DNA from: Planctomyces sp. SH-PL14
GTDB taxonomy: Bacteria > Planctomycetota > Planctomycetia > Planctomycetales > Planctomycetaceae
Direction: 5' to 3'
Assembly: GCF_001610835.1 (NCBI RefSeq)
Contig: NZ_CP011270.1
Coordinates: forward strand, 4,172,001 to 4,236,000
Length of the DNA stretch: 64,000 bases
Shown: one piece after another, positions 1-64,000 of the stretch
Layout of the letters: each line of letters begins with the position of its first letter
Numbering within the stretch: the first letter of the stretch is position 1
Notes under the pieces: generated by a model
Databases searched by the model: none
What the model was told of the DNA's origin: nothing
The model's input: only the letters and a program-made list of their open reading frames with translations
Position numbers and translations under genes: made by a program

Positions 1-50
1 CTCTGACTGAAAACTGATCACTGACGACTGAAAACTCACTCCTTCCAATC

Positions 51-2129
51 ATGTCCACTCGAAAGAATCGTCCGCTGTTCGACCCGCCGATTGTCCGGCG
101 GGCGCTTTGGGAATCGCTGCTGAAGCTCAACCCCCGGCATCAGCTCCGCAACCCGGTGATGTTCACCGTCCTCGTGGGGAGCGTCCTGACGACCGGCCTG
201 TACGTGCAGGCCGTGGTCACACCCTCTTCCGCCGGCAACGACTCCCCCGGGTTCATCCTGGGTGTGTCGCTCTGGCTGTGGTTCACGGTCCTCTTCGCCA
301 ACTTCGCCGAGGCGATGGCCGAAGGCCGCGGCAAGGCCCAGGCGGACAACCTCCGCTCAGCCCGCCGGGACGTCATGGCCAAGAAGCTGAAGGAGCCGCG
401 GCGCGATGCCCCGCACTCCGCCACCAGCGCTCCGGACCTCCGCAAGGGGGATGTGGTCCTGGTCGAGGCAGGGGACTTCATCCCCGCCGACGGCGAGGTT
501 CTCGAAGGGATCGCCTCGGTCAACGAGAGCGCCATCACGGGCGAGAGCGCCCCGGTGATCCGCGAGAGCGGCGGCGACCGGAGCAGCGTGACCGGAGGGA
601 CGCAGGTCCTCTCCGATTGGCTGATCGTCCGCATCTCCGCCAACCCGGGCGAGACCTTCCTCGACCGGATGATCTCGCTCGTCGAAGGGGCCAAGCGGCA
701 GAAGACCCCCAACGAGATCGCCCTCGACATCCTGCTGGCCGCGATGACGATCGTCTTCCTGCTGGCGTGTGCCACGCTCGTCCCGTTCTCGATCTACAGC
801 GTCGCCGCCGCCGGCCAGGGACTGCCGATCAGCATCACGGTCGTGGTCGCTCTCCTGGTCTGCCTCATCCCGACGACCATTGGCGGCCTCCTCTCGGCGA
901 TCGGGATCGCCGGGATGGACCGGATGATCCAGGCAAACGTCATCGCCATGTCGGGCCGCGCCGTCGAGGCGGCGGGTGACGTCGACGTCCTGCTCCTCGA
1001 CAAGACCGGGACGATCACGCTCGGCAACCGCCAGGCGGTCGAGTTCATCGCCACCGACGGCATGACGGTCGCGCAGCTGGCCGACGCCGCGCAACTCTCG
1101 TCGCTGGCGGACGAGACTCCCGAAGGCCGGAGCATCGTGGTCCTGGCGAAAGAGAAGTACGGCCTCCGCGGCCGCGAGCTCAACGACCACAACGCGATCT
1201 TCATTCCGTTCATGGCGCAGACCCGCATGAGTGGGGTGGACTTCGATGGCCGGCAGATCCGCAAAGGGTCCGCCGACGCCATCGAAGCCCATGTCACGCA
1301 GCGGGGCGGGACCTATCCCAAGATTCTGCGGGACCACGTGGAAGCGATCTCCAGGAAGGGAGGAACTCCCCTCGTCGTCGCCGAAGGGAACCGCCCGCTG
1401 GGAGTCATCTACCTCAAGGACATCGTGAAGGGAGGCATGAAGGAGCGGTTCGGTCAGCTCCGGACGATGGGGATTAAGACCGTGATGATCACGGGGGACA
1501 ATCCCCTCACCGCCGCGGCGATCGCCGCCGAGGCGGGAGTCGACGACTACCTCGCCCAGGCGACCCCCGAGGCAAAGCTGAAGCTGATCCGCGAGTACCA
1601 GACTGGCGGCCGGCTCGTCGCCATGACCGGCGACGGAACCAACGACTCCCCGGCGCTCGCCCAGGCCGACGTCGCGGTCGCGATGAACAGCGGGACGCAG
1701 GCGGCCAAGGAGGCGGGGAACATGGTCGACCTCGACTCGAACCCGACGAAGCTGATCGAGATCGTCGAGATCGGCAAGCAGCTCCTGATGACCCGCGGGG
1801 CGCTGACGACGTTCAGCATCGCCAACGACGTCGCGAAGTACTTCGCGATCATCCCGGCGGCGTTCGCCACGACCTACCCGGTCCTGACGACGCTGAACGT
1901 GATGGGCCTCGCCACGCCCGCGAGCGCGATCCTCTCGGCGGTGATTTTCAACGCCCTGGTCATCATCTGCCTGATTCCGCTGGCCCTCCGCGGCGTGAAG
2001 TACCGCAGCGTCGGGGCGGCGACGCTGCTCCGCGACAACCTCCTGATCTACGGCGTCGGCGGCCTGATCGTGCCGTTCCTCGGCATCAAGCTGATCGACC
2101 TGGCGCTCGTCGCCGTCGGACTGGCCTGA
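51..2129 (+). CDS. kdpB: Potassium-transporting P-type ATPase, subunit B
   Basis: This is the catalytic subunit of the high-affinity KdpFABC K+ pump in the cytoplasmic membrane; it hydrolyses ATP and forms an aspartyl-phosphate. The 692-residue length fits the family. The phosphorylation motif DKTGT is visible with the Asp at about residue 317, the TGES actuator motif at about residues 163-166, and the [12 protein letters not shown] hinge motif near residue 525. Hydrophobic segments lie at about residues 35-55, 70-90, 220-245 and 255-280, with three more near the C-terminus. It is followed after 113 bp by kdpC in the same direction, so kdpA most likely lies just left of the window. The ATG at 51 gives the usual KdpB N-terminus. 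The identification rests on family motifs and gene order and is secure. Confidence 0.98.
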
Positions 2130-2242
2130 CGTCTGAGCTGGCAGCGTTCAGCTGTCAGCCGTCAGCGAGTTGACCTCCCCCGCGCTCAATCCTCGGCCGC
2201 CGCGGGAACGCGGCCCCCGAGACAGACCAAGAAAGCCTGATC

Positions 2243-2812
2243 ATGCTCAAGACTCTTTGGAATGCCACCGCGATCCTGATCGGCCTGACGGTCGTGACCG
2301 GTTTCGTGTACCCCCTCTCCGTAACGGCGGTCGCCGCTGTCGTCTTCCCTCGCCAGGCGCAGGGGAGCGTGATCGAAGTCGACGGGAAGCCGGTCGGATC
2401 GGAGCTGATTGGCCAGCCGTTCGAGGATCCGAAGTACTTCTGGGGCCGCCCCTCCGCGACCGGACCGTTCCCGAACAACCCGATGGCGGGGAGCGGGACC
2501 AACCAGGGACCGACCAACCCCGTCCTCGTCGAGGCGGTCCAGGGACGGATCACCCGTCTCAAGGAGGCCGATCCGGGCAATGACAAGCCGGTCCCGGTCG
2601 ATCTCGTGACCGCGTCGGGGAGCGGACTGGACCCGCACATCAGCCCGGCGGCCGCGGAGTATCAGGTATCGCGCGTCGCCCGCGTGCGGGGGATCGCTCC
2701 CGAAAAGGTCAAGGAGCTCGTCGCCGCCCACACCGAAGCTCCACAACTCGGCTTCCTGGGCCAGGCGCGGGTCCATGTGCTGAAGCTGAACCTGGCCCTG
2801 GACCGCCAGTAG
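2243..2812 (+). CDS. kdpC: Potassium-transporting ATPase, subunit C
   Basis: KdpC is the single-span periplasmic subunit that associates with KdpB and is needed for assembly of the K+ pump. The 189-residue product has one N-terminal membrane helix (about residues 9-30). After it come the typical KdpC blocks, including FEDPKYFWGRPSAT and the Asn/Gly-rich stretch SGTNQGPTN. The C-terminal part, with DLVTASGSGLDPHISP (about 120-135), is the most conserved region of the family and is intact. It sits between kdpB and the kdpDE sensor genes on the same strand, so it should be in the same transcript. Confidence 0.97.
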   Translation: MLKTLWNATAILIGLTVVTGFVYPLSVTAVAAVVFPRQAQGSVIEVDGKPVGSELIGQPFEDPKYFWGRPSATGPFPNNPMAGSGTNQGPTNPVLVEAVQGRITRLKEADPGNDKPVPVDLVTASGSGLDPHISPAAAEYQVSRVARVRGIAPEKVKELVAAHTEAPQLGFLGQARVHVLKLNLALDRQ

Positions 2813-2995
2813 CCCTCTCGCTCCGCGAGATGAGCTTCCGGGCGGCGTGTCCAAGTCACACCCGCGCTGCAATCTCCCCGCGAACTGAGGTCGCCGGAGC
2901 CGCATCGATAGCGCGGGCCGCGGGCTCATCTCGCGGAGCGAGATGGCTACCGACTTCACCTGTCACTCCCCAGCACCGCTTGGCTCCCGCAGCCG

Positions 2996-3304
2996 ATGCC
3001 GAACCGCTCCGACCGCCTCACCATCCCGACCGCCAGCACCAACATCTCGCCCCCTCCTGTCGATCACTACGCCGCCTGGCGACGACCGTCAGGCCTCTGC
3101 CGCAGCCTCTTCGTCGGCCTCGCCCTGACCCTCCCCGGCGGACTGTTCGGCGCTCTGCTTGGCCTCGTCACCGGCACGTTCACTCTCGGCATCCTCGCCG
3201 GGGGATTGCTCGCCGCCGTCGCCGGGGCGACATTGGAAGCCCGATCGTCGGTCCCGCCGCTTTCACCGTCGCGCCGGTCCGACTCGAACACGAACACCCG
3301 ATGA
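2996..3304 (+). CDS. Small membrane protein translationally coupled to kdpD
   Basis: I do not recognise this 102-residue product. The first 35 residues are polar. They are followed by a strongly hydrophobic, glycine-rich stretch (about residues 36-82) that can form two membrane helices with GxxxG-type spacing (for example GGLFGALLGLVTG). Its TGA stop at 3302-3304 overlaps the ATG of kdpD at 3301-3303 in an ATGA arrangement, which is typical of translational coupling and is the main reason to think it is real. The position between kdpC and kdpD suggests a role in K+ transport or sensing. KdpF also is a small membrane peptide, but it is much shorter (about 30 residues) and lies upstream of kdpA, so I do not equate them. 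No strong ribosome-binding site is seen before the ATG at 2996. Confidence 0.6.
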   Translation: MPNRSDRLTIPTASTNISPPPVDHYAAWRRPSGLCRSLFVGLALTLPGGLFGALLGLVTGTFTLGILAGGLLAAVAGATLEARSSVPPLSPSRRSDSNTNTR

Positions 3305-5997
3305 CCCTCTCCTCTTCTCCCGCCGGCCGACCCGATCCCGACGCGCTGCTGGCCCGCGTCGCGGCCGAAGAGGCGAAGCAGGCCCGCGGCCGCCTCAAGA
3401 TCTTCTTCGGCATGGCCCCCGGCGTCGGCAAGACGTATGCCATGCTCGAGGCCGCCCGAAAGGTCGCCAAGGAGGGAGTCGATGTCATCGTCGGCTACGT
3501 CGAACCCCACGCCCGGCCTGAGACTCAGGCCCTCGTCATGGGACTCGATCTCCTGCAGCGGCGGGAGATCACCCGCGGCGGCTCGACACTCTATGAGTTC
3601 GACCTCGAAGCCGCCCTGACCCGACACCCGCAGCTGATCCTCGTCGACGAACTCGCTCACACAAACGCCGAAGGCTCGACCCACGCCAAGCGCTGGCAGG
3701 ACATCGAAGACCTCCTGGCCGCCGGGATCGACGTCTACACGACCGTCAACGTCCAGCACCTCGAAAGCCTCAACGACGTCGTGGCCCAGGTCACTTCGAT
3801 CCCGGTCCGCGAGACCGTCCCCGATCACGTCTTCGAACAGGCCGACGAAGTCGAGCTGGTCGACCTCGCGCCGGACGACCTTATCGAGCGTTTGCGGGAG
3901 GGGAAGGTCTACGTCCCCGCCCAGGCGCGGCGGGCCATCGAAAACTTCTTCCGCAAGGGGAACCTGATCGCCCTGCGGGAGCTGTCGCTCCGCAAGACTG
4001 CCGACCGGGTCAACGCCCAGGCCCTCGACTACCGCAGCGAGAACGCCATCCAGCGGATCTGGCCGACTTCGGAACGGCTCCTCGTCTGCGTCAGCCCCAG
4101 CCCCTTCTCGGCCAAGCTCGTCCGCGGCGCGCGGCGGCTGGCCGGAAGCCTCCAGGCTCCGCTGACGGCGCTGCACGTCGTCTCCATCCGGAGTCCGCGG
4201 CTTTCCTCTGAAGACCGGCAGCGGCTCGACCAGAACCTTCGTCTCGCCGAAGAACTCGGGGCGAAGGTCGACACCATCACGGCCGACCGCTTCGCCGAAG
4301 GGGTCGTGGCCTACGCCCGCGAGCACAACGTCACCAAGATCGTCGTCGGCAAGCCGCAGGGGCGGAGCTTGCGGGACTGGTTCCGGGAATCGGCCATCGA
4401 CGAGCTGATCCGCATCTCGGATGACATCGACATCTACGTCATCCGCGGCGAAGGAACCAGCCCGGCCCCGCCAGTGCGGAACCCCGTTTCGCGGCCGATC
4501 AACCACCGGGCCTATGCCCTGGCCCTCACGGCCGTGGCGGTCTGCACGGCGGTCGGCTGGCAACTGCGGACCATCCTCGCCCCGACCAATCTGGCGATGC
4601 TGTATCTGGCGACAGTCGTCGCCGTCTCGCTCGTTGGCGGCCGGGGACCGTCGATCGTCGCCACGATCGTCGGCGTGGCGGTCTTCGACATCGTTCTCGT
4701 CCCGCCCTACTGGACCTTCGCGGTCACGGACACCGAGTATCTCCTGACGTTCCTCGTCATGCTGACGACGGGCCTTGTCGTGAGCGAACTCAATGCCCGG
4801 ATCCGTTCGCAGAACGTGCTTGTCCGGCAGCGCGAGCGACACACGGCGGCGCTCTACTCGCTGAGCCGCGAGCTGGCGAATCTCCCCACCGCGGACTCCG
4901 TCGCCGAAGCCGCCCGCCGCCGGATCCGGGAGGCTCTCGACATCGATGTGTGGATCGCCATCTCGGACGACGGCAAGACGCTCAAGGCTCCCGATCTCTC
5001 GCCCAGCCCGCTCCCCGCTCAGGACGAAGGGGTGGCGCGGTGGGTCCTCGAACATCGCCGTCCCGCCGGCCGCGGCACCGACACGCTGCCCGGGAATGCC
5101 GCGACCTATTTTCCCCTGCTCGTGACAGAGGGGATCGTCGGCGTCCTGGGGGTCCACTCCCGCCAGCCTGAGGGGCCGCTGCTGTCCGAGCCAATGCAGC
5201 TCCTGCAGGCGTTTGTCGGCCAGGTGGCGGGAGCGATCGAGCGATGCGGGCTCGCGCTCCAGGCGGAGAAAATCCGGCTCCAGATGGAAACCGAACGGAT
5301 GCGGAACGCCCTCCTCAGCGCCGTCTCGCACGATCTGCGAACCCCGCTCGCCACGATCACGGGAGCGACGAGCCTCCTGGCCCAGTCCGATCCGCCGCTC
5401 CCACCCGAGACCCAGCGCGATCTGGCCCGGTCGGTCGTCGACGAAGCGGAGCGGCTGCACCGGCTCGTCACGAACCTCCTCGACCTGACGCGGCTCGAAT
5501 CGGGGGCGATCCAGCTCAGCCGCGAACTGCAGCCGATCGAAGAGGTGATCGAAACCTCGCTGGCCCGGACCGAACGGCACTTTCCCGGACGGCCCGTCAC
5601 GACCGAGATCGCGAGAAATCTCCCGCCCGTCTCGATCGACGCCATCCTGATCGAGCAGGTCCTCGTCAACCTGCTGGACAACGCCGACAAGTTCAGCCCG
5701 CCGGAGCTGCCGATTGTCCTGCGGGCCTTCGCCGAAGGGGACCGGCTTGTCGTCGAAGTCGAAGACCGCGGACCGGGCCTGCCGTCGGGCGAGGAGCAGC
5801 GAATCTTCGAGAAGTTCTACCGCGTCAGCCCGCAGGCCCACCGCGGCAGCGGGATCGGCCTCACGATCTGCCGCGGCATCGTCGAACTGCACGGAGGGAC
5901 GATCGCCGCCCGGAATCGCGACGCCGGGACGGGAGCCGTCTTTCGTTTCACGATTCCGTTTGCGAAGCTGCCGGAGCCTCGGTACGCGGCCGAGTGA
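3301..5997 (+). CDS. kdpD: Osmosensitive K+ channel sensor histidine kinase KdpD
   Basis: KdpD senses K+ limitation/turgor and phosphorylates KdpE. The 898-residue protein shows the full family order. An N-terminal KdpD domain has a Walker A motif GMAPGVGKT (residues 37-45) and LVDELAHTN (about 113-121). A universal-stress-protein-like domain follows (about 255-380), then four membrane helices of the DUF4118 type (about 400-495), a GAF-like region (about 520-660), a dimerisation/phosphoacceptor domain with SHDLRTPL (His at 677), and an HATPase domain (N box near 793, then DRGPGLP and GSGIGL). The reading frame is open further upstream, but the ATG at 3301 is preferred because it overlaps the preceding small ORF by ATGA and gives the normal KdpD N-terminus. 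Confidence 0.97.
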   Translation: MTLSSSPAGRPDPDALLARVAAEEAKQARGRLKIFFGMAPGVGKTYAMLEAARKVAKEGVDVIVGYVEPHARPETQALVMGLDLLQRREITRGGSTLYEFDLEAALTRHPQLILVDELAHTNAEGSTHAKRWQDIEDLLAAGIDVYTTVNVQHLESLNDVVAQVTSIPVRETVPDHVFEQADEVELVDLAPDDLIERLREGKVYVPAQARRAIENFFRKGNLIALRELSLRKTADRVNAQALDYRSENAIQRIWPTSERLLVCVSPSPFSAKLVRGARRLAGSLQAPLTALHVVSIRSPRLSSEDRQRLDQNLRLAEELGAKVDTITADRFAEGVVAYAREHNVTKIVVGKPQGRSLRDWFRESAIDELIRISDDIDIYVIRGEGTSPAPPVRNPVSRPINHRAYALALTAVAVCTAVGWQLRTILAPTNLAMLYLATVVAVSLVGGRGPSIVATIVGVAVFDIVLVPPYWTFAVTDTEYLLTFLVMLTTGLVVSELNARIRSQNVLVRQRERHTAALYSLSRELANLPTADSVAEAARRRIREALDIDVWIAISDDGKTLKAPDLSPSPLPAQDEGVARWVLEHRRPAGRGTDTLPGNAATYFPLLVTEGIVGVLGVHSRQPEGPLLSEPMQLLQAFVGQVAGAIERCGLALQAEKIRLQMETERMRNALLSAVSHDLRTPLATITGATSLLAQSDPPLPPETQRDLARSVVDEAERLHRLVTNLLDLTRLESGAIQLSRELQPIEEVIETSLARTERHFPGRPVTTEIARNLPPVSIDAILIEQVLVNLLDNADKFSPPELPIVLRAFAEGDRLVVEVEDRGPGLPSGEEQRIFEKFYRVSPQAHRGSGIGLTICRGIVELHGGTIAARNRDAGTGAVFRFTIPFAKLPEPRYAAE

Positions 5998-6009
5998 GTC
6001 GAGAGCCCC

Positions 6010-6708
6010 ATGTCCCAGGACGCCCCCCGCATTCTCGTCGTCGAAGACGAACAGCCGATCCGGCGGTTCCTCAGCATCTCCCTGGAGTCGCAGAACTTTC
6101 GGGTGACCGAGGTCACGACCGCCGCGAAAGGACTCCAGAACGTCCTGGCCGAGCCGCCCGACGCGATCCTCCTCGATCTCGGCCTCCCTGACGGCGACGG
6201 CCTCGATCTCCTCCGCAAGATCCGCGAGTGGTCGCGGGTCCCGGTGATCGTCCTCTCGGCTCGCGGACACGAAGCGGACAAAGTGACGGCCCTCGACGCG
6301 GGTGCGGACGATTACCTGACGAAGCCCTTCGGAATCGGTGAGCTGACGGCCCGGATCCGGGTCGCCCTCCGGCACGCCGCCTCGCATGGCTCAACCGAGC
6401 CAGCCCCGGTCTTCCAGGTCGGCGGACTCAAGATCGACCTCACCCGCCGGCAGGTCCTCGTCGACGACGCCGAAGTCCATCTCACGCCGACGGAGTACCG
6501 GCTGCTCGTTGTCCTCTCGAAGAACGCCGGCAAAGTCGTGACGCACCGCCAGCTCCTCAAGGAGGTCTGGGGTCCCGACAGCGTCTACGAGCACCAGTAC
6601 CTGCGGGTCTTCGTCGGCCAGCTCCGCCAGAAGATCGAAGCGGACCCCGCCCGGCCGCGGTACCTCAAGACGGAAACCGGGGTCGGGTACCGGCTGCTGG
6701 ATACCTGA
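6010..6708 (+). CDS. kdpE: KDP operon response regulator KdpE (OmpR family)
   Basis: KdpE is the DNA-binding partner of KdpD and activates kdp transcription. The 232-residue product has a receiver domain with the acidic pair VEDEQ near residue 11, phosphoacceptor Asp56 in LLDLGLPDGDG and the Lys of LTKPFG (about 104). A winged-helix output domain follows (LTPTEYRLLVVL, then VYEHQYLRVFVGQLRQKIE). It starts 12 bp after kdpD on the same strand. The KIEADPARPRY and ETGVGYR endings are typical of KdpE rather than other OmpR regulators. Confidence 0.96.
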   Translation: MSQDAPRILVVEDEQPIRRFLSISLESQNFRVTEVTTAAKGLQNVLAEPPDAILLDLGLPDGDGLDLLRKIREWSRVPVIVLSARGHEADKVTALDAGADDYLTKPFGIGELTARIRVALRHAASHGSTEPAPVFQVGGLKIDLTRRQVLVDDAEVHLTPTEYRLLVVLSKNAGKVVTHRQLLKEVWGPDSVYEHQYLRVFVGQLRQKIEADPARPRYLKTETGVGYRLLDT

Positions 6709-6719
6709 CGGACTAAAAA

Positions 6720-6835
6720 GGATTAAACACCAAGACACCAAGGAGGCACAAAGAGCACGAAGAAGAGACGAGGCCATTCCCCTGCTTCTCCTCTTGGTGT
6801 CCTTGGTGCCTCCTTTGTGCATTGGTGTTTAACTC
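6720..6835. repeat. Imperfect inverted repeat, CACCAAGACACCAAGG family (copy B1)
   Basis: The stretch starts with TAAACACCAAGACACCAAGG and a GAGGCACAAAG block. It ends with the near reverse complement (CTTGGTGTCCTTGGTGCCTC, CTTTGTGC, TTGGTGTTTAA). The arms are about 50 bp each and could fold into a long imperfect hairpin. It fills the gap between the convergent genes kdpE and the phosphate permease, where it could serve both as a bidirectional terminator. The stop codon of the permease (TAA, read on the minus strand at 6829-6831) lies inside the repeat. Similar sequences occur at 8984-9075 and 38283-38434. Confidence 0.85.
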
Positions 6836-7818
6836 TTTCCGAGCAGGCCGACGACCCAGTAGCTGATCGCCGCCAGGAGCGCCCCGCAGGGGACGGTCGT
6901 GATCCAGGCCAGAAGGATCTCGCCGACTTTTCGCCAGTGGGCCTGGCGGGTCGTGATCCCGATGCCGAGGAGCGAGCCGACGCTGACGTGCGTCGTGCTG
7001 ACCGGGAGGCTGTGGAAGCTGGCGGTCGTCACGAGACAGGCGGTCGAGAGGGAGGCGGCAAAGCCCTGGCCGGGGTTCATCGCCGTGACCTTCTTTCCCA
7101 GGGTCTCGGCCACCTTGTCGGCGTCGAGGAGTCCCCCGAGGGCGATCATGACCGCAACCGCCACGAAGCCCCATCGGACGTCGATCCCCGGCGCGACGAG
7201 CAGCAGGGCCACCATTTTCGGGGTGTCGTTGAGGCCGCGGGCGAAGCTGGCCGCGCCGGCGCTGAGAAAGTGGAGCGCGTCGAGCGTCGGAGTCCGGTGG
7301 TCGGGAGCGAGGCGGATCGCCCGCAGGATGAGGTAGATCAGACCGCCGAGGATCACGGCCACGACCGGACTGAAGAACAGCGGATAGAGGAAGAGTTTGC
7401 CCAGGGCCTCCAGATGGACTTCGCTCCCGCTGCCGGCGAAGCCTGCACCGGCGAGAGCTCCCGTCAGGGCGTGTGTGGTCGAGACCGGGAAGCCGAAGCG
7501 GGTCGCCAGGAAACTCGTCAGCGCCGCCCCGAGAGCCACGGCGCTGACGAACGACGGCGATTGCACGAGCGAGTCCGGGACGATCCCCCGGCCGCTGAAG
7601 GTCTTGAGCAGTCCGTGTCCCAGGAACGCCGCCGCGATCGAGCCGGCGAAGGTCATCGCCGTTCCCCAGTAGAGGGCCTGCCGCAGCGATGTCGTTCCGC
7701 TGCCGTAGAGCGACGCCACCCCTTTGAAGTTGGCGTTCGCCCCGTTCGTGAAGGCGACGAAGCAGACGGTCAGGATCAGGAACGCGGTGAACACGGCGAC
7801 TCCGGCACGTGGGGACAA
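6829..7818 (-). CDS. PiT-family inorganic phosphate transporter
   Basis: This is a low-affinity phosphate permease of the PHO4/PiT family in the inner membrane. The 329-residue product is almost entirely hydrophobic, with about 9-10 predicted helices. It carries the two internally repeated family signatures: TNGANANFKGVAS near residue 24 and RGLNDTPKMVALLL near residue 200. The first departs from the textbook NGANDAAN motif, a variant seen in several PiT subgroups. The furthest start is a TTG at 7818; a GTG at 7794 is an alternative and would shorten the protein by eight residues. It is convergent with kdpE. No PhoU-like partner gene lies beside it. Confidence 0.9.
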   Translation of the reverse strand: MSPRAGVAVFTAFLILTVCFVAFTNGANANFKGVASLYGSGTTSLRQALYWGTAMTFAGSIAAAFLGHGLLKTFSGRGIVPDSLVQSPSFVSAVALGAALTSFLATRFGFPVSTTHALTGALAGAGFAGSGSEVHLEALGKLFLYPLFFSPVVAVILGGLIYLILRAIRLAPDHRTPTLDALHFLSAGAASFARGLNDTPKMVALLLVAPGIDVRWGFVAVAVMIALGGLLDADKVAETLGKKVTAMNPGQGFAASLSTACLVTTASFHSLPVSTTHVSVGSLLGIGITTRQAHWRKVGEILLAWITTVPCGALLAAISYWVVGLLGKS

Positions 7819-7912
7819 TCACACCAGCCCGAAGCGCCAGCGAGGGAATCCGCCTTCGCCCCTCGCTTGCGCTTCTAGTATTGGACGGCCGTTCAAGACG
7901 GGCCTTCGCAGC

Positions 7913-8827
7913 CTACTGCGGCTTGTTCTCCTTCGTCTCGGCCGGGTGCTGCTTCATTGAGGCGTACTCCTTCCACGAGCCCTCGTAGAGCCGGACGTTC
8001 GGGTACTTGGCGACATGCCGCAGGTAGAACCGCAGCAGGCTCCCTTCGCGGGAGGTGCCGCAGTACACGAGAATCTCCTTGTCCGGCGTCAGACCGGCAG
8101 AGGCGAGTTCCGCCTTGACCTTCTCGAAGGGGAGGAACTTGTGGGTGTTGTCCTTCTCCATCAGGCGGGCCCAGTGGAAGCTGATCGCGCCCGGGATGTG
8201 CCCCTTACGGACCCAGATCTCATCATCGCCCAGATATTCGTTGTGCGGCCGGGCATCGACGAGGACGACGCCGGGCTTCCCTTTCCGCGACAGGACGTCT
8301 TCGACGTCGAGCGCGATCTCCGGCAGCATCTTCTCCGGAAGCGTTCCCGGAGCGTTGCCGAAGTACTCCTGCGTCACCGGCAGCTTTTCCTTCTTCCACT
8401 CGGGGAGGCCGCCGTCGACGATCCGGATGTCCTGCACGCCGAACTTCTCAAGGACATAGGCGACCATGCTGGCGCTGAGGATCTCGTCATTGGGGAGCTG
8501 CTCCCCGGTGGCGTAGATCAGATGCGTGCGGCTGCGGTCGACTCCCGCACGGATCAGCAGGGCCTTCGTGATGTCGTCCGGCAGATACTGGACCGGAACC
8601 CCGTGATCGGTTCCGCGGAGCGTGTCGAAGTTGATGTGATGGGCGGTCGGGAGATGGCCGCGGAAGTAGTCCTTGTAGCCGCCGCGGGTGTCGAGGACGA
8701 TCGGCCGTTTGGCGGCGTCCGAGGCGTCGATGAGCTTCTTGGCCTCGACCGGGGAGATGATGTTGATCTCGGCGAAGGCGCTGTTCGCCAGCAGAAGGAA
8801 ACCGATCGCGTAGACAAGCTGTTTCAT
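7913..8827 (-). CDS. Secreted two-domain rhodanese-like sulfurtransferase
   Basis: The enzyme belongs to the thiosulfate/3-mercaptopyruvate sulfurtransferase family, which moves sulfane sulfur through a persulfidated cysteine. From the ATG at 8827 the product has 304 residues and begins with a signal peptide (MKQLVYAIGF, cleavage after ANSAFA), so it should act in the periplasm. Two rhodanese modules are visible. The first (about 25-150) has VLDTRGGYKDY and YATGE, and lacks the catalytic Cys, as is normal. The second (about 170-290) has LVDARPHNEYLG and the catalytic loop CGTSREGS with Cys256. The frame stays open upstream to 9010, but the signal peptide marks the start. Confidence 0.9.
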   Translation of the reverse strand: MKQLVYAIGFLLLANSAFAEINIISPVEAKKLIDASDAAKRPIVLDTRGGYKDYFRGHLPTAHHINFDTLRGTDHGVPVQYLPDDITKALLIRAGVDRSRTHLIYATGEQLPNDEILSASMVAYVLEKFGVQDIRIVDGGLPEWKKEKLPVTQEYFGNAPGTLPEKMLPEIALDVEDVLSRKGKPGVVLVDARPHNEYLGDDEIWVRKGHIPGAISFHWARLMEKDNTHKFLPFEKVKAELASAGLTPDKEILVYCGTSREGSLLRFYLRHVAKYPNVRLYEGSWKEYASMKQHPAETKENKPQ

Positions 8828-8983
8828 GGGAAATCGATCGCAAACCGGGAGAATGAGAGCGACGCCGCGCCGACGCGCGACCAATCCGCGAAAGGACGCA
8901 CCCCGAGGATGCGGTCCTCTCCAACAAATCGTGATTTGATGATAGTGACCCAGCCCCGCAGGGCAACGCGGGGAGGAAGAGGG

Positions 8984-9078
8984 AAACACCAAGACACCAA
9001 GGAGGCACAAAGGTTTGATTCCGGGGACGCGTGCCCCTTTGTGAACTTGGTGCGATCTTTGTGCCTTGGTGTTTCACC
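8984..9078. repeat. CACCAAGACACCAAGG-family repeat (copy B2)
   Basis: The left part reads AAACACCAAGACACCAAGG followed by AGGCACAAAG. The right part (about 9040-9075) contains CTTTGTGAACTTGGTGCG and CTTTGTGCCTTGGTGTTTC, the imperfect reverse complement. It lies between the divergent sulfurtransferase and pyroglutamyl-peptidase-like genes, so here it cannot be a shared terminator and may instead sit in the 5' regions of both. Confidence 0.8.
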
Positions 9079-9105
9079 CCGGCCCCGCTGACGGACGTGG
9101 ACGAA

Positions 9106-9711
9106 ATGATGGAATCGACGATCAATCTCCTGCTGACCGGCTTCGGCCCGTTTCGGGACATTGCTGTCAATCCGTCGCAGCTCATGGCGGAACGGCTCGA
9201 CGGTGCCCGGATCGGTGCTGTCCGGATCACGAGCCTGATTCTGCCGGTCGTCTTCGGGCAAGACCGCGATCTCGTCGGCGCGGCGATCGAGCGGCATCGA
9301 CCCGCGATCGTCCTGTCCCTGGGAGTCGCGGCCCGCGAGCCGGGACTGCGGTGGGAGTCGATGGGCCGAAACCGGCGGCAGTCCGAAGAGGGGTTTCGGC
9401 CGATCCTCGCCGACGGGCCGGACGCCTATGCGTCCACGATCCCTCACGGTCCCGTCCTGGCCGCAGTGGAAGCAGCCGACGTCGCGATCCGGCTCAGTGA
9501 CGACGCCGGAACGTACCTGTGCAACCACCTCCTCTACACAACACTGCATCTCGCGTCTCACGGGACGCATCGCTTTCGAGCCGCCTTCCTGCACATCCCC
9601 AGGGCGACCGAACACGCCCGGCCCGACGAGTCCTCGATGCCGCTCGACACGATCGAGCGCGGCATCCGGGCGGCGATCCAGGGACTCCAGCTGTCGCACC
9701 GGACAGCATGA
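9106..9711 (+). CDS. Pyroglutamyl-peptidase I-like cysteine peptidase (family C15)
   Basis: Family C15 enzymes remove N-terminal pyroglutamate from peptides in the cytoplasm. The 201-residue product begins with the diagnostic LLTGFGPF (about residues 9-16) and AVNPSQ. The presumed catalytic triad is present: Glu84 (RWESMGRN), Cys139 (GTYLCNHLLY) and His163 (AFLHIP). Length and order match Pcp. Two ATG codons in tandem (9106, 9109) are the likely starts; an open frame reaching 9031 runs into the upstream repeat and is not credible. The segment between Glu and Cys is divergent from well-studied Pcp, so substrate specificity is inferred. Confidence 0.88.
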   Translation: MMESTINLLLTGFGPFRDIAVNPSQLMAERLDGARIGAVRITSLILPVVFGQDRDLVGAAIERHRPAIVLSLGVAAREPGLRWESMGRNRRQSEEGFRPILADGPDAYASTIPHGPVLAAVEAADVAIRLSDDAGTYLCNHLLYTTLHLASHGTHRFRAAFLHIPRATEHARPDESSMPLDTIERGIRAAIQGLQLSHRTA

Positions 9712-9718
9712 CTCGCAC

Positions 9719-10429
9719 TCAGCAGCCGGGGGGATCGAGTCGCTTCCGCAGCCGGCGCCACCCGTGGACGCACTGTTCCAGATCTTCGGCCGGCGGCTCC
9801 AGTGCCTCGCCGTCGGTTGTGCTGTCCAGGCTATGCCGCGCCAGGATCTGCTGGTCGTTGAAGTCTCCGAGTGTCTGCAGGAGAGGACGGAGGGGCTTGG
9901 TCTTCTCGCCCATCCACTCCAGGGCGAAGCGGTAATCCCTCAGCTTCCGCCGCAGCCGGTGAGCCGACTCCGGGCTCGGACTGTTTCGAAGCTTCTTGCC
10001 GGCGGAGCGAACCTTGCGGAACAGACCGCACGCCGCGGCGCGGGCAGACTCGAAGTTGAGTGGCGGGACCTCTTCCAGATCCCGGACGAGGCGCTCCACG
10101 GCGGGGGACTGTAGCCGGCGAACGAGAAGAGTTCGTTGTCTCTCGATCTCCGCAACGAGTCCGACGGGGGTGGCCGATCCGAGTTGTTCGTGGACGACGT
10201 CCAGATCGCGAACCGCTCCGACTTCGCGGCGAAGGTCACGGAGGCGGGTTCGGAATCCGGTGTGGTCGGCGAGGCGGAGCCAGACCATGAGTCGACCGAG
10301 GGCACCGCGGAGTTCGTGGAGGCGCTCGGGCGAGGCGTCGTCGGGAATCGTCTTGAGCCACTGAGCGAAGCGGATCCGCCAGAAGTCATTCCGCAGCAGC
10401 AACGGATGAGGAGCGCGAGGCGGGATCAT
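9719..10429 (-). CDS. CHAD domain protein
   Basis: CHAD (conserved histidine alpha-helical domain) proteins bind inorganic polyphosphate through basic residues. The 236-residue product is mostly helical, rich in Arg and His, and shows the two repeated core motifs: LHELRGALGRLMVWLRLAD near residue 38 and HRLRRKLRDYRFALEWMG near residue 165, plus LGDFNDQQ close to the end. No CYTH triphosphatase domain is fused or adjacent. It is convergent with the peptidase gene, with only 7 bp between the stops. ATG at 10429 is chosen; an in-frame upstream start at 10495 would enter the repeat copy beginning near 10468. Confidence 0.82.
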   Translation of the reverse strand: MIPPRAPHPLLLRNDFWRIRFAQWLKTIPDDASPERLHELRGALGRLMVWLRLADHTGFRTRLRDLRREVGAVRDLDVVHEQLGSATPVGLVAEIERQRTLLVRRLQSPAVERLVRDLEEVPPLNFESARAAACGLFRKVRSAGKKLRNSPSPESAHRLRRKLRDYRFALEWMGEKTKPLRPLLQTLGDFNDQQILARHSLDSTTDGEALEPPAEDLEQCVHGWRRLRKRLDPPGC

Positions 10430-10467
10430 CCCGGAATCTTCGCAGATCGTGCCGGCCCCTGTCACGT

Positions 10468-10777
10468 CGTTGCCGGCGCGGCGTCCATTGCTCAAACCCG
10501 ACGTGCCACGGCAGCCGGGGTCAAGGGGGTCTCACCCCCTTGCCGCCGGAGGCACTTCCATGAGGAACCGTGGTACGCAACGGACGACCGCTTTGTGGAA
10601 CCGGCGTTGAGGAATCCCCCCTCGCTCTGGAATCCCCGCGGGTTGGTGAGGGGGCATCCGGCACCGCGTCCGCGTTTGGACACGACCTCCTTCAGAAATC
10701 TCTCGACGGCCAGGCCTCCGGCGGGCAAGAGGGCGTTGCCCCCTTGCATCCCCCACCAGGGTGCCCCTGGACCCGGT
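10468..10777 (+). repeat. Structured intergenic repeat, family A, copy 1 (forward)
   Basis: Landmarks in order are TTGCCGGC near 10470, TCAAACCCGACGTGCCACGG, a left hairpin GGTCAAGGGGG-TCTCA-CCCCCTTGCC, the GGAGGC block, AACCGTGGTACGCAACGGACG, CTTTGTGGAACCGGCGTTGAGG, the inner hairpin around CGTCCGCGTTTGGACAC, and GACGGCCAGGCCTCCGGCGGGC. The right hairpin AGAGGGCGTTGCCCCCTTGC follows, and the copy ends with CCAGGGTGCCCCTGGACCCGG. No plausible protein is encoded. It occupies the divergent gap between the CHAD gene and the secreted nitrilase gene, so promoters of either could be in or beside it. Confidence 0.93.
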
Positions 10778-10842
10778 GATGACTCGCGGTGAGGGCCGGT
10801 TCCCCTTACCCTAATCAAGCGCTCGCTTCCCGGAGATCGGCC

Positions 10843-12165
10843 ATGCGGATTCTTATGATCGTGGCGGCGCTCTGCGCCGCAGTGTCAGGGCTACATGCAG
10901 GCGAAACCTCCGCCTGGTCCACCAAAGCCCCCCGCGACGAAATCGCCCCCAAGTTCGAGCGGACAACCGCTCCGGACGGCGGCGACATCCTCGTCATCCA
11001 GTCCCTCGACTCCCCCGGGACCCACGGCTGGTGGACCCGGACCGAACCAGTCACCGGCGGCCAGTACTACCGCATCCAGGCGTTCTACCGCGGCCTCGAA
11101 GGGGACGCCGCCCGCCGCTCCGTCTCGGTCAAACTCCACTGGCGAAACGACGCCGGCCAGAAAGTCCGCCAGGACGCCGACGTCGTCACCTCCGAACTCA
11201 AGAACTACACCCCCAGCGCCGAAGCCGAACACCCCCCCACCCTGGGAACCGTCGACGGCTGGACTGAGATCAGCGCCGTCTACCGCGCCCCCGCCCAGGC
11301 GACCCAGGCCATCATCGAGCTCCACACCCTCTGGTCGCCCAAGGCCCGCGTCGAGTGGAGCCGCATCTCGCTCGTGAAGAGCGACCCGCCAGCCTCTCGG
11401 AAAGTCCGGCTGGCCGCGGTCCACTTCATCCCCAGCGGCAAGACCGCCAAGGCGAACTGCGAACAGTTCGCCCCCCTGATCGCCGACGCCGCCCGGCAGA
11501 AGGCGGACCTCGTCGTCCTCGGTGAAGTCGTCAACGGCGTCGGAACCGGCCCTGCGGATCAGACCGCCGAACCGATCCCCGGACCGAGCACAGACTACTT
11601 CGGTGAACTCGCCCGCCAGCACAAGACCCACATCGTCGTCGGCCTCTTCGAGAAGGCCGGAACGATCGTCTACAACTCGGCGGTCCTGATCGGGCCCGAG
11701 GGAAAGATCCTCGGCACCTATCGCAAGGTGACGCTCCCGCGGGAGGAGATCGAGCAGGGTGTCACGCCGGGGACGGAGTATCCGGTCTTCGACACCGCGC
11801 TCGGCAAGGTCGGGATGATGGTCTGCTACGACGGCTTCTATCCGGAGCCCGCGCGGGAGCTCTCGGCCAACGGCGCGGAGATCATCGCCTGGCCGGTCTG
11901 GGGCTGTAACCCGCTCCTCGCCGCCGCCCGGGCCTGTGAGAACCACGTCTACGTCGTCAGCAGCACCTACACCGACCGCAAGAGTGACTGGATGGTCTCC
12001 GCCGTCTTCGACCACACCGGCCACCAGCTCGCGACTGCCGAGACCTTCGGGACCGTCGCCGTCGCGGAAGTCGACCTCAGCCGCCCGACGCGGTGGCCGA
12101 GCCTCGGCGAATTCCGCGCCATGATCCCCCGCCACCGGCCGCTGCCCGTCGCAACCGGAAAGTGA
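10843..12165 (+). CDS. Secreted carbon-nitrogen hydrolase (nitrilase superfamily) with N-terminal extension
   Basis: The 440-residue product starts with a signal peptide (MRILMIVAALCAAVSG, cleavage near residue 19). Residues 25-190 resemble a beta-sandwich of the carbohydrate-binding/CBM type (for example GTHGWWTRTEPV, WRNDAGQKVRQDA). The C-terminal half (about 200-435) is a nitrilase-superfamily domain with catalytic Glu228 (VVLGEVVN), Lys295 (YRKVTLPREE) and Cys328 (GMMVCYDGFYP). Such enzymes hydrolyse nitriles, amides or carbamoyl groups; the substrate is unknown. Secretion is unusual for this superfamily but common in planctomycete members with this architecture. ATG at 10843 is chosen because it directly begins the signal peptide. 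Confidence 0.87.
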   Translation: MRILMIVAALCAAVSGLHAGETSAWSTKAPRDEIAPKFERTTAPDGGDILVIQSLDSPGTHGWWTRTEPVTGGQYYRIQAFYRGLEGDAARRSVSVKLHWRNDAGQKVRQDADVVTSELKNYTPSAEAEHPPTLGTVDGWTEISAVYRAPAQATQAIIELHTLWSPKARVEWSRISLVKSDPPASRKVRLAAVHFIPSGKTAKANCEQFAPLIADAARQKADLVVLGEVVNGVGTGPADQTAEPIPGPSTDYFGELARQHKTHIVVGLFEKAGTIVYNSAVLIGPEGKILGTYRKVTLPREEIEQGVTPGTEYPVFDTALGKVGMMVCYDGFYPEPARELSANGAEIIAWPVWGCNPLLAAARACENHVYVVSSTYTDRKSDWMVSAVFDHTGHQLATAETFGTVAVAEVDLSRPTRWPSLGEFRAMIPRHRPLPVATGK

Positions 12166-12185
12166 ACCGTAAGCAGCAAAGCCTC

Positions 12186-12232
12186 TTATCTGTGTGCATC
12201 TGCGTTCATCTGTGGCCCTTTCTCTTCCTTCG
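12186..12232. repeat. CTGTGTGCATCTGCGTTCATCTGTGG-type short dispersed repeat (copy C1)
   Basis: The stretch contains ATCTGTGTGCATCTGCG followed by TTCATCTGTGGCCCTTTCTC. Closely similar sequence lies at 56052-56090 (same orientation) and, reverse complemented, at 19775-19812. It lies at the 3' side of the nitrilase gene, next to the 3' end of a convergent histidine kinase gene. Short repeats with this wording are widely seen in environmental bacterial genomes. Confidence 0.7.
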
Positions 12233-12259
12233 ATTCGACGATCGCGACACAAGAGCGAC

Positions 12260-13699
12260 TCAAGGAGCCTCCTTCGTTAGCCGGAGCTGAAACCGAGATC
12301 CGGGTCCGGACTTGGGCCGGCAATCGAGTTGTCCCCCCATCGCCTCCGCCATCCGGCGGGCGATCGGCAGCCCCAGTCCGGTTCCCGCTGCTCCCGTACG
12401 GCGGGCCTCCTCGGTGCGGACGAACGGCCGGAAGATCTCCTGCCGCTCGTCGTCCCGGACGCCGATCCCCTGGTCCTCGACGTCGATCGTGACCGAGGCG
12501 TCCTCGCCGGCGGCGCGAACAGTGACCGGCGTCCCCGGCTCGCTGTACTTGAAGGCGTTGCCGATCAGGTTGTCGACGATCTGCCGCACGTAGTCCGGCA
12601 CCGCCCGGCAACGAAGCCCGCCGGCCGGCGGAATGATCGTGAGGTCGGCCGAGCGGGGAGAGGACTGCCAGCGCGCTCCAGCGGCCGCGAGCTGTTCTCC
12701 CAGGTCGACCTCCTGAAGATCGGCTTCGGCATCGCCAGTCGGCCGCGCCAGGAACAGCATCGACTCAATGATCTTCGACAGGTCGGCCGCCTGATTCCGG
12801 ACCGTCTCGAGCGTCTCCGCGTACTCTTCGGCCGACCGCGGGCGGCGGAGGGCGACATCCGCGTGTCCCCGGAGGACGGTCACCGGTGTGCGGAGCTGAT
12901 GAGCCGCCTCCCCCGCGAACCGCCGCTGCCGCTCGTAGGCGTCATAGAGCTGATCGAGGACGCCGTTGAACGTCTCTGCCAGGTCCGCCAGCTCATCCCG
13001 TGACGGGCCGACCGGCAGCCGCAGGTCGGTCGCCAGGGCATTGGTCTTCATCGTTCTCGCCGCGGAGGCCATCAGGCCGACCGGCGCCAGGGCCTTCCGG
13101 GTGAACCAGCGCCCCGCCAGCGCGGCGCCGGTCCAGCAGAGGACCGGCGCGGTGACGAGCAGCATCGCCAGCCAGGCCAGCGAGCGATGCAGATCATCCG
13201 TTGCGCGGGCGACGGTCACGATCAGCTCCGAACGTTCGAGGGGATCACGCAGCTCGCGGGCCTTGGGATGCGGCGCGGCGAGTCGGTACTGCAGGAACCG
13301 CCAGCGGCCATCGGGCGAGAGCCGCTCGGTCCCACGCCAGTCCCGGGCGAACTTCAGGATCGACTCGCTGTCGGCGGGGACGACCGTCGTCGGCGCGGCG
13401 GGGACCAGATTCCGCGAGGCATCCATCCGATCGCCCGCTTCGTCGACGACGACCCACCGGACATCCTCGACGCCCGTCTCGACACCGAGCGTCACCGTAT
13501 GGTCGGACGGCTCCCACTTCACGTCGTCGTCCTCGACCTCGACCGCGGCCACGAGCGTGTTGAGCGAGGCCCGAAGCTGCTCATCGAACTGTCGGTCCAG
13601 GTAGGACTTCGCGGTGAGAAACAGCAGGACCGAATAGGTGGCCAACAGGACCGCCAGCGCGCCGAGGAAGAACGCCGAGACCCGCGAGACGAGCGTCAC
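12260..13699 (-). CDS. Sensor histidine kinase with HAMP domain
   Basis: The 479-residue kinase has one N-terminal membrane helix (about 5-28), a periplasmic sensor region (about 30-170) and a second helix (about 175-198). It continues with a HAMP linker, a phosphoacceptor domain with AAHQLRTPV (His267) and an HATPase domain (DNLIGNAFKYS, DVEDQGIGV, GTGLGLPI). It presumably phosphorylates the response regulator encoded just upstream. Its GTG start at 13699-13697 overlaps the TGA of the regulator (13698-13696), so the two are translationally coupled. The periplasmic ligand is unknown. Confidence 0.93.
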   Translation of the reverse strand: MTLVSRVSAFFLGALAVLLATYSVLLFLTAKSYLDRQFDEQLRASLNTLVAAVEVEDDDVKWEPSDHTVTLGVETGVEDVRWVVVDEAGDRMDASRNLVPAAPTTVVPADSESILKFARDWRGTERLSPDGRWRFLQYRLAAPHPKARELRDPLERSELIVTVARATDDLHRSLAWLAMLLVTAPVLCWTGAALAGRWFTRKALAPVGLMASAARTMKTNALATDLRLPVGPSRDELADLAETFNGVLDQLYDAYERQRRFAGEAAHQLRTPVTVLRGHADVALRRPRSAEEYAETLETVRNQAADLSKIIESMLFLARPTGDAEADLQEVDLGEQLAAAGARWQSSPRSADLTIIPPAGGLRCRAVPDYVRQIVDNLIGNAFKYSEPGTPVTVRAAGEDASVTIDVEDQGIGVRDDERQEIFRPFVRTEEARRTGAAGTGLGLPIARRMAEAMGGQLDCRPKSGPGSRFQLRLTKEAP

Positions 13700-14400
13700 G
13701 ATTCCCCGCCCTCCGCCTCGTCGGTTGCGGCCGCATCCAGGAGATAGCCCCGGCCCCGGCGGGTCTGGATCAGCCGCGGGCCCCAGGCTTCGAGCTTGCG
13801 GCGGATCTCCTTGATGTGGACTTCGAGGGTGTTCGAGAGCCCGTCGTAGTTCTCGTCCCACACGCTCTCGTAGATCCGGGTCCGCGACACGATCTTCCCG
13901 GCGTTCCGCATCAGGTACACGAGAAGTGAGAATTCCTTCGCGGTCAGGTCGATCGGATGCCCCGCGCGGGTCACCTTCTGCGTCGCGAGGTCGATCCGGA
14001 TGTCCTGGAAGGTCAGCGCCGCCTCTTCCATCTTGGCGGGCCGGCGGAGCAGGGCCCGGACGCGGGCGAGGAGTTCTTCAAACGAGAAGGGCTTGCAGAG
14101 GTAGTCGTCCGCGCCGGCGTCGAGGCCGGTGACGCGGTCATGGATGCTGTCGCGGGCGGTCAGGAACAGAACGGGGGTGGCGCGGTCCTCTTCGCGGAAT
14201 CGCCGCAGAACCTGGATGCCGTCTTCGCCGGGGAGCCACCAGTCGAGGAGGATGAGGTCCCACGGGCGGGACCGCAGCATCGCCGAGGCGGTCCGGCCGT
14301 CGGCGACGTGATCGACCGTGTAGCCCTCTTCCCGAAGGCCGCGGAGCAGGAAGTCGGCGATCCGCTGTTCATCCTCGACGACAAGCAGGTGGTGGCTCAC
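13696..14400 (-). CDS. OmpR/PhoB-family response regulator
   Basis: The 234-residue product has a receiver domain with VVEDEQR, phosphoacceptor Asp53 (LLDWWLPGEDG) and the Lys of LCKPFS (about 103). A winged-helix DNA-binding domain follows (DLTAKEFSLLVYL, SNTLEVHIKEIRRKLE, RGRGYLLD). It is the first gene of a two-gene operon with the kinase at 12260-13699. The sequence resembles regulators of the CopR/QseB/TctD type, which often respond to metals or envelope stress, but the signal cannot be read from the sequence. Confidence 0.94.
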   Translation of the reverse strand: MSHHLLVVEDEQRIADFLLRGLREEGYTVDHVADGRTASAMLRSRPWDLILLDWWLPGEDGIQVLRRFREEDRATPVLFLTARDSIHDRVTGLDAGADDYLCKPFSFEELLARVRALLRRPAKMEEAALTFQDIRIDLATQKVTRAGHPIDLTAKEFSLLVYLMRNAGKIVSRTRIYESVWDENYDGLSNTLEVHIKEIRRKLEAWGPRLIQTRRGRGYLLDAAATDEAEGGES

Positions 14401-14500
14401 TCAGGTCTCCTGTGACTCATGTCTCATTCTTCGAGGCGAAGCGGCGGGGCACAAGCGGTTGGCCGGTTCGTCTTCGGTCGATGGGGGACGACAGCCGGGC

Positions 14501-14626
14501 TCACGCGAACGTCCGGATGGCGAGGTCGGGCGTCCCGACCGTGCTGACGCACCACCGGACGATGACGACGACGAACGGGGCGAGCAGGATGGCGACGGCC
14601 GGCAGCCACAGGGCTCGTTCTTTCAT
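14501..14626 (-). CDS. Putative 41-residue single-span membrane peptide
   Basis: The short frame begins MKERALWLPAVAILLAPF and continues with a run of Val/Ile to about residue 23, followed by a short polar tail. This is the profile of a small inner-membrane peptide with one helix. It lies about 100 bp upstream of the two-component operon on the same strand. A purine-rich GAAGAG is 8-13 bases ahead of the ATG. Support is only the hydrophobic composition, position and a weak ribosome-binding site, so it may not be a gene. Confidence 0.4.
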   Translation of the reverse strand: MKERALWLPAVAILLAPFVVVIVRWCVSTVGTPDLAIRTFA

Positions 14627-14749
14627 GATGAGGCTCTTCAGGGCGGTCCGCGTTTCCAGGTCGCCAGTCAGTATCGAGGGGGGGCCTGAGACCTGACTGA
14701 AGCGAACCTGAAATCGGCTTTATCTTCGGCACGATGCCCGAAGCGTGTC

Positions 14750-15049
14750 CCCGCCGGCACGACTCCCATAGCTCAAACCCAATGTGCTACGGCCACTTGG
14801 GGTCAAGGGCCCAAAAAACAACACAGACCCCCTTGCCGCCGGAGGCGCTTCGATGAGGAACCGTGGTAAGCAACGGACGTCCCCTTTGTGAAACCCGCGG
14901 GTTGATGAGGGGGGCACCCGGCACGGTGTCCGCGCTTGGACACGTACTCCTTCAGACATCTCTCGACGGCCAGGCCTCCGGCGGGCAAAGGGCCAGAAAA
15001 ACAACACAGGCCCCTCTGCACTCCCCACCAGGGGATCCCTGGACCCGGT
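14750..15049 (+). repeat. Structured intergenic repeat, family A, copy 2 (forward; variant hairpin tips)
   Basis: Family landmarks are present: GCCGGCACG, TAGCTCAAACCCAATGTG, AACCGTGGTAAGCAACGG, inner hairpin GTGTCCGCGCTTGGACAC, GACGGCCAGGCCTCCGG, and the CTGGACCCGG end. Two differences stand out. The left hairpin tip is replaced by GGGCCC-AAAAAACAACACAG-ACCCCC, and the right tip by GGGCC-AGAAAAACAACACA-GGCCCC, so both ends of this copy carry the same A-rich motif. In addition about 40 bp around the usual GGCGTTGAGGACT block is missing. It lies in the divergent gap upstream of the hydrolase gene at 15164. Confidence 0.92.
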
Positions 15050-15163
15050 GAAACAGCAACAACGGGTCGTGTACGAGACGCTCCGAACCCTTTCGATCGC
15101 ACGTTTGTGAAGACTATGCTCCCCACGGCTTCAATCTCGTGAAATTCATCGAGAGGAAACGCA

Positions 15164-17488
15164 ATGCGTTTGGTCGTGTTGGCAGCGGCACTCGCCGGAC
15201 TCCTGGCCCCGGCTTCGAGTCCCGCTCAGGCCCCCACAGGAGACCTCCTCCCCGGAACGCAGAAACTCGAACTCGTCGAACCGCTCGACGTCGTCATGGT
15301 CCGCGGCATCGGCGTCTATGCCGAACGCGAGATCGCCGCCGCCCGCACCCGCCGCCCCACCCTCTGGAAACGGGACTACAGCTCCCAGGCCGCCTACGAA
15401 CAGAGCGTGAATCCCAACCGGCTCAGGTTCCGGGAGATCATCGGCGCCGTCGACGAACGGGTCGCCGGCGAACTCCAGATCTCCTTCAACCCTGCCCTCG
15501 GTACAAACAAGACCGACCCCATTGCCCTCCGCCGCGAAGTCCTCGAAGGAGTCGCGCTCGAAGGACTCGTCAGCGGGCAGGGACCCTCCCACGTGATCCT
15601 GGTCCCCGATGCCGACTGGGTTCCCGAGCAGATGTACAGCGTCGCCCCGGGCATCCCGCAGGGGCTGCAGCTCGCCCACCGCTTCCCCGGCGAGACCCAC
15701 ACGGTCTTCACGATGTCGGTCGTCGACCGCAAGGACACCTGGTCCGGGAACCCGGACATCCGCTACACGAACGAACCGCACCGCGAATACCTGTACCGCT
15801 CCGCCTTCGAGATGGGCCGGCACATCATCGGCTACGAGGTCCAGAAGATCCGCGGCCTCGTCGACGACCTCGACGCCGAGCGGCGGATGTCCAAGGAGCC
15901 CCTGCCCATCACGGTCTGGGGGATCGGCGAGGGAGGACTCCTGGCCCTCTATGCCGCCGCCCTCGATCCGCGGATCGACACCTGCGTCGTCTCCGGCTAC
16001 TTCCAGGAGCGGGACGCGGTCTGGAAAGAGCCGATCTACCGCAACGTCTGGCGGCTCCTGACGGAGTTCTCCGATGCCGACGTCGCCAGCCTGATCGCCC
16101 CCCGGCGGCTGATCATCGAAGCGTGCGCCGTCCCGCAGGTCGCCGGTCCCCCGGCCCCGCACGACGGCCGCGGGAAACAGGCGGCCCCCGGCGTCATCGT
16201 CAACGCACCGCTCGCCAGCGTCGAGCGGGAATTCGCCCGGGCCAGGGAGCACTACGACAAGCTCGGCGTTCCGGACAATATCGTCCTCGTCCGAACGGCC
16301 GACGGGGCCGAAGCCCCCGGTTCGCCCGAGCTCCGCGAACTGCTGGGAGCGACCGCCGACGTGCCACAGAAGGGGGCTGTCGATCCGGCCGGCGAAGAGC
16401 AGCGGATCCGGCCGCTGATCGAAGCCCGTCAGAAGCGGCAGATCGCGGAGATCGACCGCTTCACCCAGCGGCTCCTCAATCACAGCGACAAGGAGCGGGC
16501 CAAGCTGTGGGACAAGGTCGACCGCTCCTCACCCGAGGCATGGGCCAGGACCGTTGAGCCGTACCGGACGCTCGTCTATGAGGAAGTCATCGGCCGGATC
16601 CCGGACGCGCCTCTCGCGGCGAACCCGCGGAGCCGGAAGGTGATCGACGAGCCGACGCACGTCGGCTACGAGGTGGTCCTGGACCTCTTCCCGGACGTGA
16701 TCGCCGGCGGCATTCTCCTCCTGCCGAAGGATCTCAAGGAAGGGGAGAAGCGGCCCGTCGTCGTCTGCCAGCACGGCCTCGAAGGGGTGCCGATGGACAC
16801 GATCGCGACCGACCCCAAACATCCCGGCTACGGACCGTACAAGGGGTTCGCCACGCAGCTCGTGCGGCGCGGATTTGTCGTCTATGCCCCGCAGAATCCC
16901 TATCGCGGTCATGACGATTTCCGCGTCCTGCAGCGGAAGTCGAACGTCCTCGGCCGGAGCCTGTTCAGCTACATCATCCCGCAGCACCAGCAGACCCTGA
17001 CCTGGCTGGCGACGCTGCCCTATGTCGACAAGGACCGGATCGGCTTCTACGGCCTCTCCTACGGCGGGAAGACGGCGGTCCGCGTTCCGCCGATGCTGCC
17101 GCCGTCCAAGGACCGGGTCGGCTACGCCCTCTCGATCTGCTCGGCGGACTTCAACGAATGGGTCCGGAAGAACACGTCGACGGACGACCGGTACAGCTAT
17201 GTCTTCACGCCGGAGTACGAGATCTTCGAGTGGAACATGGGGCACCTCGCCAACTACGCCGAGCTGTCGAACCTCATGATCCCACGGCCGTTCATGGTCG
17301 AGCGGGGCCACAACGACGGCGTCGCCCCGGACGAATGGGTTGCCTGGGAGTTTTCGAAAGTCTTCCGGACGTACGACCAGATGGGGCTCGGCGACCGGGC
17401 GGAGATCGAAGTCTTCAACGGCCCCCACACGATCAACGGAAAGGGAACGTTCGAGTTCCTCGCCCGCCATCTGAAGTGGAAGCCCTGA
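15164..17488 (+). CDS. Secreted tandem alpha/beta-hydrolase (esterase/acyl-hydrolase-like)
   Basis: The 774-residue product has a signal peptide (MRLVVLAAALAGLLAP, cleavage after SPAQA). Two alpha/beta-hydrolase-like units are visible. The N-terminal one (about 40-400) has TVWGIGEGG at the position of a nucleophile elbow, with Glu256 where a Ser is expected, so it is probably not a classical serine hydrolase. The C-terminal one (about 480-770) has the oxyanion segment VVCQHGLEG, the nucleophile elbow GLSYGG (Ser632) and a late His (GPHTING, near 757), consistent with an active esterase of the acetyl-xylan-esterase/dienelactone-hydrolase type. Secretion suggests action on polysaccharide esters, but this is inferred. 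Confidence 0.82.
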   Translation: MRLVVLAAALAGLLAPASSPAQAPTGDLLPGTQKLELVEPLDVVMVRGIGVYAEREIAAARTRRPTLWKRDYSSQAAYEQSVNPNRLRFREIIGAVDERVAGELQISFNPALGTNKTDPIALRREVLEGVALEGLVSGQGPSHVILVPDADWVPEQMYSVAPGIPQGLQLAHRFPGETHTVFTMSVVDRKDTWSGNPDIRYTNEPHREYLYRSAFEMGRHIIGYEVQKIRGLVDDLDAERRMSKEPLPITVWGIGEGGLLALYAAALDPRIDTCVVSGYFQERDAVWKEPIYRNVWRLLTEFSDADVASLIAPRRLIIEACAVPQVAGPPAPHDGRGKQAAPGVIVNAPLASVEREFARAREHYDKLGVPDNIVLVRTADGAEAPGSPELRELLGATADVPQKGAVDPAGEEQRIRPLIEARQKRQIAEIDRFTQRLLNHSDKERAKLWDKVDRSSPEAWARTVEPYRTLVYEEVIGRIPDAPLAANPRSRKVIDEPTHVGYEVVLDLFPDVIAGGILLLPKDLKEGEKRPVVVCQHGLEGVPMDTIATDPKHPGYGPYKGFATQLVRRGFVVYAPQNPYRGHDDFRVLQRKSNVLGRSLFSYIIPQHQQTLTWLATLPYVDKDRIGFYGLSYGGKTAVRVPPMLPPSKDRVGYALSICSADFNEWVRKNTSTDDRYSYVFTPEYEIFEWNMGHLANYAELSNLMIPRPFMVERGHNDGVAPDEWVAWEFSKVFRTYDQMGLGDRAEIEVFNGPHTINGKGTFEFLARHLKWKP

Positions 17489-17523
17489 CCCACGTCTCCC
17501 TCGGGCGGGTCGCCATCGCGGGC

Positions 17524-17562
17524 CGGAAAAGAAAAACAGACCGGTCCCGGCGGGAACGGTCT
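17524..17562 (-). terminator. Intrinsic terminator downstream of the STAS gene
   Basis: Read on the minus strand, a hairpin AGACCG-TTCCCG-CC-GGGACC-GGTCT (stem of about 11 bp with one internal mismatch) is followed at once by GTTTTTCTTTTCC. This is a textbook rho-independent terminator 50 bp after the stop of the minus-strand STAS gene (stop at 17616). On the plus strand no T-run follows the hairpin, although convergent transcription from the hydrolase gene could still be affected. Confidence 0.85.
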
Positions 17563-17615
17563 GCGGGTGAATATCGATCGTGGGAGGGGGCGGTTCCGCC
17601 GGTCCTCCCGTCTGT

Positions 17616-18047
17616 TTACAGCGATGTCCGGAGCGTCGAGCAGTCGAGAAGCCGCCACTCCATCTGCTCTTCTTCTTCCTCCTCGGACGCGACCGGGATC
17701 GCGACATTGCGATCGTCGAGTTCGTAAATGTCGTCTTCGACAAAGCGGAAGAACTGCTTGAACCACAGCATCTTCATGACCCGTTCCTGCGGGCCGACGA
17801 GCCGGATTCCGACCCCCGCTTCGTACCAGTCGTAGAGCATCCCGAAGAAGCCGCTCGGGACGTACTTGACGGTCCGCATGTCGATCCCGATGGCCGGGTG
17901 TTTCTCCCGTTTGATCAGGACAACCAGCGAGTCCCGGAGCAGAGACAGGTCGGCCCCGTCCCAGATCTCCATGTCCCCGATGTCGATGATCTGCCATTCG
18001 CCCGCAGTCGAGACCCGCAGCCCATGGGTGTGTTTACGTTCGGCCAT
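17616..18047 (-). CDS. STAS-domain protein (anti-sigma-factor antagonist-like)
   Basis: The 143-residue protein has the STAS fold pattern of SpoIIAA/RsbV-type antagonists: WQIIDIGDMEIWDGAD, a helix SLLRDSLVVLIKRE, the strand AIGIDMRTVKYVPS, then GFFGMLYDWYEAG. Ser65 in VPSGFFGML is at the position that is phosphorylated in SpoIIAA. The tail holds an acidic run (EEEEEE near 125-130). It is a stand-alone gene with its own terminator. Partner kinases are not adjacent, but two SpoIIE-type phosphatases that could act on such proteins are encoded at 47364-48554 and 52572-54293; any link is speculative. Confidence 0.78.
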   Translation of the reverse strand: MAERKHTHGLRVSTAGEWQIIDIGDMEIWDGADLSLLRDSLVVLIKREKHPAIGIDMRTVKYVPSGFFGMLYDWYEAGVGIRLVGPQERVMKMLWFKQFFRFVEDDIYELDDRNVAIPVASEEEEEEQMEWRLLDCSTLRTSL

Positions 18048-18512
18048 CTCGTCAACAACTCCGCGTTTACGTCGATTCCGCCAGTGAACGATTCAAAAAG
18101 GCAAACCCCGCGCCGCGTTGCATTACGGCAACAGGCGCGGCGTCATATCCTCTGACCGCTTAGAAACTTCCGGCAGAAAGCCTCGATGCCTCGCGCACCC
18201 CGATGTTGCCGAATGGCGACGCCGGTGAGGCGATCACGAAACAGGTCTGTCGAAGACTAGGTCAGGCGTCCGGCGGGGACTTGAGGAAATGTCGAAAGGT
18301 CCGGTTGCGGAGTCGGGGCGGACTCTGACCTCTCTGAGAAATCCGACTGGCGCTATTGGCCGGTCCGAAGGAGGACGCACGACTCGCAGGGGTTAACGAC
18401 TGCGCCAACTGCACGGGATGCGATTGCGATTCTCTTTACGGAGTCGTAAGTCCTTCGGTTCCCTGCAATTTCCCGGGAGTTTCCGCGCCGATCAGAACAG
18501 AGGCTTTTCGTA
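18048..18512. other. Intergenic region with a GC-rich hairpin, no gene seen
   Basis: This 465-bp gap separates the divergent STAS and membrane-fusion-protein genes. No credible coding frame is visible. At 18111-18143 an inverted repeat (CGCCGCGTTGC ... GCAACAGGCGCGGCG) can form a hairpin with a 4-base bulge, about 65 bp upstream of the STAS start; it might be an operator or 5' leader structure. The rest is lower in GC than neighbouring genes, as expected for promoter DNA. Confidence 0.4.
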
Positions 18513-19694
18513 ATGCGAGTGAACCGCCTCTCCCCGCGTGGTGCTCCAACGAATCCCTCCGGATCGCCTATGTCCTCATCGTCCTGTCCGGCATCGACGA
18601 CACCGACCACCTCGCGGGTGTGGATCGGCTTGGCGTGCGCGGCGGCCCTCGTGGCCGGAGGCGGACTCACGTGGTGGATGGAAGGGCGGGGGGACCGGCA
18701 GTTCGCCGGCTACCTGGAAGTCCGCAGCACCCAGATCTGCGCTACCCGCTCGGGACTCGTGACGCGACGGCTCGCTGCTGAGGGGATGGAAGTCACTCTC
18801 CGCAAGCCGATCGTCGAACTCTCCGACCCGATCCTCGAAGAGAAGATCGAAGACCAGACCGAGATCGTCGCCAGCCTGGAAGAGACCCTCAAGCAGGCGG
18901 TCGCCCAGGCTGAGGTCGAGTTCGACTGGCGGGAGAAGGAACTCCACGCCCAGATCTGCGACGCCCGGCTCAAGTCGGCGGACTTCCTCAAGGAGAAGTT
19001 CAACCACGAGCTCCGCAAGAACATGCTGGCGGACGTCCTCGCGACGAACGAGACGGCCCTCTGGGACGACAACGATCCGTTCTACCGGTCGATCATCCTC
19101 GAGCCCCGCATGCCCGAGATGGAGCGGATCAACACCGCCCTCCGGCTGGAGACCGCCTCGAACGCCGCCGACGTCTCGGCCGCCCAGGTCGAGATCTGCG
19201 ACCGCCAGATCCAGCAGCTCCAGAAAGTGACGAACGACCTCCCTGCGCGGATCCGCCGCAAGGTCGGCGTCGACGCCTCGGAAGCGAACCTGGCCCGCGC
19301 CAAGGAGACGCTCACCCGCCTCACCGCCCGCCGCGAGCAGCTCACGATCGTCTCCCCGGCAATCGGCCGCGTCGGCGTCTATCGCGTCAGCGAAGGGGAC
19401 CGGGTCGAGCCCGGGATGCCGATCGTCGAGCTCCTCGACAGCGCGAAGCGGTTCCTCAAGGTGGAAGTCCCTTCGACTTCGATCGCCGACTTCACGATCC
19501 AGCGGAACGTCCGCCTGACGTTCCCGGGCAACGTCGCCTGCGAGGGCCGGATCTACAGCATCGCTCCCCAGGCCTCGCCTCGGGCGGACGGCTCGATGAG
19601 CGATCCGGTGATCATCGCCTACGTCGAACCCGCCGGCCTCCCCTGGCCCGAGCTGCCGGTCGGAGCTCGCGTCGGCGTCCAGCTGTCCCGGTAG
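18513..19694 (+). CDS. HlyD-like membrane fusion protein (periplasmic adaptor)
   Basis: The 393-residue product has a single N-terminal membrane anchor (about 39-60, preceded by a Ser/Thr/Pro-rich leader). Then come a biotinyl-lipoyl-like half motif (GYLEVRSTQI, then SGLVTRRLAAEGMEV) and a long coiled coil (about 105-265, rich in Glu/Lys/Arg/Gln). A second lipoyl half (LTIVSPAIGRVGVYRVSEGDRVEPGMPIVEL) and a beta-barrel segment complete it. This is the order in adaptors of ABC, MFS or RND exporters. No transporter gene is adjacent, so the partner is unknown. ATG 18513 has GAGG 10 bases ahead; ATG 18570 is an alternative start. Confidence 0.85.
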   Translation: MRVNRLSPRGAPTNPSGSPMSSSSCPASTTPTTSRVWIGLACAAALVAGGGLTWWMEGRGDRQFAGYLEVRSTQICATRSGLVTRRLAAEGMEVTLRKPIVELSDPILEEKIEDQTEIVASLEETLKQAVAQAEVEFDWREKELHAQICDARLKSADFLKEKFNHELRKNMLADVLATNETALWDDNDPFYRSIILEPRMPEMERINTALRLETASNAADVSAAQVEICDRQIQQLQKVTNDLPARIRRKVGVDASEANLARAKETLTRLTARREQLTIVSPAIGRVGVYRVSEGDRVEPGMPIVELLDSAKRFLKVEVPSTSIADFTIQRNVRLTFPGNVACEGRIYSIAPQASPRADGSMSDPVIIAYVEPAGLPWPELPVGARVGVQLSR

Positions 19695-19770
19695 GTCCTC
19701 TGGCGGGCATCTCTTCTCTGCGGCCTCCGCGTCTCCGCACGAGTTTTCCCTCTTCTCGATCAGAAGAGGG

Positions 19771-19815
19771 GAGCCACAGATGAACGCCGATAAACACAGA
19801 TCGGAAAGGGCCGTT
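19771..19815. repeat. CCACAGATGAACGC-type short dispersed repeat (copy C2)
   Basis: The segment reads GAGCCACAGATGAACGCCG, then ATAAACACAGATCGGAAAGG, the reverse complement of the motif at 12186-12232 and 56052-56090. It is in the 250-bp gap between the adaptor gene and the Uma2-family gene. Just upstream, GCGGCCTCCGCGTCTCCGC also resembles wording common in dispersed intergenic repeats. Confidence 0.7.
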
Positions 19816-19946
19816 CTGGCTCTCGTTCTGTTGTGATTCTGTTCAGGTGTCCCGGGCCTCTTCGGCTTGTTCGGGGTGTCGCGGTCTCTCCATCACGGGC
19901 TATCATGGTCCTGGAGATTTCCAGTTCTGCCCCGTGGCGCAAGGCG

Positions 19947-20567
19947 ATGACGAATCTGGCCCACAAGCGAATGTCAGCCGCCGAGTATCTCGCCTTCGAG
20001 CGGGCTTCGGAGACGAAGCACCAGTTCTTCGACGGCGAAGTCTTCGCGATGGCGGGGGGAAGTTATGTGCACGCCCTGGTCTCCAACAACGTCGCCGCTG
20101 AGATCCGCTCTTGCTTGAAGGGGACGCCTTGCCAAGCCGTCGGGAGTGACCTTCGAGTGGCGACTCCCGGAGGCCTCTATACCTATCCCGATGTCACCGT
20201 GCACTGCGGTCCGCCGACGTTCGTTGATGAGCAGTCCGATACGCTGACAAACCCGCGGCTGCTCGTCGAAGTCCTCTCGCCGTCGACGGAGCGTTACGAC
20301 CGCGGGCGAAAGTTTGAGCAGTATCGAGGGATTCGTTCGCTGACCGACTACCTGATCGTGTCGCAGGGACACGCGTCCGTCGACCACTTCTTCCGTCGCG
20401 AAGCTGACGGCGCCTGGCTCCTCATGGGTTATTCCGGAATGGAGGCCCAAGTGTCAGTCGACAACCTGGGGATCGTGCTCCCTCTGTCCGAGATCTACGC
20501 CGGAGTGGACTTCTCCGCCGCCGAGCCCGATCCGCTCCCACCGCTCCGGCCCGGCGCGACCTTCTGA
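19947..20567 (+). CDS. Uma2-family (DUF820) endonuclease-like protein
   Basis: The 206-residue product has the Uma2 pattern: MSAAEYLAFERASETKHQF, FDGEVFAMAGGS, the PD-(D/E)XK-like core GSDLRVATPGGLYTYPDVTV and LLVEVLSPSTERYDRGRKF, and YRGIRSLTDYLIVSQ. The family has a restriction-endonuclease fold and is strongly expanded in planctomycetes and cyanobacteria, where its biological role is not settled. The predicted active-site Asp and Glu are both present. ATG at 19947 is preceded by AAGG; an ATG at 19905 in the same frame is an alternative. Confidence 0.88.
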   Translation: MTNLAHKRMSAAEYLAFERASETKHQFFDGEVFAMAGGSYVHALVSNNVAAEIRSCLKGTPCQAVGSDLRVATPGGLYTYPDVTVHCGPPTFVDEQSDTLTNPRLLVEVLSPSTERYDRGRKFEQYRGIRSLTDYLIVSQGHASVDHFFRREADGAWLLMGYSGMEAQVSVDNLGIVLPLSEIYAGVDFSAAEPDPLPPLRPGATF

Positions 20568-20650
20568 TCGATGCGAGTTCCTGCCACGGGCTCGCGCGGG
20601 CTTCCTAAGGACGAGAGACGTCTACATCTCATCGCAAATGTGGCCGCATC

Positions 20651-21241
20651 TCACGACGCCGGCATCTGCCACGCCTTGATCGCTTCGATCGGCCAGATCA
20701 GCATCAGGATGTTCAGGATCAATCCATCGCGGATCCAGAGAGCCAGGACGATCTCGGTCACCGCGAAGAGCGCGATTGACCACCGCCAGCCGATCCGCTG
20801 CGCGATCCAGAAACCGGCGAGGCAGGAGAGCAGGTCGCCGATCGAATTCAGGACTGTGTCCCCCAGGTAGCCTTGCGCCGCGGTCTCCTGCCGATATCGC
20901 TCGATGATGAACGGGGAGTTCTCCCACACTTCCCAGAGCGCTTCCAGCACCGCGGTGGCCAGGGACTGGCGCCAGACCGACCACCGCGCGGCGACGAGCC
21001 GGAGGATCCACCAGAACCCGACTCCGTGCAGGAGGTGCGTGAAGGCGTAAGGATCCACAAAGTGCTGCGAGTTGTGGGCGCCCCACACGTCGCTCGACCA
21101 CAGGTTCCACCGTGCGCAGGCGCACCACCACAACCGGTCCTCCAGCCGCAGCGCCGCCACCATCGCGATGGCCACGGCGGCGTGGAGCCACAGGGACCAG
21201 GATCCGCGAACGGTCGACTGTCCTTCGCTGCTGGCAGGCAA
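20651..21241 (-). CDS. UPF0314 (DUF2585) membrane protein
   Basis: The 196-residue product is hydrophobic with about five membrane helices. It has the family's conserved blocks: SQHFVDPYAFTHLLHGVGF, WENSPFIIERYRQETAAQGY, GDTVLNSIGDL, and at the end WIRDGLILNILMLIWPIEAIK. The function of the family is unknown. The start is set at a TTG (21241) that has AGGAG six bases upstream. An ATG at 21163 lies inside the first helix, and the long open frame upstream has no conserved content. It is divergent from the dehydrogenase gene at 21409. Confidence 0.8.
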   Translation of the reverse strand: MPASSEGQSTVRGSWSLWLHAAVAIAMVAALRLEDRLWWCACARWNLWSSDVWGAHNSQHFVDPYAFTHLLHGVGFWWILRLVAARWSVWRQSLATAVLEALWEVWENSPFIIERYRQETAAQGYLGDTVLNSIGDLLSCLAGFWIAQRIGWRWSIALFAVTEIVLALWIRDGLILNILMLIWPIEAIKAWQMPAS

Positions 21242-21408
21242 GGCTCGCTCCTGGATTGGCCGGGGATGGCATCCGCAGCCAGTGAGTGTACTCCAGAACG
21301 GCCGGGAGTCCGGAGACCGTCGCTTCGCCGCCGCAAAGGTGCCTCCTCTCCGTCCGTGCTCTACAATCGGGCTCGCCTCGCGGGAAACAGCTTGTTGGAG
21401 TCTGTGGA

Positions 21409-24354
21409 ATGCTGCTGCGCTGGTGTCTCGTCTTCTCCCTCTGCGCCTTCGCTTCGGGACGCCAGTCCCTCCGGGCGGCCGAACCGGTGAAAGGGCCGAT
21501 CGAACCGGAAGCCTCGCTCCAGTACCTGGAAGTCGACCCCGGCCTGACGGTCGAACTCGTCGCCGCGGAGCCCGATGTCGTCGACCCGGTGGCCGCCGCC
21601 TTCGATGAACATGGCCAGCTCTGGGTCGTCGAAATGACCGACTACCCGAACGGCCCGCCCGAAGGGGGACCGCCTCTCTCGCGGATCCGCGTCCTGTCAC
21701 CGCTCAAAGACCAGCCGGGTCGGTTCGGCAACGCCCGGACCTTTGCGGACAAGCTTCTGTTCGCCAATGGCCTCCTGCACTGGCAGGGGGGGGTGATCGT
21801 CACGATGGATGCCGGCATCCACTACCTCAAGGACGAAGACGGCGACGGCATTGCGGACCGGAAGGAGGCCTGGTTCACCGGCTTCGTGAAAGGGAACCCG
21901 CAGCTCCGCTGCAACCACCCGACACTGGGGCTCGACGGCAGGATTTACGTCGCCAACGGCCTGCGAGGGGGCTCGATCGCGGCCAACAAGGAGAAGTGGG
22001 GCAAGGAGTCCGCACCGATCTCGATCAGCGGTATGGATTTCTGCTTCGATCCCTACACCGGTGAAGGGGAAGCGGTTTCGGGGCTCGGCCAGTTCGGTCT
22101 CGCCTTCGACGACTACGGCAACCGCTTCGTCTGCAGCAACCGGAACCCCTGCCGGCACATCGTCCTGGAAGACCGGGACATCAAGCGGAATCCCAATCTC
22201 GTCGTGACGTCGGTCATGGAAGAGGTCTCCGCTCCCGCCGAGAAGTCTCACATCTACGCCATCAGCCGGCCCTGGACCACTTCGACGCAGCACGCCGGCC
22301 AGTTCACCGCGGCCTGCGGCCTGTCGATCTTCCGCGGCGACGCTCTCCCGGCCGCCTACTACGGCAACTCGTTCACCTGCGAGCCGACCGCCAACGTTGT
22401 CCACCGCGACATCCTCGAGCCCTGCGGAGCGACGTTCCGGGCGATCGAGTCGACCGAACAGCGGGAGTTCCTGGCCTCGCGGGACGAATGGTTCCGCCCC
22501 GTCTACACGTTCTCGGGGCCGGACGGCGCCCTGTATGTGTGCGACATGTACCGGGCGGTCATCGAGCATCCGGAGTACATGCCCGAGGAACTCAAGACCC
22601 GGCCTGACCTGACGCTGGGGAACGACCGCGGCCGGATCTACCGCGTCGTCGACACACGGGTCGTGAAGGCCCGCAAGCCGGGCAGCCGCGAGCCGGTCCT
22701 CAATCATCCCAGCGCCTGGCAGCGGGAGACCGCGCATCGGCAGATCGTGGAGAAGAGCCAGTCGATCGACCCCGCCTCGCTGCGGCTGATCGCCCTCGTC
22801 GACGATGTCATCCCCGCACGGCTCCCCGCCCTCGCGCTCCTGGCCGCTTCGGGATCGCTGCAGAAGAGCGACCTGCGTTCGGTGTTCCGGCTGAACAAGC
22901 CCGCAGTCCAGGCCTACGCGGCCAGGATTGCCGCGAAGTCTTTTGCCGATGACCCGGAGATCCACTCTCTGCTGATCGCGACCCCTCCGGCCGACTTGGA
23001 CGGCGCCACGCGGATGAGCGTCGCGCTCGCTCTCGGGGCCTACCCGATCGATGACGCCTCCCTCGACTGGATGGCCGCGGCGCTGGCCGCCGTTCCGGAC
23101 GACGCCTGGCTGACGACCGCCATTGCCACCTCGGTCCCGAAGGACGGTGCGAAGCTGGCCCTTCGCTACTGGAAGCACGCCTCCGAAAGCGGCGCAGACG
23201 TATCAGCTGACGAGAAACGGCAGATCCGCGAGCTCTTCTCGCTGGCGGCGACGCAGGCGGATCGGGAAGCGCTCAAGGCGCTCGTACAGCAGGTCGCCTC
23301 GTCCGCCGCGCGCCAGGACAAATCTGAGCGGCCTCCGGTCGCGCTCGAGGGAGTCGCCCGCGGTCTCAAGACTCGCGGCGAACGGATCGCGCCGCTTCTC
23401 GGCGAACTGTCGCCTGAGAGCGCGAAGGTCATTCGGAGCCTGTTCGAGGCGGCGGGCACGGTCGCTCAGTCTGACGCAGCGCCGCTGGCCCGCCGGATCG
23501 ACGCGCTGAAGCTCGTGGGCTTCGCCCCGCCGGAGATGATCGCCCCGGCCGTCAGTCCGCTGCTCGTCGCGTCCGAGAACAGTCTCGTCGCTGCGGCGAT
23601 TGAAGCCCTCGGGGCGAGTGACGACGCCAAGGTGCCTGAACTGCTCCTGACCGACTATGGCCGTCGCTCGCCTGCACTGCGGTCCGTGATTCTCGGCCAG
23701 CTCCTGACGTCCGAGCCGCGGGTCACCGCGCTCGTCACGGCGATGGAAGCGGGAACCGTCTCGCTTCGTGAACTCGACAGCGGCCGGCTCACGGTCCTGC
23801 AGCGGCAGAAGGCTCCGGCGCTCAAGGAGCGGATTGCGAAGCTGGTTCAAGCGGCCGCGCCGGCGGACCGATCGCAGGTGCTGGCGGAGTATCAACCGGT
23901 CCTCAAGATGAAGGGGGACCCGCTTGTGGGGCGGGAGGTGTTTGCCAAGAACTGTGTTACCTGCCACAAGATCGGTGATCTGGGCGTCAACGTGGCTCCG
24001 GACATTGCCGATTCCCGGGTGAAGACGCCGGTGCAGTTGTTGACCGACATCCTCGATCCCAACAAGGCGATCGACAACAACTACTTCAGTTACACGGTCA
24101 TTGACCAGTCGGGGCAGATCTATACGGGGATCCTCTCGGCCGAGACGGCGTCGTCGGTGACTCTGAAGCAGCCGGAGAACAAGACGGTTTCGATTCTTCG
24201 TTCTGACATCGACGAGATCCGTTCGAACGGTGTGTCGTTGATGCCGGTGGGGTTGGAGAAGTCGATTCCGCCGGAGCGGATGGCCGATTTGATTTCGTTC
24301 ATCAAGAACTGGCGTTATCTGGACGGTCAGGTCCCGAAAGACGTCATCCGATGA
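21409..24354 (+). CDS. Pirellula/Verrucomicrobium-type membrane-bound dehydrogenase with HEAT-like region and C-terminal heme domain
   Basis: The 981-residue exported protein starts with a signal peptide (MLLRWCLVFSLCAFASG). The N-terminal domain (about 45-450) is the PVC-type membrane-bound dehydrogenase beta-propeller with FDEHGQLWVVEMTDYPNG, DEDGDGIADRKE, RCNHPTLGLDGRIYVANG and GPDGALYVCDMYR. A helical, HEAT-like stretch follows (about 480-820). At the end is a cytochrome c-like domain with the heme site CVTCHKIG (Cys849 to His853). It continues as the planctomycete-type heme-binding region with DILDPNKAIDNNYFSY and LISFIKNWRYLDG. It should be a periplasmic, heme-dependent oxidoreductase; the substrate is probably a sugar or sugar alcohol, inferred from the family. 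Confidence 0.9.
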   Translation: MLLRWCLVFSLCAFASGRQSLRAAEPVKGPIEPEASLQYLEVDPGLTVELVAAEPDVVDPVAAAFDEHGQLWVVEMTDYPNGPPEGGPPLSRIRVLSPLKDQPGRFGNARTFADKLLFANGLLHWQGGVIVTMDAGIHYLKDEDGDGIADRKEAWFTGFVKGNPQLRCNHPTLGLDGRIYVANGLRGGSIAANKEKWGKESAPISISGMDFCFDPYTGEGEAVSGLGQFGLAFDDYGNRFVCSNRNPCRHIVLEDRDIKRNPNLVVTSVMEEVSAPAEKSHIYAISRPWTTSTQHAGQFTAACGLSIFRGDALPAAYYGNSFTCEPTANVVHRDILEPCGATFRAIESTEQREFLASRDEWFRPVYTFSGPDGALYVCDMYRAVIEHPEYMPEELKTRPDLTLGNDRGRIYRVVDTRVVKARKPGSREPVLNHPSAWQRETAHRQIVEKSQSIDPASLRLIALVDDVIPARLPALALLAASGSLQKSDLRSVFRLNKPAVQAYAARIAAKSFADDPEIHSLLIATPPADLDGATRMSVALALGAYPIDDASLDWMAAALAAVPDDAWLTTAIATSVPKDGAKLALRYWKHASESGADVSADEKRQIRELFSLAATQADREALKALVQQVASSAARQDKSERPPVALEGVARGLKTRGERIAPLLGELSPESAKVIRSLFEAAGTVAQSDAAPLARRIDALKLVGFAPPEMIAPAVSPLLVASENSLVAAAIEALGASDDAKVPELLLTDYGRRSPALRSVILGQLLTSEPRVTALVTAMEAGTVSLRELDSGRLTVLQRQKAPALKERIAKLVQAAAPADRSQVLAEYQPVLKMKGDPLVGREVFAKNCVTCHKIGDLGVNVAPDIADSRVKTPVQLLTDILDPNKAIDNNYFSYTVIDQSGQIYTGILSAETASSVTLKQPENKTVSILRSDIDEIRSNGVSLMPVGLEKSIPPERMADLISFIKNWRYLDGQVPKDVIR

Positions 24355-24371
24355 CGAGCGGCGCGCCGTCA

Positions 24372-24700
24372 ACCGGGTCCAGGGGGTACCCCTGGTGGGG
24401 GATGCAAGGGGGTCACACCCCCTTGCCCGCCGGAGGCCTGGCCGTCGAGAGATGTCTGAAGGAGAGCGTGTCCAAACGCGGACAGCGTGCCGGATGTCCC
24501 CTCACCAGCCAGCGGGGATTGCAAAGCGAGCTGTGTGGTTGGTGTAAGTCCTCAGCACTGGCACCACAAAGCGGACATCCGTTGTGTCCCACGGTTCCGC
24601 GACGAAAATGCCTCCGGCGGCAAGGGGGCGTGGCCCCCTTGACCCCAGGCTGCCGTGGCACGTTGGGTTTGAAGTGACATAGCCGTGCCGGCAAGGACGC
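24372..24700 (-). repeat. Structured intergenic repeat, family A, copy 3 (reverse)
   Basis: In reverse orientation it begins ACCGGGTCCAGGGGGTACC and the hairpin GCAAGGGGG-TCACA-CCCCCTTGC. It runs through CCGCCGGAGGCCTGGCCGTC, the inner hairpin GTGTCCAAACGCGGACAG, and the left hairpin CAAGGGGGCGTGGCCCCCTTG. It ends with CCACGGCACG-type and TTGGGTTTGAAGTGACATAG wording and GCCGGCAAGGACG. It lies between two genes in the same direction (dehydrogenase and HtrA), starting 18 bp after the first stop. Confidence 0.93.
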
Positions 24701-24782
24701 GGTTCGAGCCAGGTCCGGAGCGGATGCTCCGGTGGCTTCCTGATAGAGTGAGGTCTGGAATCGAGGCCACAGGAAAAGTCCC

Positions 24783-26363
24783 ATGAAACCAGACCGCGCC
24801 GGTCGCATCGCATCCTCAGGCCTGCCGCGCGGAGCCCGCTCGCTCCTCAGCGCAATCCTCCTCCTCGGCCTCCTCGCCCCCGCACGGGCAGACGACCCGT
24901 CACCTCTCAAACTCTTCGAGAAAGAACTCGTCGACGTCATCGCCCGGACCGAACGCTCAGTCGTCAGCATCGCCCGCGTCTCCACCAAAGCGGACGCCGG
25001 CGGAGAACGGAACTCCGACCAGCTCGACCCCTTCGGACCACGCCGCGACAACGATCCCACCAGCCCCGCCTACATCCCGGCCGACTTCGGCTCCGGCGTC
25101 ATCCTGGCGCGGGAAAAGGACAAATCAGCCCGCTTCGTCCTCACCAATCGCCACGTCGTCGTCGGAACCCGCCGCGGCGAAGCCAAGGTCGACGAACGCA
25201 CGCGGTTCTTCGTCCGGCTCGCGTCGCAGCGAGTCCTGGAAGCCCGCGTCATCGCCGCCGATCCCCGCAGCGACCTCGCCATGCTCCGCCTCGACTTCGA
25301 CGGGACCGAGGTCAAACCCGACGAAGCCCCCCCGCTCGCGCTCGCGGAGCAGGAGGCCAAGAAGGGCCAGATGGTCATCGCGCTCGGCAACCCCTACGCC
25401 ATCGCCCGCGACGGCAGCGCGAGCGCCAGCCTCGGGATCATCAGCAACATCTCCCGCCGTCCCGCGCCACGAACCACGGAAGCGTTCAACAAGGACGAGA
25501 ACGCCACGATCCACGAGTACGGCACCCTCCTCCACGTCGACACCCGGCTCAGCCTGGGGACAAGCGGAGGAGCCCTCGTCGATCTCGACGGCAAACTGAT
25601 CGGACTCACGACGTCGCTGGCGGCCCTCGAGGGCTACGAGAAGTCGGTCGGCTTCGCGATCCCGATGGACGCCGGGATGCGGCGGATCATCGAGTCGCTC
25701 CTCGACGGCTACGAGGTGGAATACGGCTTCCTGGGAGTCGCGCCGCACGACGCCCGCTTCGTCGACCTGGCGAACGTCCGCGGCCAGGCCCCCCAGCCCT
25801 CCGCCGCCATGGTCCGCTGGATCGCCCGGAACTCCCCCGCCCAGGCGGCCAACATCCACCCCGGCGACTGCATCCTGCGGGTCAACGACCGCCCGGTCTT
25901 CAGCAGCGCGGACCTGATGCGGGAAGTCGGCCTACTGGGCCCGGACACGATCGCCACGCTCACCCTGCTGCGGCCGGTGACCGAGGAAGTCTCGACCGTG
26001 CGGCTCCGGCTGGGAAAGTGGCCCGTCTACGACGACTCACAGATCATCGCCACGGCGCGGCGGTATCCCCCCTGGCGCGGCCTGAGCGTCGACTACCCCA
26101 CGGGCCGCCGCCGCTTCATGCCGGGGGACCAGCCGGGAGCGTGGTTCACGCAGTCGGTGGCGGCGGTCGTGATCTCGGAGGTCGAACCGCAGGGGGAAGC
26201 GGCCCGGGCGGGACTCCAGGCGGGGCAGTTCATCACCCACGTCGACGGCGAGGCGGTAACCACCCCGGCCGAGTTCCACCGGCGGATCGGCAGCGGCACC
26301 TCTCCCGTCACTCTCGCGCTGAGCAACGGCCGCCGCATCGAGCTGGCCGCGAAGGCGCCGTAG
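24783..26363 (+). CDS. Secreted HtrA/DegP-like serine protease with two PDZ domains
   Basis: The 526-residue product has a signal sequence (about residues 12-36, ending APARA). A trypsin-like domain carries the triad His124 (LTNRHVVVG), Asp164 (DPRSDLAML) and Ser261 (LGTSGGALVDLDG), so it is predicted active. Two PDZ modules follow: one at about 315-410 (GFLGVAPHD, IARNSPAQAANIHPGDCILRVNDR) and one at about 440-525 (VISEVEPQGEAARAGLQAGQFITHVDGE). The arrangement matches periplasmic quality-control proteases. The loop between His and Asp is longer than in DegP. Confidence 0.9.
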   Translation: MKPDRAGRIASSGLPRGARSLLSAILLLGLLAPARADDPSPLKLFEKELVDVIARTERSVVSIARVSTKADAGGERNSDQLDPFGPRRDNDPTSPAYIPADFGSGVILAREKDKSARFVLTNRHVVVGTRRGEAKVDERTRFFVRLASQRVLEARVIAADPRSDLAMLRLDFDGTEVKPDEAPPLALAEQEAKKGQMVIALGNPYAIARDGSASASLGIISNISRRPAPRTTEAFNKDENATIHEYGTLLHVDTRLSLGTSGGALVDLDGKLIGLTTSLAALEGYEKSVGFAIPMDAGMRRIIESLLDGYEVEYGFLGVAPHDARFVDLANVRGQAPQPSAAMVRWIARNSPAQAANIHPGDCILRVNDRPVFSSADLMREVGLLGPDTIATLTLLRPVTEEVSTVRLRLGKWPVYDDSQIIATARRYPPWRGLSVDYPTGRRRFMPGDQPGAWFTQSVAAVVISEVEPQGEAARAGLQAGQFITHVDGEAVTTPAEFHRRIGSGTSPVTLALSNGRRIELAAKAP

Positions 26364-26434
26364 CTCCGGATATCCGTGTTCCGGTCGGCTTCGGGTGCAT
26401 TCGACGATGGGTGGTCGCCCAATACGGGCCGAAT

Positions 26435-26757
26435 CGGGTCCAGGGGCACCCTGGTGGGGGATGCAAGGGGGCAACGCCCTCTTGCCCGCCGGAGGCTGTC
26501 TCGTCGGACACCATCGAAAGGAGCACGTGTCCAAGCGCGGACACCGTGCCGTATGCCCCCTCACCAACCCGCGGGGATTGCAAAGCCAGCGGTGTATTTT
26601 TAGGGAGTTCTCAACGCCGGTATCACACAGGGGACATCCGTCGTGTACCACGGTTCCTCATAGAAGCGCCTCCGGCGGCAAGGGGGCGTGGCCCCCTTGA
26701 CCCCAGGCTGCCGTGGCACATTGGGTTTGACGTGGCATAGCCGCACCGGCAAGGACG
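26435..26757 (-). repeat. Structured intergenic repeat, family A, copy 4 (reverse)
   Basis: The copy begins CGGGTCCAGGGGCACCCTGG and the hairpin GCAAGGGGG-CAACG-CCCTCTTGC. It keeps the inner hairpin GTGTCCAAGCGCGGACACC and the left hairpin CAAGGGGGCGTGGCCCCCTTG. It ends TTGGGTTTGACGTGGCATAG and CACCGGCAAGGACG. The block after GCCGGAGG differs from most copies (CTGTCTCGTCGGACACCATC instead of CTGGCCGTCGAGAGATG), a variant shared in part with the copies at 47031 and 60215. It lies between the HtrA and DUF4404 genes. Confidence 0.93.
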
Positions 26758-26919
26758 CCGTTTGAGCGAGCGGAACAAGGCGTCTCGTTCTTCGTTGACC
26801 GACCGCCATCCACCGAATGCACCTGTCAGCTTCGAGCATCAGGACGCGGTACCCGTCGGTTGGCCCGCCGAGTACGATGGAGCCGTGATCGAAGCTGGCA
26901 CTCAGACGAGGACGTTGTG

Positions 26920-27204
26920 ATGGATCAACAGGAACTGCGGCAGACGCTGGACCGGCTCCGTGCCGAACTCGCGGCGCAGCCGGACCTGGACGAAGCCTCG
27001 CTCTCCGCGCTGCGGGCGTTCGTGACGGACCTGGAGCAGATCTCGCTGCAGCACGAGAAGAAGATCGAGGCCACCGAGCCTCGCGAGCCCTCCTCGCTCG
27101 GCGACCAGCTCCGCGACGCGATCTCGGAATTCGAAGCCCGCCACCCCACGCTGACCGGGGCCCTCTCGGGCTTCATCGACCGCCTCGTCGACATGGGGAT
27201 CTGA
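26920..27204 (+). CDS. DUF4404 family protein
   Basis: The 94-residue, acidic and fully helical protein starts MDQQELRQTLDRLRAEL and contains LRAFVTDLEQISLQHEKK and LRDAISEFEARHPTLTGAL. These are the hallmarks of DUF4404, a small bacterial family of unknown function. Its amphipathic heptads suggest a coiled coil. It is a single-gene unit. The ATG at 26920 is the natural start; upstream residues in this frame are not family-like. Confidence 0.82.
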   Translation: MDQQELRQTLDRLRAELAAQPDLDEASLSALRAFVTDLEQISLQHEKKIEATEPREPSSLGDQLRDAISEFEARHPTLTGALSGFIDRLVDMGI

Positions 27205-27243
27205 CGCCGGAGCCGCGCCGTCTCCGGCGCGGCGGCTCATCCC

Positions 27244-28785
<1,542 letters not shown>

Positions 28786-28885
28786 GAGGCGGAGATTTCC
28801 AGACGCGGGCGCAAAGAGGAAAAGAGCGCCGGGAATATAGTGGTGCGGCTCTCCGAGCCGCAAAGGCGAGACTCCCTCGTCGGGT

Positions 28886-30010
28886 CTACTCGTCCACCGA
28901 GCGAAGGATCGCGAGATCGGTCCTGCGCAAGAGAACGTCCGTCGCGTCGCCGCGGACACGAGCCCGGCGAAGGTCCAGCGTCCGGATGCTCGGCAGAGCG
29001 ATGAACGGTTCCAGTTCGCTCGCGTCGATGTCACCGCTGATCTCGACGGCCTCGACCGGAGCCCCCTCGACCATCTCCTGAAACGACTTTCGCCACTCAC
29101 CAATCTCCTGTCTCCAGACCGACTCGTCCGCTTTGAGATTGCCGAGGTCGACGATCAGCCGTGTCCGGTCTGGCGACAATGAGAACTGAGCCAAAGACCG
29201 CTGGTGCCCGCGGACCTGATAGAAATAGGTCCAACCAGGTGACGCGGGAATGTGGTACGGAACCTCACGTTGTGCGGTCAGGTCGAGCGCAGGCTCAGGA
29301 ACTCCTGCCCCTGCCAGTTTACGATGGCGCTCTGCGTCGGCCGTGTTGGCCAGGAAATCGACCGAGCCATCCGCGAACAGAACATGGGTTCCGTCTCGCC
29401 GCTCCGGGGCGTTGTGGCCAAATCCTCTCGATGAGGTTCGAAAGGGAAGGGTCGCGTCCCGCCAGTTGATCGGATCGCCGAAGGCAGGCAAGTCTCCGTA
29501 GGCGTCGCTCACCATCAAGGTCTGACCCGGATGAGGAATGTCCTTCAGCCGTGATGAGCTGTTGCGATGGAACAGTCGCTGGTTGGGAGCGTAATGGACC
29601 GCCGGGAATCCCGCGGCAGTTCGGGACGGCCGCAGGCTGGGATCGTCCAGATCAGAGTGGCCGGTGCGAAACCGGTCGCGATTGACGGGGTCGTCCCAGG
29701 GATGGTTCTTGTCAATGAGATTGTAAAACGGGCTGGCGGCCATGTAGGGCTGGATGAAAAGAGTCCAGCTGTGGTGGGGCGTTCCATCCGCCGCGAATGT
29801 TCCGCCCGGCGGGAAGCAGTTGAATGCCTCGTGGTAGTTATGGAAGGCGACTCCGACCTGCTTCAGGTTATTCCTGGACTGACTGCGACGGGCCGACGCG
29901 CGCGACTCCTCGATGGCCGGAAGCAAATAGGCTGCCAGCAGCACCAGAACGAGGACTGCGACGCCGACCTCAAGGAGGGACAAGCGCCAACCGGAGCCGG
30001 TTTCAGACAT
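28886..30010 (-). CDS. Divergent DUF1559 prepilin-like protein with a C-terminal extension
   Basis: DUF1559 proteins are planctomycete type II/IV pseudopilin-like proteins that normally begin with a GFTLIELLVVIAII-type leader. Here the N-terminus is [19 protein letters not shown] (about 6-25). It keeps the helix and a Glu five residues into it but not the canonical leader, so processing is uncertain. It continues with [35 protein letters not shown], a run of family blocks, and [15 protein letters not shown] (about 220-240), which closes the standard domain. Residues about 265-374 form an extra part ([41 protein letters not shown]) with weak leucine-rich-repeat character. ATG 30010 is preferred to 30070. 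Confidence 0.8.
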
Positions 30011-30146
30011 CGATGCAGCCGTGAGGAGGACGAGACAACCCTTCGGGTCATCTACGCCGATCCTGTCCACAGCGTGAGCGGATTCCGGGCCGCATTCGGC
30101 AACATCCGAGGTTCAGCAGTGATCGTCCCCTGTTCGTGCCCGGAAA

Positions 30147-31874
30147 CTATGGCTTGCCCGCTTTCACGAACTCCTCTTCGGACAGCACTCCGTCGCCGTT
30201 CGTGTCGAACCTGGGAAACCGGGCCGGGGCCTGGTCCGGGTCGGGCTGGTTGGCGAGGAACTCCTCCCGCGTCAGCTTGCCGTCGCCGTTCTTGTCCCGG
30301 CCGCGGAACATCGCGGCACGGTCCTGCTTGGGCTTGGCGGGGGTGGCCCCTGCGCCCATTGGCAGGACCTTGAGCCCCGCCGGGTGCGGCATCGCGAGCT
30401 GGTCGGCGATGAGCTTCGAGTGCCGGGCCACGACGTCCGCCTGTTCGGGCTTGTCGGCGATGTTCACCGTCTCGTCCGGATCGGACTCCATGTCGTACAG
30501 CTCGCGGGCCACGATCGCGCCCCCCTCCCGCTTCTGCCACTCGACGTACCGCCAGCGGTCGGTCCGGACCGCCTGACCGAGCATCGGGCCGTGGTCTTTG
30601 TCCGAACGGGGATAGACCTGGAACGCGACCTCGTGGGCCGGGGTCGTGGTCGTACCGCCCAGGAGCGGAACGAGGCTATCTCCCTGAAGATGCGCGGGCT
30701 TCTCGAGCCCGGTCAGATCGCACAGGGTCGGATAGACGTCGACGAACTCGGCGATCGCCTTGGTGCTGGAGCGGACCCCCTCCTTGTGCTGGGGGGCGAC
30801 GACGATCAGCGGAGCCCGCGTTGCCTGCTCATAGTTCGTGTGTTTGCACCAGATCCCGTGATCGCCGAGGTGCCAGCCGTGGTCCCCCCAGAAGACGATG
30901 ATCGTGTTCTTTGCGAGACCCGTCTCGTCGAGGGCATCCAGCACCTTGCCGAGCTGGGCATCCATGTAGCTCGCGGCGGCGTAGTAGCCGTGGATCAGCC
31001 GCCGCGTCGTCGCTTCGTCGATCGGGCCGGTCTTCGGCATGTTGGCGTAGTTCCGCAGCTCGCCGCCGGATTGCGGAGCGAACGCCGGCGCTCCCTCTGG
31101 AGGCGTCAGCCGCGTCGGCTGCGACAGCTTCGCCGGATCGTGCAGGTCCCAGTACTTCTGCGGAGCGCAGAACGGGAGATGCGGCTTGAGGAAGCCGACC
31201 GCGATGAAGAACGGCTGATCGGGGGTCTTGGCCGCCACCTTCAGACGCGTGACCGCTTCGTTCGCCAGCTTGCCGTCGCCGTACGCGTCGTCGGGAACGT
31301 CGGCGGCCTCGACTGCTGCGCCGCGGGGGAGCTGTTCGGGACGGAGGTTCTTGTTTTCGAACAGGGCTTCTTCGCGGGTCACTTCCGCCTTGTTCTCAGG
31401 AAGCGCGTAGCCGATCGACTTGGCCTGCCAGTGCGGGACGCTCCAGGACGCGGGGTCCTCGTGGTTCCCGTGGCCGACATGGAACAGTTTTCCCATCGCC
31501 TCCGTTTTGTAGCCGTGGTTCTTGAAGTGCTGCGGCAGGGTGACGACGTCGGGGACGCTCTTGCGGAAGTTGGTGCCGAGGTCGTAGATGCGGAGCGTCT
31601 GCGGGCGGAGGCCGGTCAGGATGGCGTTGCGGCTGGGGCTGCAGACTGCCTGCATGCAGTAGGCCCGGGTGAAGACCATGCCGCGGGCGGCGAGGCGGTC
31701 GATGTTGGGTGTTTTGGCGAGGGGGTCGCCGTAGCAGCCGATCCTCGGTTTGAGGTCATCGACGGCGATGAAGAGCACGTTCGGCCGGGCCGGTGTATCG
31801 GCGGCGGGGGCGAGCTGCGGGAGAGTGAGGCCGAGGAGGGCCACGATCGACAGCGGGAACCAGTGCGGGCGCAT
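30147..31874 (-). CDS. Secreted sulfatase with C-terminal EF-hand pair
   Basis: The 574-residue product has a signal peptide (MRPHWFPLSIVALLGL, cleavage near APAA). The sulfatase core shows metal ligands Asp39-Asp40 (FIAVDDLKPR), the formylglycine precursor Cys78 in CSPSRNAIL, and the motifs GKLFHVGHG, FFIAVGFLKPHLPF and WGDHGWHLGDHG. These match the iduronate-2-sulfatase-like group. At the C-terminus two Ca2+-binding EF-hands are visible (DKNGDGKLTREEF and DTNGDGVLSEEEF, about 535-570), a planctomycete-typical addition. It should hydrolyse sulfate esters of polysaccharides outside the cytoplasm; exact substrate unknown. A formylglycine-generating enzyme is needed and is not in this window. 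Confidence 0.93.
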   Translation of the reverse strand: MRPHWFPLSIVALLGLTLPQLAPAADTPARPNVLFIAVDDLKPRIGCYGDPLAKTPNIDRLAARGMVFTRAYCMQAVCSPSRNAILTGLRPQTLRIYDLGTNFRKSVPDVVTLPQHFKNHGYKTEAMGKLFHVGHGNHEDPASWSVPHWQAKSIGYALPENKAEVTREEALFENKNLRPEQLPRGAAVEAADVPDDAYGDGKLANEAVTRLKVAAKTPDQPFFIAVGFLKPHLPFCAPQKYWDLHDPAKLSQPTRLTPPEGAPAFAPQSGGELRNYANMPKTGPIDEATTRRLIHGYYAAASYMDAQLGKVLDALDETGLAKNTIIVFWGDHGWHLGDHGIWCKHTNYEQATRAPLIVVAPQHKEGVRSSTKAIAEFVDVYPTLCDLTGLEKPAHLQGDSLVPLLGGTTTTPAHEVAFQVYPRSDKDHGPMLGQAVRTDRWRYVEWQKREGGAIVARELYDMESDPDETVNIADKPEQADVVARHSKLIADQLAMPHPAGLKVLPMGAGATPAKPKQDRAAMFRGRDKNGDGKLTREEFLANQPDPDQAPARFPRFDTNGDGVLSEEEFVKAGKP

Positions 31875-31950
31875 CGCAATCCTCTCCGGAGAGCCGTGGG
31901 GCAATTGAGGGAGAGGATATCGCGCCGTGGTGAGACTGTCGCTCAGAACC

Positions 31951-32020
31951 GTCCTTTCCGGCGCGACGTTGATAGCTCAAACCCAACGTGCGACGGCAGC
32001 CGGGGTCAAGGGGGCAACCC
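31951..32020 (+). repeat. Family A repeat, palindromic copy 5, left half (ends at IS insertion)
   Basis: The left half reads GTCCTTTCCGGCGCGACG, TTGATAGCTCAAACCCAACG, then TGCGACGGCAGCCGGGG and TCAAGGGGGCAACCC, where the IS4-like element begins at 32021. Its last ten bases (32011-32020, GGGGCAACCC) recur directly after the element. Together with 33542-33612 it forms an almost perfect inverted repeat, so this copy consists of two family A left ends facing each other, without the roughly 200-bp interior. Confidence 0.9.
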
Positions 32021-33541
32021 CAGTGCTGTGACGATGATTGGGTTTACGTAAGCGATTCTCGACAGGAGACTTAGGCCGTAAGGGGTGTTCGGAAACACGC
32101 TCGTTTTGAACAAGGAGGGAAGCATGGAGGGGTTTTGTCGCGAGGTCGCTGCGCGTCTTCCTCTAGCTCAGGCCGTCATGAGACTCTTCCGGTGGATCTG
32201 TGAGGAGGAGTTCCTGGCCGAGGTCTTTCGGCAGCACCGCGGCCGATCCTACGAGAAGCTCCTGACGTTTCCCCAGATGGTCCAGCTGGTCTGTGACGCG
32301 CTCCTGCAGCACCATGGAAGCGTGCGGCAGAGCTTTGCCCGAGCCAAGGAAGAAGGCGAGATCGATTGCGGGATCCACTCCGTCTATCGCAAGCTCGCCG
32401 ACCTGCCGCTGTCACTCTCGATGGGCTTCTTCCATGAGACCACCAAGCGTCTCCAGCAGGTGTTCCCACAGGAGGTGAACTACTGCCCCATCCCCCCGTC
32501 CCTGGGAGAGTTCGAGATCCTGTGCCACGACGGCAAGACCATCAAGCACGTCCAGAAACGGCTGAAGGTGTTGCAGGGGATCTCCGGGAGTCTTCTCGGG
32601 GGCCGATTGGTCGTCAGTCAGTCCTATCGGACCGGCATGGCGGTGGCGCTCTCGGCCAGTGAAGACGGCGAGAGCGGAGAGACTCGCCTCTTGCCAGAAG
32701 CCTTGCGGCAAACCCGGGAAGTGATCGCCAGAACGCGGCTGCATGTGTGCGATCGGGGCTACTGCGGGTCGCCCCAGATGAACGCCTGCCAGGAACACGG
32801 GGACCATTTTTTCCTGCGATTTCACAAGCAGCGGCTGGCTTTTCACGAGAATGGCGACTGGGAACCCGCAGAGGGAATGGACCGTTATGGACGGTCCTAC
32901 ACGGAGGACTGGGGCTGGCTGGGCGGCCCCGATCATCCCGAGCGACGTCCCGTTCGGCGGATTCAGTTGCACCGCCCCGGGATCAAGGACGAACTGATCC
33001 TGCTGACGGATCTGGAAGATCCTGATCAGTACCCGGCCGACGACCTGCTGGAGGCCTATCTCAAGAGGTGGAACATCGAGCGGATGTTCCAGCAGGTGAC
33101 GGAAGTCTTCTCCCTGGAGTCGCTGATCGGGAGCAGCCCGAAGGCGACGGTGTTCCAGGCCTCCTTCTGCTTCCTGCTCTACAACCTGATCCAGGTGCTG
33201 CGGGCGTATATTGCGGAGGGGCAGGAGATCGAGTCTGTGGAGACGATCTCATCGGAGTTGCTGTTCGTGGATGTGCACCGTCAGTTGAACGGGTGGACGG
33301 AGCTGCTGGACGTCTCTCAGACGGTGGATCAGCTCCCTCCACTGATGAGCGTATCGGATGTGATCGACCACCTGAGGGAGCTGCTGGGGACGCGGTGGAC
33401 GGATCGCTGGTGGAAGTCACCGTCGAACACGCACCGGAGCGCCAAGGTCAAAGCCAAGAAGCCTGTTCGAGGAGGCCACGCCGCCGTGTTCCGCATCCTG
33501 CAGACCCAAAAGGTCAGGAGGAAAACATAGTCACAGCACTG
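32021..33541 (+). mobile_element. IS4-family-like insertion sequence, complete
   Basis: The element is 1521 bp. Its ends are inverted repeats: CAGTGCTGTGAC-G-ATG at 32021 and CAT-A-GTCACAGCACTG ending at 33541 (12 of 12 matching, then about 4 of the next 8). It is flanked by a direct repeat GGGGCAACCC (32011-32020 and 33542-33551). The boundary is ambiguous by one base at each end, so the duplication may be 10-12 bp, the usual range for IS4 and IS231 relatives. One transposase gene fills it. The uninterrupted gene and perfect duplication suggest a recent insertion. The target is the centre of a palindromic repeat copy. Confidence 0.93.
32124..33530 (+). CDS. IS4-family DDE transposase
   Basis: The 468-residue protein carries out cut-and-paste transposition by DDE chemistry. 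The acidic residues are visible: Asp136 in CHDGKTIK, Asp210 in VCDRGYCGS and Glu319 in RWNIERMFQ. The IS4 C-terminal signature Y-x2-R-x3-E-x6-K is present as YLKRWNIE, but the final Lys position is occupied by Thr (RMFQQVTEVF). The start at ATG 32124 is preferred because AAGGAGGG lies five bases ahead; a GTG at 32085 is also in frame but lacks such a site. The stop TAG at 33528-33530 lies only 11 bp inside the right end of the element. Confidence 0.92.
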   Translation: MEGFCREVAARLPLAQAVMRLFRWICEEEFLAEVFRQHRGRSYEKLLTFPQMVQLVCDALLQHHGSVRQSFARAKEEGEIDCGIHSVYRKLADLPLSLSMGFFHETTKRLQQVFPQEVNYCPIPPSLGEFEILCHDGKTIKHVQKRLKVLQGISGSLLGGRLVVSQSYRTGMAVALSASEDGESGETRLLPEALRQTREVIARTRLHVCDRGYCGSPQMNACQEHGDHFFLRFHKQRLAFHENGDWEPAEGMDRYGRSYTEDWGWLGGPDHPERRPVRRIQLHRPGIKDELILLTDLEDPDQYPADDLLEAYLKRWNIERMFQQVTEVFSLESLIGSSPKATVFQASFCFLLYNLIQVLRAYIAEGQEIESVETISSELLFVDVHRQLNGWTELLDVSQTVDQLPPLMSVSDVIDHLRELLGTRWTDRWWKSPSNTHRSAKVKAKKPVRGGHAAVFRILQTQKVRRKT

Positions 33542-33612
33542 GGGGCAACCCCTTGACCCCAGGCTGCCGTCGCACGTTGGGTTTGAGCTATCAAGCCGTG
33601 CCGGCAAGGACG
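33542..33612 (-). repeat. Family A repeat, palindromic copy 5, right half
   Basis: Directly after the insertion element the repeat resumes as GGGGCAACCCCTTGACCCC, AGGCTGCCGTCGCACG, TTGGGTTTGAGCTATCAAGC and CGTGCCGGCAAGGACG. Read on the other strand it matches the left half at 31951-32020 in 41 of 42 positions over the AGCTCAAACCC to CAAGGGG core. One extra T before GGGGTC is the only difference there. Its outer end GCCGGCAAGGACG is the same as in copies 3 and 4. Confidence 0.9.
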
Positions 33613-33647
33613 AGGTTCGAGCCCAGCGGATACCAGCGCCCGGTGGC

Positions 33648-34490
33648 CTATGCCTTTCGCGGACGAGACTGCGCCGCGTCGCGCAAATGCGATTCGAACT
33701 CCCGCCAGCTGTAGAGCGACCGGCCGACGTTCCAGGTCGTATCAGTCACCTGCGTATCGATGTCAGCGAAGAAGAAATCCTCGGCATGCCGCCGGCTCCG
33801 GACCAGGATCTCGCCCTGAGGATCGACGATGTAGCTGTCGCCGTATCCGACACCGGTCGTGTTCTCGATGCACTCCTCGGGACCGATCGAGACGTTGTTG
33901 CCCCGGAGGAAGTAGACCCGGTTCTCGACCGCCCGCGCGACGTGATCCGCCCGGACGTGCATAAAGTGCCCGATCAACCCCTCCGCGCGGATGTAGTTGA
34001 AGTGCGGTGAGAAGATCACCTTCGCCCCCTTCATCGCCAGGATCCGCGTCGGTTCGATGAACCCTCCGTCCGAGCAGATCACGACGCCGAACGTCAGCCC
34101 GTTGTGCTCGAAGACCGGGAACGCCCGCCCCTGCCGGTGGAACTTCATGTAGGCGGTGCACTTGCTGTAGGTGCCGAGCAGGTGCCCCTTATGAACCACG
34201 GCGGCCGTGTTGTAGAGGTCCGCGCCGCGGGTCTCGTTGAACCCGACGATGAAGCAGGAGGGGAAGCGGCTCGTGGCGTCCAGGAGCCGCATCATCTGCG
34301 GCGAATCGACGGCGAACGCCCCTTCGCGGGCCCGGGCTTCGGTGTCGGGGTACCCCGTCAGAAAGCACTCGGGGAAGCAGAGGATCTCCACATGATCCCG
34401 CTCCGCCCGCTCCAGTCCTTCGACAACGCGAGCGAGGTTCCCCTCGAAGTCGGACAGCCGGGAATCGACCTGAAAGTGACCGATCCGCAT
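33648..34490 (-). CDS. Cytosolic nitrilase-superfamily carbon-nitrogen hydrolase
   Basis: The 280-residue product lacks a signal peptide. It shows the nitrilase fold with catalytic Glu42 (CFPECFLTGYPD), a central Lys (Lys110 in GTYSKCTAYMKF) and Cys139 (GVVICSDGGFIEP). It continues with SPHFNYIRAEG, NRVYFLRGNN and YGDSYIVDPQGEIL. It probably cleaves an amide, N-carbamoyl or nitrile bond; the specific substrate cannot be deduced. The ATG at 34490 has GGGAGGG about eight bases upstream, which decides the start over the longer open frame to 34553. It is divergent from the O-antigen-ligase-like gene. Confidence 0.88.
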   Translation of the reverse strand: MRIGHFQVDSRLSDFEGNLARVVEGLERAERDHVEILCFPECFLTGYPDTEARAREGAFAVDSPQMMRLLDATSRFPSCFIVGFNETRGADLYNTAAVVHKGHLLGTYSKCTAYMKFHRQGRAFPVFEHNGLTFGVVICSDGGFIEPTRILAMKGAKVIFSPHFNYIRAEGLIGHFMHVRADHVARAVENRVYFLRGNNVSIGPEECIENTTGVGYGDSYIVDPQGEILVRSRRHAEDFFFADIDTQVTDTTWNVGRSLYSWREFESHLRDAAQSRPRKA

Positions 34491-34809
34491 CTCTACGCCC
34501 TCCCGAAGCCGCGTCTTGGGGAATGGAAACCGTGCTGGTCCCGTCTTAAGCAATTTTCATCGTTTCCGTGACGCGCCGAAAGTCCGGCGTCGCCCGCTCC
34601 CCAGGGAAAACCCTGGAGAATCGGGCTCGCGGGCCTTTCGGGAGTCCGCGAGCCCCACCGTTGGTTCGTCTTGTCGCAAATTCTGTGTATCGATACTTTT
34701 CCGCTGCTGGGCGCGTGGAGTCTTGTCTCTGGAGATGGGGCTTGGGCGCTGAGCGTGGAGGAGTGAGTTCACCGTCAACGCTGTCGCGGATCTGAGACAA
34801 GGAGGTCTC
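34491..34809. promoter_or_regulatory. Divergent intergenic region with two hairpins
   Basis: The 319-bp gap lies between two divergent genes and should hold both promoters. It contains no convincing gene. Two inverted repeats stand out: CCAGGG-AAAA-CCCTGG at 34601-34616, and a 10-bp perfect stem GGGCTCGCGG (34623-34632) with CCGCGAGCCC (34646-34655). The DNA after them (34680-34720) is comparatively AT-rich. A strong ribosome-binding site AAGGAGGT lies at 34800-34807 seven bases before the ATG at 34810. Confidence 0.5.
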
Positions 34810-36252
34810 ATGGGCCGGCCCGAGAATCAGTTCCCGCCTTCGGCGGGCCGCTCGGGCATCGTCCGTGATGGTGAGATCATTGTTTCCGTCACACCCGCTT
34901 CCGAGGACGGAACTCAAGCCAGTGCCTGGAGCCGGTTCTGGGCCAGCGTGGCACCGATTCCCGCCAACGTCGCTCCGCTGACCGGCATCACCGCGTTTCT
35001 GTACGGACTGCTCCCCGGCATCGGCGGAAGCGCCGTCACGGTCCTGAGCGTCTTCTCGGCCAGCTGGTGCCTGCTGTACCTCATCGTCAATCGCGGCGTC
35101 CCGCGCCCGGCTCTCTCCCGGCAGCACCGGCTGCTGATGGCCGGCTTCGCGAGCTTCGCCCTCATCACGCTCGTCTCGGGCCTGGTCCGCCGCAATCCGT
35201 GGGGCGGCTTCCTGCGGGCGGTCAACGACTTCCAGTTCCTCTACTCGCTGATTCCGCTGGCGGTCCTGGCGCGGATCGGGCCGGTCGATGTCCGGAGGCC
35301 CCTCGGCCGCGGAGCCGCGATCGGAGCGATGCTGAGCGTTCTCGTGGGACTGCTCCAGTTCACCGTCTTCGACGACCCGATGTTCCGCCCCTCCGGCGGC
35401 ACGGGGAACTCGGCCCTGTTCGGACAGGCGTGCTTCGTCCAGGCGTTCTTCAGCATGCTCTGCTTCCCCCGCGAGACCGCCCGGTGGCGCGGAATCTGTC
35501 TCACGGGATGCGTCTGCGGGCTGGTCGCGATCGTCCTCTCGGGCTCGCGGGCCTCGGCCCTGGCGGCCTCTGTCTGTCTGATGGTCCTGGTCGGTTACTT
35601 CCTCGCGGCCGGGGAACGGGCGATCCTGCGGCGCGGGCTGGCGTTTGTGCTGGCGGGCCTCATCGGACTGACTGTGAGCTACCCGCTGTGGAAGAACTCC
35701 GAGCCGGCGGCCCGGTTCGGGAACCTCGTCCAGCGGCTCAACGTCAGCCGCCGGAGCGAGAAGGCGGTCGAGAGCATCGACACGCGGTTCATCCAGATCC
35801 GGGCGGCGACGCTCGCGGTCTGGCGGCGTCCGTGGCTCGGCTACGGGATGCAGCACCGGATGGAGGCGGCCCGCAAGCTGGAGCCCCCCGAGAACGCCTC
35901 GGTGTTCCAGTACACTCACATTCACTTCCTGTACCTCGACTACGCCACCGGTAACGGTGTGATCGGGCTGGCGGCGCTGTTCGTCGTTCTCGGCCTGCCG
36001 ACCCTCGTGGCGTTCCCTCGCCGCAGCCCGGGCTCTACGGAGCGGATCTACGGCGGCCTCATCCTCTCGTGCGGGTTCGCGACCCTCGGCCTTGCCGGGG
36101 CCTGTATCGGCATGGACATCGGGAACACGATGTTCGCCTGCTTTACGACCTTCCTGGCGATGCCGGGCGATGCCGCGGCCCTGGCAGCCGCGCGGCCGGT
36201 CGACACGCCTGAGCTCGCTGCGCCGCAAGTTGAGATCCGCCGCGCCGCTTGA
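34810..36252 (+). CDS. O-antigen ligase/polymerase-like membrane protein (Wzy_C type)
   Basis: The 480-residue product has about 11-12 membrane helices beginning near residue 57. It carries the family pattern: LSGSRASALAA (about 237-247), a large loop with RFIQIRAATLAVWRRPWLGYGMQHRM (about 324-349), and THIHFLYLDYATGNGVIGL (about 370-388). These are the features of O-antigen ligases and polymerases that join polysaccharide or glycan units outside the inner membrane. No other polysaccharide genes are beside it, though a polyprenol-phosphate sugar transferase is at 43428. The first 45 residues are polar and unlike the family. Confidence 0.85.
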   Translation: MGRPENQFPPSAGRSGIVRDGEIIVSVTPASEDGTQASAWSRFWASVAPIPANVAPLTGITAFLYGLLPGIGGSAVTVLSVFSASWCLLYLIVNRGVPRPALSRQHRLLMAGFASFALITLVSGLVRRNPWGGFLRAVNDFQFLYSLIPLAVLARIGPVDVRRPLGRGAAIGAMLSVLVGLLQFTVFDDPMFRPSGGTGNSALFGQACFVQAFFSMLCFPRETARWRGICLTGCVCGLVAIVLSGSRASALAASVCLMVLVGYFLAAGERAILRRGLAFVLAGLIGLTVSYPLWKNSEPAARFGNLVQRLNVSRRSEKAVESIDTRFIQIRAATLAVWRRPWLGYGMQHRMEAARKLEPPENASVFQYTHIHFLYLDYATGNGVIGLAALFVVLGLPTLVAFPRRSPGSTERIYGGLILSCGFATLGLAGACIGMDIGNTMFACFTTFLAMPGDAAALAAARPVDTPELAAPQVEIRRAA

Positions 36253-36423
36253 GTGCCGCTCGGACCTCGTCATCGGCTCCATCGTCATCTTTGAGATCGG
36301 ACCGCTGCCGCGAAGGCGCGTGTCACTACGGCAGCATTCTTCCGCGAACCTCGGAGGGGCCGCGGTGTCCTGCGGTCTTGGGCATCGCGAGGGGAGTCGA
36401 TGCGGTCATCGGAGGAGGCGGGA

Positions 36424-36990
36424 ATGACGGGACCGATCGAGCTGACGGATGACCCGGTACCGACGATTCCGGTCGATGACGAGTTCTCCCTGACTCCGGC
36501 GCGGTGGGAGGATCGGGCGGCCCATCTGGAGCATCTCAACGTCAGTCCGCTGATTCACCACTATTTGGCGTCGATTCCCTATCCCTACACCGAGGCGGAC
36601 GCGGACGAGTGGATGCGGGAGATCCTGACTCGCCCGTACACCGGATGTGACGAGGCGGACTGGACGATCCGGCTGGCGTCCGGCGAAGCCGTGGGAGAGT
36701 GCTGGCTGCTCAGCATCCTTCGCGGCAACCGGGCCGAGGTGGGTTACTGGATGGCGCCGGCGTACTGGGGCCGTGGGATTCCTGGGCGGGCGGTGCGGGC
36801 GCTGTCGCTGTTTGCGATGCGGGAGTTCGACTGCCGGAAGATCGTGGCCACGATTCGCGATGGCAACGGGCGGTCGCGGCGCGTGCTGGAGAAGGCGGGG
36901 TTTGCGTTTGAGGCGACGCTGCGGTCGCACACGGTCCATGAAGGGCGGTCGTACGACGTTCACTACTTCGGCTTGTGGCGAGAAAGCTGA
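36424..36990 (+). CDS. GNAT-family N-acetyltransferase (RimJ/RimL type)
   Basis: The 188-residue protein has the GNAT core: the N-terminal substrate segment NVSPLIHHYLASIPYPYT, WTIRLASGEAVGECWLLSI, then GYWMAPAYWGRGIPGRAVRAL (acetyl-CoA-binding loop, R-G-I-P-G-R), and KIVATIRDGNGRSRRVLEKAGF. The type resembles enzymes that acetylate ribosomal proteins or small amines. The ATG at 36424 has GGAGGAGG five bases upstream, so it is preferred to ATG 36400. Confidence 0.87.
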   Translation: MTGPIELTDDPVPTIPVDDEFSLTPARWEDRAAHLEHLNVSPLIHHYLASIPYPYTEADADEWMREILTRPYTGCDEADWTIRLASGEAVGECWLLSILRGNRAEVGYWMAPAYWGRGIPGRAVRALSLFAMREFDCRKIVATIRDGNGRSRRVLEKAGFAFEATLRSHTVHEGRSYDVHYFGLWRES

Positions 36991-37013
36991 TCGCCGGAAG
37001 CTCAAACGTGCGA

Positions 37014-37335
37014 TCGCCGGCACGGTGATGCCACGTCAAACCCAATGTGCCACGGCCGCTGGGGTCAAGGGGGCCACGCCCCCTTGCCGCCGGAGGCATT
37101 TTCGTCGCGGAACCGTGGGACACAACGGATGTCCCCTTTGTGGGACCGGCGTTGAGGACTCCCTCAGACTACACCGCTCGCTTTGCAATCCCCGCGGTTT
37201 GCTGAGGGGGGCATCCGACACGGCGTCCGCGCTTGGACACCCGCTCCTTCAGAGAGATCGACACCGGACGGGCCTCCGGCGGGCAAGAGGGCGTTGCCCC
37301 CTTGCATCCCCCACCAGGGTGCCCCTGGACCCGGT
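37014..37335 (+). repeat. Structured intergenic repeat, family A, copy 6 (forward)
   Basis: It starts CGCCGGCACGGTGATGCCAC, TCAAACCCAATGTGCCACGG, and the left hairpin CAAGGGGGCCACGCCCCCTTG. The interior keeps AACCGTGGGACACAACGG, CTTTGTGGGACCGGCGTTG and the inner hairpin GCGTCCGCGCTTGGACAC. The segment before CCTCCGGCGGGC is altered (GAGAGATCGACACCGGACGG). The right hairpin AGAGGGCGTTGCCCCCTTGC and the terminal CCAGGGTGCCCCTGGACCCGG are intact. It lies between convergent genes (GNAT and sucD). Confidence 0.93.
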
Positions 37336-37349
37336 ATTGGGTTGATGTC

Positions 37350-38255
37350 CTACTTCTTCCGCTTGGCGATTGCCCGCTGCATCGCTGCACCCATGTCGGC
37401 CGGGCCGTTGGCGATCTCCACGCCCACCGCCTTCAAAGCCTCCATCTTCTCCGCAGCCGTCCCCTTGCCCCCCGAAATGATCGCCCCCGCATGACCCATC
37501 CGCTTCCCCGGAGGAGCCGTCGCCCCGGCAATGAACGCCGCAACCGGCTTCTTCACATGACTCTTGATGTACTCCGCCGCCTGGATCTCCGCGTTCCCCC
37601 CGATCTCACCGATCATCAGGATCGCTTCCGTCCCCGGATCCTTCTCGAACATCTCCAGCAGATCGATATACATCGAGCCGATAATCGGGTCCCCGCCGAT
37701 CCCGACCGCCGTCGACTGACCCAGCCCGAGATTCCCCAGCTGCCAGGTCGCCTCATAGGTCAGCGTCCCGCTCTTGCTGATCAGACCGACCGGACCGGGC
37801 TTCGAAATGTAACCCGGCATGATCCCGATCTTGGCGACGCCCGGCGTAATGACCCCGGGACAGTTCGGACCGATCAGCCGCGTCTTCGGATAGTCCTGCA
37901 GGAACCGCTTCGTCTTCGCCATGTCGATCACCGGGACACCCTCGGTGATGGCGACGATCAGCTCGATCCCCGCGTCCGCCGCTTCCATGATGGCGTCGGC
38001 ACAGAACGGAGGCGGCACAAAGACCAGCGAGCAGTTCGCGCCGGTCTTCGCCATCGCGTCGGCCACCGAATCGAAGACCGGGAAGCCGTCGACTTCGGTC
38101 CCGCCCTTACCCGGCGTCACCCCCCCGACCATGACCGCCTCGCCAGGGCGATGCTCCTGGGCGTAGGCCCGGCACTGCTGGCTGTGGAACAGCCCCGCCT
38201 TGCCGGTGATCCCCTGGGTGATGATCTTCGTGTTGCGGTCGACAAGAATGCTCAT
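37350..38255 (-). CDS. sucD: Succinyl-CoA ligase (ADP/GDP-forming), alpha subunit
   Basis: SucD is the CoA-binding and histidine-phosphorylated subunit of succinyl-CoA synthetase in the TCA cycle. The 301-residue product shows the CoA-binding N-terminus ([21 protein letters not shown]), [18 protein letters not shown], the ligase motif [24 protein letters not shown], and the active His in [16 protein letters not shown]. Length and order are standard. It follows sucC on the same strand after 187 bp, a gap filled by a dispersed repeat. Confidence 0.97.
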
Positions 38256-38282
38256 GGTTTCCGAAGCTCGACCGGAGAGGGG

Positions 38283-38434
38283 TTAAACACCAAGACACCA
38301 AGGAGGCACGAAGAGCACCAAGTTGGAATCGAGAATGTCCAGCGGAAGCGGGGCAGGCGTCGAGTGCGGACTCCAGCCGGCCTTCCTTCCTCTCCTTTGT
38401 GTCCTTGGTGAGAAACTTAGTGTCTTGGTGTTTA
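38283..38434. repeat. CACCAAGACACCAAGG-family repeat (copy B3) inside the sucC-sucD gap
   Basis: It starts TTAAACACCAAGACACCAAGG and AGGCACGAAGAGCACC. It ends CTTTGTGTCCTTGGTGAG and TTAGTGTCTTGGTGTTTAA, the reverse complement with one gap. Between the arms lie about 70 bp of unrelated DNA. It separates two genes that are normally adjacent or overlapping, so it may reduce or process read-through from sucC into sucD. Confidence 0.82.
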
Positions 38435-38442
38435 AAGAACGC

Positions 38443-39630
38443 CTACTTCTTCAGCGTCCCGACGACCTTCTTGGCGGCGTCGGTCAGGTCGTTGGCCGAG
38501 ATGATGTTCCGGCCGCTCTCGGCGAGCATTTTGCGGGCCTTCTCGACGTTCGTCCCTTCGAGACGAACCACGAGCGGCACATGGAAGCCGACGCTGTCGT
38601 AGGCGGCGAGCAGCGCCTCGACGATGATGTCGCACTTCATGATCCCGCCGAAGATGTTGACCAGGACCGCCTTGACGTTCTTGTCCGCCAGGATGATCCG
38701 GAACGCTTCTTTGACCTGCTCGACGTTCGCCCCGCCGCCGACGTCGAGGAAGTTCGCCGGCTCGCCGCCATGGATCTTGATGAGGTCCATCGTGCTCATC
38801 GCGAGCCCGGCCCCGTTGACGAGGCAGCCGATGTTCCCGTCGAGCTTCACGTAGCTGAGGCCCGCCGTCTGGGCCTGGACTTCCGTCGGCTCCTCTTCAT
38901 TGAGGTCGCGGTAGCTGAGGAGGTCCTTGTGGCGGAACAGGGCGTTCTCGTCGAACGTCACCTTGGCATCGAGGGCCAGCATCTGACCCTCTTCGGTCAC
39001 GATCAGCGGATTGATCTCCGCCATGCTGCAGTCGGAGTCGACGAAGAACTTGGCGACCTTTGGCAGGAAGCTCTGGGCCGAGTTGACCGCGTTGGCGTCG
39101 AGGCCCAGGGCGTAGGCGATCTTGCGGGCCTGGAACGGCATCAGCCCCAGACACGGGTCGTAGTGTTCGCGGAAGATCTTCTCCGGGGTGTGCTCGGCGA
39201 CCTCTTCGATCTCCGTCCCCCCCTCGGAGGAGGCGATGATGACCGGCGTGCCGGTTTCGCGGTCGATCACGATCCCCAGGTAGAGTTCCTTGGCGATCTT
39301 GAGCCCCTGCTCGACGAACAGGGTGCTGACCTTCTTGCCCTCTTCGCCGGTCTGCTTGGTGACCAGGGTCGAGCCGAGCATCCGGGCGGCGTTTTCGCGG
39401 GCCTCGTCGGCCGACTTCACCAGGACGACCCCCCGCTGCTGCGGGTGTTCCTTGAAGGTCCCCTTGCCGCGTCCGCCGGCGTGGATCTGCGACTTGACGA
39501 CCGTCACCGGCGTCCCGAGGGTCGTGACGGCGGCCGCCGCCTCTTCGGGGGTGCGGGCGACGATTCCCCGGGGAATCGGCACACCGGCCTTGGCGAAGAG
39601 TTCCTTGCCCTGGTATTCGTGAATCTTCAT
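38443..39630 (-). CDS. sucC: Succinyl-CoA ligase, beta subunit
   Basis: SucC binds nucleotide and succinate. The 395-residue product has the ATP-grasp N-terminus ([22 protein letters not shown]), [14 protein letters not shown] (about 43-56), [41 protein letters not shown] and [17 protein letters not shown], plus [15 protein letters not shown] near the end. All are standard family blocks. The ATG at 39630 gives the usual MKIHEYQ start; the open frame extending to 39786 has no conserved sequence. Confidence 0.97.
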
Positions 39631-39784
39631 GGATGATCGGCAACGAAAGAGCACGTGGGACGACGCGAGCACACCGTCCGAGCCCGATGATAGCGGGTCG
39701 GACCGGGAGGGGTAGTCAAGCTCCTCACCCGCCGGAGCCCCTCGACCGCGCTGGGAATGAGGTTTTCCTGCTAAGCTGCAGAGC

Positions 39785-42223
39785 ATGATCCCAGATGAAA
39801 TTCTCGAAACGCTCCGCCAGCTCCGGCTGCGGATTCAGCGGTACGTCCTGGTCGAAGGGATCGCGGTCGTCCTCGTCGCCGCCTGCCTCTTCTTCTGGCT
39901 GACGCTCGGAGCCGACGCGATCCACTTTGAGCTCCGCAAACTGGAGCTCCCGAGCTGGTTCCGCCGCGGGGCGCTCCTGCTGGCGGCCTGCACGCTCGTG
40001 TTCCTCGTCGCCACCTGGATCCTCGGCCGGTACTTCCGCGGCTTCGGCCAGCGGGCCCTGGCGCTCGTCCTCGAACGCCGCTTCCCCCAGCTCGACGAGC
40101 GGCTCATCACCGCGATCGATCTCGCCGCCGCGCCGCAGATCCAGCGGACCCCGGTCAGCGCCGTCCTGATGCAGCGGACCGTCGCCGATGCCGTAACGTC
40201 GCTCCGGAACCTCGATCTCGGCCAGGTCTTCGACCCCCGCCCGCTGCGGCACATGCTCACCGCCGCTGGGGTCCTGATCGCGTCGGTGATCGGCTTCGGC
40301 GTGATCAACTCGGCCGGGTTTCAGCGGTGGTACAGCGCGTTCATCGTGGGCCGGGAGGACTACTGGCAGCCGTACCGCCAGAGCCTGATGGAGGTCTATG
40401 TCGTCGCCCAGCCGGGGGACCGCGTCCGCCAGTTCGACAAGGACCTCGTCTACAAACACCCCAAGGGAGCGGACCTGACGCTCGTCGCGCAGTCCCCCGA
40501 AGGCAAGACCGTCCCGGAGCGAGCGACCCTCAGCTACCGCGCCTTCGCGACCGGCGGGACCTCCCGCGGATCGGTCACCATGACCCGCACCGGGGACCGG
40601 GAGTTCCGGCAGTCGCTGAGCCGCGTCATCGAGAATCACGACCTGTGGGTCAGCGGCGGGGACTTCATCAACCCGGAGCCGTACCGGATCCAGATCGTCG
40701 AGCTGCCGAAGATCGACCAGCTTCAGCTCGTCTGCGACTACCCGAGCTACACCGGGATGGACTCGCTGGAAGACCAGCCGGTCCCGGTCGTCGGGACGCA
40801 GGCCTCGCTGCCGATGGAGACGAAGTTCTGGCTGGAGGCGACCCTCAACAAGCCGATCCGCCGCGCCTGGATCCGGACGAAGGCGTTCGAGCTGAACTGC
40901 CAGGCCGACTCAGGAGCCGACGGAGCCGCGACCGTCACCTTCCCCGCCAACGCGGCCGAAGGGCAGAGCGGAGCGACGGCGGTCGTCTCCAAGGACTCCT
41001 GGATCTCGCCGGACGGTCTCAAGCTCCGCGTCCCGCTGCACGTCACCGCCACCGCGACGGAGCGGCTCGCCGCCCTTCGCAAAGGGGAAGAGCCTCCGAA
41101 AGACGCTGCGCCGTACGTTCCGCTTCCGCCGGACTCACTGCTCCAGATCAGCTTCGAGGATCTCGACGACGTCGTCAGCCTGGAGCCGATCCCGCTGACG
41201 ATCGCCGGGATCGTCGACCGCGAGCCGGTCGTGGAAGTCCGGCTGAGCGGCGTCGGATCGGCCGTGACCCGCACCGCCAGCATCCCGGTTACCGGGCGGA
41301 TCGTTGACGACTACGGCGTCCGCAAGGCGGAGTTTGGAACCCGCGTCGACGAGGCGACGGAATTCACCCCCGCGCCCGTCACCCAGCCGGCCCGCGGCGA
41401 AAAGGAGTTCCTCCTCAAGGGGAACGAGGACGGCCGGTCCGAACGGTTCAACGTCCTGAAGCTGGAGCTGAACGAGGGACAGAAGCTCGCGCTGACGGTC
41501 TTCGGCGAGGACGGCGACACGATCAACGGTCCGCACCGGGCCCACGGCGAGGTCTACAGCTTCACGATCGTCTCCTCCGACGAGCTCCTGGCCCGTCTGT
41601 ACGACAAGGAGCTGAACCTACGACTGCGGTTCGAGCAGATCATCGAGGAGACGCAGCGGCTGCGGGACGACCTCGAGAAGCACCGGACCAAGGCGGATCA
41701 GCGGCAGACGCTCCGCGGCCAGACCGGCCTCGACACCGCCGCCCGCGACACCCTCGCTCAGCTCGAGATCGACGTCCGGGCCTGTGCGGAGCGGATGCTG
41801 CTCCTGGAGCGGAAGAACCACACCGAGTGCCGGTCGATCGCGGCCTCCTTCCGCGACATCCGGGATGAGATGGTCAACAACCGCGTCGACACCTCGTCGC
41901 TCCTGGAGCGGATCGACCAGGGGATTCTCGCCCCCTTCGAGACGCTCACCGAGACCGACTATCCGGGGCTCGACGAGCACCTGGGGGTCTTCCGGCTGTT
42001 CGAGGAGCGGCGGCAGGACCCGCGGCCGGAGATGGACCTTTCGCTCCAGACGCTCGATGGAATGCTGGCCCGCATGCAGCAGATCCTGTCGGTCATGCAG
42101 CGGCGGGAGACGGTCAACGAGCTCATCAAAGTCCTGCAGGACATTTACGACCGCCAGAAGAAGATCAACGACGAGACGCAGAAGCAGCAGCAGCGCGAGG
42201 CCTTTGACAAGCTGGGGCTGTAG
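39785..42223 (+). CDS. Large membrane-anchored protein of unknown function
   Basis: I do not recognise a characterised family; it resembles in layout the DUF4175-type proteins found in planctomycetes. The 812-residue product has membrane helices near residues 22-44, 60-82 and 155-175. A large, probably periplasmic region follows (about 180-615) with beta-rich segments ([42 protein letters not shown]), then a long acidic/basic helical coiled-coil tail (about 616-812, ending with a Gln/Lys-rich stretch). Homologues in planctomycetes often occur with MoxR/DUF58/von-Willebrand genes, but none is adjacent here. ATG 39785 begins a frame with no better start. Confidence 0.75.
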
Positions 42224-42384
42224 CGGGCGGCGAATCCGGACTGGCTGCGTCGACCTTGCCGGTTGGTGGTTCGGAATCGGACCGGGCCCTGCGACTTCCT
42301 CGATGCCGCGCCGCCGGACGCATCGGAGGTTGCCCCTCTGGGAAGGCGCTCGTAGACTTCAGAATCGACCCGTGGAGACTCTTC

Positions 42385-43323
42385 ATGACGCGGCTTCTGA
42401 CGTTGGCAATTGTGTGCGCAGTGGGCTGGACGGCCGGCCCTAGCCCGGCGTTCGCGCAGAACACCTCCCGGGTGGAGACCGTCAAGAGTGAAGACGGGAT
42501 GGGGATCCGCTTCACGTACTATCCCGCGATGAAGGAAAAGGGGACTCCCCAGGACGCGCCGGTCGCGATCCTGCTCCACGGAGCCGGCGGAAGCCGGATC
42601 GTCTGGGACAAGGGCTCGGCACCGACCGGCGGCAAGTCGTTTCCGGAGACGCTTCAGGACGCCGGTTTCGCCGTCCTGACGGTCGACCTCCGCAAGCACG
42701 GCGAGAGCGTCCCGACCGGCGGCGACGCCAAGATCTTCCCGACCGACTACCAGGCGATGGCGCTCGGCGACCTCGTGGCAATCAAGGCCTTCCTGAAGGA
42801 CGAGCACCAGAAGAAGGCGCTCAACATGGGGAAGATCGGGATTGTCGCGGCCGACATGTCGTGCCCGGTCGCCGCCGCGTTTGCCGAGTACGACTGGAAG
42901 GCGACCCCCTATGACGACGCGCCGGTCCTGGCCAACCGGACGCCGCGGGGTCAGGACGTGCGGGCGCTCGTCTTTCTCTCTCCGGACTCGACGGCCGGCC
43001 GCCTGAAGACGACCGCCTCGGTCAACTTCCTCCGCGCCAAGGAATTCAACATTGCCTTCTTCGGGATTGCCGGGGCGACCGACGCCCAGGACAAGGGGCA
43101 GACCAAGAAGCTCTACGAGCTCTTCAAGAGCGGGAGCAAGGGAGAAGAAGGGGCGGCGGCCGACCGGTTCTTCATCAGCGAGCCGAAGCTCAAGGACCGC
43201 GGCACCGATCTCCTGCGGAAGGCTCCGGCGGCGGTCGAAACCCCGATGTTCAACTTCCTCGTGAAGTACGTGAAAGAGGTCGTGCTCCCGTGGCAGGACC
43301 GCCGCAGCAAGCTGGAGCGGTAG
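42385..43323 (+). CDS. Secreted alpha/beta-hydrolase-fold protein with an unusual nucleophile region
   Basis: The 312-residue product has a signal peptide (MTRLLTLAIVCAVGW, cleavage after SPAFA). The alpha/beta-hydrolase N-terminal half is clear: VAILLHGAGGSRIVW (oxyanion loop) and AVLTVDLRKHGES. At the place of the nucleophile elbow it reads IGIVAADMSCPVAAAF. The normal G-x-S-x-G is not present; Ser159 is the closest candidate. It may be a hydrolase with a degenerate motif or a non-catalytic homologue. It starts 161 bp after the preceding gene on the same strand. Confidence 0.75.
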   Translation: MTRLLTLAIVCAVGWTAGPSPAFAQNTSRVETVKSEDGMGIRFTYYPAMKEKGTPQDAPVAILLHGAGGSRIVWDKGSAPTGGKSFPETLQDAGFAVLTVDLRKHGESVPTGGDAKIFPTDYQAMALGDLVAIKAFLKDEHQKKALNMGKIGIVAADMSCPVAAAFAEYDWKATPYDDAPVLANRTPRGQDVRALVFLSPDSTAGRLKTTASVNFLRAKEFNIAFFGIAGATDAQDKGQTKKLYELFKSGSKGEEGAAADRFFISEPKLKDRGTDLLRKAPAAVETPMFNFLVKYVKEVVLPWQDRRSKLER

Positions 43324-43336
43324 GGGAAGTGCGGGA

Positions 43337-43371
43337 GGACTAGGGACTAGGGACTAGGGACTAGGGACTAG
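43337..43371. repeat. Tandem 7-bp repeat, five GGACTAG units
   Basis: Five consecutive GGACTAG units lie in the 104-bp gap between the hydrolase and glycosyltransferase genes. About 30 bp downstream a related inverted stretch (CTGGACCCTAGACTCTCG, TCCCTCGACCC) follows just before the next start codon. Together they could pair in part. This looks like a member of a simple dispersed intergenic repeat. Confidence 0.85.
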
Positions 43372-43427
43372 GCGATGAGGTCGGATTACTTCCCTGGACC
43401 CTAGACTCTCGTCCCTCGACCCTTTCC

Positions 43428-44153
43428 ATGCCGTCCCTTCTCGTCACGCTCTGCACCTACAACGAGCGTGAGAACATCGAGCGTCTGCTCCCCGAGATCT
43501 TTGCCGCGGCGCCGCAGGCGCACGTTCTCGTCATCGACGACAGTTCTCCGGACGGGACGGGGCAGTACGCCCAGGGGATCTCCGAGCAGGATCCGCGGGT
43601 GCATGTTCTCCACCGGCCCGTGAAGGAGGGGCTGGGCGCTGCGACGGCCGCCGGGATGCAGTGGGGGATTGATCACGGGTACGAGCTGCTGCTCAACATG
43701 GATGCCGACTTTTCGCATCCGCCGCGGTACATCCCGGACCTCGTGGCCGCGATGGACCGGGCGGATGTCGCGATCGCCTCCCGCTACGTTCCCGGGGGAA
43801 AGATCGTGAACTGGGGGCTGAAGCGGCATGTGATGAGCCGCACGATCAACTTCTACGCCCGGGTGATCCTGGGGCTGTCGACGCGGGACAACAGCGGAAG
43901 TTTTCGCTGTTACCGGGCGTCCAAGCTGGCGGAGATTCAGCCGAGCCGGCTGCGGGCGAAGGGCTACGCGATTCAGGAAGAGTTGCTCTATCGTTGCCGC
44001 AAGGTGGGCTGCCGTTTCGTCGAGGTCCCGTTCACGTTCGAGGAGCGGCGGTTCGGCACGACGAAGATCAGTCTCAAGGAGGCGATCGACGCTCCGCTGG
44101 CGCTGCTGAAGATCCGTCTGCAGGGATATCCGCGCCTGCCGGTACGACGTTAA
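43428..44153 (+). CDS. Polyprenol-phosphate glycosyltransferase, dolichol-phosphate-mannose-synthase-like (GT2)
   Basis: The 241-residue cytosolic GT2 enzyme transfers a sugar from a nucleotide donor to a polyprenyl phosphate. It shows LVTLCTYNERENIERLLPEI (residues 4-23), VIDDSSPDGTGQYA, the metal-binding NMDADFSHPP (about 94-103), VPGGKIVNWGLKRH, DNSGSFRCYRAS, and the late FTFEERRFGTTKISLKEAID. It has no C-terminal membrane helices, like the soluble DPM1 type. The last codons and the stop fall inside the start of a family A repeat copy. Confidence 0.92.
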   Translation: MPSLLVTLCTYNERENIERLLPEIFAAAPQAHVLVIDDSSPDGTGQYAQGISEQDPRVHVLHRPVKEGLGAATAAGMQWGIDHGYELLLNMDADFSHPPRYIPDLVAAMDRADVAIASRYVPGGKIVNWGLKRHVMSRTINFYARVILGLSTRDNSGSFRCYRASKLAEIQPSRLRAKGYAIQEELLYRCRKVGCRFVEVPFTFEERRFGTTKISLKEAIDAPLALLKIRLQGYPRLPVRR

Positions 44154-44445
44154 TAGCTCAAACCCAACGTGCTGCGGCCGCTGGGGTCAAGGGGGCCACG
44201 CCCCCTTGCCGCCGGAGGCACTTTCGTAGCGGAACCGTGGGACATAACGGGCGTTCCCTTTGTGGTACCGGCGTTGAGAACTCACCGCTCGCTTTACAAT
44301 CCTCGCCGGTTGGTGAGGGGGGCATCCGGTACGGTGCCCGCGCTTGGACACGCCTTCCTTCAGACATCTCTCGACGGCCAGGCCTCCGGCGGGCAAGAGG
44401 GCGTTGCCCCCTTGCATCCCCCACCAGGGTGCCCCTGGACCCGGC
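44134..44445 (+). repeat. Structured intergenic repeat, family A, copy 7 (forward)
   Basis: The copy begins GCCTGCCGGTACGACGTTAA, continues TAGCTCAAACCCAACGTGC, and has the left hairpin CAAGGGGGCCACGCCCCCTTG, AACCGTGGGACATAACGG, CTTTGTGGTACCGGCGTTGAG, the inner hairpin (GTGCCCGCGCTTGGACAC), CGACGGCCAGGCCTCCGG and the terminal CCAGGGTGCCCCTGGACCCGG. The first 20 bp overlap the 3' end of the glycosyltransferase gene, whose stop TAA is at 44151-44153. It lies between two genes in the same direction. Confidence 0.93.
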
Positions 44446-44535
44446 TTAGAAGGGTCGTCGTCTGGAATCGAACTCCTCCGACAACCTCCCTATCCTTTGG
44501 GGACTTTCTTTACCTCCATCAACCCAACATCGCCC

Positions 44536-45330
44536 ATGCCCGCGGAAACTGCCCTCATCACCGGAGCCTCGTCAGGCATTGGCTGGGAACTGGCCGAACT
44601 CTTCGCCCGCGACAAATCCAACCTCGTCCTCGTCGCCCGCCGCGTCGACCGGCTCGAAGAACTCGCCACCCGTCTCCGACAACAGCACGGCATCACAGTC
44701 GAAGTCTTCGCCCAGGACCTGAGCATCCCGGGAGCCTCCGACCGCGTCCTCGAGTTCACTCGGACCAAAGGCCTCGAGATCGATGTCCTCGTCAACAATG
44801 CCGGCTTCGGCACGCACGGGTACTTCGACGAAATCCCCGTCGAGCGGCAAGTGGCGATGCTCCAGGTCAACGTCGTCGCCTTGACGCACCTCTCCCGGCT
44901 CTACGCCCCAGGAATGATCGCGCGCCGCCGCGGCCACATCCTCAACATCGGCTCGACCGCCAGCTTTCAGCCCGGCCCAAACCTCAGCACCTACTACGCC
45001 AGCAAGGCCTACGTCCTCTCGTTCACGCACGGACTGGCCGAGGAACTCAGCGGAACCGGCGTGACCGCCACCTGCCTCTGTCCCGGCCCGACCGAGACCG
45101 GCTTCGGCGAAGACTCCGGAATGAAGAACACGCTGATCTTCCGCATGAACCTCATGGGAGTGAAGGCGGTCGCCGCCACCGGCTACCGCGCCATGCGGAC
45201 GGGCCGCGGACAGGTCGTCCCCGGCCTCATGAACAAGGTCGGGGCGTACTTCGGCTCGATCACTCCCCGCTGGATCGTGCGGAAGGTGACCCGCCAGCTC
45301 CAGACGCTCCCGCCGCGGAGCGGCCGCTGA
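44536..45330 (+). CDS. Short-chain dehydrogenase/reductase (SDR)
   Basis: The 264-residue NAD(P)-dependent oxidoreductase has the classical SDR layout. The cofactor loop is TGASSGIG (residues 9-16), NNAG is at about 87-90, and the catalytic Ser is in NIGSTASF (about 140), followed by Tyr153 and Lys157 in YYASKAY. A short loop CPGPTETGF follows. The Arg pair ARRVDR after the second strand suggests NADP preference. The substrate is unknown. Start at ATG 44536, 90 bp after the repeat. Confidence 0.92.
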   Translation: MPAETALITGASSGIGWELAELFARDKSNLVLVARRVDRLEELATRLRQQHGITVEVFAQDLSIPGASDRVLEFTRTKGLEIDVLVNNAGFGTHGYFDEIPVERQVAMLQVNVVALTHLSRLYAPGMIARRRGHILNIGSTASFQPGPNLSTYYASKAYVLSFTHGLAEELSGTGVTATCLCPGPTETGFGEDSGMKNTLIFRMNLMGVKAVAATGYRAMRTGRGQVVPGLMNKVGAYFGSITPRWIVRKVTRQLQTLPPRSGR

Positions 45331-45355
45331 GAGATCCCCTCGTCACGGTCCGGCC

Positions 45356-45733
45356 ATGTTCCGATTTCGATTGCCGCTCGCGCTCGTCGCCCTGCTCCTG
45401 CTCGCTGCCGGGTGCCCGTCGACGAATTTCACCGAGTACCCGATCGATCCCCAGGAAGCCCGGACACTGATGACCCTTGTCCTGAAGAGCTGGAAAGAGG
45501 GAAAACCGCCGGACTTCCTGCGGATGCGGCAGCCGGAGATCGTCGTCCAGGACTTCGACTGGTCGACCGGCCGGCGGCTCGTGTCGTATGAGGTCGTCGG
45601 CCGCGAGCGGATCGTCCACTCGCAGCTCGAAGTCCAGGTCGAGCTGGTCCTGGAGCACGCGGGGACGCGGACGAACGTCGCCGCCCGCTACCTCATCGGC
45701 AATGATCCGGTCATCACCGTCTTTCGGCAGTGA
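45356..45733 (+). CDS. Small predicted lipoprotein
   Basis: The 125-residue product has a lipoprotein signal (MFRFRLPLALVALLLL, lipobox LAAGC, Cys20). The mature part is a compact domain with ARTLMTLVLKSWKEGKPP and VVQDFDWSTGRRLVSYEVVG, then SQLEVQVELVLEHAGTRTNV. This pattern resembles small cystatin-like or SnoaL/NTF2-like exported proteins, but I cannot assign a family. It starts 25 bp after the SDR gene on the same strand and is probably co-transcribed. Confidence 0.7.
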   Translation: MFRFRLPLALVALLLLAAGCPSTNFTEYPIDPQEARTLMTLVLKSWKEGKPPDFLRMRQPEIVVQDFDWSTGRRLVSYEVVGRERIVHSQLEVQVELVLEHAGTRTNVAARYLIGNDPVITVFRQ

Positions 45734-45754
45734 GCACGGCCGGCCGCGGGACTC

Positions 45755-46978
45755 TCACTTCGCCTTCGTCCCCCGCACCACCATGTATTCCCGCGCCGGG
45801 ACCGCTTCGACGCCCTGGAACAGTTGCGACATCCGGGCCAGGAACCAGTCCGCCTGCTTCGAGACCATGTAGACCCGCCCGCCCGGCTTGAGTGCCGCGT
45901 GGGCCGCCATGACGAACAGATTGGCGATCTTGTACTGCGAATAGTACGGCGGGTTCCCGACCGCCACGTCGAAGCTCGCGGGGCTGTCGATCTTTCCCGC
46001 CGCCTCCAGCCGCGCGGTGACTGTCGTCAGGCCGTTGAGTTCCGCCCCCTTGCGAAGGGCCGCGATCGCCCGGCAGTTCGAGTCGATCCCTTCGACCTCG
46101 ACGCCTGGCTGCCGCAGGGCGGCCGCCAGCCCGACTGCGCCGGAGCCGCAGCCGATGTCGAGGAACCGGTCCCCTTCGCGGACTTCCATGACTTCCAGGA
46201 GCGCCCGCGCTCCCAGGTCGAGCTTGCGGTGGCTGAAGACACCGGGGCGGCTGATCGCTTTGACGAGGCGTCCCTGGTCGCGGAAGGCGAAGTCGGACTC
46301 GAAGTCCCGTTCCCGCTTGAGCTGGGCGGTCTTGCGGGCCTCGTAGACGACTCCGCCGCGGCGGGAATGCCGTTCGACGTGCTTGAAGAGGAGTTGCAGC
46401 TGGTCGCGCAGCCATGTGTCCTTGTAGTTGTCGCTGCTGGCGAGGAGCGTCCCGCCGACCTTGAGCCGCATGTGGGCCTGCTGGAGCCACTCGCGGTTCA
46501 GTTCCGCCTCGCCGTTACGGGTGATGGGAACGGCGGTCAGGTCGAACTCTCCGGCCGGAAGGTCCGTTTCGCAGGTGACCTCAAGGTTCGGGGCCGAGGC
46601 CCGGTGGTAGTCGCGGGACTCTTCGGCGGCATAGAGGTCGAGGACGTTGCAGACGACGCGGGATTCCGGGTTGGCTTGGGCGAGGTGGGCCGCGAACTGG
46701 GCGCGACCGACGGTGCAGCAGAGGGCGGAGGCGAGGGGCTGCGGCTTCCAGAAGTCGATCAGGTGCTGCTCGGAGCGGGGTGTCCGGAGCACACCCAGGC
46801 TGTAGAGGTCTTCTTCGCGGACCTCGAAGTCGTCGAAGTCCTCATCCGCGTCGTCGGCCGGTCCGTAGGACCGTTCCGCCGATGGAGCGGGGGTGGGCGG
46901 CGGAGAGCGGCGAGGCTTGCCCGGACGAGACGCTCCGGGGCGTGGATTGGCGGATTTGGCAGGTCGGCGGGGCTTCAT
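45755..46978 (-). CDS. RsmC/RlmG-like rRNA guanine-N2 methyltransferase
   Basis: The 407-residue protein has the two-domain layout of RsmC/RlmG: an N-terminal MTS_N-like domain (about 60-240) and a C-terminal class I methyltransferase. The SAM loop is FLDIGCGSGAVGLA (about 272-285), followed by VEGIDSNCRAIAAL and the catalytic NPPYYS (about 338-343). These enzymes methylate guanine N2 in 16S or 23S rRNA. The first 55 residues are Pro/Arg-rich and then acidic, and are absent from most relatives. It is convergent with the lipoprotein gene, only 21 bp apart. Confidence 0.85.
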   Translation of the reverse strand: MKPRRPAKSANPRPGASRPGKPRRSPPPTPAPSAERSYGPADDADEDFDDFEVREEDLYSLGVLRTPRSEQHLIDFWKPQPLASALCCTVGRAQFAAHLAQANPESRVVCNVLDLYAAEESRDYHRASAPNLEVTCETDLPAGEFDLTAVPITRNGEAELNREWLQQAHMRLKVGGTLLASSDNYKDTWLRDQLQLLFKHVERHSRRGGVVYEARKTAQLKRERDFESDFAFRDQGRLVKAISRPGVFSHRKLDLGARALLEVMEVREGDRFLDIGCGSGAVGLAAALRQPGVEVEGIDSNCRAIAALRKGAELNGLTTVTARLEAAGKIDSPASFDVAVGNPPYYSQYKIANLFVMAAHAALKPGGRVYMVSKQADWFLARMSQLFQGVEAVPAREYMVVRGTKAK

Positions 46979-47030
46979 TCGGGGGAGTGTGCCGCATCCT
47001 GTCGCACGGGGCCAGCGTGAACCCCGTCGT

Positions 47031-47335
47031 TGCCGGCACAGCTATGCCACCTCAAGCCCAATGTGCGACGGCAGCCGGGGTCAAGGGGGTGACCCCTTGC
47101 CGCCGGAGGCGCTTCCATGAGGAACCGTGGTCGGCGACGGACGTCCGCTTTGTGGAGCCGGCGTTGAGGACTCGCCGTTCGCTCTGGACTCTCCGTGGGT
47201 TGATGTGGGGGCATTCGACACGTTGTCCGCGTTTGGACACACACTCCTTCCGACGGTGCCCGACGAGACAGGCCTCCGGCGGGCAAGGGGATTCTCCCCC
47301 CTGCACCCCCTGACCAGGGTGCCCCTGGACCCGGT
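47031..47335 (+). repeat. Structured intergenic repeat, family A, copy 8 (forward)
   Basis: The copy begins TTGCCGGCACAGCTATGCCAC, then CTCAAGCCCAATGTGCGACGG. The left hairpin is short (CAAGGGGGTGACCCCTTG). The interior keeps AACCGTGGTCGGCGACGG, CTTTGTGGAGCCGGCGTTGAGG and TTGTCCGCGTTTGGACACAC. The right hairpin tip is CAAGGGGATTCTCCCCCCTG, and the end is CCAGGGTGCCCCTGGACCCGG. Both tips have lost the usual GGGGGC/GCCCCC wording but retain stems. It lies between two minus-strand genes. Confidence 0.92.
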
Positions 47336-47363
47336 TAGGGCTATGCCTTGGAGAAAAACTCAC

Positions 47364-48554
47364 CTACCGCGCGTCACGCTGCACCAGCAGAATCGACGTG
47401 TCGTCGTGACGGCCAATCCCCTTCGTGAAAGCATTGGAGTCGTGGAACAGGCACTCCAGGCACTCGTCGAGCGGCCGGGAGCGCGTGCGCGTCATCGAGC
47501 CCGAGACGCCATGGTTGCCGAACTGATTCGTCGCACTGTCACCAAAGGCTTCGATCAGGCCGTCCGAGAACAGAGCCAGCCGGCAATGCGACGGCAAGGT
47601 GAGCGTCCGGGTCTCGTACTCGACCTCGTCCATGATCCCCAGCGGCAGTCCGGGATCTTCCTCGGTCCCGACCGCCGTGACCGCGCCCGTCTCCAGGTCC
47701 TGCAGAAGCGGGACCGGGTGACCCGCCGAACACCACTTGAACGTGTGGGTCGCAATGTCCAGCACGCCGTACAGCAGCGTGATGAACCCGCCGTCCTCGT
47801 TGACGATCCGCTGGTTGAAGATCTGGCGGTTGACGAGCGTCACGAACCGGGCCGGATCGCGGAAGTCGTTCTCGCGGATCATCCGGATCAGGGTGTGCAT
47901 CGTCATGATCGACATGCACGCCTTCATCCCGTGGCCCGATGCGTCCCCCACCAGAACGACGATGTTGTCCCCGGTGAGCGAGAACGCGTCGTAGTAGTCC
48001 CCCCCGGCCAGCGTCACCGGCTGCCCGCCGAAGACGCGAATCTGGGACGACTCGTACCGCGCGGTGATCTGATAGCCGTCCGGACTGCTGATCGACTGCG
48101 GGATGATCGATTCCTGGAGCTTGCGGACCGATTCGATTTCCCGCCGGAGCTGCTGCGAGATCTGCTTCTCCCGCTCGGCTGAGACCTGTCGGACCGCCCC
48201 TTCCAGCATGGCGTGGAGCAGGAACAGGTAGTCCCCCTGGACATCGCGGATGACGTAGGACCGCAGCCCCGCCGTCAGGAACTGAGCGATGCGGTAGACC
48301 CCCTCGGAGTGGCAGGCCCCGACGATCGGCGTCCCCGGCCGCTGCTCTTCGACCTCCTGGAACAGCCGGAAGGCGTGGTCGGGATCGGGATGCGTGGTCG
48401 TCATCAGGATGACGTCCCACGGATCTTCGGAACGGACGGCGGCGAGGAAGGCCTCCGGATCGAGCGTCGTCGAGACGACTCCCTCATCGACGTTCAGGTA
48501 CATCTGGAGCAGTTCGATCTGCTCCGCGTCATCCCACAACACCAGGGTTCGCAT
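47364..48554 (-). CDS. SpoIIE/RsbU-type PP2C phosphatase with a degenerate receiver domain
   Basis: The 396-residue product has an N-terminal receiver-like domain (about 1-125), a coiled linker (about 135-165) and a SpoIIE phosphatase domain (about 175-390). In the receiver the usual phosphoacceptor Asp is replaced (DVILMTTTHPDPD, Thr52 at that place), and the Lys-Pro pair is also absent (SYVIRDVQ), so it is probably not phosphorylated normally. The phosphatase has the metal-binding Asp residues (LAGGDYYDAF, VVLVGDASGHGM, LFSDGLIEAF, HDDTSIL). It should dephosphorylate a STAS-type protein. ATG 48554 has AAGGA nine bases upstream. Confidence 0.88.
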   Translation of the reverse strand: MRTLVLWDDAEQIELLQMYLNVDEGVVSTTLDPEAFLAAVRSEDPWDVILMTTTHPDPDHAFRLFQEVEEQRPGTPIVGACHSEGVYRIAQFLTAGLRSYVIRDVQGDYLFLLHAMLEGAVRQVSAEREKQISQQLRREIESVRKLQESIIPQSISSPDGYQITARYESSQIRVFGGQPVTLAGGDYYDAFSLTGDNIVVLVGDASGHGMKACMSIMTMHTLIRMIRENDFRDPARFVTLVNRQIFNQRIVNEDGGFITLLYGVLDIATHTFKWCSAGHPVPLLQDLETGAVTAVGTEEDPGLPLGIMDEVEYETRTLTLPSHCRLALFSDGLIEAFGDSATNQFGNHGVSGSMTRTRSRPLDECLECLFHDSNAFTKGIGRHDDTSILLVQRDAR

Positions 48555-48705
48555 CAAATGTCCTTGTCGCCGCCCCCCGCGTGGCGCAGGGGACCGGCCT
48601 TCCGATTACTTCCACGAGAAAAGTGCCGCGGTCGTCGGCAAGCGGCCGGGCGAAAGAGGTTGGTTCGTTCGCGACTGCCTGGAGTGCTCGTTCCGTCGAA
48701 AGGGG

Positions 48706-49713
48706 CTACCGGTGGTCGGCCGGTTTGACGCCCTTGACGAAGCCACCGAAGCCGAACTTCGTCGGCTTGAACTCGCCGACGAGGTCGATGTTGAGGCGGT
48801 CCGTGATCTGGTCCTCCATTCCGAGGGCCCAGTAGGTCGCGTTGACCAGCATCCGGCGGACACCGGTGTTCTCGAAGTCGGTCGCAGCTCCCATGGTGGT
48901 CGTGAAGATCCGCGAGGCCTTGCCGGACTTGCCGGTGTAGGACTTAGTCCAGGCGACCGGCATCATCGGATCGTTCTTAGCCCCTTCGAGCGGAGCGTCG
49001 TCCGCCTTCATGCCGACGAGGACCTGTCCCAGGACGATCGGCTTCGAGTCTCCCGGCAGGGGGAGCTTGACGGTGTAGACGTCGGTCGGCCCCCAGATCT
49101 CTCCCGCCTTGATGCCGCGGACGATGGGATGGTTTTCTTCTCCCGGAGCCGCGATACCCCGAGTGCTTTCCTTGCCGTGGACGCCGTGGTGGGCGACCCA
49201 AGTTTCACCGAGGACGCGGCGGCCGAACCCGCCGTCGGGCTTGTTCCAGCTGTAGTCCTGATAGCTCGACTGGCCGTCGAGGTTGAAGGCGTGCGTGGAG
49301 GTCCGCAGGGCGACGATCGGCTTGCCGGACTCAACGTAGTCGACGAAGTGTTTCATCTGCGCGTCGGGCAGGTTGCGGAACCGCGTGCAGAGGATCATCA
49401 GGTCGGCGGTGTCGAGCGCCTCGAGTCCCGGAATGTTCTTCTGGTAGTCCGGTTTGATCTCGCCGGTCGCGGGGTCGACCGGGAACAGCACCGTGCACTT
49501 GAAGCCGTGGTGCGTCGCCAGCATTTTGCCGAGCTGGGGGAGGGTTTCCTCCGAGCGGTATTCGTCGTCGCCGCTGACGAGGACGATGTGTTTTCCTTTT
49601 CCGGGGCCTTCTTTCCCTTCGTAGACGACCCATTCCTGGTCGGCCTGGGCGAGACCGGCGCTCAGGACGGTCCATCCCAGCAGACTCAACAACCACGCGC
49701 GACGACCCGGCAT
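48706..49713 (-). CDS. Secreted ThuA domain protein
   Basis: The 335-residue product has a signal peptide (MPGRRAWLLSLLGW, cleavage near GLAQA). The rest is the ThuA/glutamine-amidotransferase-like domain: HIVLVSGDDEYRSEETLPQLG, ALDTADLMILCTRFRNLP, VESGKPIVALRTSTHAF, and VGMKADDAPLEG. ThuA proteins act in trehalose or related sugar metabolism in other phyla, but in planctomycetes they are abundant, exported and of unknown function. The stop lies at 48706. Confidence 0.88.
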   Translation of the reverse strand: MPGRRAWLLSLLGWTVLSAGLAQADQEWVVYEGKEGPGKGKHIVLVSGDDEYRSEETLPQLGKMLATHHGFKCTVLFPVDPATGEIKPDYQKNIPGLEALDTADLMILCTRFRNLPDAQMKHFVDYVESGKPIVALRTSTHAFNLDGQSSYQDYSWNKPDGGFGRRVLGETWVAHHGVHGKESTRGIAAPGEENHPIVRGIKAGEIWGPTDVYTVKLPLPGDSKPIVLGQVLVGMKADDAPLEGAKNDPMMPVAWTKSYTGKSGKASRIFTTTMGAATDFENTGVRRMLVNATYWALGMEDQITDRLNIDLVGEFKPTKFGFGGFVKGVKPADHR

Positions 49714-49875
49714 AAGACGCTCCCCGGGCGGAAGGCGGCACGAGGGCCTTCCGCGATCCCTGTTTCGTGACGGCGAATCACAGTGACTGTTGTCGGGTGT
49801 GCCCGGACGATTCGCAACAGTGTGCACGCGAAGAATGCGGCGGGCGTTCGAGGGACGGTGATCGGGCCGGGGTGG

Positions 49876-50169
49876 TTATGCGGTGGGCCAGATTTCGAAG
49901 CCGTTCAGTTCACCGACGGCGACTCCGTCGGTGACGTCGACGGACTGGATGTTTCGCTGGAGGCGGTGGGCGATGTCATCGAGGAGGGTTTCGACGTCTT
50001 CTTCGCAGCCTTGGGCGACGAGTTCGACGCGGCCGTCGTGGAGGTTGCGGACGTAGCCAGCGACGCCGGGGATGTGGCGGGCGAGGCCTTGGACGGTGGC
50101 TCGGAAGCCGACGCCTTGGACGCGGCCGGAGTAGAAGATGCGGCGGGTGAGGCGGGGGGAGGTGGGCAT
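49876..50169 (-). CDS. Acylphosphatase
   Basis: The 97-residue enzyme hydrolyses the carboxyl-phosphate bond of acyl phosphates. It has the family signature [19 protein letters not shown], with the catalytic Arg in VGFR, and [17 protein letters not shown], with the catalytic Asn in RNL. The start is set to ATG 50169, which gives the usual length of about 95 residues; the longer open frame upstream is not conserved. It lies just before a family A repeat. Confidence 0.9.
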
Positions 50170-50249
50170 GGGGGACGTGGAGTCAGGGAGGTAGGCGGGA
50201 GGTTCCACGATCATCGCGACCGGGTTGAAGCGAGGAAAGTTCACCCCTC

Positions 50250-50559
50250 ACCGGGTCCAGGGGCACCCTGGTGGGGGATGCAAGGGGGCAACGCCCTCTT
50301 GCCCGCCGGAGGCCTGGCCGTCGAGAGATGCCTGAAGGAGTCCGTGTCCGAGCGCGGACACCGTGCCGGATGCCCCTCACCAACACGTCCTCGAATACAC
50401 AGCGAGCGTGGAGTCCTCAACGCCGGTACCACAAAGCGGTCGTCCGTTGCTTACCGCGGGTCCTCACAGAAGTGCCTCCGGCGGCAAGGGGGTGAGACCC
50501 CCTTGACCCCAGCGGCCGTGGCACATTGGGTTTGAGCTATGGAGTCGTGCCGGCAAGCG
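50250..50559 (-). repeat. Structured intergenic repeat, family A, copy 9 (reverse)
   Basis: It begins ACCGGGTCCAGGGGCACCC and GCAAGGGGGCAACGCCCTCTTGC. It continues CGCCGGAGGCCTGGCCGTCG, the inner hairpin GTGTCCGAGCGCGGACACCG, GGTACCACAAAGCGG, and the left hairpin CAAGGGGGTGAGACCCCCTTG. It closes with CGGCCGTGGCACATTGGG, TTTGAGCTATGGAGTCGTGC and CGGCAAGCG. It lies between the acylphosphatase start and the end of the helicase gene, both on the minus strand. Confidence 0.93.
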
Positions 50560-50565
50560 TGGTTC

Positions 50566-52572
50566 TCAGATCAGCGGCCCTACGCCATCGTCCACGACCA
50601 CCCGGCAATCCGGCAAACTCTCCCGAAAAATCCGCCCGTAATACTTCGTCCGCATCCGCGGATCCAGAATCGCCACCACTCCCGTATCCGTCCGACTCCG
50701 AATCAACCGCCCGAACCCCTGCCGCAACTTGATCGCCGCCTCCGGCACCTGATACTCCATGAACGGGTTCCCCCCCCGCTCGCGAATCCGCTCCACCCGG
50801 GCCTCCAGCAGCGGATGATCCGGCACACTGAACGGCAGCTTCGTGATAATCACGTTCTGCAGCGCATCCCCGGGAACATCCACTCCCTGCCAGAACGTAT
50901 CCGTGCCGAACAAGACCGCCCGGCCATCCTGCCGAAACCGGTCCAGCATCAGCGAACGGTTCTGTCCCTGCCCCTGCGTCAGCAGCAGATAGTTGTGCTC
51001 GGCGCACCACCCCGTCAGCCGGTCGGCACACCCCTTGAGCATCTTGTAGCTCGTGAACAGCACGAACGCCCGGCCGTCGGTGTGGAGGATGTATCGCTTG
51101 ATCCGCTCGATACACGCCTCTTCAAAGGCCCGCGCCTGCTCCGTCGGATCCGGCATCCGGTCCGCCAGGATCAGCGTCGCCTGCTTCTTGTAGTCGAACG
51201 GACTGCCGAGCTTCACCTCGTCGGTCTTCGTCAGCCCCACGCGGGTCCGGAAGAACGAAAAGTCCTCGCGCCCCACCGAGAGCGTCGCACTCGCCAGGAT
51301 CACCGACGGAATCTTCCCGAACAGCTCGTCCCGCAGCGTCGGCCCGACCTCAATCGGCGAGCAGTACAGTGAAACCGAAGGAATCCGCCCGTGCGTCTCC
51401 TCGACCCAGTAGGCGGAATCGTCAAACCGCTGCGCCATCCAGCCGGCCAGCGATAGCGCCAAACCGTCGATCCGGTCCGCGGCGGCGACGAGCTCGATCT
51501 TCTGCTCTTCTTGGGAGACCTGGTTCTCCGCGTAGGTCCGGATCATCGACGAGAGCGTGTACATCTCGGGCGAGATGATGTCCGGAATCGGACATGGTTT
51601 CCGGAGCCGTCCGTTCGCCGCGGCGTTCTCCTGCTTCCACTCCGTGAGGTCGTGGAAGAACTCCGTGAACAGGGCCCGCAGCCGCATCACCAGCTTCTGG
51701 GCGTCCCCCAGGTTGTGGGCCAGCAGGAGCCCCTTCTGCGTCCGGTCGTTGTAGAGCTTGTTGAACAGGTAGTTCGCCTGCCCGCTCGTCACCGAGACCC
51801 CCAGGTGATCCCCCGCCACCCCTTCGAGGGTGTGGGCCTCGTCCAGGATCGCGACGTCGTACTCCGGCAGGACGCTCGCCCCCTCGCGACGGAGGGCGAG
51901 GTCCGAGAAGAACAGGGCGTGGTTCACGACGAGAAGGTCGGCGTTCCAGACCCGCCGCCGGGCCTTGTAGTAGAAGCAGTCGTCGTAGGTCGGACACCGC
52001 CGCCCCAGGCAGTTGCCGTGCTCGCTCCGGACCTCGTCCCACACGGTCCCGAGCGGGCGGAAGTCGAGATCGGCGAGACTCCCGTCGGTCGTCTGCCGGC
52101 TCCAGGCGCGGAGCTCCCGCGTCTGGATGAGTTCCTCTTCCTTCTCGAAGAGGACGCTCGACCGCTCCGTCGCCCCCTGCATCCGCCGCAGGCTGACGTA
52201 GTTGCTCCGCCCCTTCACCAGCACCGCGGAGAACTCGATCGGCAGGACCGCGTTCAGGAACGGGATGTCCCGCGCGATGAGCTGCTCCTGCAGGCTGATC
52301 GTGTGCGTGCTGACGACGATCTTCTTCCGCTTCCGGTCGGGAGGCTGCTGGCCCGCCGCCAGGATCGCTGGGACGAGATAGGCGAAGCTCTTGCCGACGC
52401 CGGTCCCCGCCTCGACGACGAGATGCCGCTGCTCCGCGATCGCGGCCGCCACGGCATCCGCCATTTCGATCTGCTCGGGCCGGCTCTCGTAGTTCGTCAG
52501 CCGCCGCGCAATGAAACCCTTCGGCCCGAGAACGTCGGCCGGGGTCAGGATCGAGGTTTCTCCGTCCGCCAT
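50566..52572 (-). CDS. DinG-like ATP-dependent DNA helicase (XPD/Rad3-type, superfamily 2)
   Basis: The 668-residue helicase has the Walker A motif EAGTGVGKS (about 54-62), a DEAH box (DEAHTLEG, near 240) and motif VI-like QGFGRLIRSRTDTGV near the C-terminus. Three Fe-S-type cysteines appear in the DinG spacing C-x4-C-x5-C (Cys188, Cys193, Cys199). The first of the usual four is Ser127 (GRSNYVSLRRMQ) instead of Cys. DinG-type helicases unwind R-loops and structured DNA. Its ATG (52572) shares one base with the stop TGA of the upstream FHA gene (TGATG), so the two are coupled. Confidence 0.88.
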   Translation of the reverse strand: MADGETSILTPADVLGPKGFIARRLTNYESRPEQIEMADAVAAAIAEQRHLVVEAGTGVGKSFAYLVPAILAAGQQPPDRKRKKIVVSTHTISLQEQLIARDIPFLNAVLPIEFSAVLVKGRSNYVSLRRMQGATERSSVLFEKEEELIQTRELRAWSRQTTDGSLADLDFRPLGTVWDEVRSEHGNCLGRRCPTYDDCFYYKARRRVWNADLLVVNHALFFSDLALRREGASVLPEYDVAILDEAHTLEGVAGDHLGVSVTSGQANYLFNKLYNDRTQKGLLLAHNLGDAQKLVMRLRALFTEFFHDLTEWKQENAAANGRLRKPCPIPDIISPEMYTLSSMIRTYAENQVSQEEQKIELVAAADRIDGLALSLAGWMAQRFDDSAYWVEETHGRIPSVSLYCSPIEVGPTLRDELFGKIPSVILASATLSVGREDFSFFRTRVGLTKTDEVKLGSPFDYKKQATLILADRMPDPTEQARAFEEACIERIKRYILHTDGRAFVLFTSYKMLKGCADRLTGWCAEHNYLLLTQGQGQNRSLMLDRFRQDGRAVLFGTDTFWQGVDVPGDALQNVIITKLPFSVPDHPLLEARVERIRERGGNPFMEYQVPEAAIKLRQGFGRLIRSRTDTGVVAILDPRMRTKYYGRIFRESLPDCRVVVDDGVGPLI

Positions 52573-54293
52573 CAACTCGACCTGCCGAATCCGACGAGAC
52601 AGATGTCGTCCCGCGAGTTGCCCTGCGGATCAAACTCCTCGACATCCGTGACGATCCGCTTGATGACGTCGTCGATGCGGGACAGCGGCTCCTTGAGAAC
52701 TGCCTCCAGCCGCTGGCGGCCGTAGATCTTCCCGGCGTCGTTCATCGCCTCGGTGATCCCGTCGGTGAAGGTCACCATCACGTCCCCCGCTTCGATCGGG
52801 ACCGTGAGCTCGTTGTAGACGGTGTCCCCCAGGATCCCCAGCGGGAGACCGGATTGCTCCTTGCCGATCGCCCGCACTTCGCCGCTGGCCTTCCGCAGCA
52901 GCGGCGTCAGGTGCCCGGCGTTCACGATCGTCAGGGTGTGCTGTGTGAGGTCGATCACCACCGTCAGGAAGGTGATGAACCGGTGCCCGAGTCCGCTGGA
53001 GGCGATGTCGGCATTGAGGTTCGACACCGCCTGCCCAGGACGGGGGCAGGACAGGAGCTGGTAGCGGGTCGCGGAATAGAGCCGGGCCATCAGGAGGGCG
53101 GCCGGCATCCCCTTCCCGGCGACATCGCCGATCGTGACCGCCAGCCGGCCGTCCGGAAGCAGGATGTAGTCGAAGTAGTCCCCGCCGACCCCCTGGGCCG
53201 CCTCGTAGTAGTCGCAGAACGTGTACGGCGCGAGCTTGGGGCGGCTCTTCGGCAGAAAGCCCATCTGGACCTGCGTGGCGAACTCGAGGTCCCGCTCCAG
53301 GGCCCGCCGCTCGACCGCCTCCTCGTGCAGCCGCGCGTTCTGGAGCGTCAGCGACGCCTGCGAGGCGAGGCTCTCCAGGAGGTCCAGGTCGTCGCCGTTG
53401 AACTCCCGCTCGGCATCCTGGGTCACGATCTGGATGACGCCGATCGCCTTGTCATCCTCGTCCACGAGGGGGACGCACATCATCGATTTGATCTGCATCC
53501 GGCTGAACGCCACGCTCCGGTTGAACCGGGAGTCGGCGGTCACGTTCTCGCTCAGGATCGACTCCCCGGTCTTCATGACGTGCCGGACGACCGTCATGCT
53601 CACCGCGACCGCCTCCGAGACGTTCGGCCCGCGGGAGAGCGACGCCTTGACCTTGAGCCGCTCCGAGTCCTGGTCCTGCAGGAGCACGAACCCCTGGTCG
53701 GCATGGGGAAAGATGTTGAACAGCGTCGTCAGGACTTTGGGGAGGACCTGCTCGACGGCGAGCTCCCGCCCGAGGGCCCGGGTGATCTCGAGGATCGCCT
53801 TCAGCTTGACGTCCGGGTTCACGATCGACCGCTGCGCGTCGCCGCGGCCGGGGGCGATCTTGCGGCGGACCGACGAGGAGTCGAACAGCGGCTCCGCCGG
53901 CTCCGGCAGGAAGTAGATCCGGCTCTCGTCCAGGGTCGCCAGGTGCGAGATCTCGGACTCAATCGCCTTGGTCTCGACCGTGGGGGCCGCCTGGGTGTCG
54001 TCGTGGAACTCGTCGAACTTGAGGATCGTGTCGCAGATCCGGAGCTGGTCGCCATGCCGGAGCTGCACGCGGCCGTCCACCTCGACGCCGTTGACGAAGG
54101 TCCGGTTCCGGCTGCGGAGGTCCTCGACGTAGTAGTTGCCGTGTCCTTCCAGGATCTGGGCGTGCTGGCGGCTCACCGCCACGTTGTCGAGAACGACGTC
54201 GCACTGCGGGTGCCGGCCCAGCACGGTCCGCTCACCGAAGACGGGATGCACCGTCCCCGAGGCAGAACCTTTGACGACCAGCAGTTGAGCCAC
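52572..54293 (-). CDS. FHA-GAF-SpoIIE phosphatase
   Basis: The 573-residue signalling protein has three domains. An FHA phosphothreonine-binding domain comes first (about 5-95: VLGRHPQCDVVLDN, VSRQHAQI, DLRSRNRTFVNG). A GAF domain follows (about 160-330: DQGFVLLQDQDSERLK, MMCVPLVDEDDKAIGVIQ). Last is a SpoIIE/PP2C phosphatase domain (about 355-570: GVGGDYFDYILL, VTIGDVAGKGMPAALLMA, FTDGITEAMND, RDDICLVGF), with the metal-binding Asp residues intact. It likely integrates a Thr-phosphorylation signal and a small ligand, and dephosphorylates a STAS-type target. It starts at GTG 54293 and is the first gene of an operon with the helicase. Confidence 0.9.
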   Translation of the reverse strand: MAQLLVVKGSASGTVHPVFGERTVLGRHPQCDVVLDNVAVSRQHAQILEGHGNYYVEDLRSRNRTFVNGVEVDGRVQLRHGDQLRICDTILKFDEFHDDTQAAPTVETKAIESEISHLATLDESRIYFLPEPAEPLFDSSSVRRKIAPGRGDAQRSIVNPDVKLKAILEITRALGRELAVEQVLPKVLTTLFNIFPHADQGFVLLQDQDSERLKVKASLSRGPNVSEAVAVSMTVVRHVMKTGESILSENVTADSRFNRSVAFSRMQIKSMMCVPLVDEDDKAIGVIQIVTQDAEREFNGDDLDLLESLASQASLTLQNARLHEEAVERRALERDLEFATQVQMGFLPKSRPKLAPYTFCDYYEAAQGVGGDYFDYILLPDGRLAVTIGDVAGKGMPAALLMARLYSATRYQLLSCPRPGQAVSNLNADIASSGLGHRFITFLTVVIDLTQHTLTIVNAGHLTPLLRKASGEVRAIGKEQSGLPLGILGDTVYNELTVPIEAGDVMVTFTDGITEAMNDAGKIYGRQRLEAVLKEPLSRIDDVIKRIVTDVEEFDPQGNSRDDICLVGFGRSS

Positions 54294-54467
54294 GCCCCAC
54301 CTCTCGCGACAGATCGTCCGCAGGAATGCCCGGGCATTCTACGGCACGGACCGGCAATACGAAATGAGAGTTCCCCCGTGACCGGCTCCGGCGCAACGCG
54401 CCGTCCGTCAGCATTGCCTGGCGGGCCGCACGCCCCGCAGAAATCCGCCGGTTTTCGACATCACCGG

Positions 54468-55061
54468 CTACACCGCCGGCTGACCGGTGAAATAGGCGGG
54501 CTCGGAACCCACCCGCCACTTGATGTTGCAGCCGATGCTCGGCATCTGCGGCTCGACGATCGGCTTTCCGGCCAGGAGAGCGTCGCAGGCGGCCCGCAGA
54601 TCGCGGCCGGTCGGCGTCTGGTTCGCCTTCGGCCGGGTCTCGTCGAACTGCCCGCGGTAAACGAGCTTGCGCCCCTTGTCGAACAGGAAGAAATCGGGCG
54701 TGCAGGCGGCCTGGAACGCCTTGGCGATCTCCTGCGTCTCGTCGTAGAGGTACGGGAAGACGTAGCCGGCCGTCTTGTGCTCGGTCTTCATCGCCTCCGG
54801 ACCGTCCTGGGGGTAGGCGGCGGTGTCGTTCGAGCTGATCCCGACGATTGCCAGCCCCTTCCCGGAATACTCCCGGGCAAACTTCGCCAGTTCTTCCCGG
54901 AGATGAATCACGAACGGGCAGTGGTTGCACATGAAGACCACGAGCAGCCCGGGCGCCTCCGGAGAATCCTCCGAGGTGACAATCCGTCCGTCGACGTTCG
55001 GGAGTGCGAACTTGGGAAGGGAGCTCCCCAGGGCCAGCATGGTGGAGGCGGTCTTGACCAT
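54468..55061 (-). CDS. Thioredoxin-fold peroxiredoxin-like protein
   Basis: The 197-residue product belongs to the AhpC/TSA-like redoxin group found widely in planctomycetes. It has LPNVDGRIVTSED and VVFMCNHCPFVIHL, with a thioredoxin-type CNHC pair (about Cys45-Cys48), then VGISSNDTAAYPQDGPEAM, CTPDFFLFDKGRKLVYRGQ, and SIGCNIKWR at the end. The cysteine pair suggests thiol reductase or peroxidase activity in the cytoplasm, since no signal peptide is seen. Physiological substrate unknown. Confidence 0.88.
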   Translation of the reverse strand: MVKTASTMLALGSSLPKFALPNVDGRIVTSEDSPEAPGLLVVFMCNHCPFVIHLREELAKFAREYSGKGLAIVGISSNDTAAYPQDGPEAMKTEHKTAGYVFPYLYDETQEIAKAFQAACTPDFFLFDKGRKLVYRGQFDETRPKANQTPTGRDLRAACDALLAGKPIVEPQMPSIGCNIKWRVGSEPAYFTGQPAV

Positions 55062-55275
55062 GACGAATACTCACACAATCCACGGGGGGGGACGGAATCA
55101 GCGCGATCCGGCGGCGCCTCTCGCGGCAGTGTCCTCGCTGAAACCCCGCCGGGCAAGCGGAGGGGCGGCCTGCCGTGTCCCGATTTGATACCGCGACCTC
55201 CGGGATCGACCTGATACGATTCCGCGGCGGTGCGGGCGCGGGGGCCGACATCGAAGACAGCGAAAACTTGGGGGG

Positions 55276-56031
55276 ATGATGCCCAGCGGGTGGCAACGCG
55301 GCTTGCTCTGGATTCCGACGCTTTACCTCGCGTTCATTGCGATCTTCGCCTACAGCCAGTCTCTCTCCGCCGAAGTCGAGGTGTGGAAGCGAGACTTCGA
55401 TCTCGTCTTCAAGGAGCAGGAGGAGGCGATCGACCGCAAAGACGCCGCCGCAGCCCAGCGGCTGGATGACGAGATCGAGCGGATTCGCGACCAGGCCGCG
55501 TCGCTCCAGACCCGATCGCTGGCCCTGGCGGGGGGCACGTTCGTCGCGATCCTGATCTTCGCATGGGCCACCTGGCAGGTAACGCAGGTCCCGTGGAGCG
55601 GCTGGGAAACGGCGGCCCGCTGGGCGATCCTCCTGGCTCCGGTCCAGACGCTCCTGGTGATGGCCGGCCTGAAGAGTCCCCAGCTCGCCTTCGTGTCCAA
55701 GGTCGCCCAGTTCGCGATCTCCCTCGGTCACGAGAGGGCGCTGGAGAAGATCTGCCGCTGGTCTGGAAACGACGACCTTGGCGAGCGGATCGGCAAGCTC
55801 TACGGCTGGTTCTATCGCTTCGTTCTGCTCATCGTGATCCTGGCGGCGACCGGGGGCCTGCGGCCGTTGCCCCCGGCGATGCGGGATCACCTGGTCACAA
55901 TCGTCTTCGCGGTCGGCGGACTGTTCGTGCTCGCGCTCTCGATGACGCTCTGGACCTTGAGGACGCGGCTGATCAGGGACACGGCTGAATCGGATACGGA
56001 AGAGTCAGACGACCGTTACGACGATGAGTGA
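55276..56031 (+). CDS. Integral membrane protein of unknown function
   Basis: The 251-residue product is not assigned to a family. It has a membrane helix at the start (about 10-27), a charged helical stretch (about 28-75, with DLVFKEQEEAIDRKDAAAAQRLDDEIERI), then helices near 82-103, 115-135, 185-200 and 212-230, and an acidic tail. The first part may form a coiled coil outside the membrane. It stands alone and is convergent with murD. Confidence 0.7.
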   Translation: MMPSGWQRGLLWIPTLYLAFIAIFAYSQSLSAEVEVWKRDFDLVFKEQEEAIDRKDAAAAQRLDDEIERIRDQAASLQTRSLALAGGTFVAILIFAWATWQVTQVPWSGWETAARWAILLAPVQTLLVMAGLKSPQLAFVSKVAQFAISLGHERALEKICRWSGNDDLGERIGKLYGWFYRFVLLIVILAATGGLRPLPPAMRDHLVTIVFAVGGLFVLALSMTLWTLRTRLIRDTAESDTEESDDRYDDE

Positions 56032-56051
56032 TACGACGGACGCCGTCTCCG

Positions 56052-56092
56052 ATCCGTGTGGATCTGTGTTCATCTGTGGCTCTTTACCCCTC
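56052..56092. repeat. CTGTGTTCATCTGTGG-type short dispersed repeat (copy C3)
   Basis: GATCCGTGTGGATCTGTGTT and CATCTGTGGCTCTTTACCCC occupy the gap between the convergent membrane-protein and murD genes and run into the murD 3' end. The wording matches that at 12186-12232. Confidence 0.7.
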
Positions 56093-57469
56093 CGAGCCGG
56101 TCCACGACCGGGCGAGCGCCGTGAACTGGTCCCCCCGGTCGGCGAAGTTCCGGAACCAGTCGAAGCTGGCGCACGCCGGTGAGAGCAGGATCACGTCGCC
56201 CGGGGCCGATTGCCGGACTGCCCAGGCGAACGCGTTCGCGAGATCCGTGGCCACATGTCGCGGAACAGTCGCCCCGCGCTGCCGCAGGTGCTGCTCCAGC
56301 GTCGCCGCCGTCTGCCCCATCAAGGCGACCGCTTTCGCTCGCCGGGCCAGCCCGTCGGCGAACGCCTCGAGGTCGACCTTCTTGTCGTACCCGCCCGCCA
56401 GCAGAATCACTGGCGCGTCGAACGCCTCCAGCGCGCACAGGGCCGACTCGGGCGTCGTCGCCAGCGAGTCGTTGTAGAAGCTCCGCCCGGCGACGACCGC
56501 CACCTTCTGGAGACGGTGTGGCAGCCCGACGAACGTCGGCAGGGCACCGCGGATGACCTCGTCGGCCACCCCCAGCGCCCGGACCGCCGCGATCGCCGCC
56601 GCCGCGTTCCAGCGGTTGTGCCGGCCTGGGAGCGGGAATAGTTCGTTCAGGTCGAACTCCGCCGCGCGACCCTCCTCGACGGCCATCGCGGCCCGATCGA
56701 CAACCCGGGCTCCCTCGCCCGATAGCGGGGACTCGCCGAACCACCGGATCTGGCCGTGGGTCGGCCAGGACCGGACGTCCGGATCGTCCGCGTTCAGGAC
56801 CGCGATGTCCGCCGGCCCCTGCCAGCGGAGGATCGTCTGCTTGGCGCGGCGGTAGTCGTCGAGGTCCGGATGCCAGTCGAGATGATTCGGGGCGAAGCTG
56901 GTGACGACCGAGAGGTGCGGACTCACGCGGAGCCGGTCGAGATCCGCCAGCATGAAGCTGCTCAGCTCCAGGACCACGTCGTCTCCCGGCCGGATCTCGT
57001 CCACGACGGGAAGCAGGCTCCGGCCGAGGTTCCCCCCCAGCCACGTCCTCCGGCCGGCCGCCGTCAGCAGATGATGGATGAGCGCGGTCGTGGTCGATTT
57101 CCCGTTGCTCCCGGTGACGCCGACGACCCGCCCCCGCTGGTGCTGCCAGAACAGGTTCATCTCGCTCGTCAACTCGACGCCCCGGCTCTCGGCGAGCCGG
57201 AGGAGGGGATGGTCCCGCCGGACCGCCGGGTTGACGACGATCAGGTCCGCCTCGGTGAAAAGCGACTCTGGATGCGCCCCAAGGACGAGCTGTTCCAATC
57301 GCGACTCATCGAACTGCGCCAGCGACTCCCGCAGGACCTCCCTCGATCGGAGATCGGTGACGCTGACCCGCGCCCCCCGCGTCAGGAGGAACTGAACCGC
57401 GCCGACGCCCCCGCCGAAGCCCCCCAGGCCCATCAGGGTGACGCGGCGGTTGGTGAGGGAGGGGGGCAT
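56084..57469 (-). CDS. murD: UDP-N-acetylmuramoylalanine--D-glutamate ligase
   Basis: MurD adds D-glutamate to UDP-MurNAc-L-Ala in peptidoglycan synthesis. The 461-residue product has the N-terminal nucleotide-binding segment (VTLMGLGGFGGG), the ATP loop VGVTGSNGKSTTTALIHHLL, LELSSFMLADLDRL, NHLDWHPDLDDY, PHRLQKVAVVAGRSFYNDSLATTPES, and the C-terminal LLSPACASFDWFRNFADRG, the typical MurD ending. It lies outside a division/cell-wall cluster. ATG 57469 is chosen over a GTG at 57478. Its presence supports a lineage that makes peptidoglycan. Confidence 0.93.
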   Translation of the reverse strand: MPPSLTNRRVTLMGLGGFGGGVGAVQFLLTRGARVSVTDLRSREVLRESLAQFDESRLEQLVLGAHPESLFTEADLIVVNPAVRRDHPLLRLAESRGVELTSEMNLFWQHQRGRVVGVTGSNGKSTTTALIHHLLTAAGRRTWLGGNLGRSLLPVVDEIRPGDDVVLELSSFMLADLDRLRVSPHLSVVTSFAPNHLDWHPDLDDYRRAKQTILRWQGPADIAVLNADDPDVRSWPTHGQIRWFGESPLSGEGARVVDRAAMAVEEGRAAEFDLNELFPLPGRHNRWNAAAAIAAVRALGVADEVIRGALPTFVGLPHRLQKVAVVAGRSFYNDSLATTPESALCALEAFDAPVILLAGGYDKKVDLEAFADGLARRAKAVALMGQTAATLEQHLRQRGATVPRHVATDLANAFAWAVRQSAPGDVILLSPACASFDWFRNFADRGDQFTALARSWTGSEG

Positions 57470-57534
57470 GGAAGTCACAAGTATCAGGGATCAGTCAGAG
57501 GGGCGTTGCCGCGTCTCAGGTTGGTGTGCCACGT

Positions 57535-60072
57535 TCATGGCTTCCCCGGCCTCCGCCTCGCCACTCCCTCCTTGGGATCCTCCGGCCACTGGTGCTTCGG
57601 ATAGCGGCGGCGGAGCTCCTTGCGGACCTCGGCGTAGGCGTTCTCCCAGAAGCTCTTGAGGTCGTCCGTCACCTGCTGCGGCCGCATGTTGGGGGCCAGG
57701 AGGTGCATCAGGACCCGGACGCGGCCCCCCGCGATCCGCGGCGTCTCGGTCATGCCGAACACCTCCTGGATGCGGACCGCCAGGACCGGAGGGCGGGCCG
57801 CTTCGTACTGCAGCCGGATCTGGCTCCCGCTGGGGACCTCGATCTTCTCCGGGGCTTCGCGATCGATCGTCTGCCGCTGCGGGTAGCTGTACTGACCCTG
57901 CATCGTCGCCAGCCACGGCGCGGACCGCAGTTCCGCAAAGCTCCGCCGGCCGTCGCACAGGTCGCGGAGGACTTTCTCCAGGCCCTCCCGATCAAGCCGC
58001 GGGAGGTCAAGCTCCGGCATCCACTCCGCCAGCGAGCGGACCCGCAGGAGAAAGTTCTCCGTCTCGGAGTCGTTCTTCGGGAAGACCTCGTCGAGGGCGG
58101 TCCGGGCGTTCTCGAACAGCTGCTCCGCTGCCGCGTCTCCCGTGGGAAGCGGCGCGGGGGCTTCGGAGAGGACCAAGTCGTCCCACAGCGTCCGGCGGCG
58201 GGCGACGACCTGTTTCTGGCTGGGATGAAAGAACAGCTCGTCCCGCGTCACGAGCGACGGGCCGGTGAGCCACTCCCGCTCGACCGCTGAGGCCTGCCGG
58301 ACGAGTGCGTCCGTCGAGCCGCCGTCGACGTCGATGCACAGAAAGAATTCCGCGCCCGAGACATTTGACTGCGGCCCGAGCTTGACCCCCTTGCCGCCGA
58401 CCATCAGCCCCCGCGGTCCGCTCGTGTCCCGCCGCCGGGCCAGCCGGTCGGGGAACCCCGCCAGCAGCGCCCGCAGAAGTTCCCCGGTGCCGTCAGAAGA
58501 GACCGGAGTCTCCGCGCCGGATCGGGCGGGAAGGCTCCGCCGGATCTGGTCGGCCGCCTGCGTCAGGAAATGAATCGCGACGCCGTGGATCAGGCCGAAC
58601 GAAAATTCGCGGCGGCCGGTTCGCAGGAACTCTTCGATGGCGAACAACCGGTCGAGGACGTCGGACTGCGAGCGGTGGCTGGCGGCGGTCACCGGTCCCC
58701 CCCGTCCCGAGAACGGGTCGCGCTCCGAGAGCATCGCCGCCAGGAGCGCGACGCGCGAGCCCACGCCGAGCCGCTGGCCTTCGAGGACCATCCGGGCCAG
58801 CCGCGGGTGGAGCGGCAGCCGGGCCATGCCGCGGCCGAGGGGCGTCACCTGTCCTGCGTCGTCGAGAGCGTCGAGCTTGCGAAGGAGGCTTTCGGCCTGC
58901 AGGACCGCCGCCTCGCGCGGCGGCTCGTACCACGGAAAGCCGAGGACGTTCGACTCCCCCCAGCAGTGCAGCTCCAGCACCGGTCCCGCGAGGTCGACCC
59001 GGCGGATCTCGGCATCTTCGGCATCCGGCCGGGCGCGGTGGGCGGACTCATCCCACATCCGCAGGCAGACTCCCGCCTGGGTACGTCCCGCGCGGCCGGC
59101 CCGCTGGTCGGCGGAGGCCTTCGAGATCGGCGACAGCTCCAAGCGGTCGAGGCCGATCTGCGGATCGAACCGCATCACCTTGGCCAGCCCGGTGTCGACA
59201 ACCGCCGTGATCCCCTCGATCGTCAGCGAGGTCTCGGCCACGTTCGTCGCCAGCACGACCTTTCGCCGCTCGCACGGCAGCAGCACCCGGTCCTGTTCCT
59301 CGGGCGGGAGGTCGCCGAAGAGCGGCATCACCGCCAGGTCGTGCTGCCGGGCCAGCGGTTCCAGTTCCCGGGCGGCGCGGCGGATCTCCGGGGCTCCCGG
59401 CAGGAAGACCAGGAGGTCGCCGGGAGTCTTCGGCAGGATCTCGGTGACGCCGGTGAGGACGATCTGTTCCGGCGGCACGCGGTCGAAGCGGCGGGCGTAG
59501 CGGATCTCGACCGGATAGGTCCGCCCCTCGCTCTCGATCACGGGGCAGTTGTTGAGGTACGCCGCGACCGGATGGGCGGCGATCGTGGCGGACATGACGA
59601 CGATCCGCAGGTCGGGCCGGACTTCCTGCTGGACGCGGCGGACCATCGCCAGCGCCAGGTCGCTGTTGAGGCTCCGCTCGTGGAACTCGTCGAACAGAAC
59701 CGCATCGATCCCTTCCAGAAACGGATCGTCCTGCAGACGGCGGAGCAGGACCCCTTCGGTCACGACGAGGATTTTCGTATCCCGGCTGGCTTGTTCGTCG
59801 AACCGGACCTGATAGCCGACCTCGCCGCCGAGGCGGACGCCGCGCTCCTGGGCGATCCGGCGGGCGGTCGCCCGGGCCGCGATCCGCCGCGGTTCCAGCA
59901 TGACGATCCGCCCTTTCGGAGCCAGTCCGGCGTCGAGCAGGGCGGGAGGGACGCGGGTACTCTTCCCCGCGCCGGTCGGGGCGCGGAGGACGATCGCGTT
60001 CGTCTCCTTGAGCGTGGAAACGATCTGCGGCAGGACGTCATCGATGGGGAGGCGGGCGAGAGCCGGCGACAT
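57535..60072 (-). CDS. hrpB: ATP-dependent helicase HrpB
   Basis: HrpB is a DEAH-box helicase with an unclear role in RNA metabolism. The 845-residue protein shows Walker A APTGAGKST (about 32-40), DEFHER (about 126-131), SATI, LATNVAETSLTIEGI and QRAGRAGRT. The HrpB C-terminal domain is RVLMHLLAPNMRPQQVTDDL, KSFWENAYAEVRKELRRRYPKHQWPEDP. Order and length agree with the family. The ATG at 60072 begins right at the family N-terminus (PIDDVLPQIVSTL). Confidence 0.93.
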   Translation of the reverse strand: MSPALARLPIDDVLPQIVSTLKETNAIVLRAPTGAGKSTRVPPALLDAGLAPKGRIVMLEPRRIAARATARRIAQERGVRLGGEVGYQVRFDEQASRDTKILVVTEGVLLRRLQDDPFLEGIDAVLFDEFHERSLNSDLALAMVRRVQQEVRPDLRIVVMSATIAAHPVAAYLNNCPVIESEGRTYPVEIRYARRFDRVPPEQIVLTGVTEILPKTPGDLLVFLPGAPEIRRAARELEPLARQHDLAVMPLFGDLPPEEQDRVLLPCERRKVVLATNVAETSLTIEGITAVVDTGLAKVMRFDPQIGLDRLELSPISKASADQRAGRAGRTQAGVCLRMWDESAHRARPDAEDAEIRRVDLAGPVLELHCWGESNVLGFPWYEPPREAAVLQAESLLRKLDALDDAGQVTPLGRGMARLPLHPRLARMVLEGQRLGVGSRVALLAAMLSERDPFSGRGGPVTAASHRSQSDVLDRLFAIEEFLRTGRREFSFGLIHGVAIHFLTQAADQIRRSLPARSGAETPVSSDGTGELLRALLAGFPDRLARRRDTSGPRGLMVGGKGVKLGPQSNVSGAEFFLCIDVDGGSTDALVRQASAVEREWLTGPSLVTRDELFFHPSQKQVVARRRTLWDDLVLSEAPAPLPTGDAAAEQLFENARTALDEVFPKNDSETENFLLRVRSLAEWMPELDLPRLDREGLEKVLRDLCDGRRSFAELRSAPWLATMQGQYSYPQRQTIDREAPEKIEVPSGSQIRLQYEAARPPVLAVRIQEVFGMTETPRIAGGRVRVLMHLLAPNMRPQQVTDDLKSFWENAYAEVRKELRRRYPKHQWPEDPKEGVARRRPGKP

Positions 60073-60214
60073 GGGGGGAAGAGTAGCGGACCGGTTCTTG
60101 CGAGATGAGGGCTGTCGAGCGGATGGAGATCTCCAAGGGGAACTTTCCAGTCGTTTTCCGGTCGCGGGCCGCGTCATGTTGGCTACTGCGTCCCCCGACC
60201 TAACCGGCCCAAGA

Positions 60215-60370
60215 ACCGGGTCCAGGGGCACCCCTGGTGGCGTGCAGGGGCCACCCCCTGCCCGCCGGAGGCCGTCTCGTCGGACACCGTTGGAAACCTT
60301 GTGTGTCCAAGCGCGGACACCGTGCCGTATGCCCCCTCACCAACCCGCTGGGAGTGCGAAGCCAGCGGTG
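60215..60370 (-). repeat. Family A repeat, copy 10 (reverse, truncated)
   Basis: The copy begins ACCGGGTCCAGGGGCACCCC and a shortened hairpin GTGCAGGGGCCACCCCCTGC. It has CCGCCGGAGGCCGTCTCGTCG, the inner hairpin GTGTCCAAGCGCGGACACCG, and CCTCACCAACCCGCTGGGAG, then stops at about 60370. The whole left end (the GGTCAAGGGGG hairpin and the TCAAACCCAATG part) is missing. It lies in the divergent gap between hrpB and the membrane/spermidine-synthase fusion gene. Confidence 0.88.
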
Positions 60371-60616
60371 TGGGTTGATGGAGCCAATGCAAAATGGGAA
60401 ATGCAAGTTGAAAAGTGCAAATTGCCGCGGAGGAAGAAGATCTGGCGATCTCCCGGAACGGGCCCCACGGCAGTTGATCTTGCTCTCGTTTAGCCATTTT
60501 CCCTATAGACCGACGCAATTCCGGGGGGCCGGATGGTCTTCCCCCGATGGAAACGCGGGTTTTCGAAGGCGTCGCTGTCTTCGGGGGCCTGTCTTTAACG
60601 CCAGGGATGGTGTTCC
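60371..60616. promoter_or_regulatory. Upstream region of the membrane/spermidine-synthase fusion gene
   Basis: After the truncated repeat comes a lower-GC stretch with TGCAAAATGGGAAATGCAAG and TTGAAAAGTGCAAATTG, a wording again reminiscent of simple dispersed repeats. Then follow a relatively AT-rich part (about 60470-60520, CTCGTTTAGCCATTTTCCC, then TATAGACCG) that could hold a promoter, and a hairpin-prone GGGGGCC segment. No gene is evident. The next start codon is GTG 60617. Confidence 0.4.
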
Positions 60617-63600
60617 GTGTTATCACTCCTGACCCGCCTCCGGCGGTTCGTGGCCCGTTCGTCCGACATCGCATTCGGCGCCCTGCTGGCGCTGTTCCTC
60701 TGCGGCTGGAGCTGGGGTTTTGCGGCCCAGTTCGGGACCTCCTGGGAAAGCCGCTTCGCCGGCCTCGCCTGCGGCCTGCTGGGGCTGGGAACGGGACTGC
60801 TGCTCCGGCGGCGGTTCGTCGAGCCGAAACAGGAGTGGATGCCGCGGGCCTGGCTCGCCGGCCTCAGCGTCATCGCCCCGTTCTGGATTCCGTTCGTCGC
60901 CCACCGCCTCGCCGGCGTTCCGCTGGAGACCTGGGCTTCGACCACGAAGTCGCTCGGACTTCTGACGGGAGCCGGACTGGCGACCCTCTTCCTCCCCGCG
61001 GTCCTCGGCGGACTTTCGCTGCCGCACGATGCCCGACGGACCTCGCAGATGCTCCTGGGCTGCGGCCTGGGCCTGTTCGTTTTCCCCTCGACGCTCGTCG
61101 CCTTCCTCGGCCTCGACGTGGCGGTCCTGACGGCTGCCGTCCTGTGCGGCGTCGGCATCGCCCTGCGGCGGATCGAGGAAACGGAATCCGTTCAGGAATC
61201 GACGGACGCTCCCGTTTCCGTGAACCCGCTCTGGCTCGGCGGCCTGCTGGCGGCGGGCGGTGCGGTCCTGATGGCGGTCTCCGGGCGGTGGTCGTTCCAG
61301 ATGTTCCTCGACGCCCCCTGCTGGGTCCTGGCCCGCTGGGCGGGGCTCTGCTGCGGCGCCGCGGCTGGCCTGACGCTCGTCCGGTGGACGCCGCGTTCGG
61401 CCCTCCGGCTGGCGGCCCTCATCCTGGGCAGCGCTGCCGCGCTGGCGGTCGTCGCCTTCCCGCAGTTCCTGGAAGCGACGCTCTCGATCAACGCCACGAT
61501 TTCGTGGCTCTGGTCCGCCCTCATTCTGCGGGGGCTCGTCGCCGCGCTCCTGCCGTTCGTCTCGGGTCTCGCGATCGCGGCCGGGTGTGCAGCCGTCGCC
61601 CCCCGTCGAACGAGCGTTCCCGCGGCCGTGGCCTTCGCCGCCTTCCTGATCGGCATGACGCTGTCGGCTCCCGCCGCCGGTCTCGTCCTGGCCGCACTGT
61701 GCGGCACCGCCGCGGCCCTCGTGGCCACCTATCGCACTCCCGCTCCGACGGAGCACGAGTTCCCCGCCGCGGCGCTGCTCCGCCAGGGACTCGCCTGGGG
61801 ACCGATGGCGGCCGTCTGCGTCCTCGCGGTCTGGTCGGCGGCGGCAACCGACCGGTACGCCCCGGCGGTGGCGGCCCGCGTCCTGTTCAACGCTCCGTTC
61901 ATCACCGCCTGGCTCAACGGCCAGCCGATCGACAACCTCCTCCACGCCGATTCGACGCGGCTCCTGTCGACGATTGAAAGCCGCGACAGCACCTGGACCG
62001 TCTGGAAGCAGCGGGACGCGTATGTCCAGCTCCGCGAAAACGGGCTCCCCCGGAGCATGGTCTGTCTCGACACGAACATCGCTCCGCAGTCCGCCCCGGA
62101 AGTCGTCGCGACCGTCCTGCCGCTCGTCGTCCACCGCGACCCGCAGTCGATCCTGTTCCTGGGGATGAACTCCCCGGCAAGCCTCGCCACGACCCTGCAG
62201 TTCCCGATCTTCTCCATCCGCTGCATCGAGCGGGATCCGGCAATCCGCCAGATCATCGAGACGCAGCTCGAACCGAACTGCCAGACCTCGATCTTCCGCG
62301 ATGAACGAGTCCAGTGGGAATCGGCCGACCCGTTCCTCGCCGCCCGGGCGACGCACGACCGGACCTACGACGTCATCGTCGCCCAGGACGGGCAGTCGAT
62401 GCCGTGGCGGTCCGCCCCCCGCTGGACCCGCGATCACTTTCGCTCGGTCGCGGCCCTTCTGGGCGAGACGGGGCTGTTCTGCCAGCGGATGAACTACGGC
62501 GATGTGACGGACCGGCCGGTCCGCGAAGTCGCCGCGACGCTGCGGAACGCCTTCGCCCACGTCACGATCGTCGAACCGCTCCCCGGCGAGCTCCTGTTCC
62601 TGTGCTCGAACGCCGAGCCAGTGGTCCTCAACGAGCACCTCATGAGCCGGCTCGACAAGGGGCACGTCCGCCACACCCTCGGCCGGATGGGCTGGGACTG
62701 GTCGGTCGTCATGGGACTCTCGTACATCCCGTCCGACGTGGTCGACGAGTTCATCGACGACGCCCCGGTCAATTCGGCGACCAACGCCCGCTTCGTGACG
62801 ACGCTTCCGCAGGAGGTTTACTGCTGGGGCGCGAAGTGGAACGCGGTCAAGATGGCCCTCGCCAGCTGCAGCACGACCGCCATCCGCCGCTTCGAGAAAG
62901 AGAGCGCCGAGCTGTTCGACGTCAGCAAGCGGTTCGAGGACATCCAGCTCGCCAGCAAGATCGTCGGCGCGCACCCGGATGAGTTCTGGGAGTATCGCAA
63001 GTCGCTGCGGGACCGCCTCAAGGACCGGCCGCGGACCGCGATCGTCCAGGTTCAGCACGAAGGACTGCAGTATGGACTGCACGCGGAGGACGCGCGGCGG
63101 AAGGAGTACCTGATCGCCCTCGGAAAGGCCGCGTCCGCCGAGCAACCGACGATTGCCCTCGTCTCCGAGATGGCCGCCTTCGCGGAGCCGTTCGATCCGC
63201 TGCTCTCGCCGTTCGTCCACGAAGAGGCGGCTCGCCTGTACGGCAAGTGCGCCGAGCCGGCCCACGAGGCGGCCTTTAACCACTGGCGGCACGCCGTCTA
63301 CTACGGCACCGGCCAGGACCGCTCGGTCCGCAACGTCGTCTCGGCGGTCCAGACGCTTCACGATCATCCGGAAAGCGTTCCCGATCCGCTCCAGCGGTGG
63401 GACGCCCTGCAGTCGCTCCTCGAGGTCATGCGGGAGCGGTGGATCATCCGGGCTCAACTCGCCCGGACCAACAAGTCGAAGTTCGAAGCGGTCGACCTGA
63501 GCCGGAGCATCGCCGCCGCCGAAGCGGCCATCGACGACCTGGACGCCCTCGCGCGGGAAGTCGGTCCGGCCGCGGAAGGCTGGGAGATGCGGAAGAAGAT

Positions 63601-63712
63601 CATCGAGCGGGACCTGATCCGCGATCTGGAAGGGTACCGGTCGATCCAGACCGCGCGGGCCGATGCCGAGAAGCGGTCGGCCAACACGCCGCCGCCAGGG
63701 ACCGTGCGGTAG
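60617..63712 (+). CDS. Multi-spanning membrane protein fused to a spermidine-synthase-like domain
   Basis: The 1031-residue product begins with about 12 membrane helices (residues about 15-430). A spermidine-synthase-like class I methyltransferase fold follows (about 495-690): SILFLGMNSPASLATTL, RCIERDPAIRQII and YDVIVAQDGQSMPW, with the region that aligns with the aminopropyl-transferase pocket. The C-terminal part (about 700-1031) is helical with repeated acidic/basic segments. Fused membrane/spermidine-synthase proteins are common in planctomycetes, but their reaction is unknown. The glycine-rich SAM loop here is GMNSPAS, less classical than GGGDG, so cofactor binding is uncertain. Start at GTG 60617. 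Confidence 0.82.
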   Translation: MLSLLTRLRRFVARSSDIAFGALLALFLCGWSWGFAAQFGTSWESRFAGLACGLLGLGTGLLLRRRFVEPKQEWMPRAWLAGLSVIAPFWIPFVAHRLAGVPLETWASTTKSLGLLTGAGLATLFLPAVLGGLSLPHDARRTSQMLLGCGLGLFVFPSTLVAFLGLDVAVLTAAVLCGVGIALRRIEETESVQESTDAPVSVNPLWLGGLLAAGGAVLMAVSGRWSFQMFLDAPCWVLARWAGLCCGAAAGLTLVRWTPRSALRLAALILGSAAALAVVAFPQFLEATLSINATISWLWSALILRGLVAALLPFVSGLAIAAGCAAVAPRRTSVPAAVAFAAFLIGMTLSAPAAGLVLAALCGTAAALVATYRTPAPTEHEFPAAALLRQGLAWGPMAAVCVLAVWSAAATDRYAPAVAARVLFNAPFITAWLNGQPIDNLLHADSTRLLSTIESRDSTWTVWKQRDAYVQLRENGLPRSMVCLDTNIAPQSAPEVVATVLPLVVHRDPQSILFLGMNSPASLATTLQFPIFSIRCIERDPAIRQIIETQLEPNCQTSIFRDERVQWESADPFLAARATHDRTYDVIVAQDGQSMPWRSAPRWTRDHFRSVAALLGETGLFCQRMNYGDVTDRPVREVAATLRNAFAHVTIVEPLPGELLFLCSNAEPVVLNEHLMSRLDKGHVRHTLGRMGWDWSVVMGLSYIPSDVVDEFIDDAPVNSATNARFVTTLPQEVYCWGAKWNAVKMALASCSTTAIRRFEKESAELFDVSKRFEDIQLASKIVGAHPDEFWEYRKSLRDRLKDRPRTAIVQVQHEGLQYGLHAEDARRKEYLIALGKAASAEQPTIALVSEMAAFAEPFDPLLSPFVHEEAARLYGKCAEPAHEAAFNHWRHAVYYGTGQDRSVRNVVSAVQTLHDHPESVPDPLQRWDALQSLLEVMRERWIIRAQLARTNKSKFEAVDLSRSIAAAEAAIDDLDALAREVGPAAEGWEMRKKIIERDLIRDLEGYRSIQTARADAEKRSANTPPPGTVR

Positions 63713-63819
63713 TCCGCCGGCCGGATGGCCGAAGTCGGCGGCCCGACGGCTGAAGACTCGACGGCCGGTCCCGGGATAGAATCTGGAGTTCCCGTTCCCC
63801 TGACGTGCAAGCGAACCGA

Positions 63820-64000
63820 ATGGCCGCGTCCTCCCTCCGCAGCCTGCTGCTCCTCCTGATGCTGCTGTCCGCCGCCGCGCCGGCGCCGGCCCAGGGGATT
63901 CCGCGCAAGACCGACGAGCAGATCTGCCTGGAGGAGTACACCCAGCTCCACCAGGGCTTCGAGAAGTCGATGGAGGACCTGGCCGCCGAGTGCGACCAGC
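63820..64000 (+). CDS. Secreted protein, N-terminal fragment (runs off the window)
   Basis: The first 60 residues are visible. The start MAASSLRSLLLLLMLLSAAA with cleavage near APAPAQG is a clear signal peptide. The mature part (RKTDEQICLEEYTQLHQGFEK, split here by the window) is charged and probably helical, with two Cys residues visible at about 36 and 58. The family cannot be decided from the fragment. It begins 107 bp after the fusion gene on the same strand. Confidence 0.75.
   Translation, partial: MAASSLRSLLLLLMLLSAAAPAPAQGIPRKTDEQICLEEYTQLHQGFEKSMEDLAAECDQ

Follow-up and report, generated by a model that had tools for sequence, protein, structure and literature searches.

The window, a 64-kb stretch of the Planctomyces sp. 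SH-PL14 genome, contained eight full copies of an intergenic repeat of ~320 bp, as well as a left-truncated copy and a locus interrupted by an insertion sequence (IS) (Table 1). The hairpins delimited at 10520-10777 by the initial annotation were part of one of these copies; its right edge matched the conserved right end (10777, sequence GGACCCGGT), whereas its left edge had cut off an outer arm of ~60 nt. At both ends of the repeat, a hairpin unit adjoined an 11-nt tag shared by the two (GCCTCCGGCGG), and the units were inverted with their tags facing inward. In alignment columns (1-330, equivalent to about 10455-10784 of the window) the order was left arm, hairpin 1 (68-88), reverse tag (88-99), inner segment (100-258), forward tag (260-270), hairpin 2 (271-293) and hairpin 3 (302-316), followed by GGACCCGG. 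Tags, stems and right end were mostly 97-100% conserved in 247 full copies, and the inner segment carried rare variants at 2-5% per site across the same copies.

Table 1. Repeat copies in the 64-kb window and parts of the copy at 10462-10781 (window coordinates; ".", no strand assigned)
Feature	Position	Strand	Basis or remark
Full repeat copy	10462..10781	+ (top strand as written)	nhmmer model 8-327; left edge fuzzy
Left outer arm, family consensus GAACCGCGTCCTTGCCGGC...CTCAAACCCAACGTGC...ACGGCAGCCGGGGT	10462..10521	+	missing in left-truncated copies
Hairpin 1, CAAGGGGG-TCTCA-CCCCCTTG	10522..10542	.	tip closing pair covaries CG/TA
Left-unit tag, GCCGCCGGAGGC on top, GCCTCCGGCGGC on bottom	10542..10553	-	97-100% conserved
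Inner segment	10554..10713	+	less conserved; 3-5% rare variants per site mid-segment
Inner hairpin, (C)GTCC-GCGTTT-GGAC(A)	10667..10682	.	one mismatch here; family without covariation
Right-unit tag, GCCTCCGGCGG	10714..10724	+	conservation and cross-phylum counts
Hairpin 2, GCAAGAGGGC-GTT-GCCCCCTTGC	10725..10747	.	one irregularity, A.C on top, G.T on bottom
Hairpin 3, CCAGGG-TGC-CCCTGG	10756..10770	.	at right end
Further full copy	14740..15052	+	nhmmer
Further full copy	24369..24707	-	nhmmer
Further full copy	26431..26764	-	nhmmer
Further full copy	37005..37339	+	nhmmer
Further full copy	44127..44449	+	nhmmer
Further full copy	47018..47338	+	nhmmer
Further full copy	50247..50567	-	nhmmer
Left-truncated copy, right end intact	60211..60371	-	model 161-327
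Two inverted left arms flanking IS	31947..33620	.	IS 32022-33540 at hairpin-1 tip

The 247 full copies came from 2.06 Mb (2.064 Mb from 26 places of the 8.44-Mb single-contig genome), and genome-wide the number was estimated at ~1,000, or ~3.9% of the 8.44 Mb. An 18-nt stretch from the left unit matched the own genome 965 times, vs. 0-4 times in each of 149 others of the order. Apart from a single 40-nt fragment in a member of the same family, a similarity search of the order recovered the repeat only in SH-PL14, the sole member of its genus among the genomes compared. No match was returned by an exact 35-mer scan of a contig collection (from which the own genome is possibly absent), by a plasmid search, or by Rfam at gathering scores in the 64-kb window. 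Similar copies were not clustered in space, neighbours being no more alike than distant copies, and with origin and terminus assumed there was no replichore orientation bias (72:65 and 52:58). Some copies were nested in a second repeat with arms like GTGCATTCGCCGGATGGTGGTCGGTC / GACCACCAATCGGCGGATGCACC (sampled loci L071, L072, L076, L079 and L087).

The tag was also counted outside the order. On the strand read as GCCTCCGGCGGC, it occurred 1,558 times in Desulfoluna limicola (reversed control 0), 669 times in D. butyratoxydans (control 3), 597 and 108 times in two Aminicenantes drafts (controls 0 and 2), 81 times in an acidobacterium (control 0), 55 times in Bilophila (control 8) and 15 times in a clostridium (control 0). 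Tag-plus-hairpin units were hugely expanded yet patchy across Desulfobacterota, Aminicenantes, an acidobacterium and a clostridium, and sampling of the own phylum and that of Desulfoluna gave a few greatly expanded genomes, with most at background. In Bilophila and Aminicenantes, the parts could be read in the same arrangement as here, with the tag followed by a CAAGGGG-type hairpin, then ACCCC, then a second hairpin. An open-literature search of incomplete coverage returned no paper on a bacterial repeat with the 11-mer tag and does not establish priority. In D. limicola (sampled loci L243-L252), eleven +/- tag pairs were spaced 128-345 nt apart; there the tag was the outer edge of the element, in the orientation opposite to that of the window repeat, and several hairpin types followed it.

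The terminal hairpins described by the initial annotation were all present in the window copy, and its account of stems that stay paired while tips change held for the family: stem positions were 97-100% paired (hairpin 1, columns 68-74/82-88, and hairpin 3) over the 247 full copies, and 46, 51 and 33 distinct tip alleles were counted in hairpins 1, 2 and 3, respectively. Its main tip types were all recovered, including the A-rich variant CCAAGAAAACAACACAGG, found in both hairpin 1 and hairpin 2. This tip, 17-18 nt long, was occasionally inverted in hairpin 1, and its distribution looked as if tips had been exchanged between the two ends of the element. Column-pair statistics were compared with those of alignments simulated on a FastTree phylogeny using column-specific rates. 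In the covariation check that had been proposed, in-register tip pairs covaried as Watson-Crick pairs far above this null (280-284, CG 203, AT 29, TA 7; 76-80, CG 114, TA 62; 275-289, GC 108, AT 109; 279-285, GC 203, CG 15). Covariation was limited to a range of ~20 nt and does not by itself amount to proof, because non-pairing covariation of equal strength also occurred at short range (255-258, GA/AG; 290-295) and because templated mutation of quasi-palindromes can likewise yield palindromic tips. Most stem pairs were invariant, hence silent on the fold either way, and for either strand the covariation term that RNAalifold assigned to the whole alignment was only weak. For the inner hairpin, the pairing that had been claimed was observed (75-98% per position), whereas the pairing-preserving covariation was absent in the 247 copies, the changes being one-sided (213-228, C.A 48; 214-227, G.T 38); the window copy read CGTCC-GCGTTT-GGACA, with one C.A mismatch. 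Independent support for the fold came from the other phyla, in which different stems stood beside the same tag (CAAGGTG, CGAGGTG, GCAGGGGA, CCAGGGGA, CCAGAAACC and CAAGGGGGG), a correctly spaced hairpin following the tag in 52-100% of its occurrences vs. 4-7% at random positions.

Exactly one non-Watson-Crick pair was present in hairpin 2 of 192 of 243 copies, vs. 118 +/- 8 expected if positions were independent. The irregular pair was movable, its usual position being 274, 275 or 276. Non-Watson-Crick cells on the top strand were A.C in 226 cases vs. G.T in 6, and a top-strand A.C is a G.T wobble if the bottom strand folds; judged from these base counts, the wobbles would favor the bottom strand as the folded strand. 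Hairpins 1 and 3 held few A.C or G.T cells, with no wobble asymmetry in hairpin 1, and the asymmetry in hairpin 2 rested mainly on three polymorphic positions. As few haplotypes were involved, the hairpin-2 pattern was given moderate statistical weight. TnpA_REP of E. coli works on a single strand and depends on an irregularity in the stem (PMC8266576); this likeness is a parallel in working and not proof of membership. Tip covariation, the stems of other phyla and the moving mismatch support selection on the terminal hairpins as folded nucleic acid, the interpretation first put forward, with the inner hairpin left unproven. For the same reasons, a linear duplex-binding site is less likely to be the target of the constraint.

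Linkage among copies was assessed at 40 biallelic sites. The r2 was 0.29 at 1-5 nt, 0.06 at 13-25 nt and 0.008 at 26-50 nt. For sites separated by more than 50 nt it was at the chance level of 0.004-0.005 (0.004 beyond 100 nt, the sampling floor). All four gametes were present in 556 of 556 biallelic site pairs more than 50 nt apart. Beyond ~25 nt the copies were in linkage equilibrium, similarity in one half of the element barely predicted similarity in the other (Mantel r = 0.08), and the median nearest-neighbor distance was 10.6%, near the 11.0% of copies shuffled in 40-nt blocks and below the 12.2% of full shuffling; the closest pair of copies was no nearer than 6.8%. Each copy is a random mosaic of the others, unlike in an ordinary transposon family, so the mode of copying appears to be unusual. 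Two explanations are possible: copies traded short segments while being made or later, or they are old and have reached saturation under rules specific to each site. The many sites with just two alleles, often transversions (204, A50/C46; 120, G41/T50; 53, C41/G44), make exchange the likelier of the two; the transition/transversion ratio was uninformative as a test of age. Repeat families are normally handled as trees of copies, a treatment that would fail here.

For the truncation count, the element was cut into halves of equal length and at least 100 matched nt were required. A right half was missing from 1 of 266 left halves, and a left half from 47 of 327 right halves. Truncation points were scattered, the right blocks of truncated copies were intact (median 0 mismatches), and hairpin blocks were kept as well as in full copies. 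This one-sided loss suggests that copying starts at the right end. No target-site duplication above chance was found at any flank offset (k = 2-10), nor any flank complementarity, a test of insertion into palindromes, and both results argue against a DDE cut-and-paste MITE.

The preferred reading, with a probability of about one half (0.48), is a non-autonomous REPIN-like element that is copied via a folded single-stranded intermediate, starting at the right end. It draws on observed features: the high copy number, the location mostly between genes, the inverted tagged hairpins with constrained stems, the Watson-Crick covariation of their tips, the moving mismatch, the one-sided truncation, the linkage equilibrium, the lack of a target-site duplication, and the recurrence of tag-plus-hairpin units with other stems in other phyla. 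An enzyme acting in trans would recognize the folded single strand by its invariant tag, its stem and one required irregularity in hairpin 2. The bottom strand would be copied from the right end onward, with occasional early stops that leave left-truncated copies, and short stretches would be swapped between copies during copying or later repair, giving mosaics. Four of these points are inferences: single-stranded DNA as the folded form, activity of the bottom strand, copying from right to left, and mixing by template switching or gene conversion.

By analogy, an HUH (Y1-type) nuclease would be the leading candidate class of enzyme. Two Y1 transposase (Y1_Tnp) genes were found in the genome, with other palindromes in their flanks (CCTGGGGC..GCCCCAGG; GTAGGGTGC..). 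No tag-hairpin unit flanked either gene, and one repeat copy lay ~1.3 kb from one of them. In other tag-rich genomes the tag was nearby at 3 of the 30 Y1 loci fetched, which was no enrichment, and one tag-rich Aminicenantes draft had no Y1 match. Y1/RAYT genes were rejected as the cognate enzyme on account of the other palindromes in their flanks and this lack of enrichment elsewhere. The Y1 genes without a flanking unit, the 3 of 30 loci and the Y1-less draft count against the REPIN-like reading, as do the narrow basis of the wobble asymmetry and its absence from hairpin 1. Lagging-strand transposons that move as single-stranded DNA often show a replichore orientation bias, and the absence of such a bias here counts against copying through single-stranded DNA. 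Left truncation would be equally expected from reverse transcription at the right end, a further point against the REPIN-like reading.

A SINE-like retroposon would be a top-strand RNA that ends in hairpins 2 and 3 and is reverse-transcribed from its 3' end into targets at gene 3' ends, with early stops causing 5' truncation and template switching between transcripts causing mosaics. We consider this improbable. The truncation was one-sided with the right end intact (47 vs. 1), the left edge was fuzzy and the mosaic copies were at linkage equilibrium, all as a retroposon would have it, and five RVT_1 genes were present in the genome, but none was tied to the element. Against the retroposon, Rfam gave no match at these five loci; group II introns, whose RNA was thus not seen at them, were rejected as candidates. 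The two reverse transcriptases inspected look retron-like or defense-like, and two tag-carrying drafts had no RVT_1 match. The repeat resembled SINE/LINE retroposons in 5' truncation with a constant 3' end, in size (~300 bp), in copy number (~1,000) and in its fuzzy 5' edge, and differed from them in having no target-site duplication, no poly-A or conserved tail past the hairpin and no element-tied reverse transcriptase, and in hairpin-2 wobbles that match the bottom and not the top strand.

Also considered, and rated as quite improbable, was a linear duplex site serving a DNA-binding protein or an ordinary DDE MITE, its tips made palindromic by templated (quasi-palindrome) mutation. Such a site would allow for the invariance of most stem pairs and for covariation at short range that lacks pairing logic yet is equally strong (255-258, 290-295), and several unrelated ISs target the hairpin-1 tip, which indicates that some proteins use GGGGG-N-CCCCC as a duplex target. 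The window's IS carried a DDE transposase gene and a 12-bp target duplication (GGGGGCAACCCC) of the hairpin-1 tip (window 32010-33552), and at least four different ISs plus an insert of ~175 bp were located at this tip (tip inserts at genome positions 6633934, 706113, 749338, 958759 and 4088995). Insertion into REP or palindrome tips has been described for ISPpu9 (PMC8450116) and for IS231A, IS4 family (PMC2266710); like ISPpu9 and IS231A, ISs of SH-PL14 target a palindrome tip, that of hairpin 1 (~12-bp duplication), and here at least four unrelated ISs use one target. The ISs inside copies carried unrelated ends of their own, and no autonomous DDE transposon sharing the ends of the repeat was found in the sampled part of the genome. 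These ISs are parasites of the repeat and leave its dispersal unexplained. Against the duplex site, there was no target-site duplication of the repeat, hairpin 2 retained one mismatch and was not corrected to a perfect palindrome, and other phyla change the stem sequence while keeping a hairpin beside the tag. The IS-carrying locus of the window was rejected as an autonomous parent, as its IS has its own ends and the 12-bp hairpin-tip duplication.

By gene calls from our own simple codon-usage method, 214 of the 247 full copies were inside intergenic gaps. A local RNA function at gene 3' ends (mRNA stabilizer or attenuator) at mutation-selection equilibrium, with linkage equilibrium reflecting old, saturated, independent copies, would suit the distances from genes (median 16 nt from 3' ends vs. 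94 nt from 5' ends), the hairpin blocks kept in truncated copies and the lack of any pair closer than 6.8%, but was judged improbable given no orientation preference relative to tandem genes (47 same, 55 opposite), 53 copies between divergent genes, the many two-allele and often transversion sites, for which saturation would need odd site-specific rules, and the absence of the repeat from the other genomes of the order searched.

The REPIN-like element preferred above was compared with known systems. With the REPIN/RAYT (TnpA_REP) system, REP doublets and BIMEs (PMC3116915, PMC8266576), it shared high-copy intergenic palindromic units arranged as inverted pairs, ends that are conserved around a spacer that varies, a conserved motif next to the hairpin, an irregular stem, a non-autonomous nature and single units as remnants. 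The SH-PL14 repeat differed in length (~320 bp vs. ~100 bp), in tag (GCCTCCGGCGG vs. GTAG), in its three hairpins, long left arm and inward-facing tags, and in having no unit-flanked RAYT, truncation of the left end only, and linkage equilibrium. With neither a GTAG/CGTC tag nor a flanked RAYT, it was not classed as a GTAG/RAYT REPIN. CGTC-tagged REPs have a 4-nt tag and 8-9 bp stems and occur in Proteobacteria, Chlorobi, Bacteroidetes, Spirochaetes and Thermotogae (PMC3733652); like the present units, they are palindromic repeats with a tag, spread over several phyla and lacking a transposase gene of their own, and the SH-PL14 repeat differs in its 11-12 nt tag, GC-rich stems, much longer composite element and mostly other phyla. 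Elements derived from IS200/IS605 with subterminal hairpins shared hairpin ends, no target-site duplication and, putatively, strand-specific folding; unlike these, no autonomous partner with the same ends was found here, the genome having only two Y1 genes with other palindromes in their flanks.

A broader proposal, in which the repeat belongs to a cross-phylum class of tagged hairpins (tag GCCTCCGGCGGC) moved by a novel enzyme, with a start at one end and template switching among ~1,000 copies, is unlikely in our estimate. If true, the family would be a freely recombining population within one genome, each new copy being a recombinant and some being cut short. The spread of REP-like repeats is an open question, and the mechanism is testable here by sequencing new insertions. 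Four handles are offered: truncation for the direction of copying, linkage equilibrium for exchange, the movable mismatch for recognition, and the long cross-phylum tag. In the available parts of the literature compared, these are not reported for REPs; to a specialist, the unexpected ones would be the linkage equilibrium and the truncation on one side.

Several minor observations were recorded. Around TGCA (columns 289-296, window 10743-10750), mirror symmetry was kept while the bases changed in 238 of 247 copies (CT-TGCA-TC, TC-TGCA-CT, CC-TGCA-CC); C/C and T/T at mirrored positions fit the triplex (H-DNA) rule and not a hairpin, over few haplotypes. A 150-aa IS200-like Y1 gene (sampled locus L031:1380-2040) had CCTGGGGC(A/G)A(C/T)GCCCCAGG palindromes together with CTGAAGGGGCG motifs in its flanks, a REP-like family distinct from the present one. 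The reverse transcriptase gene at genome positions 331748-332380 (sampled locus L293) adjoined a 403-aa ORF, in a neighborhood that looks defense-type. In two other copies of the window's IS the flanks were exchanged, as would be expected had the ~131 kb separating the two been inverted.
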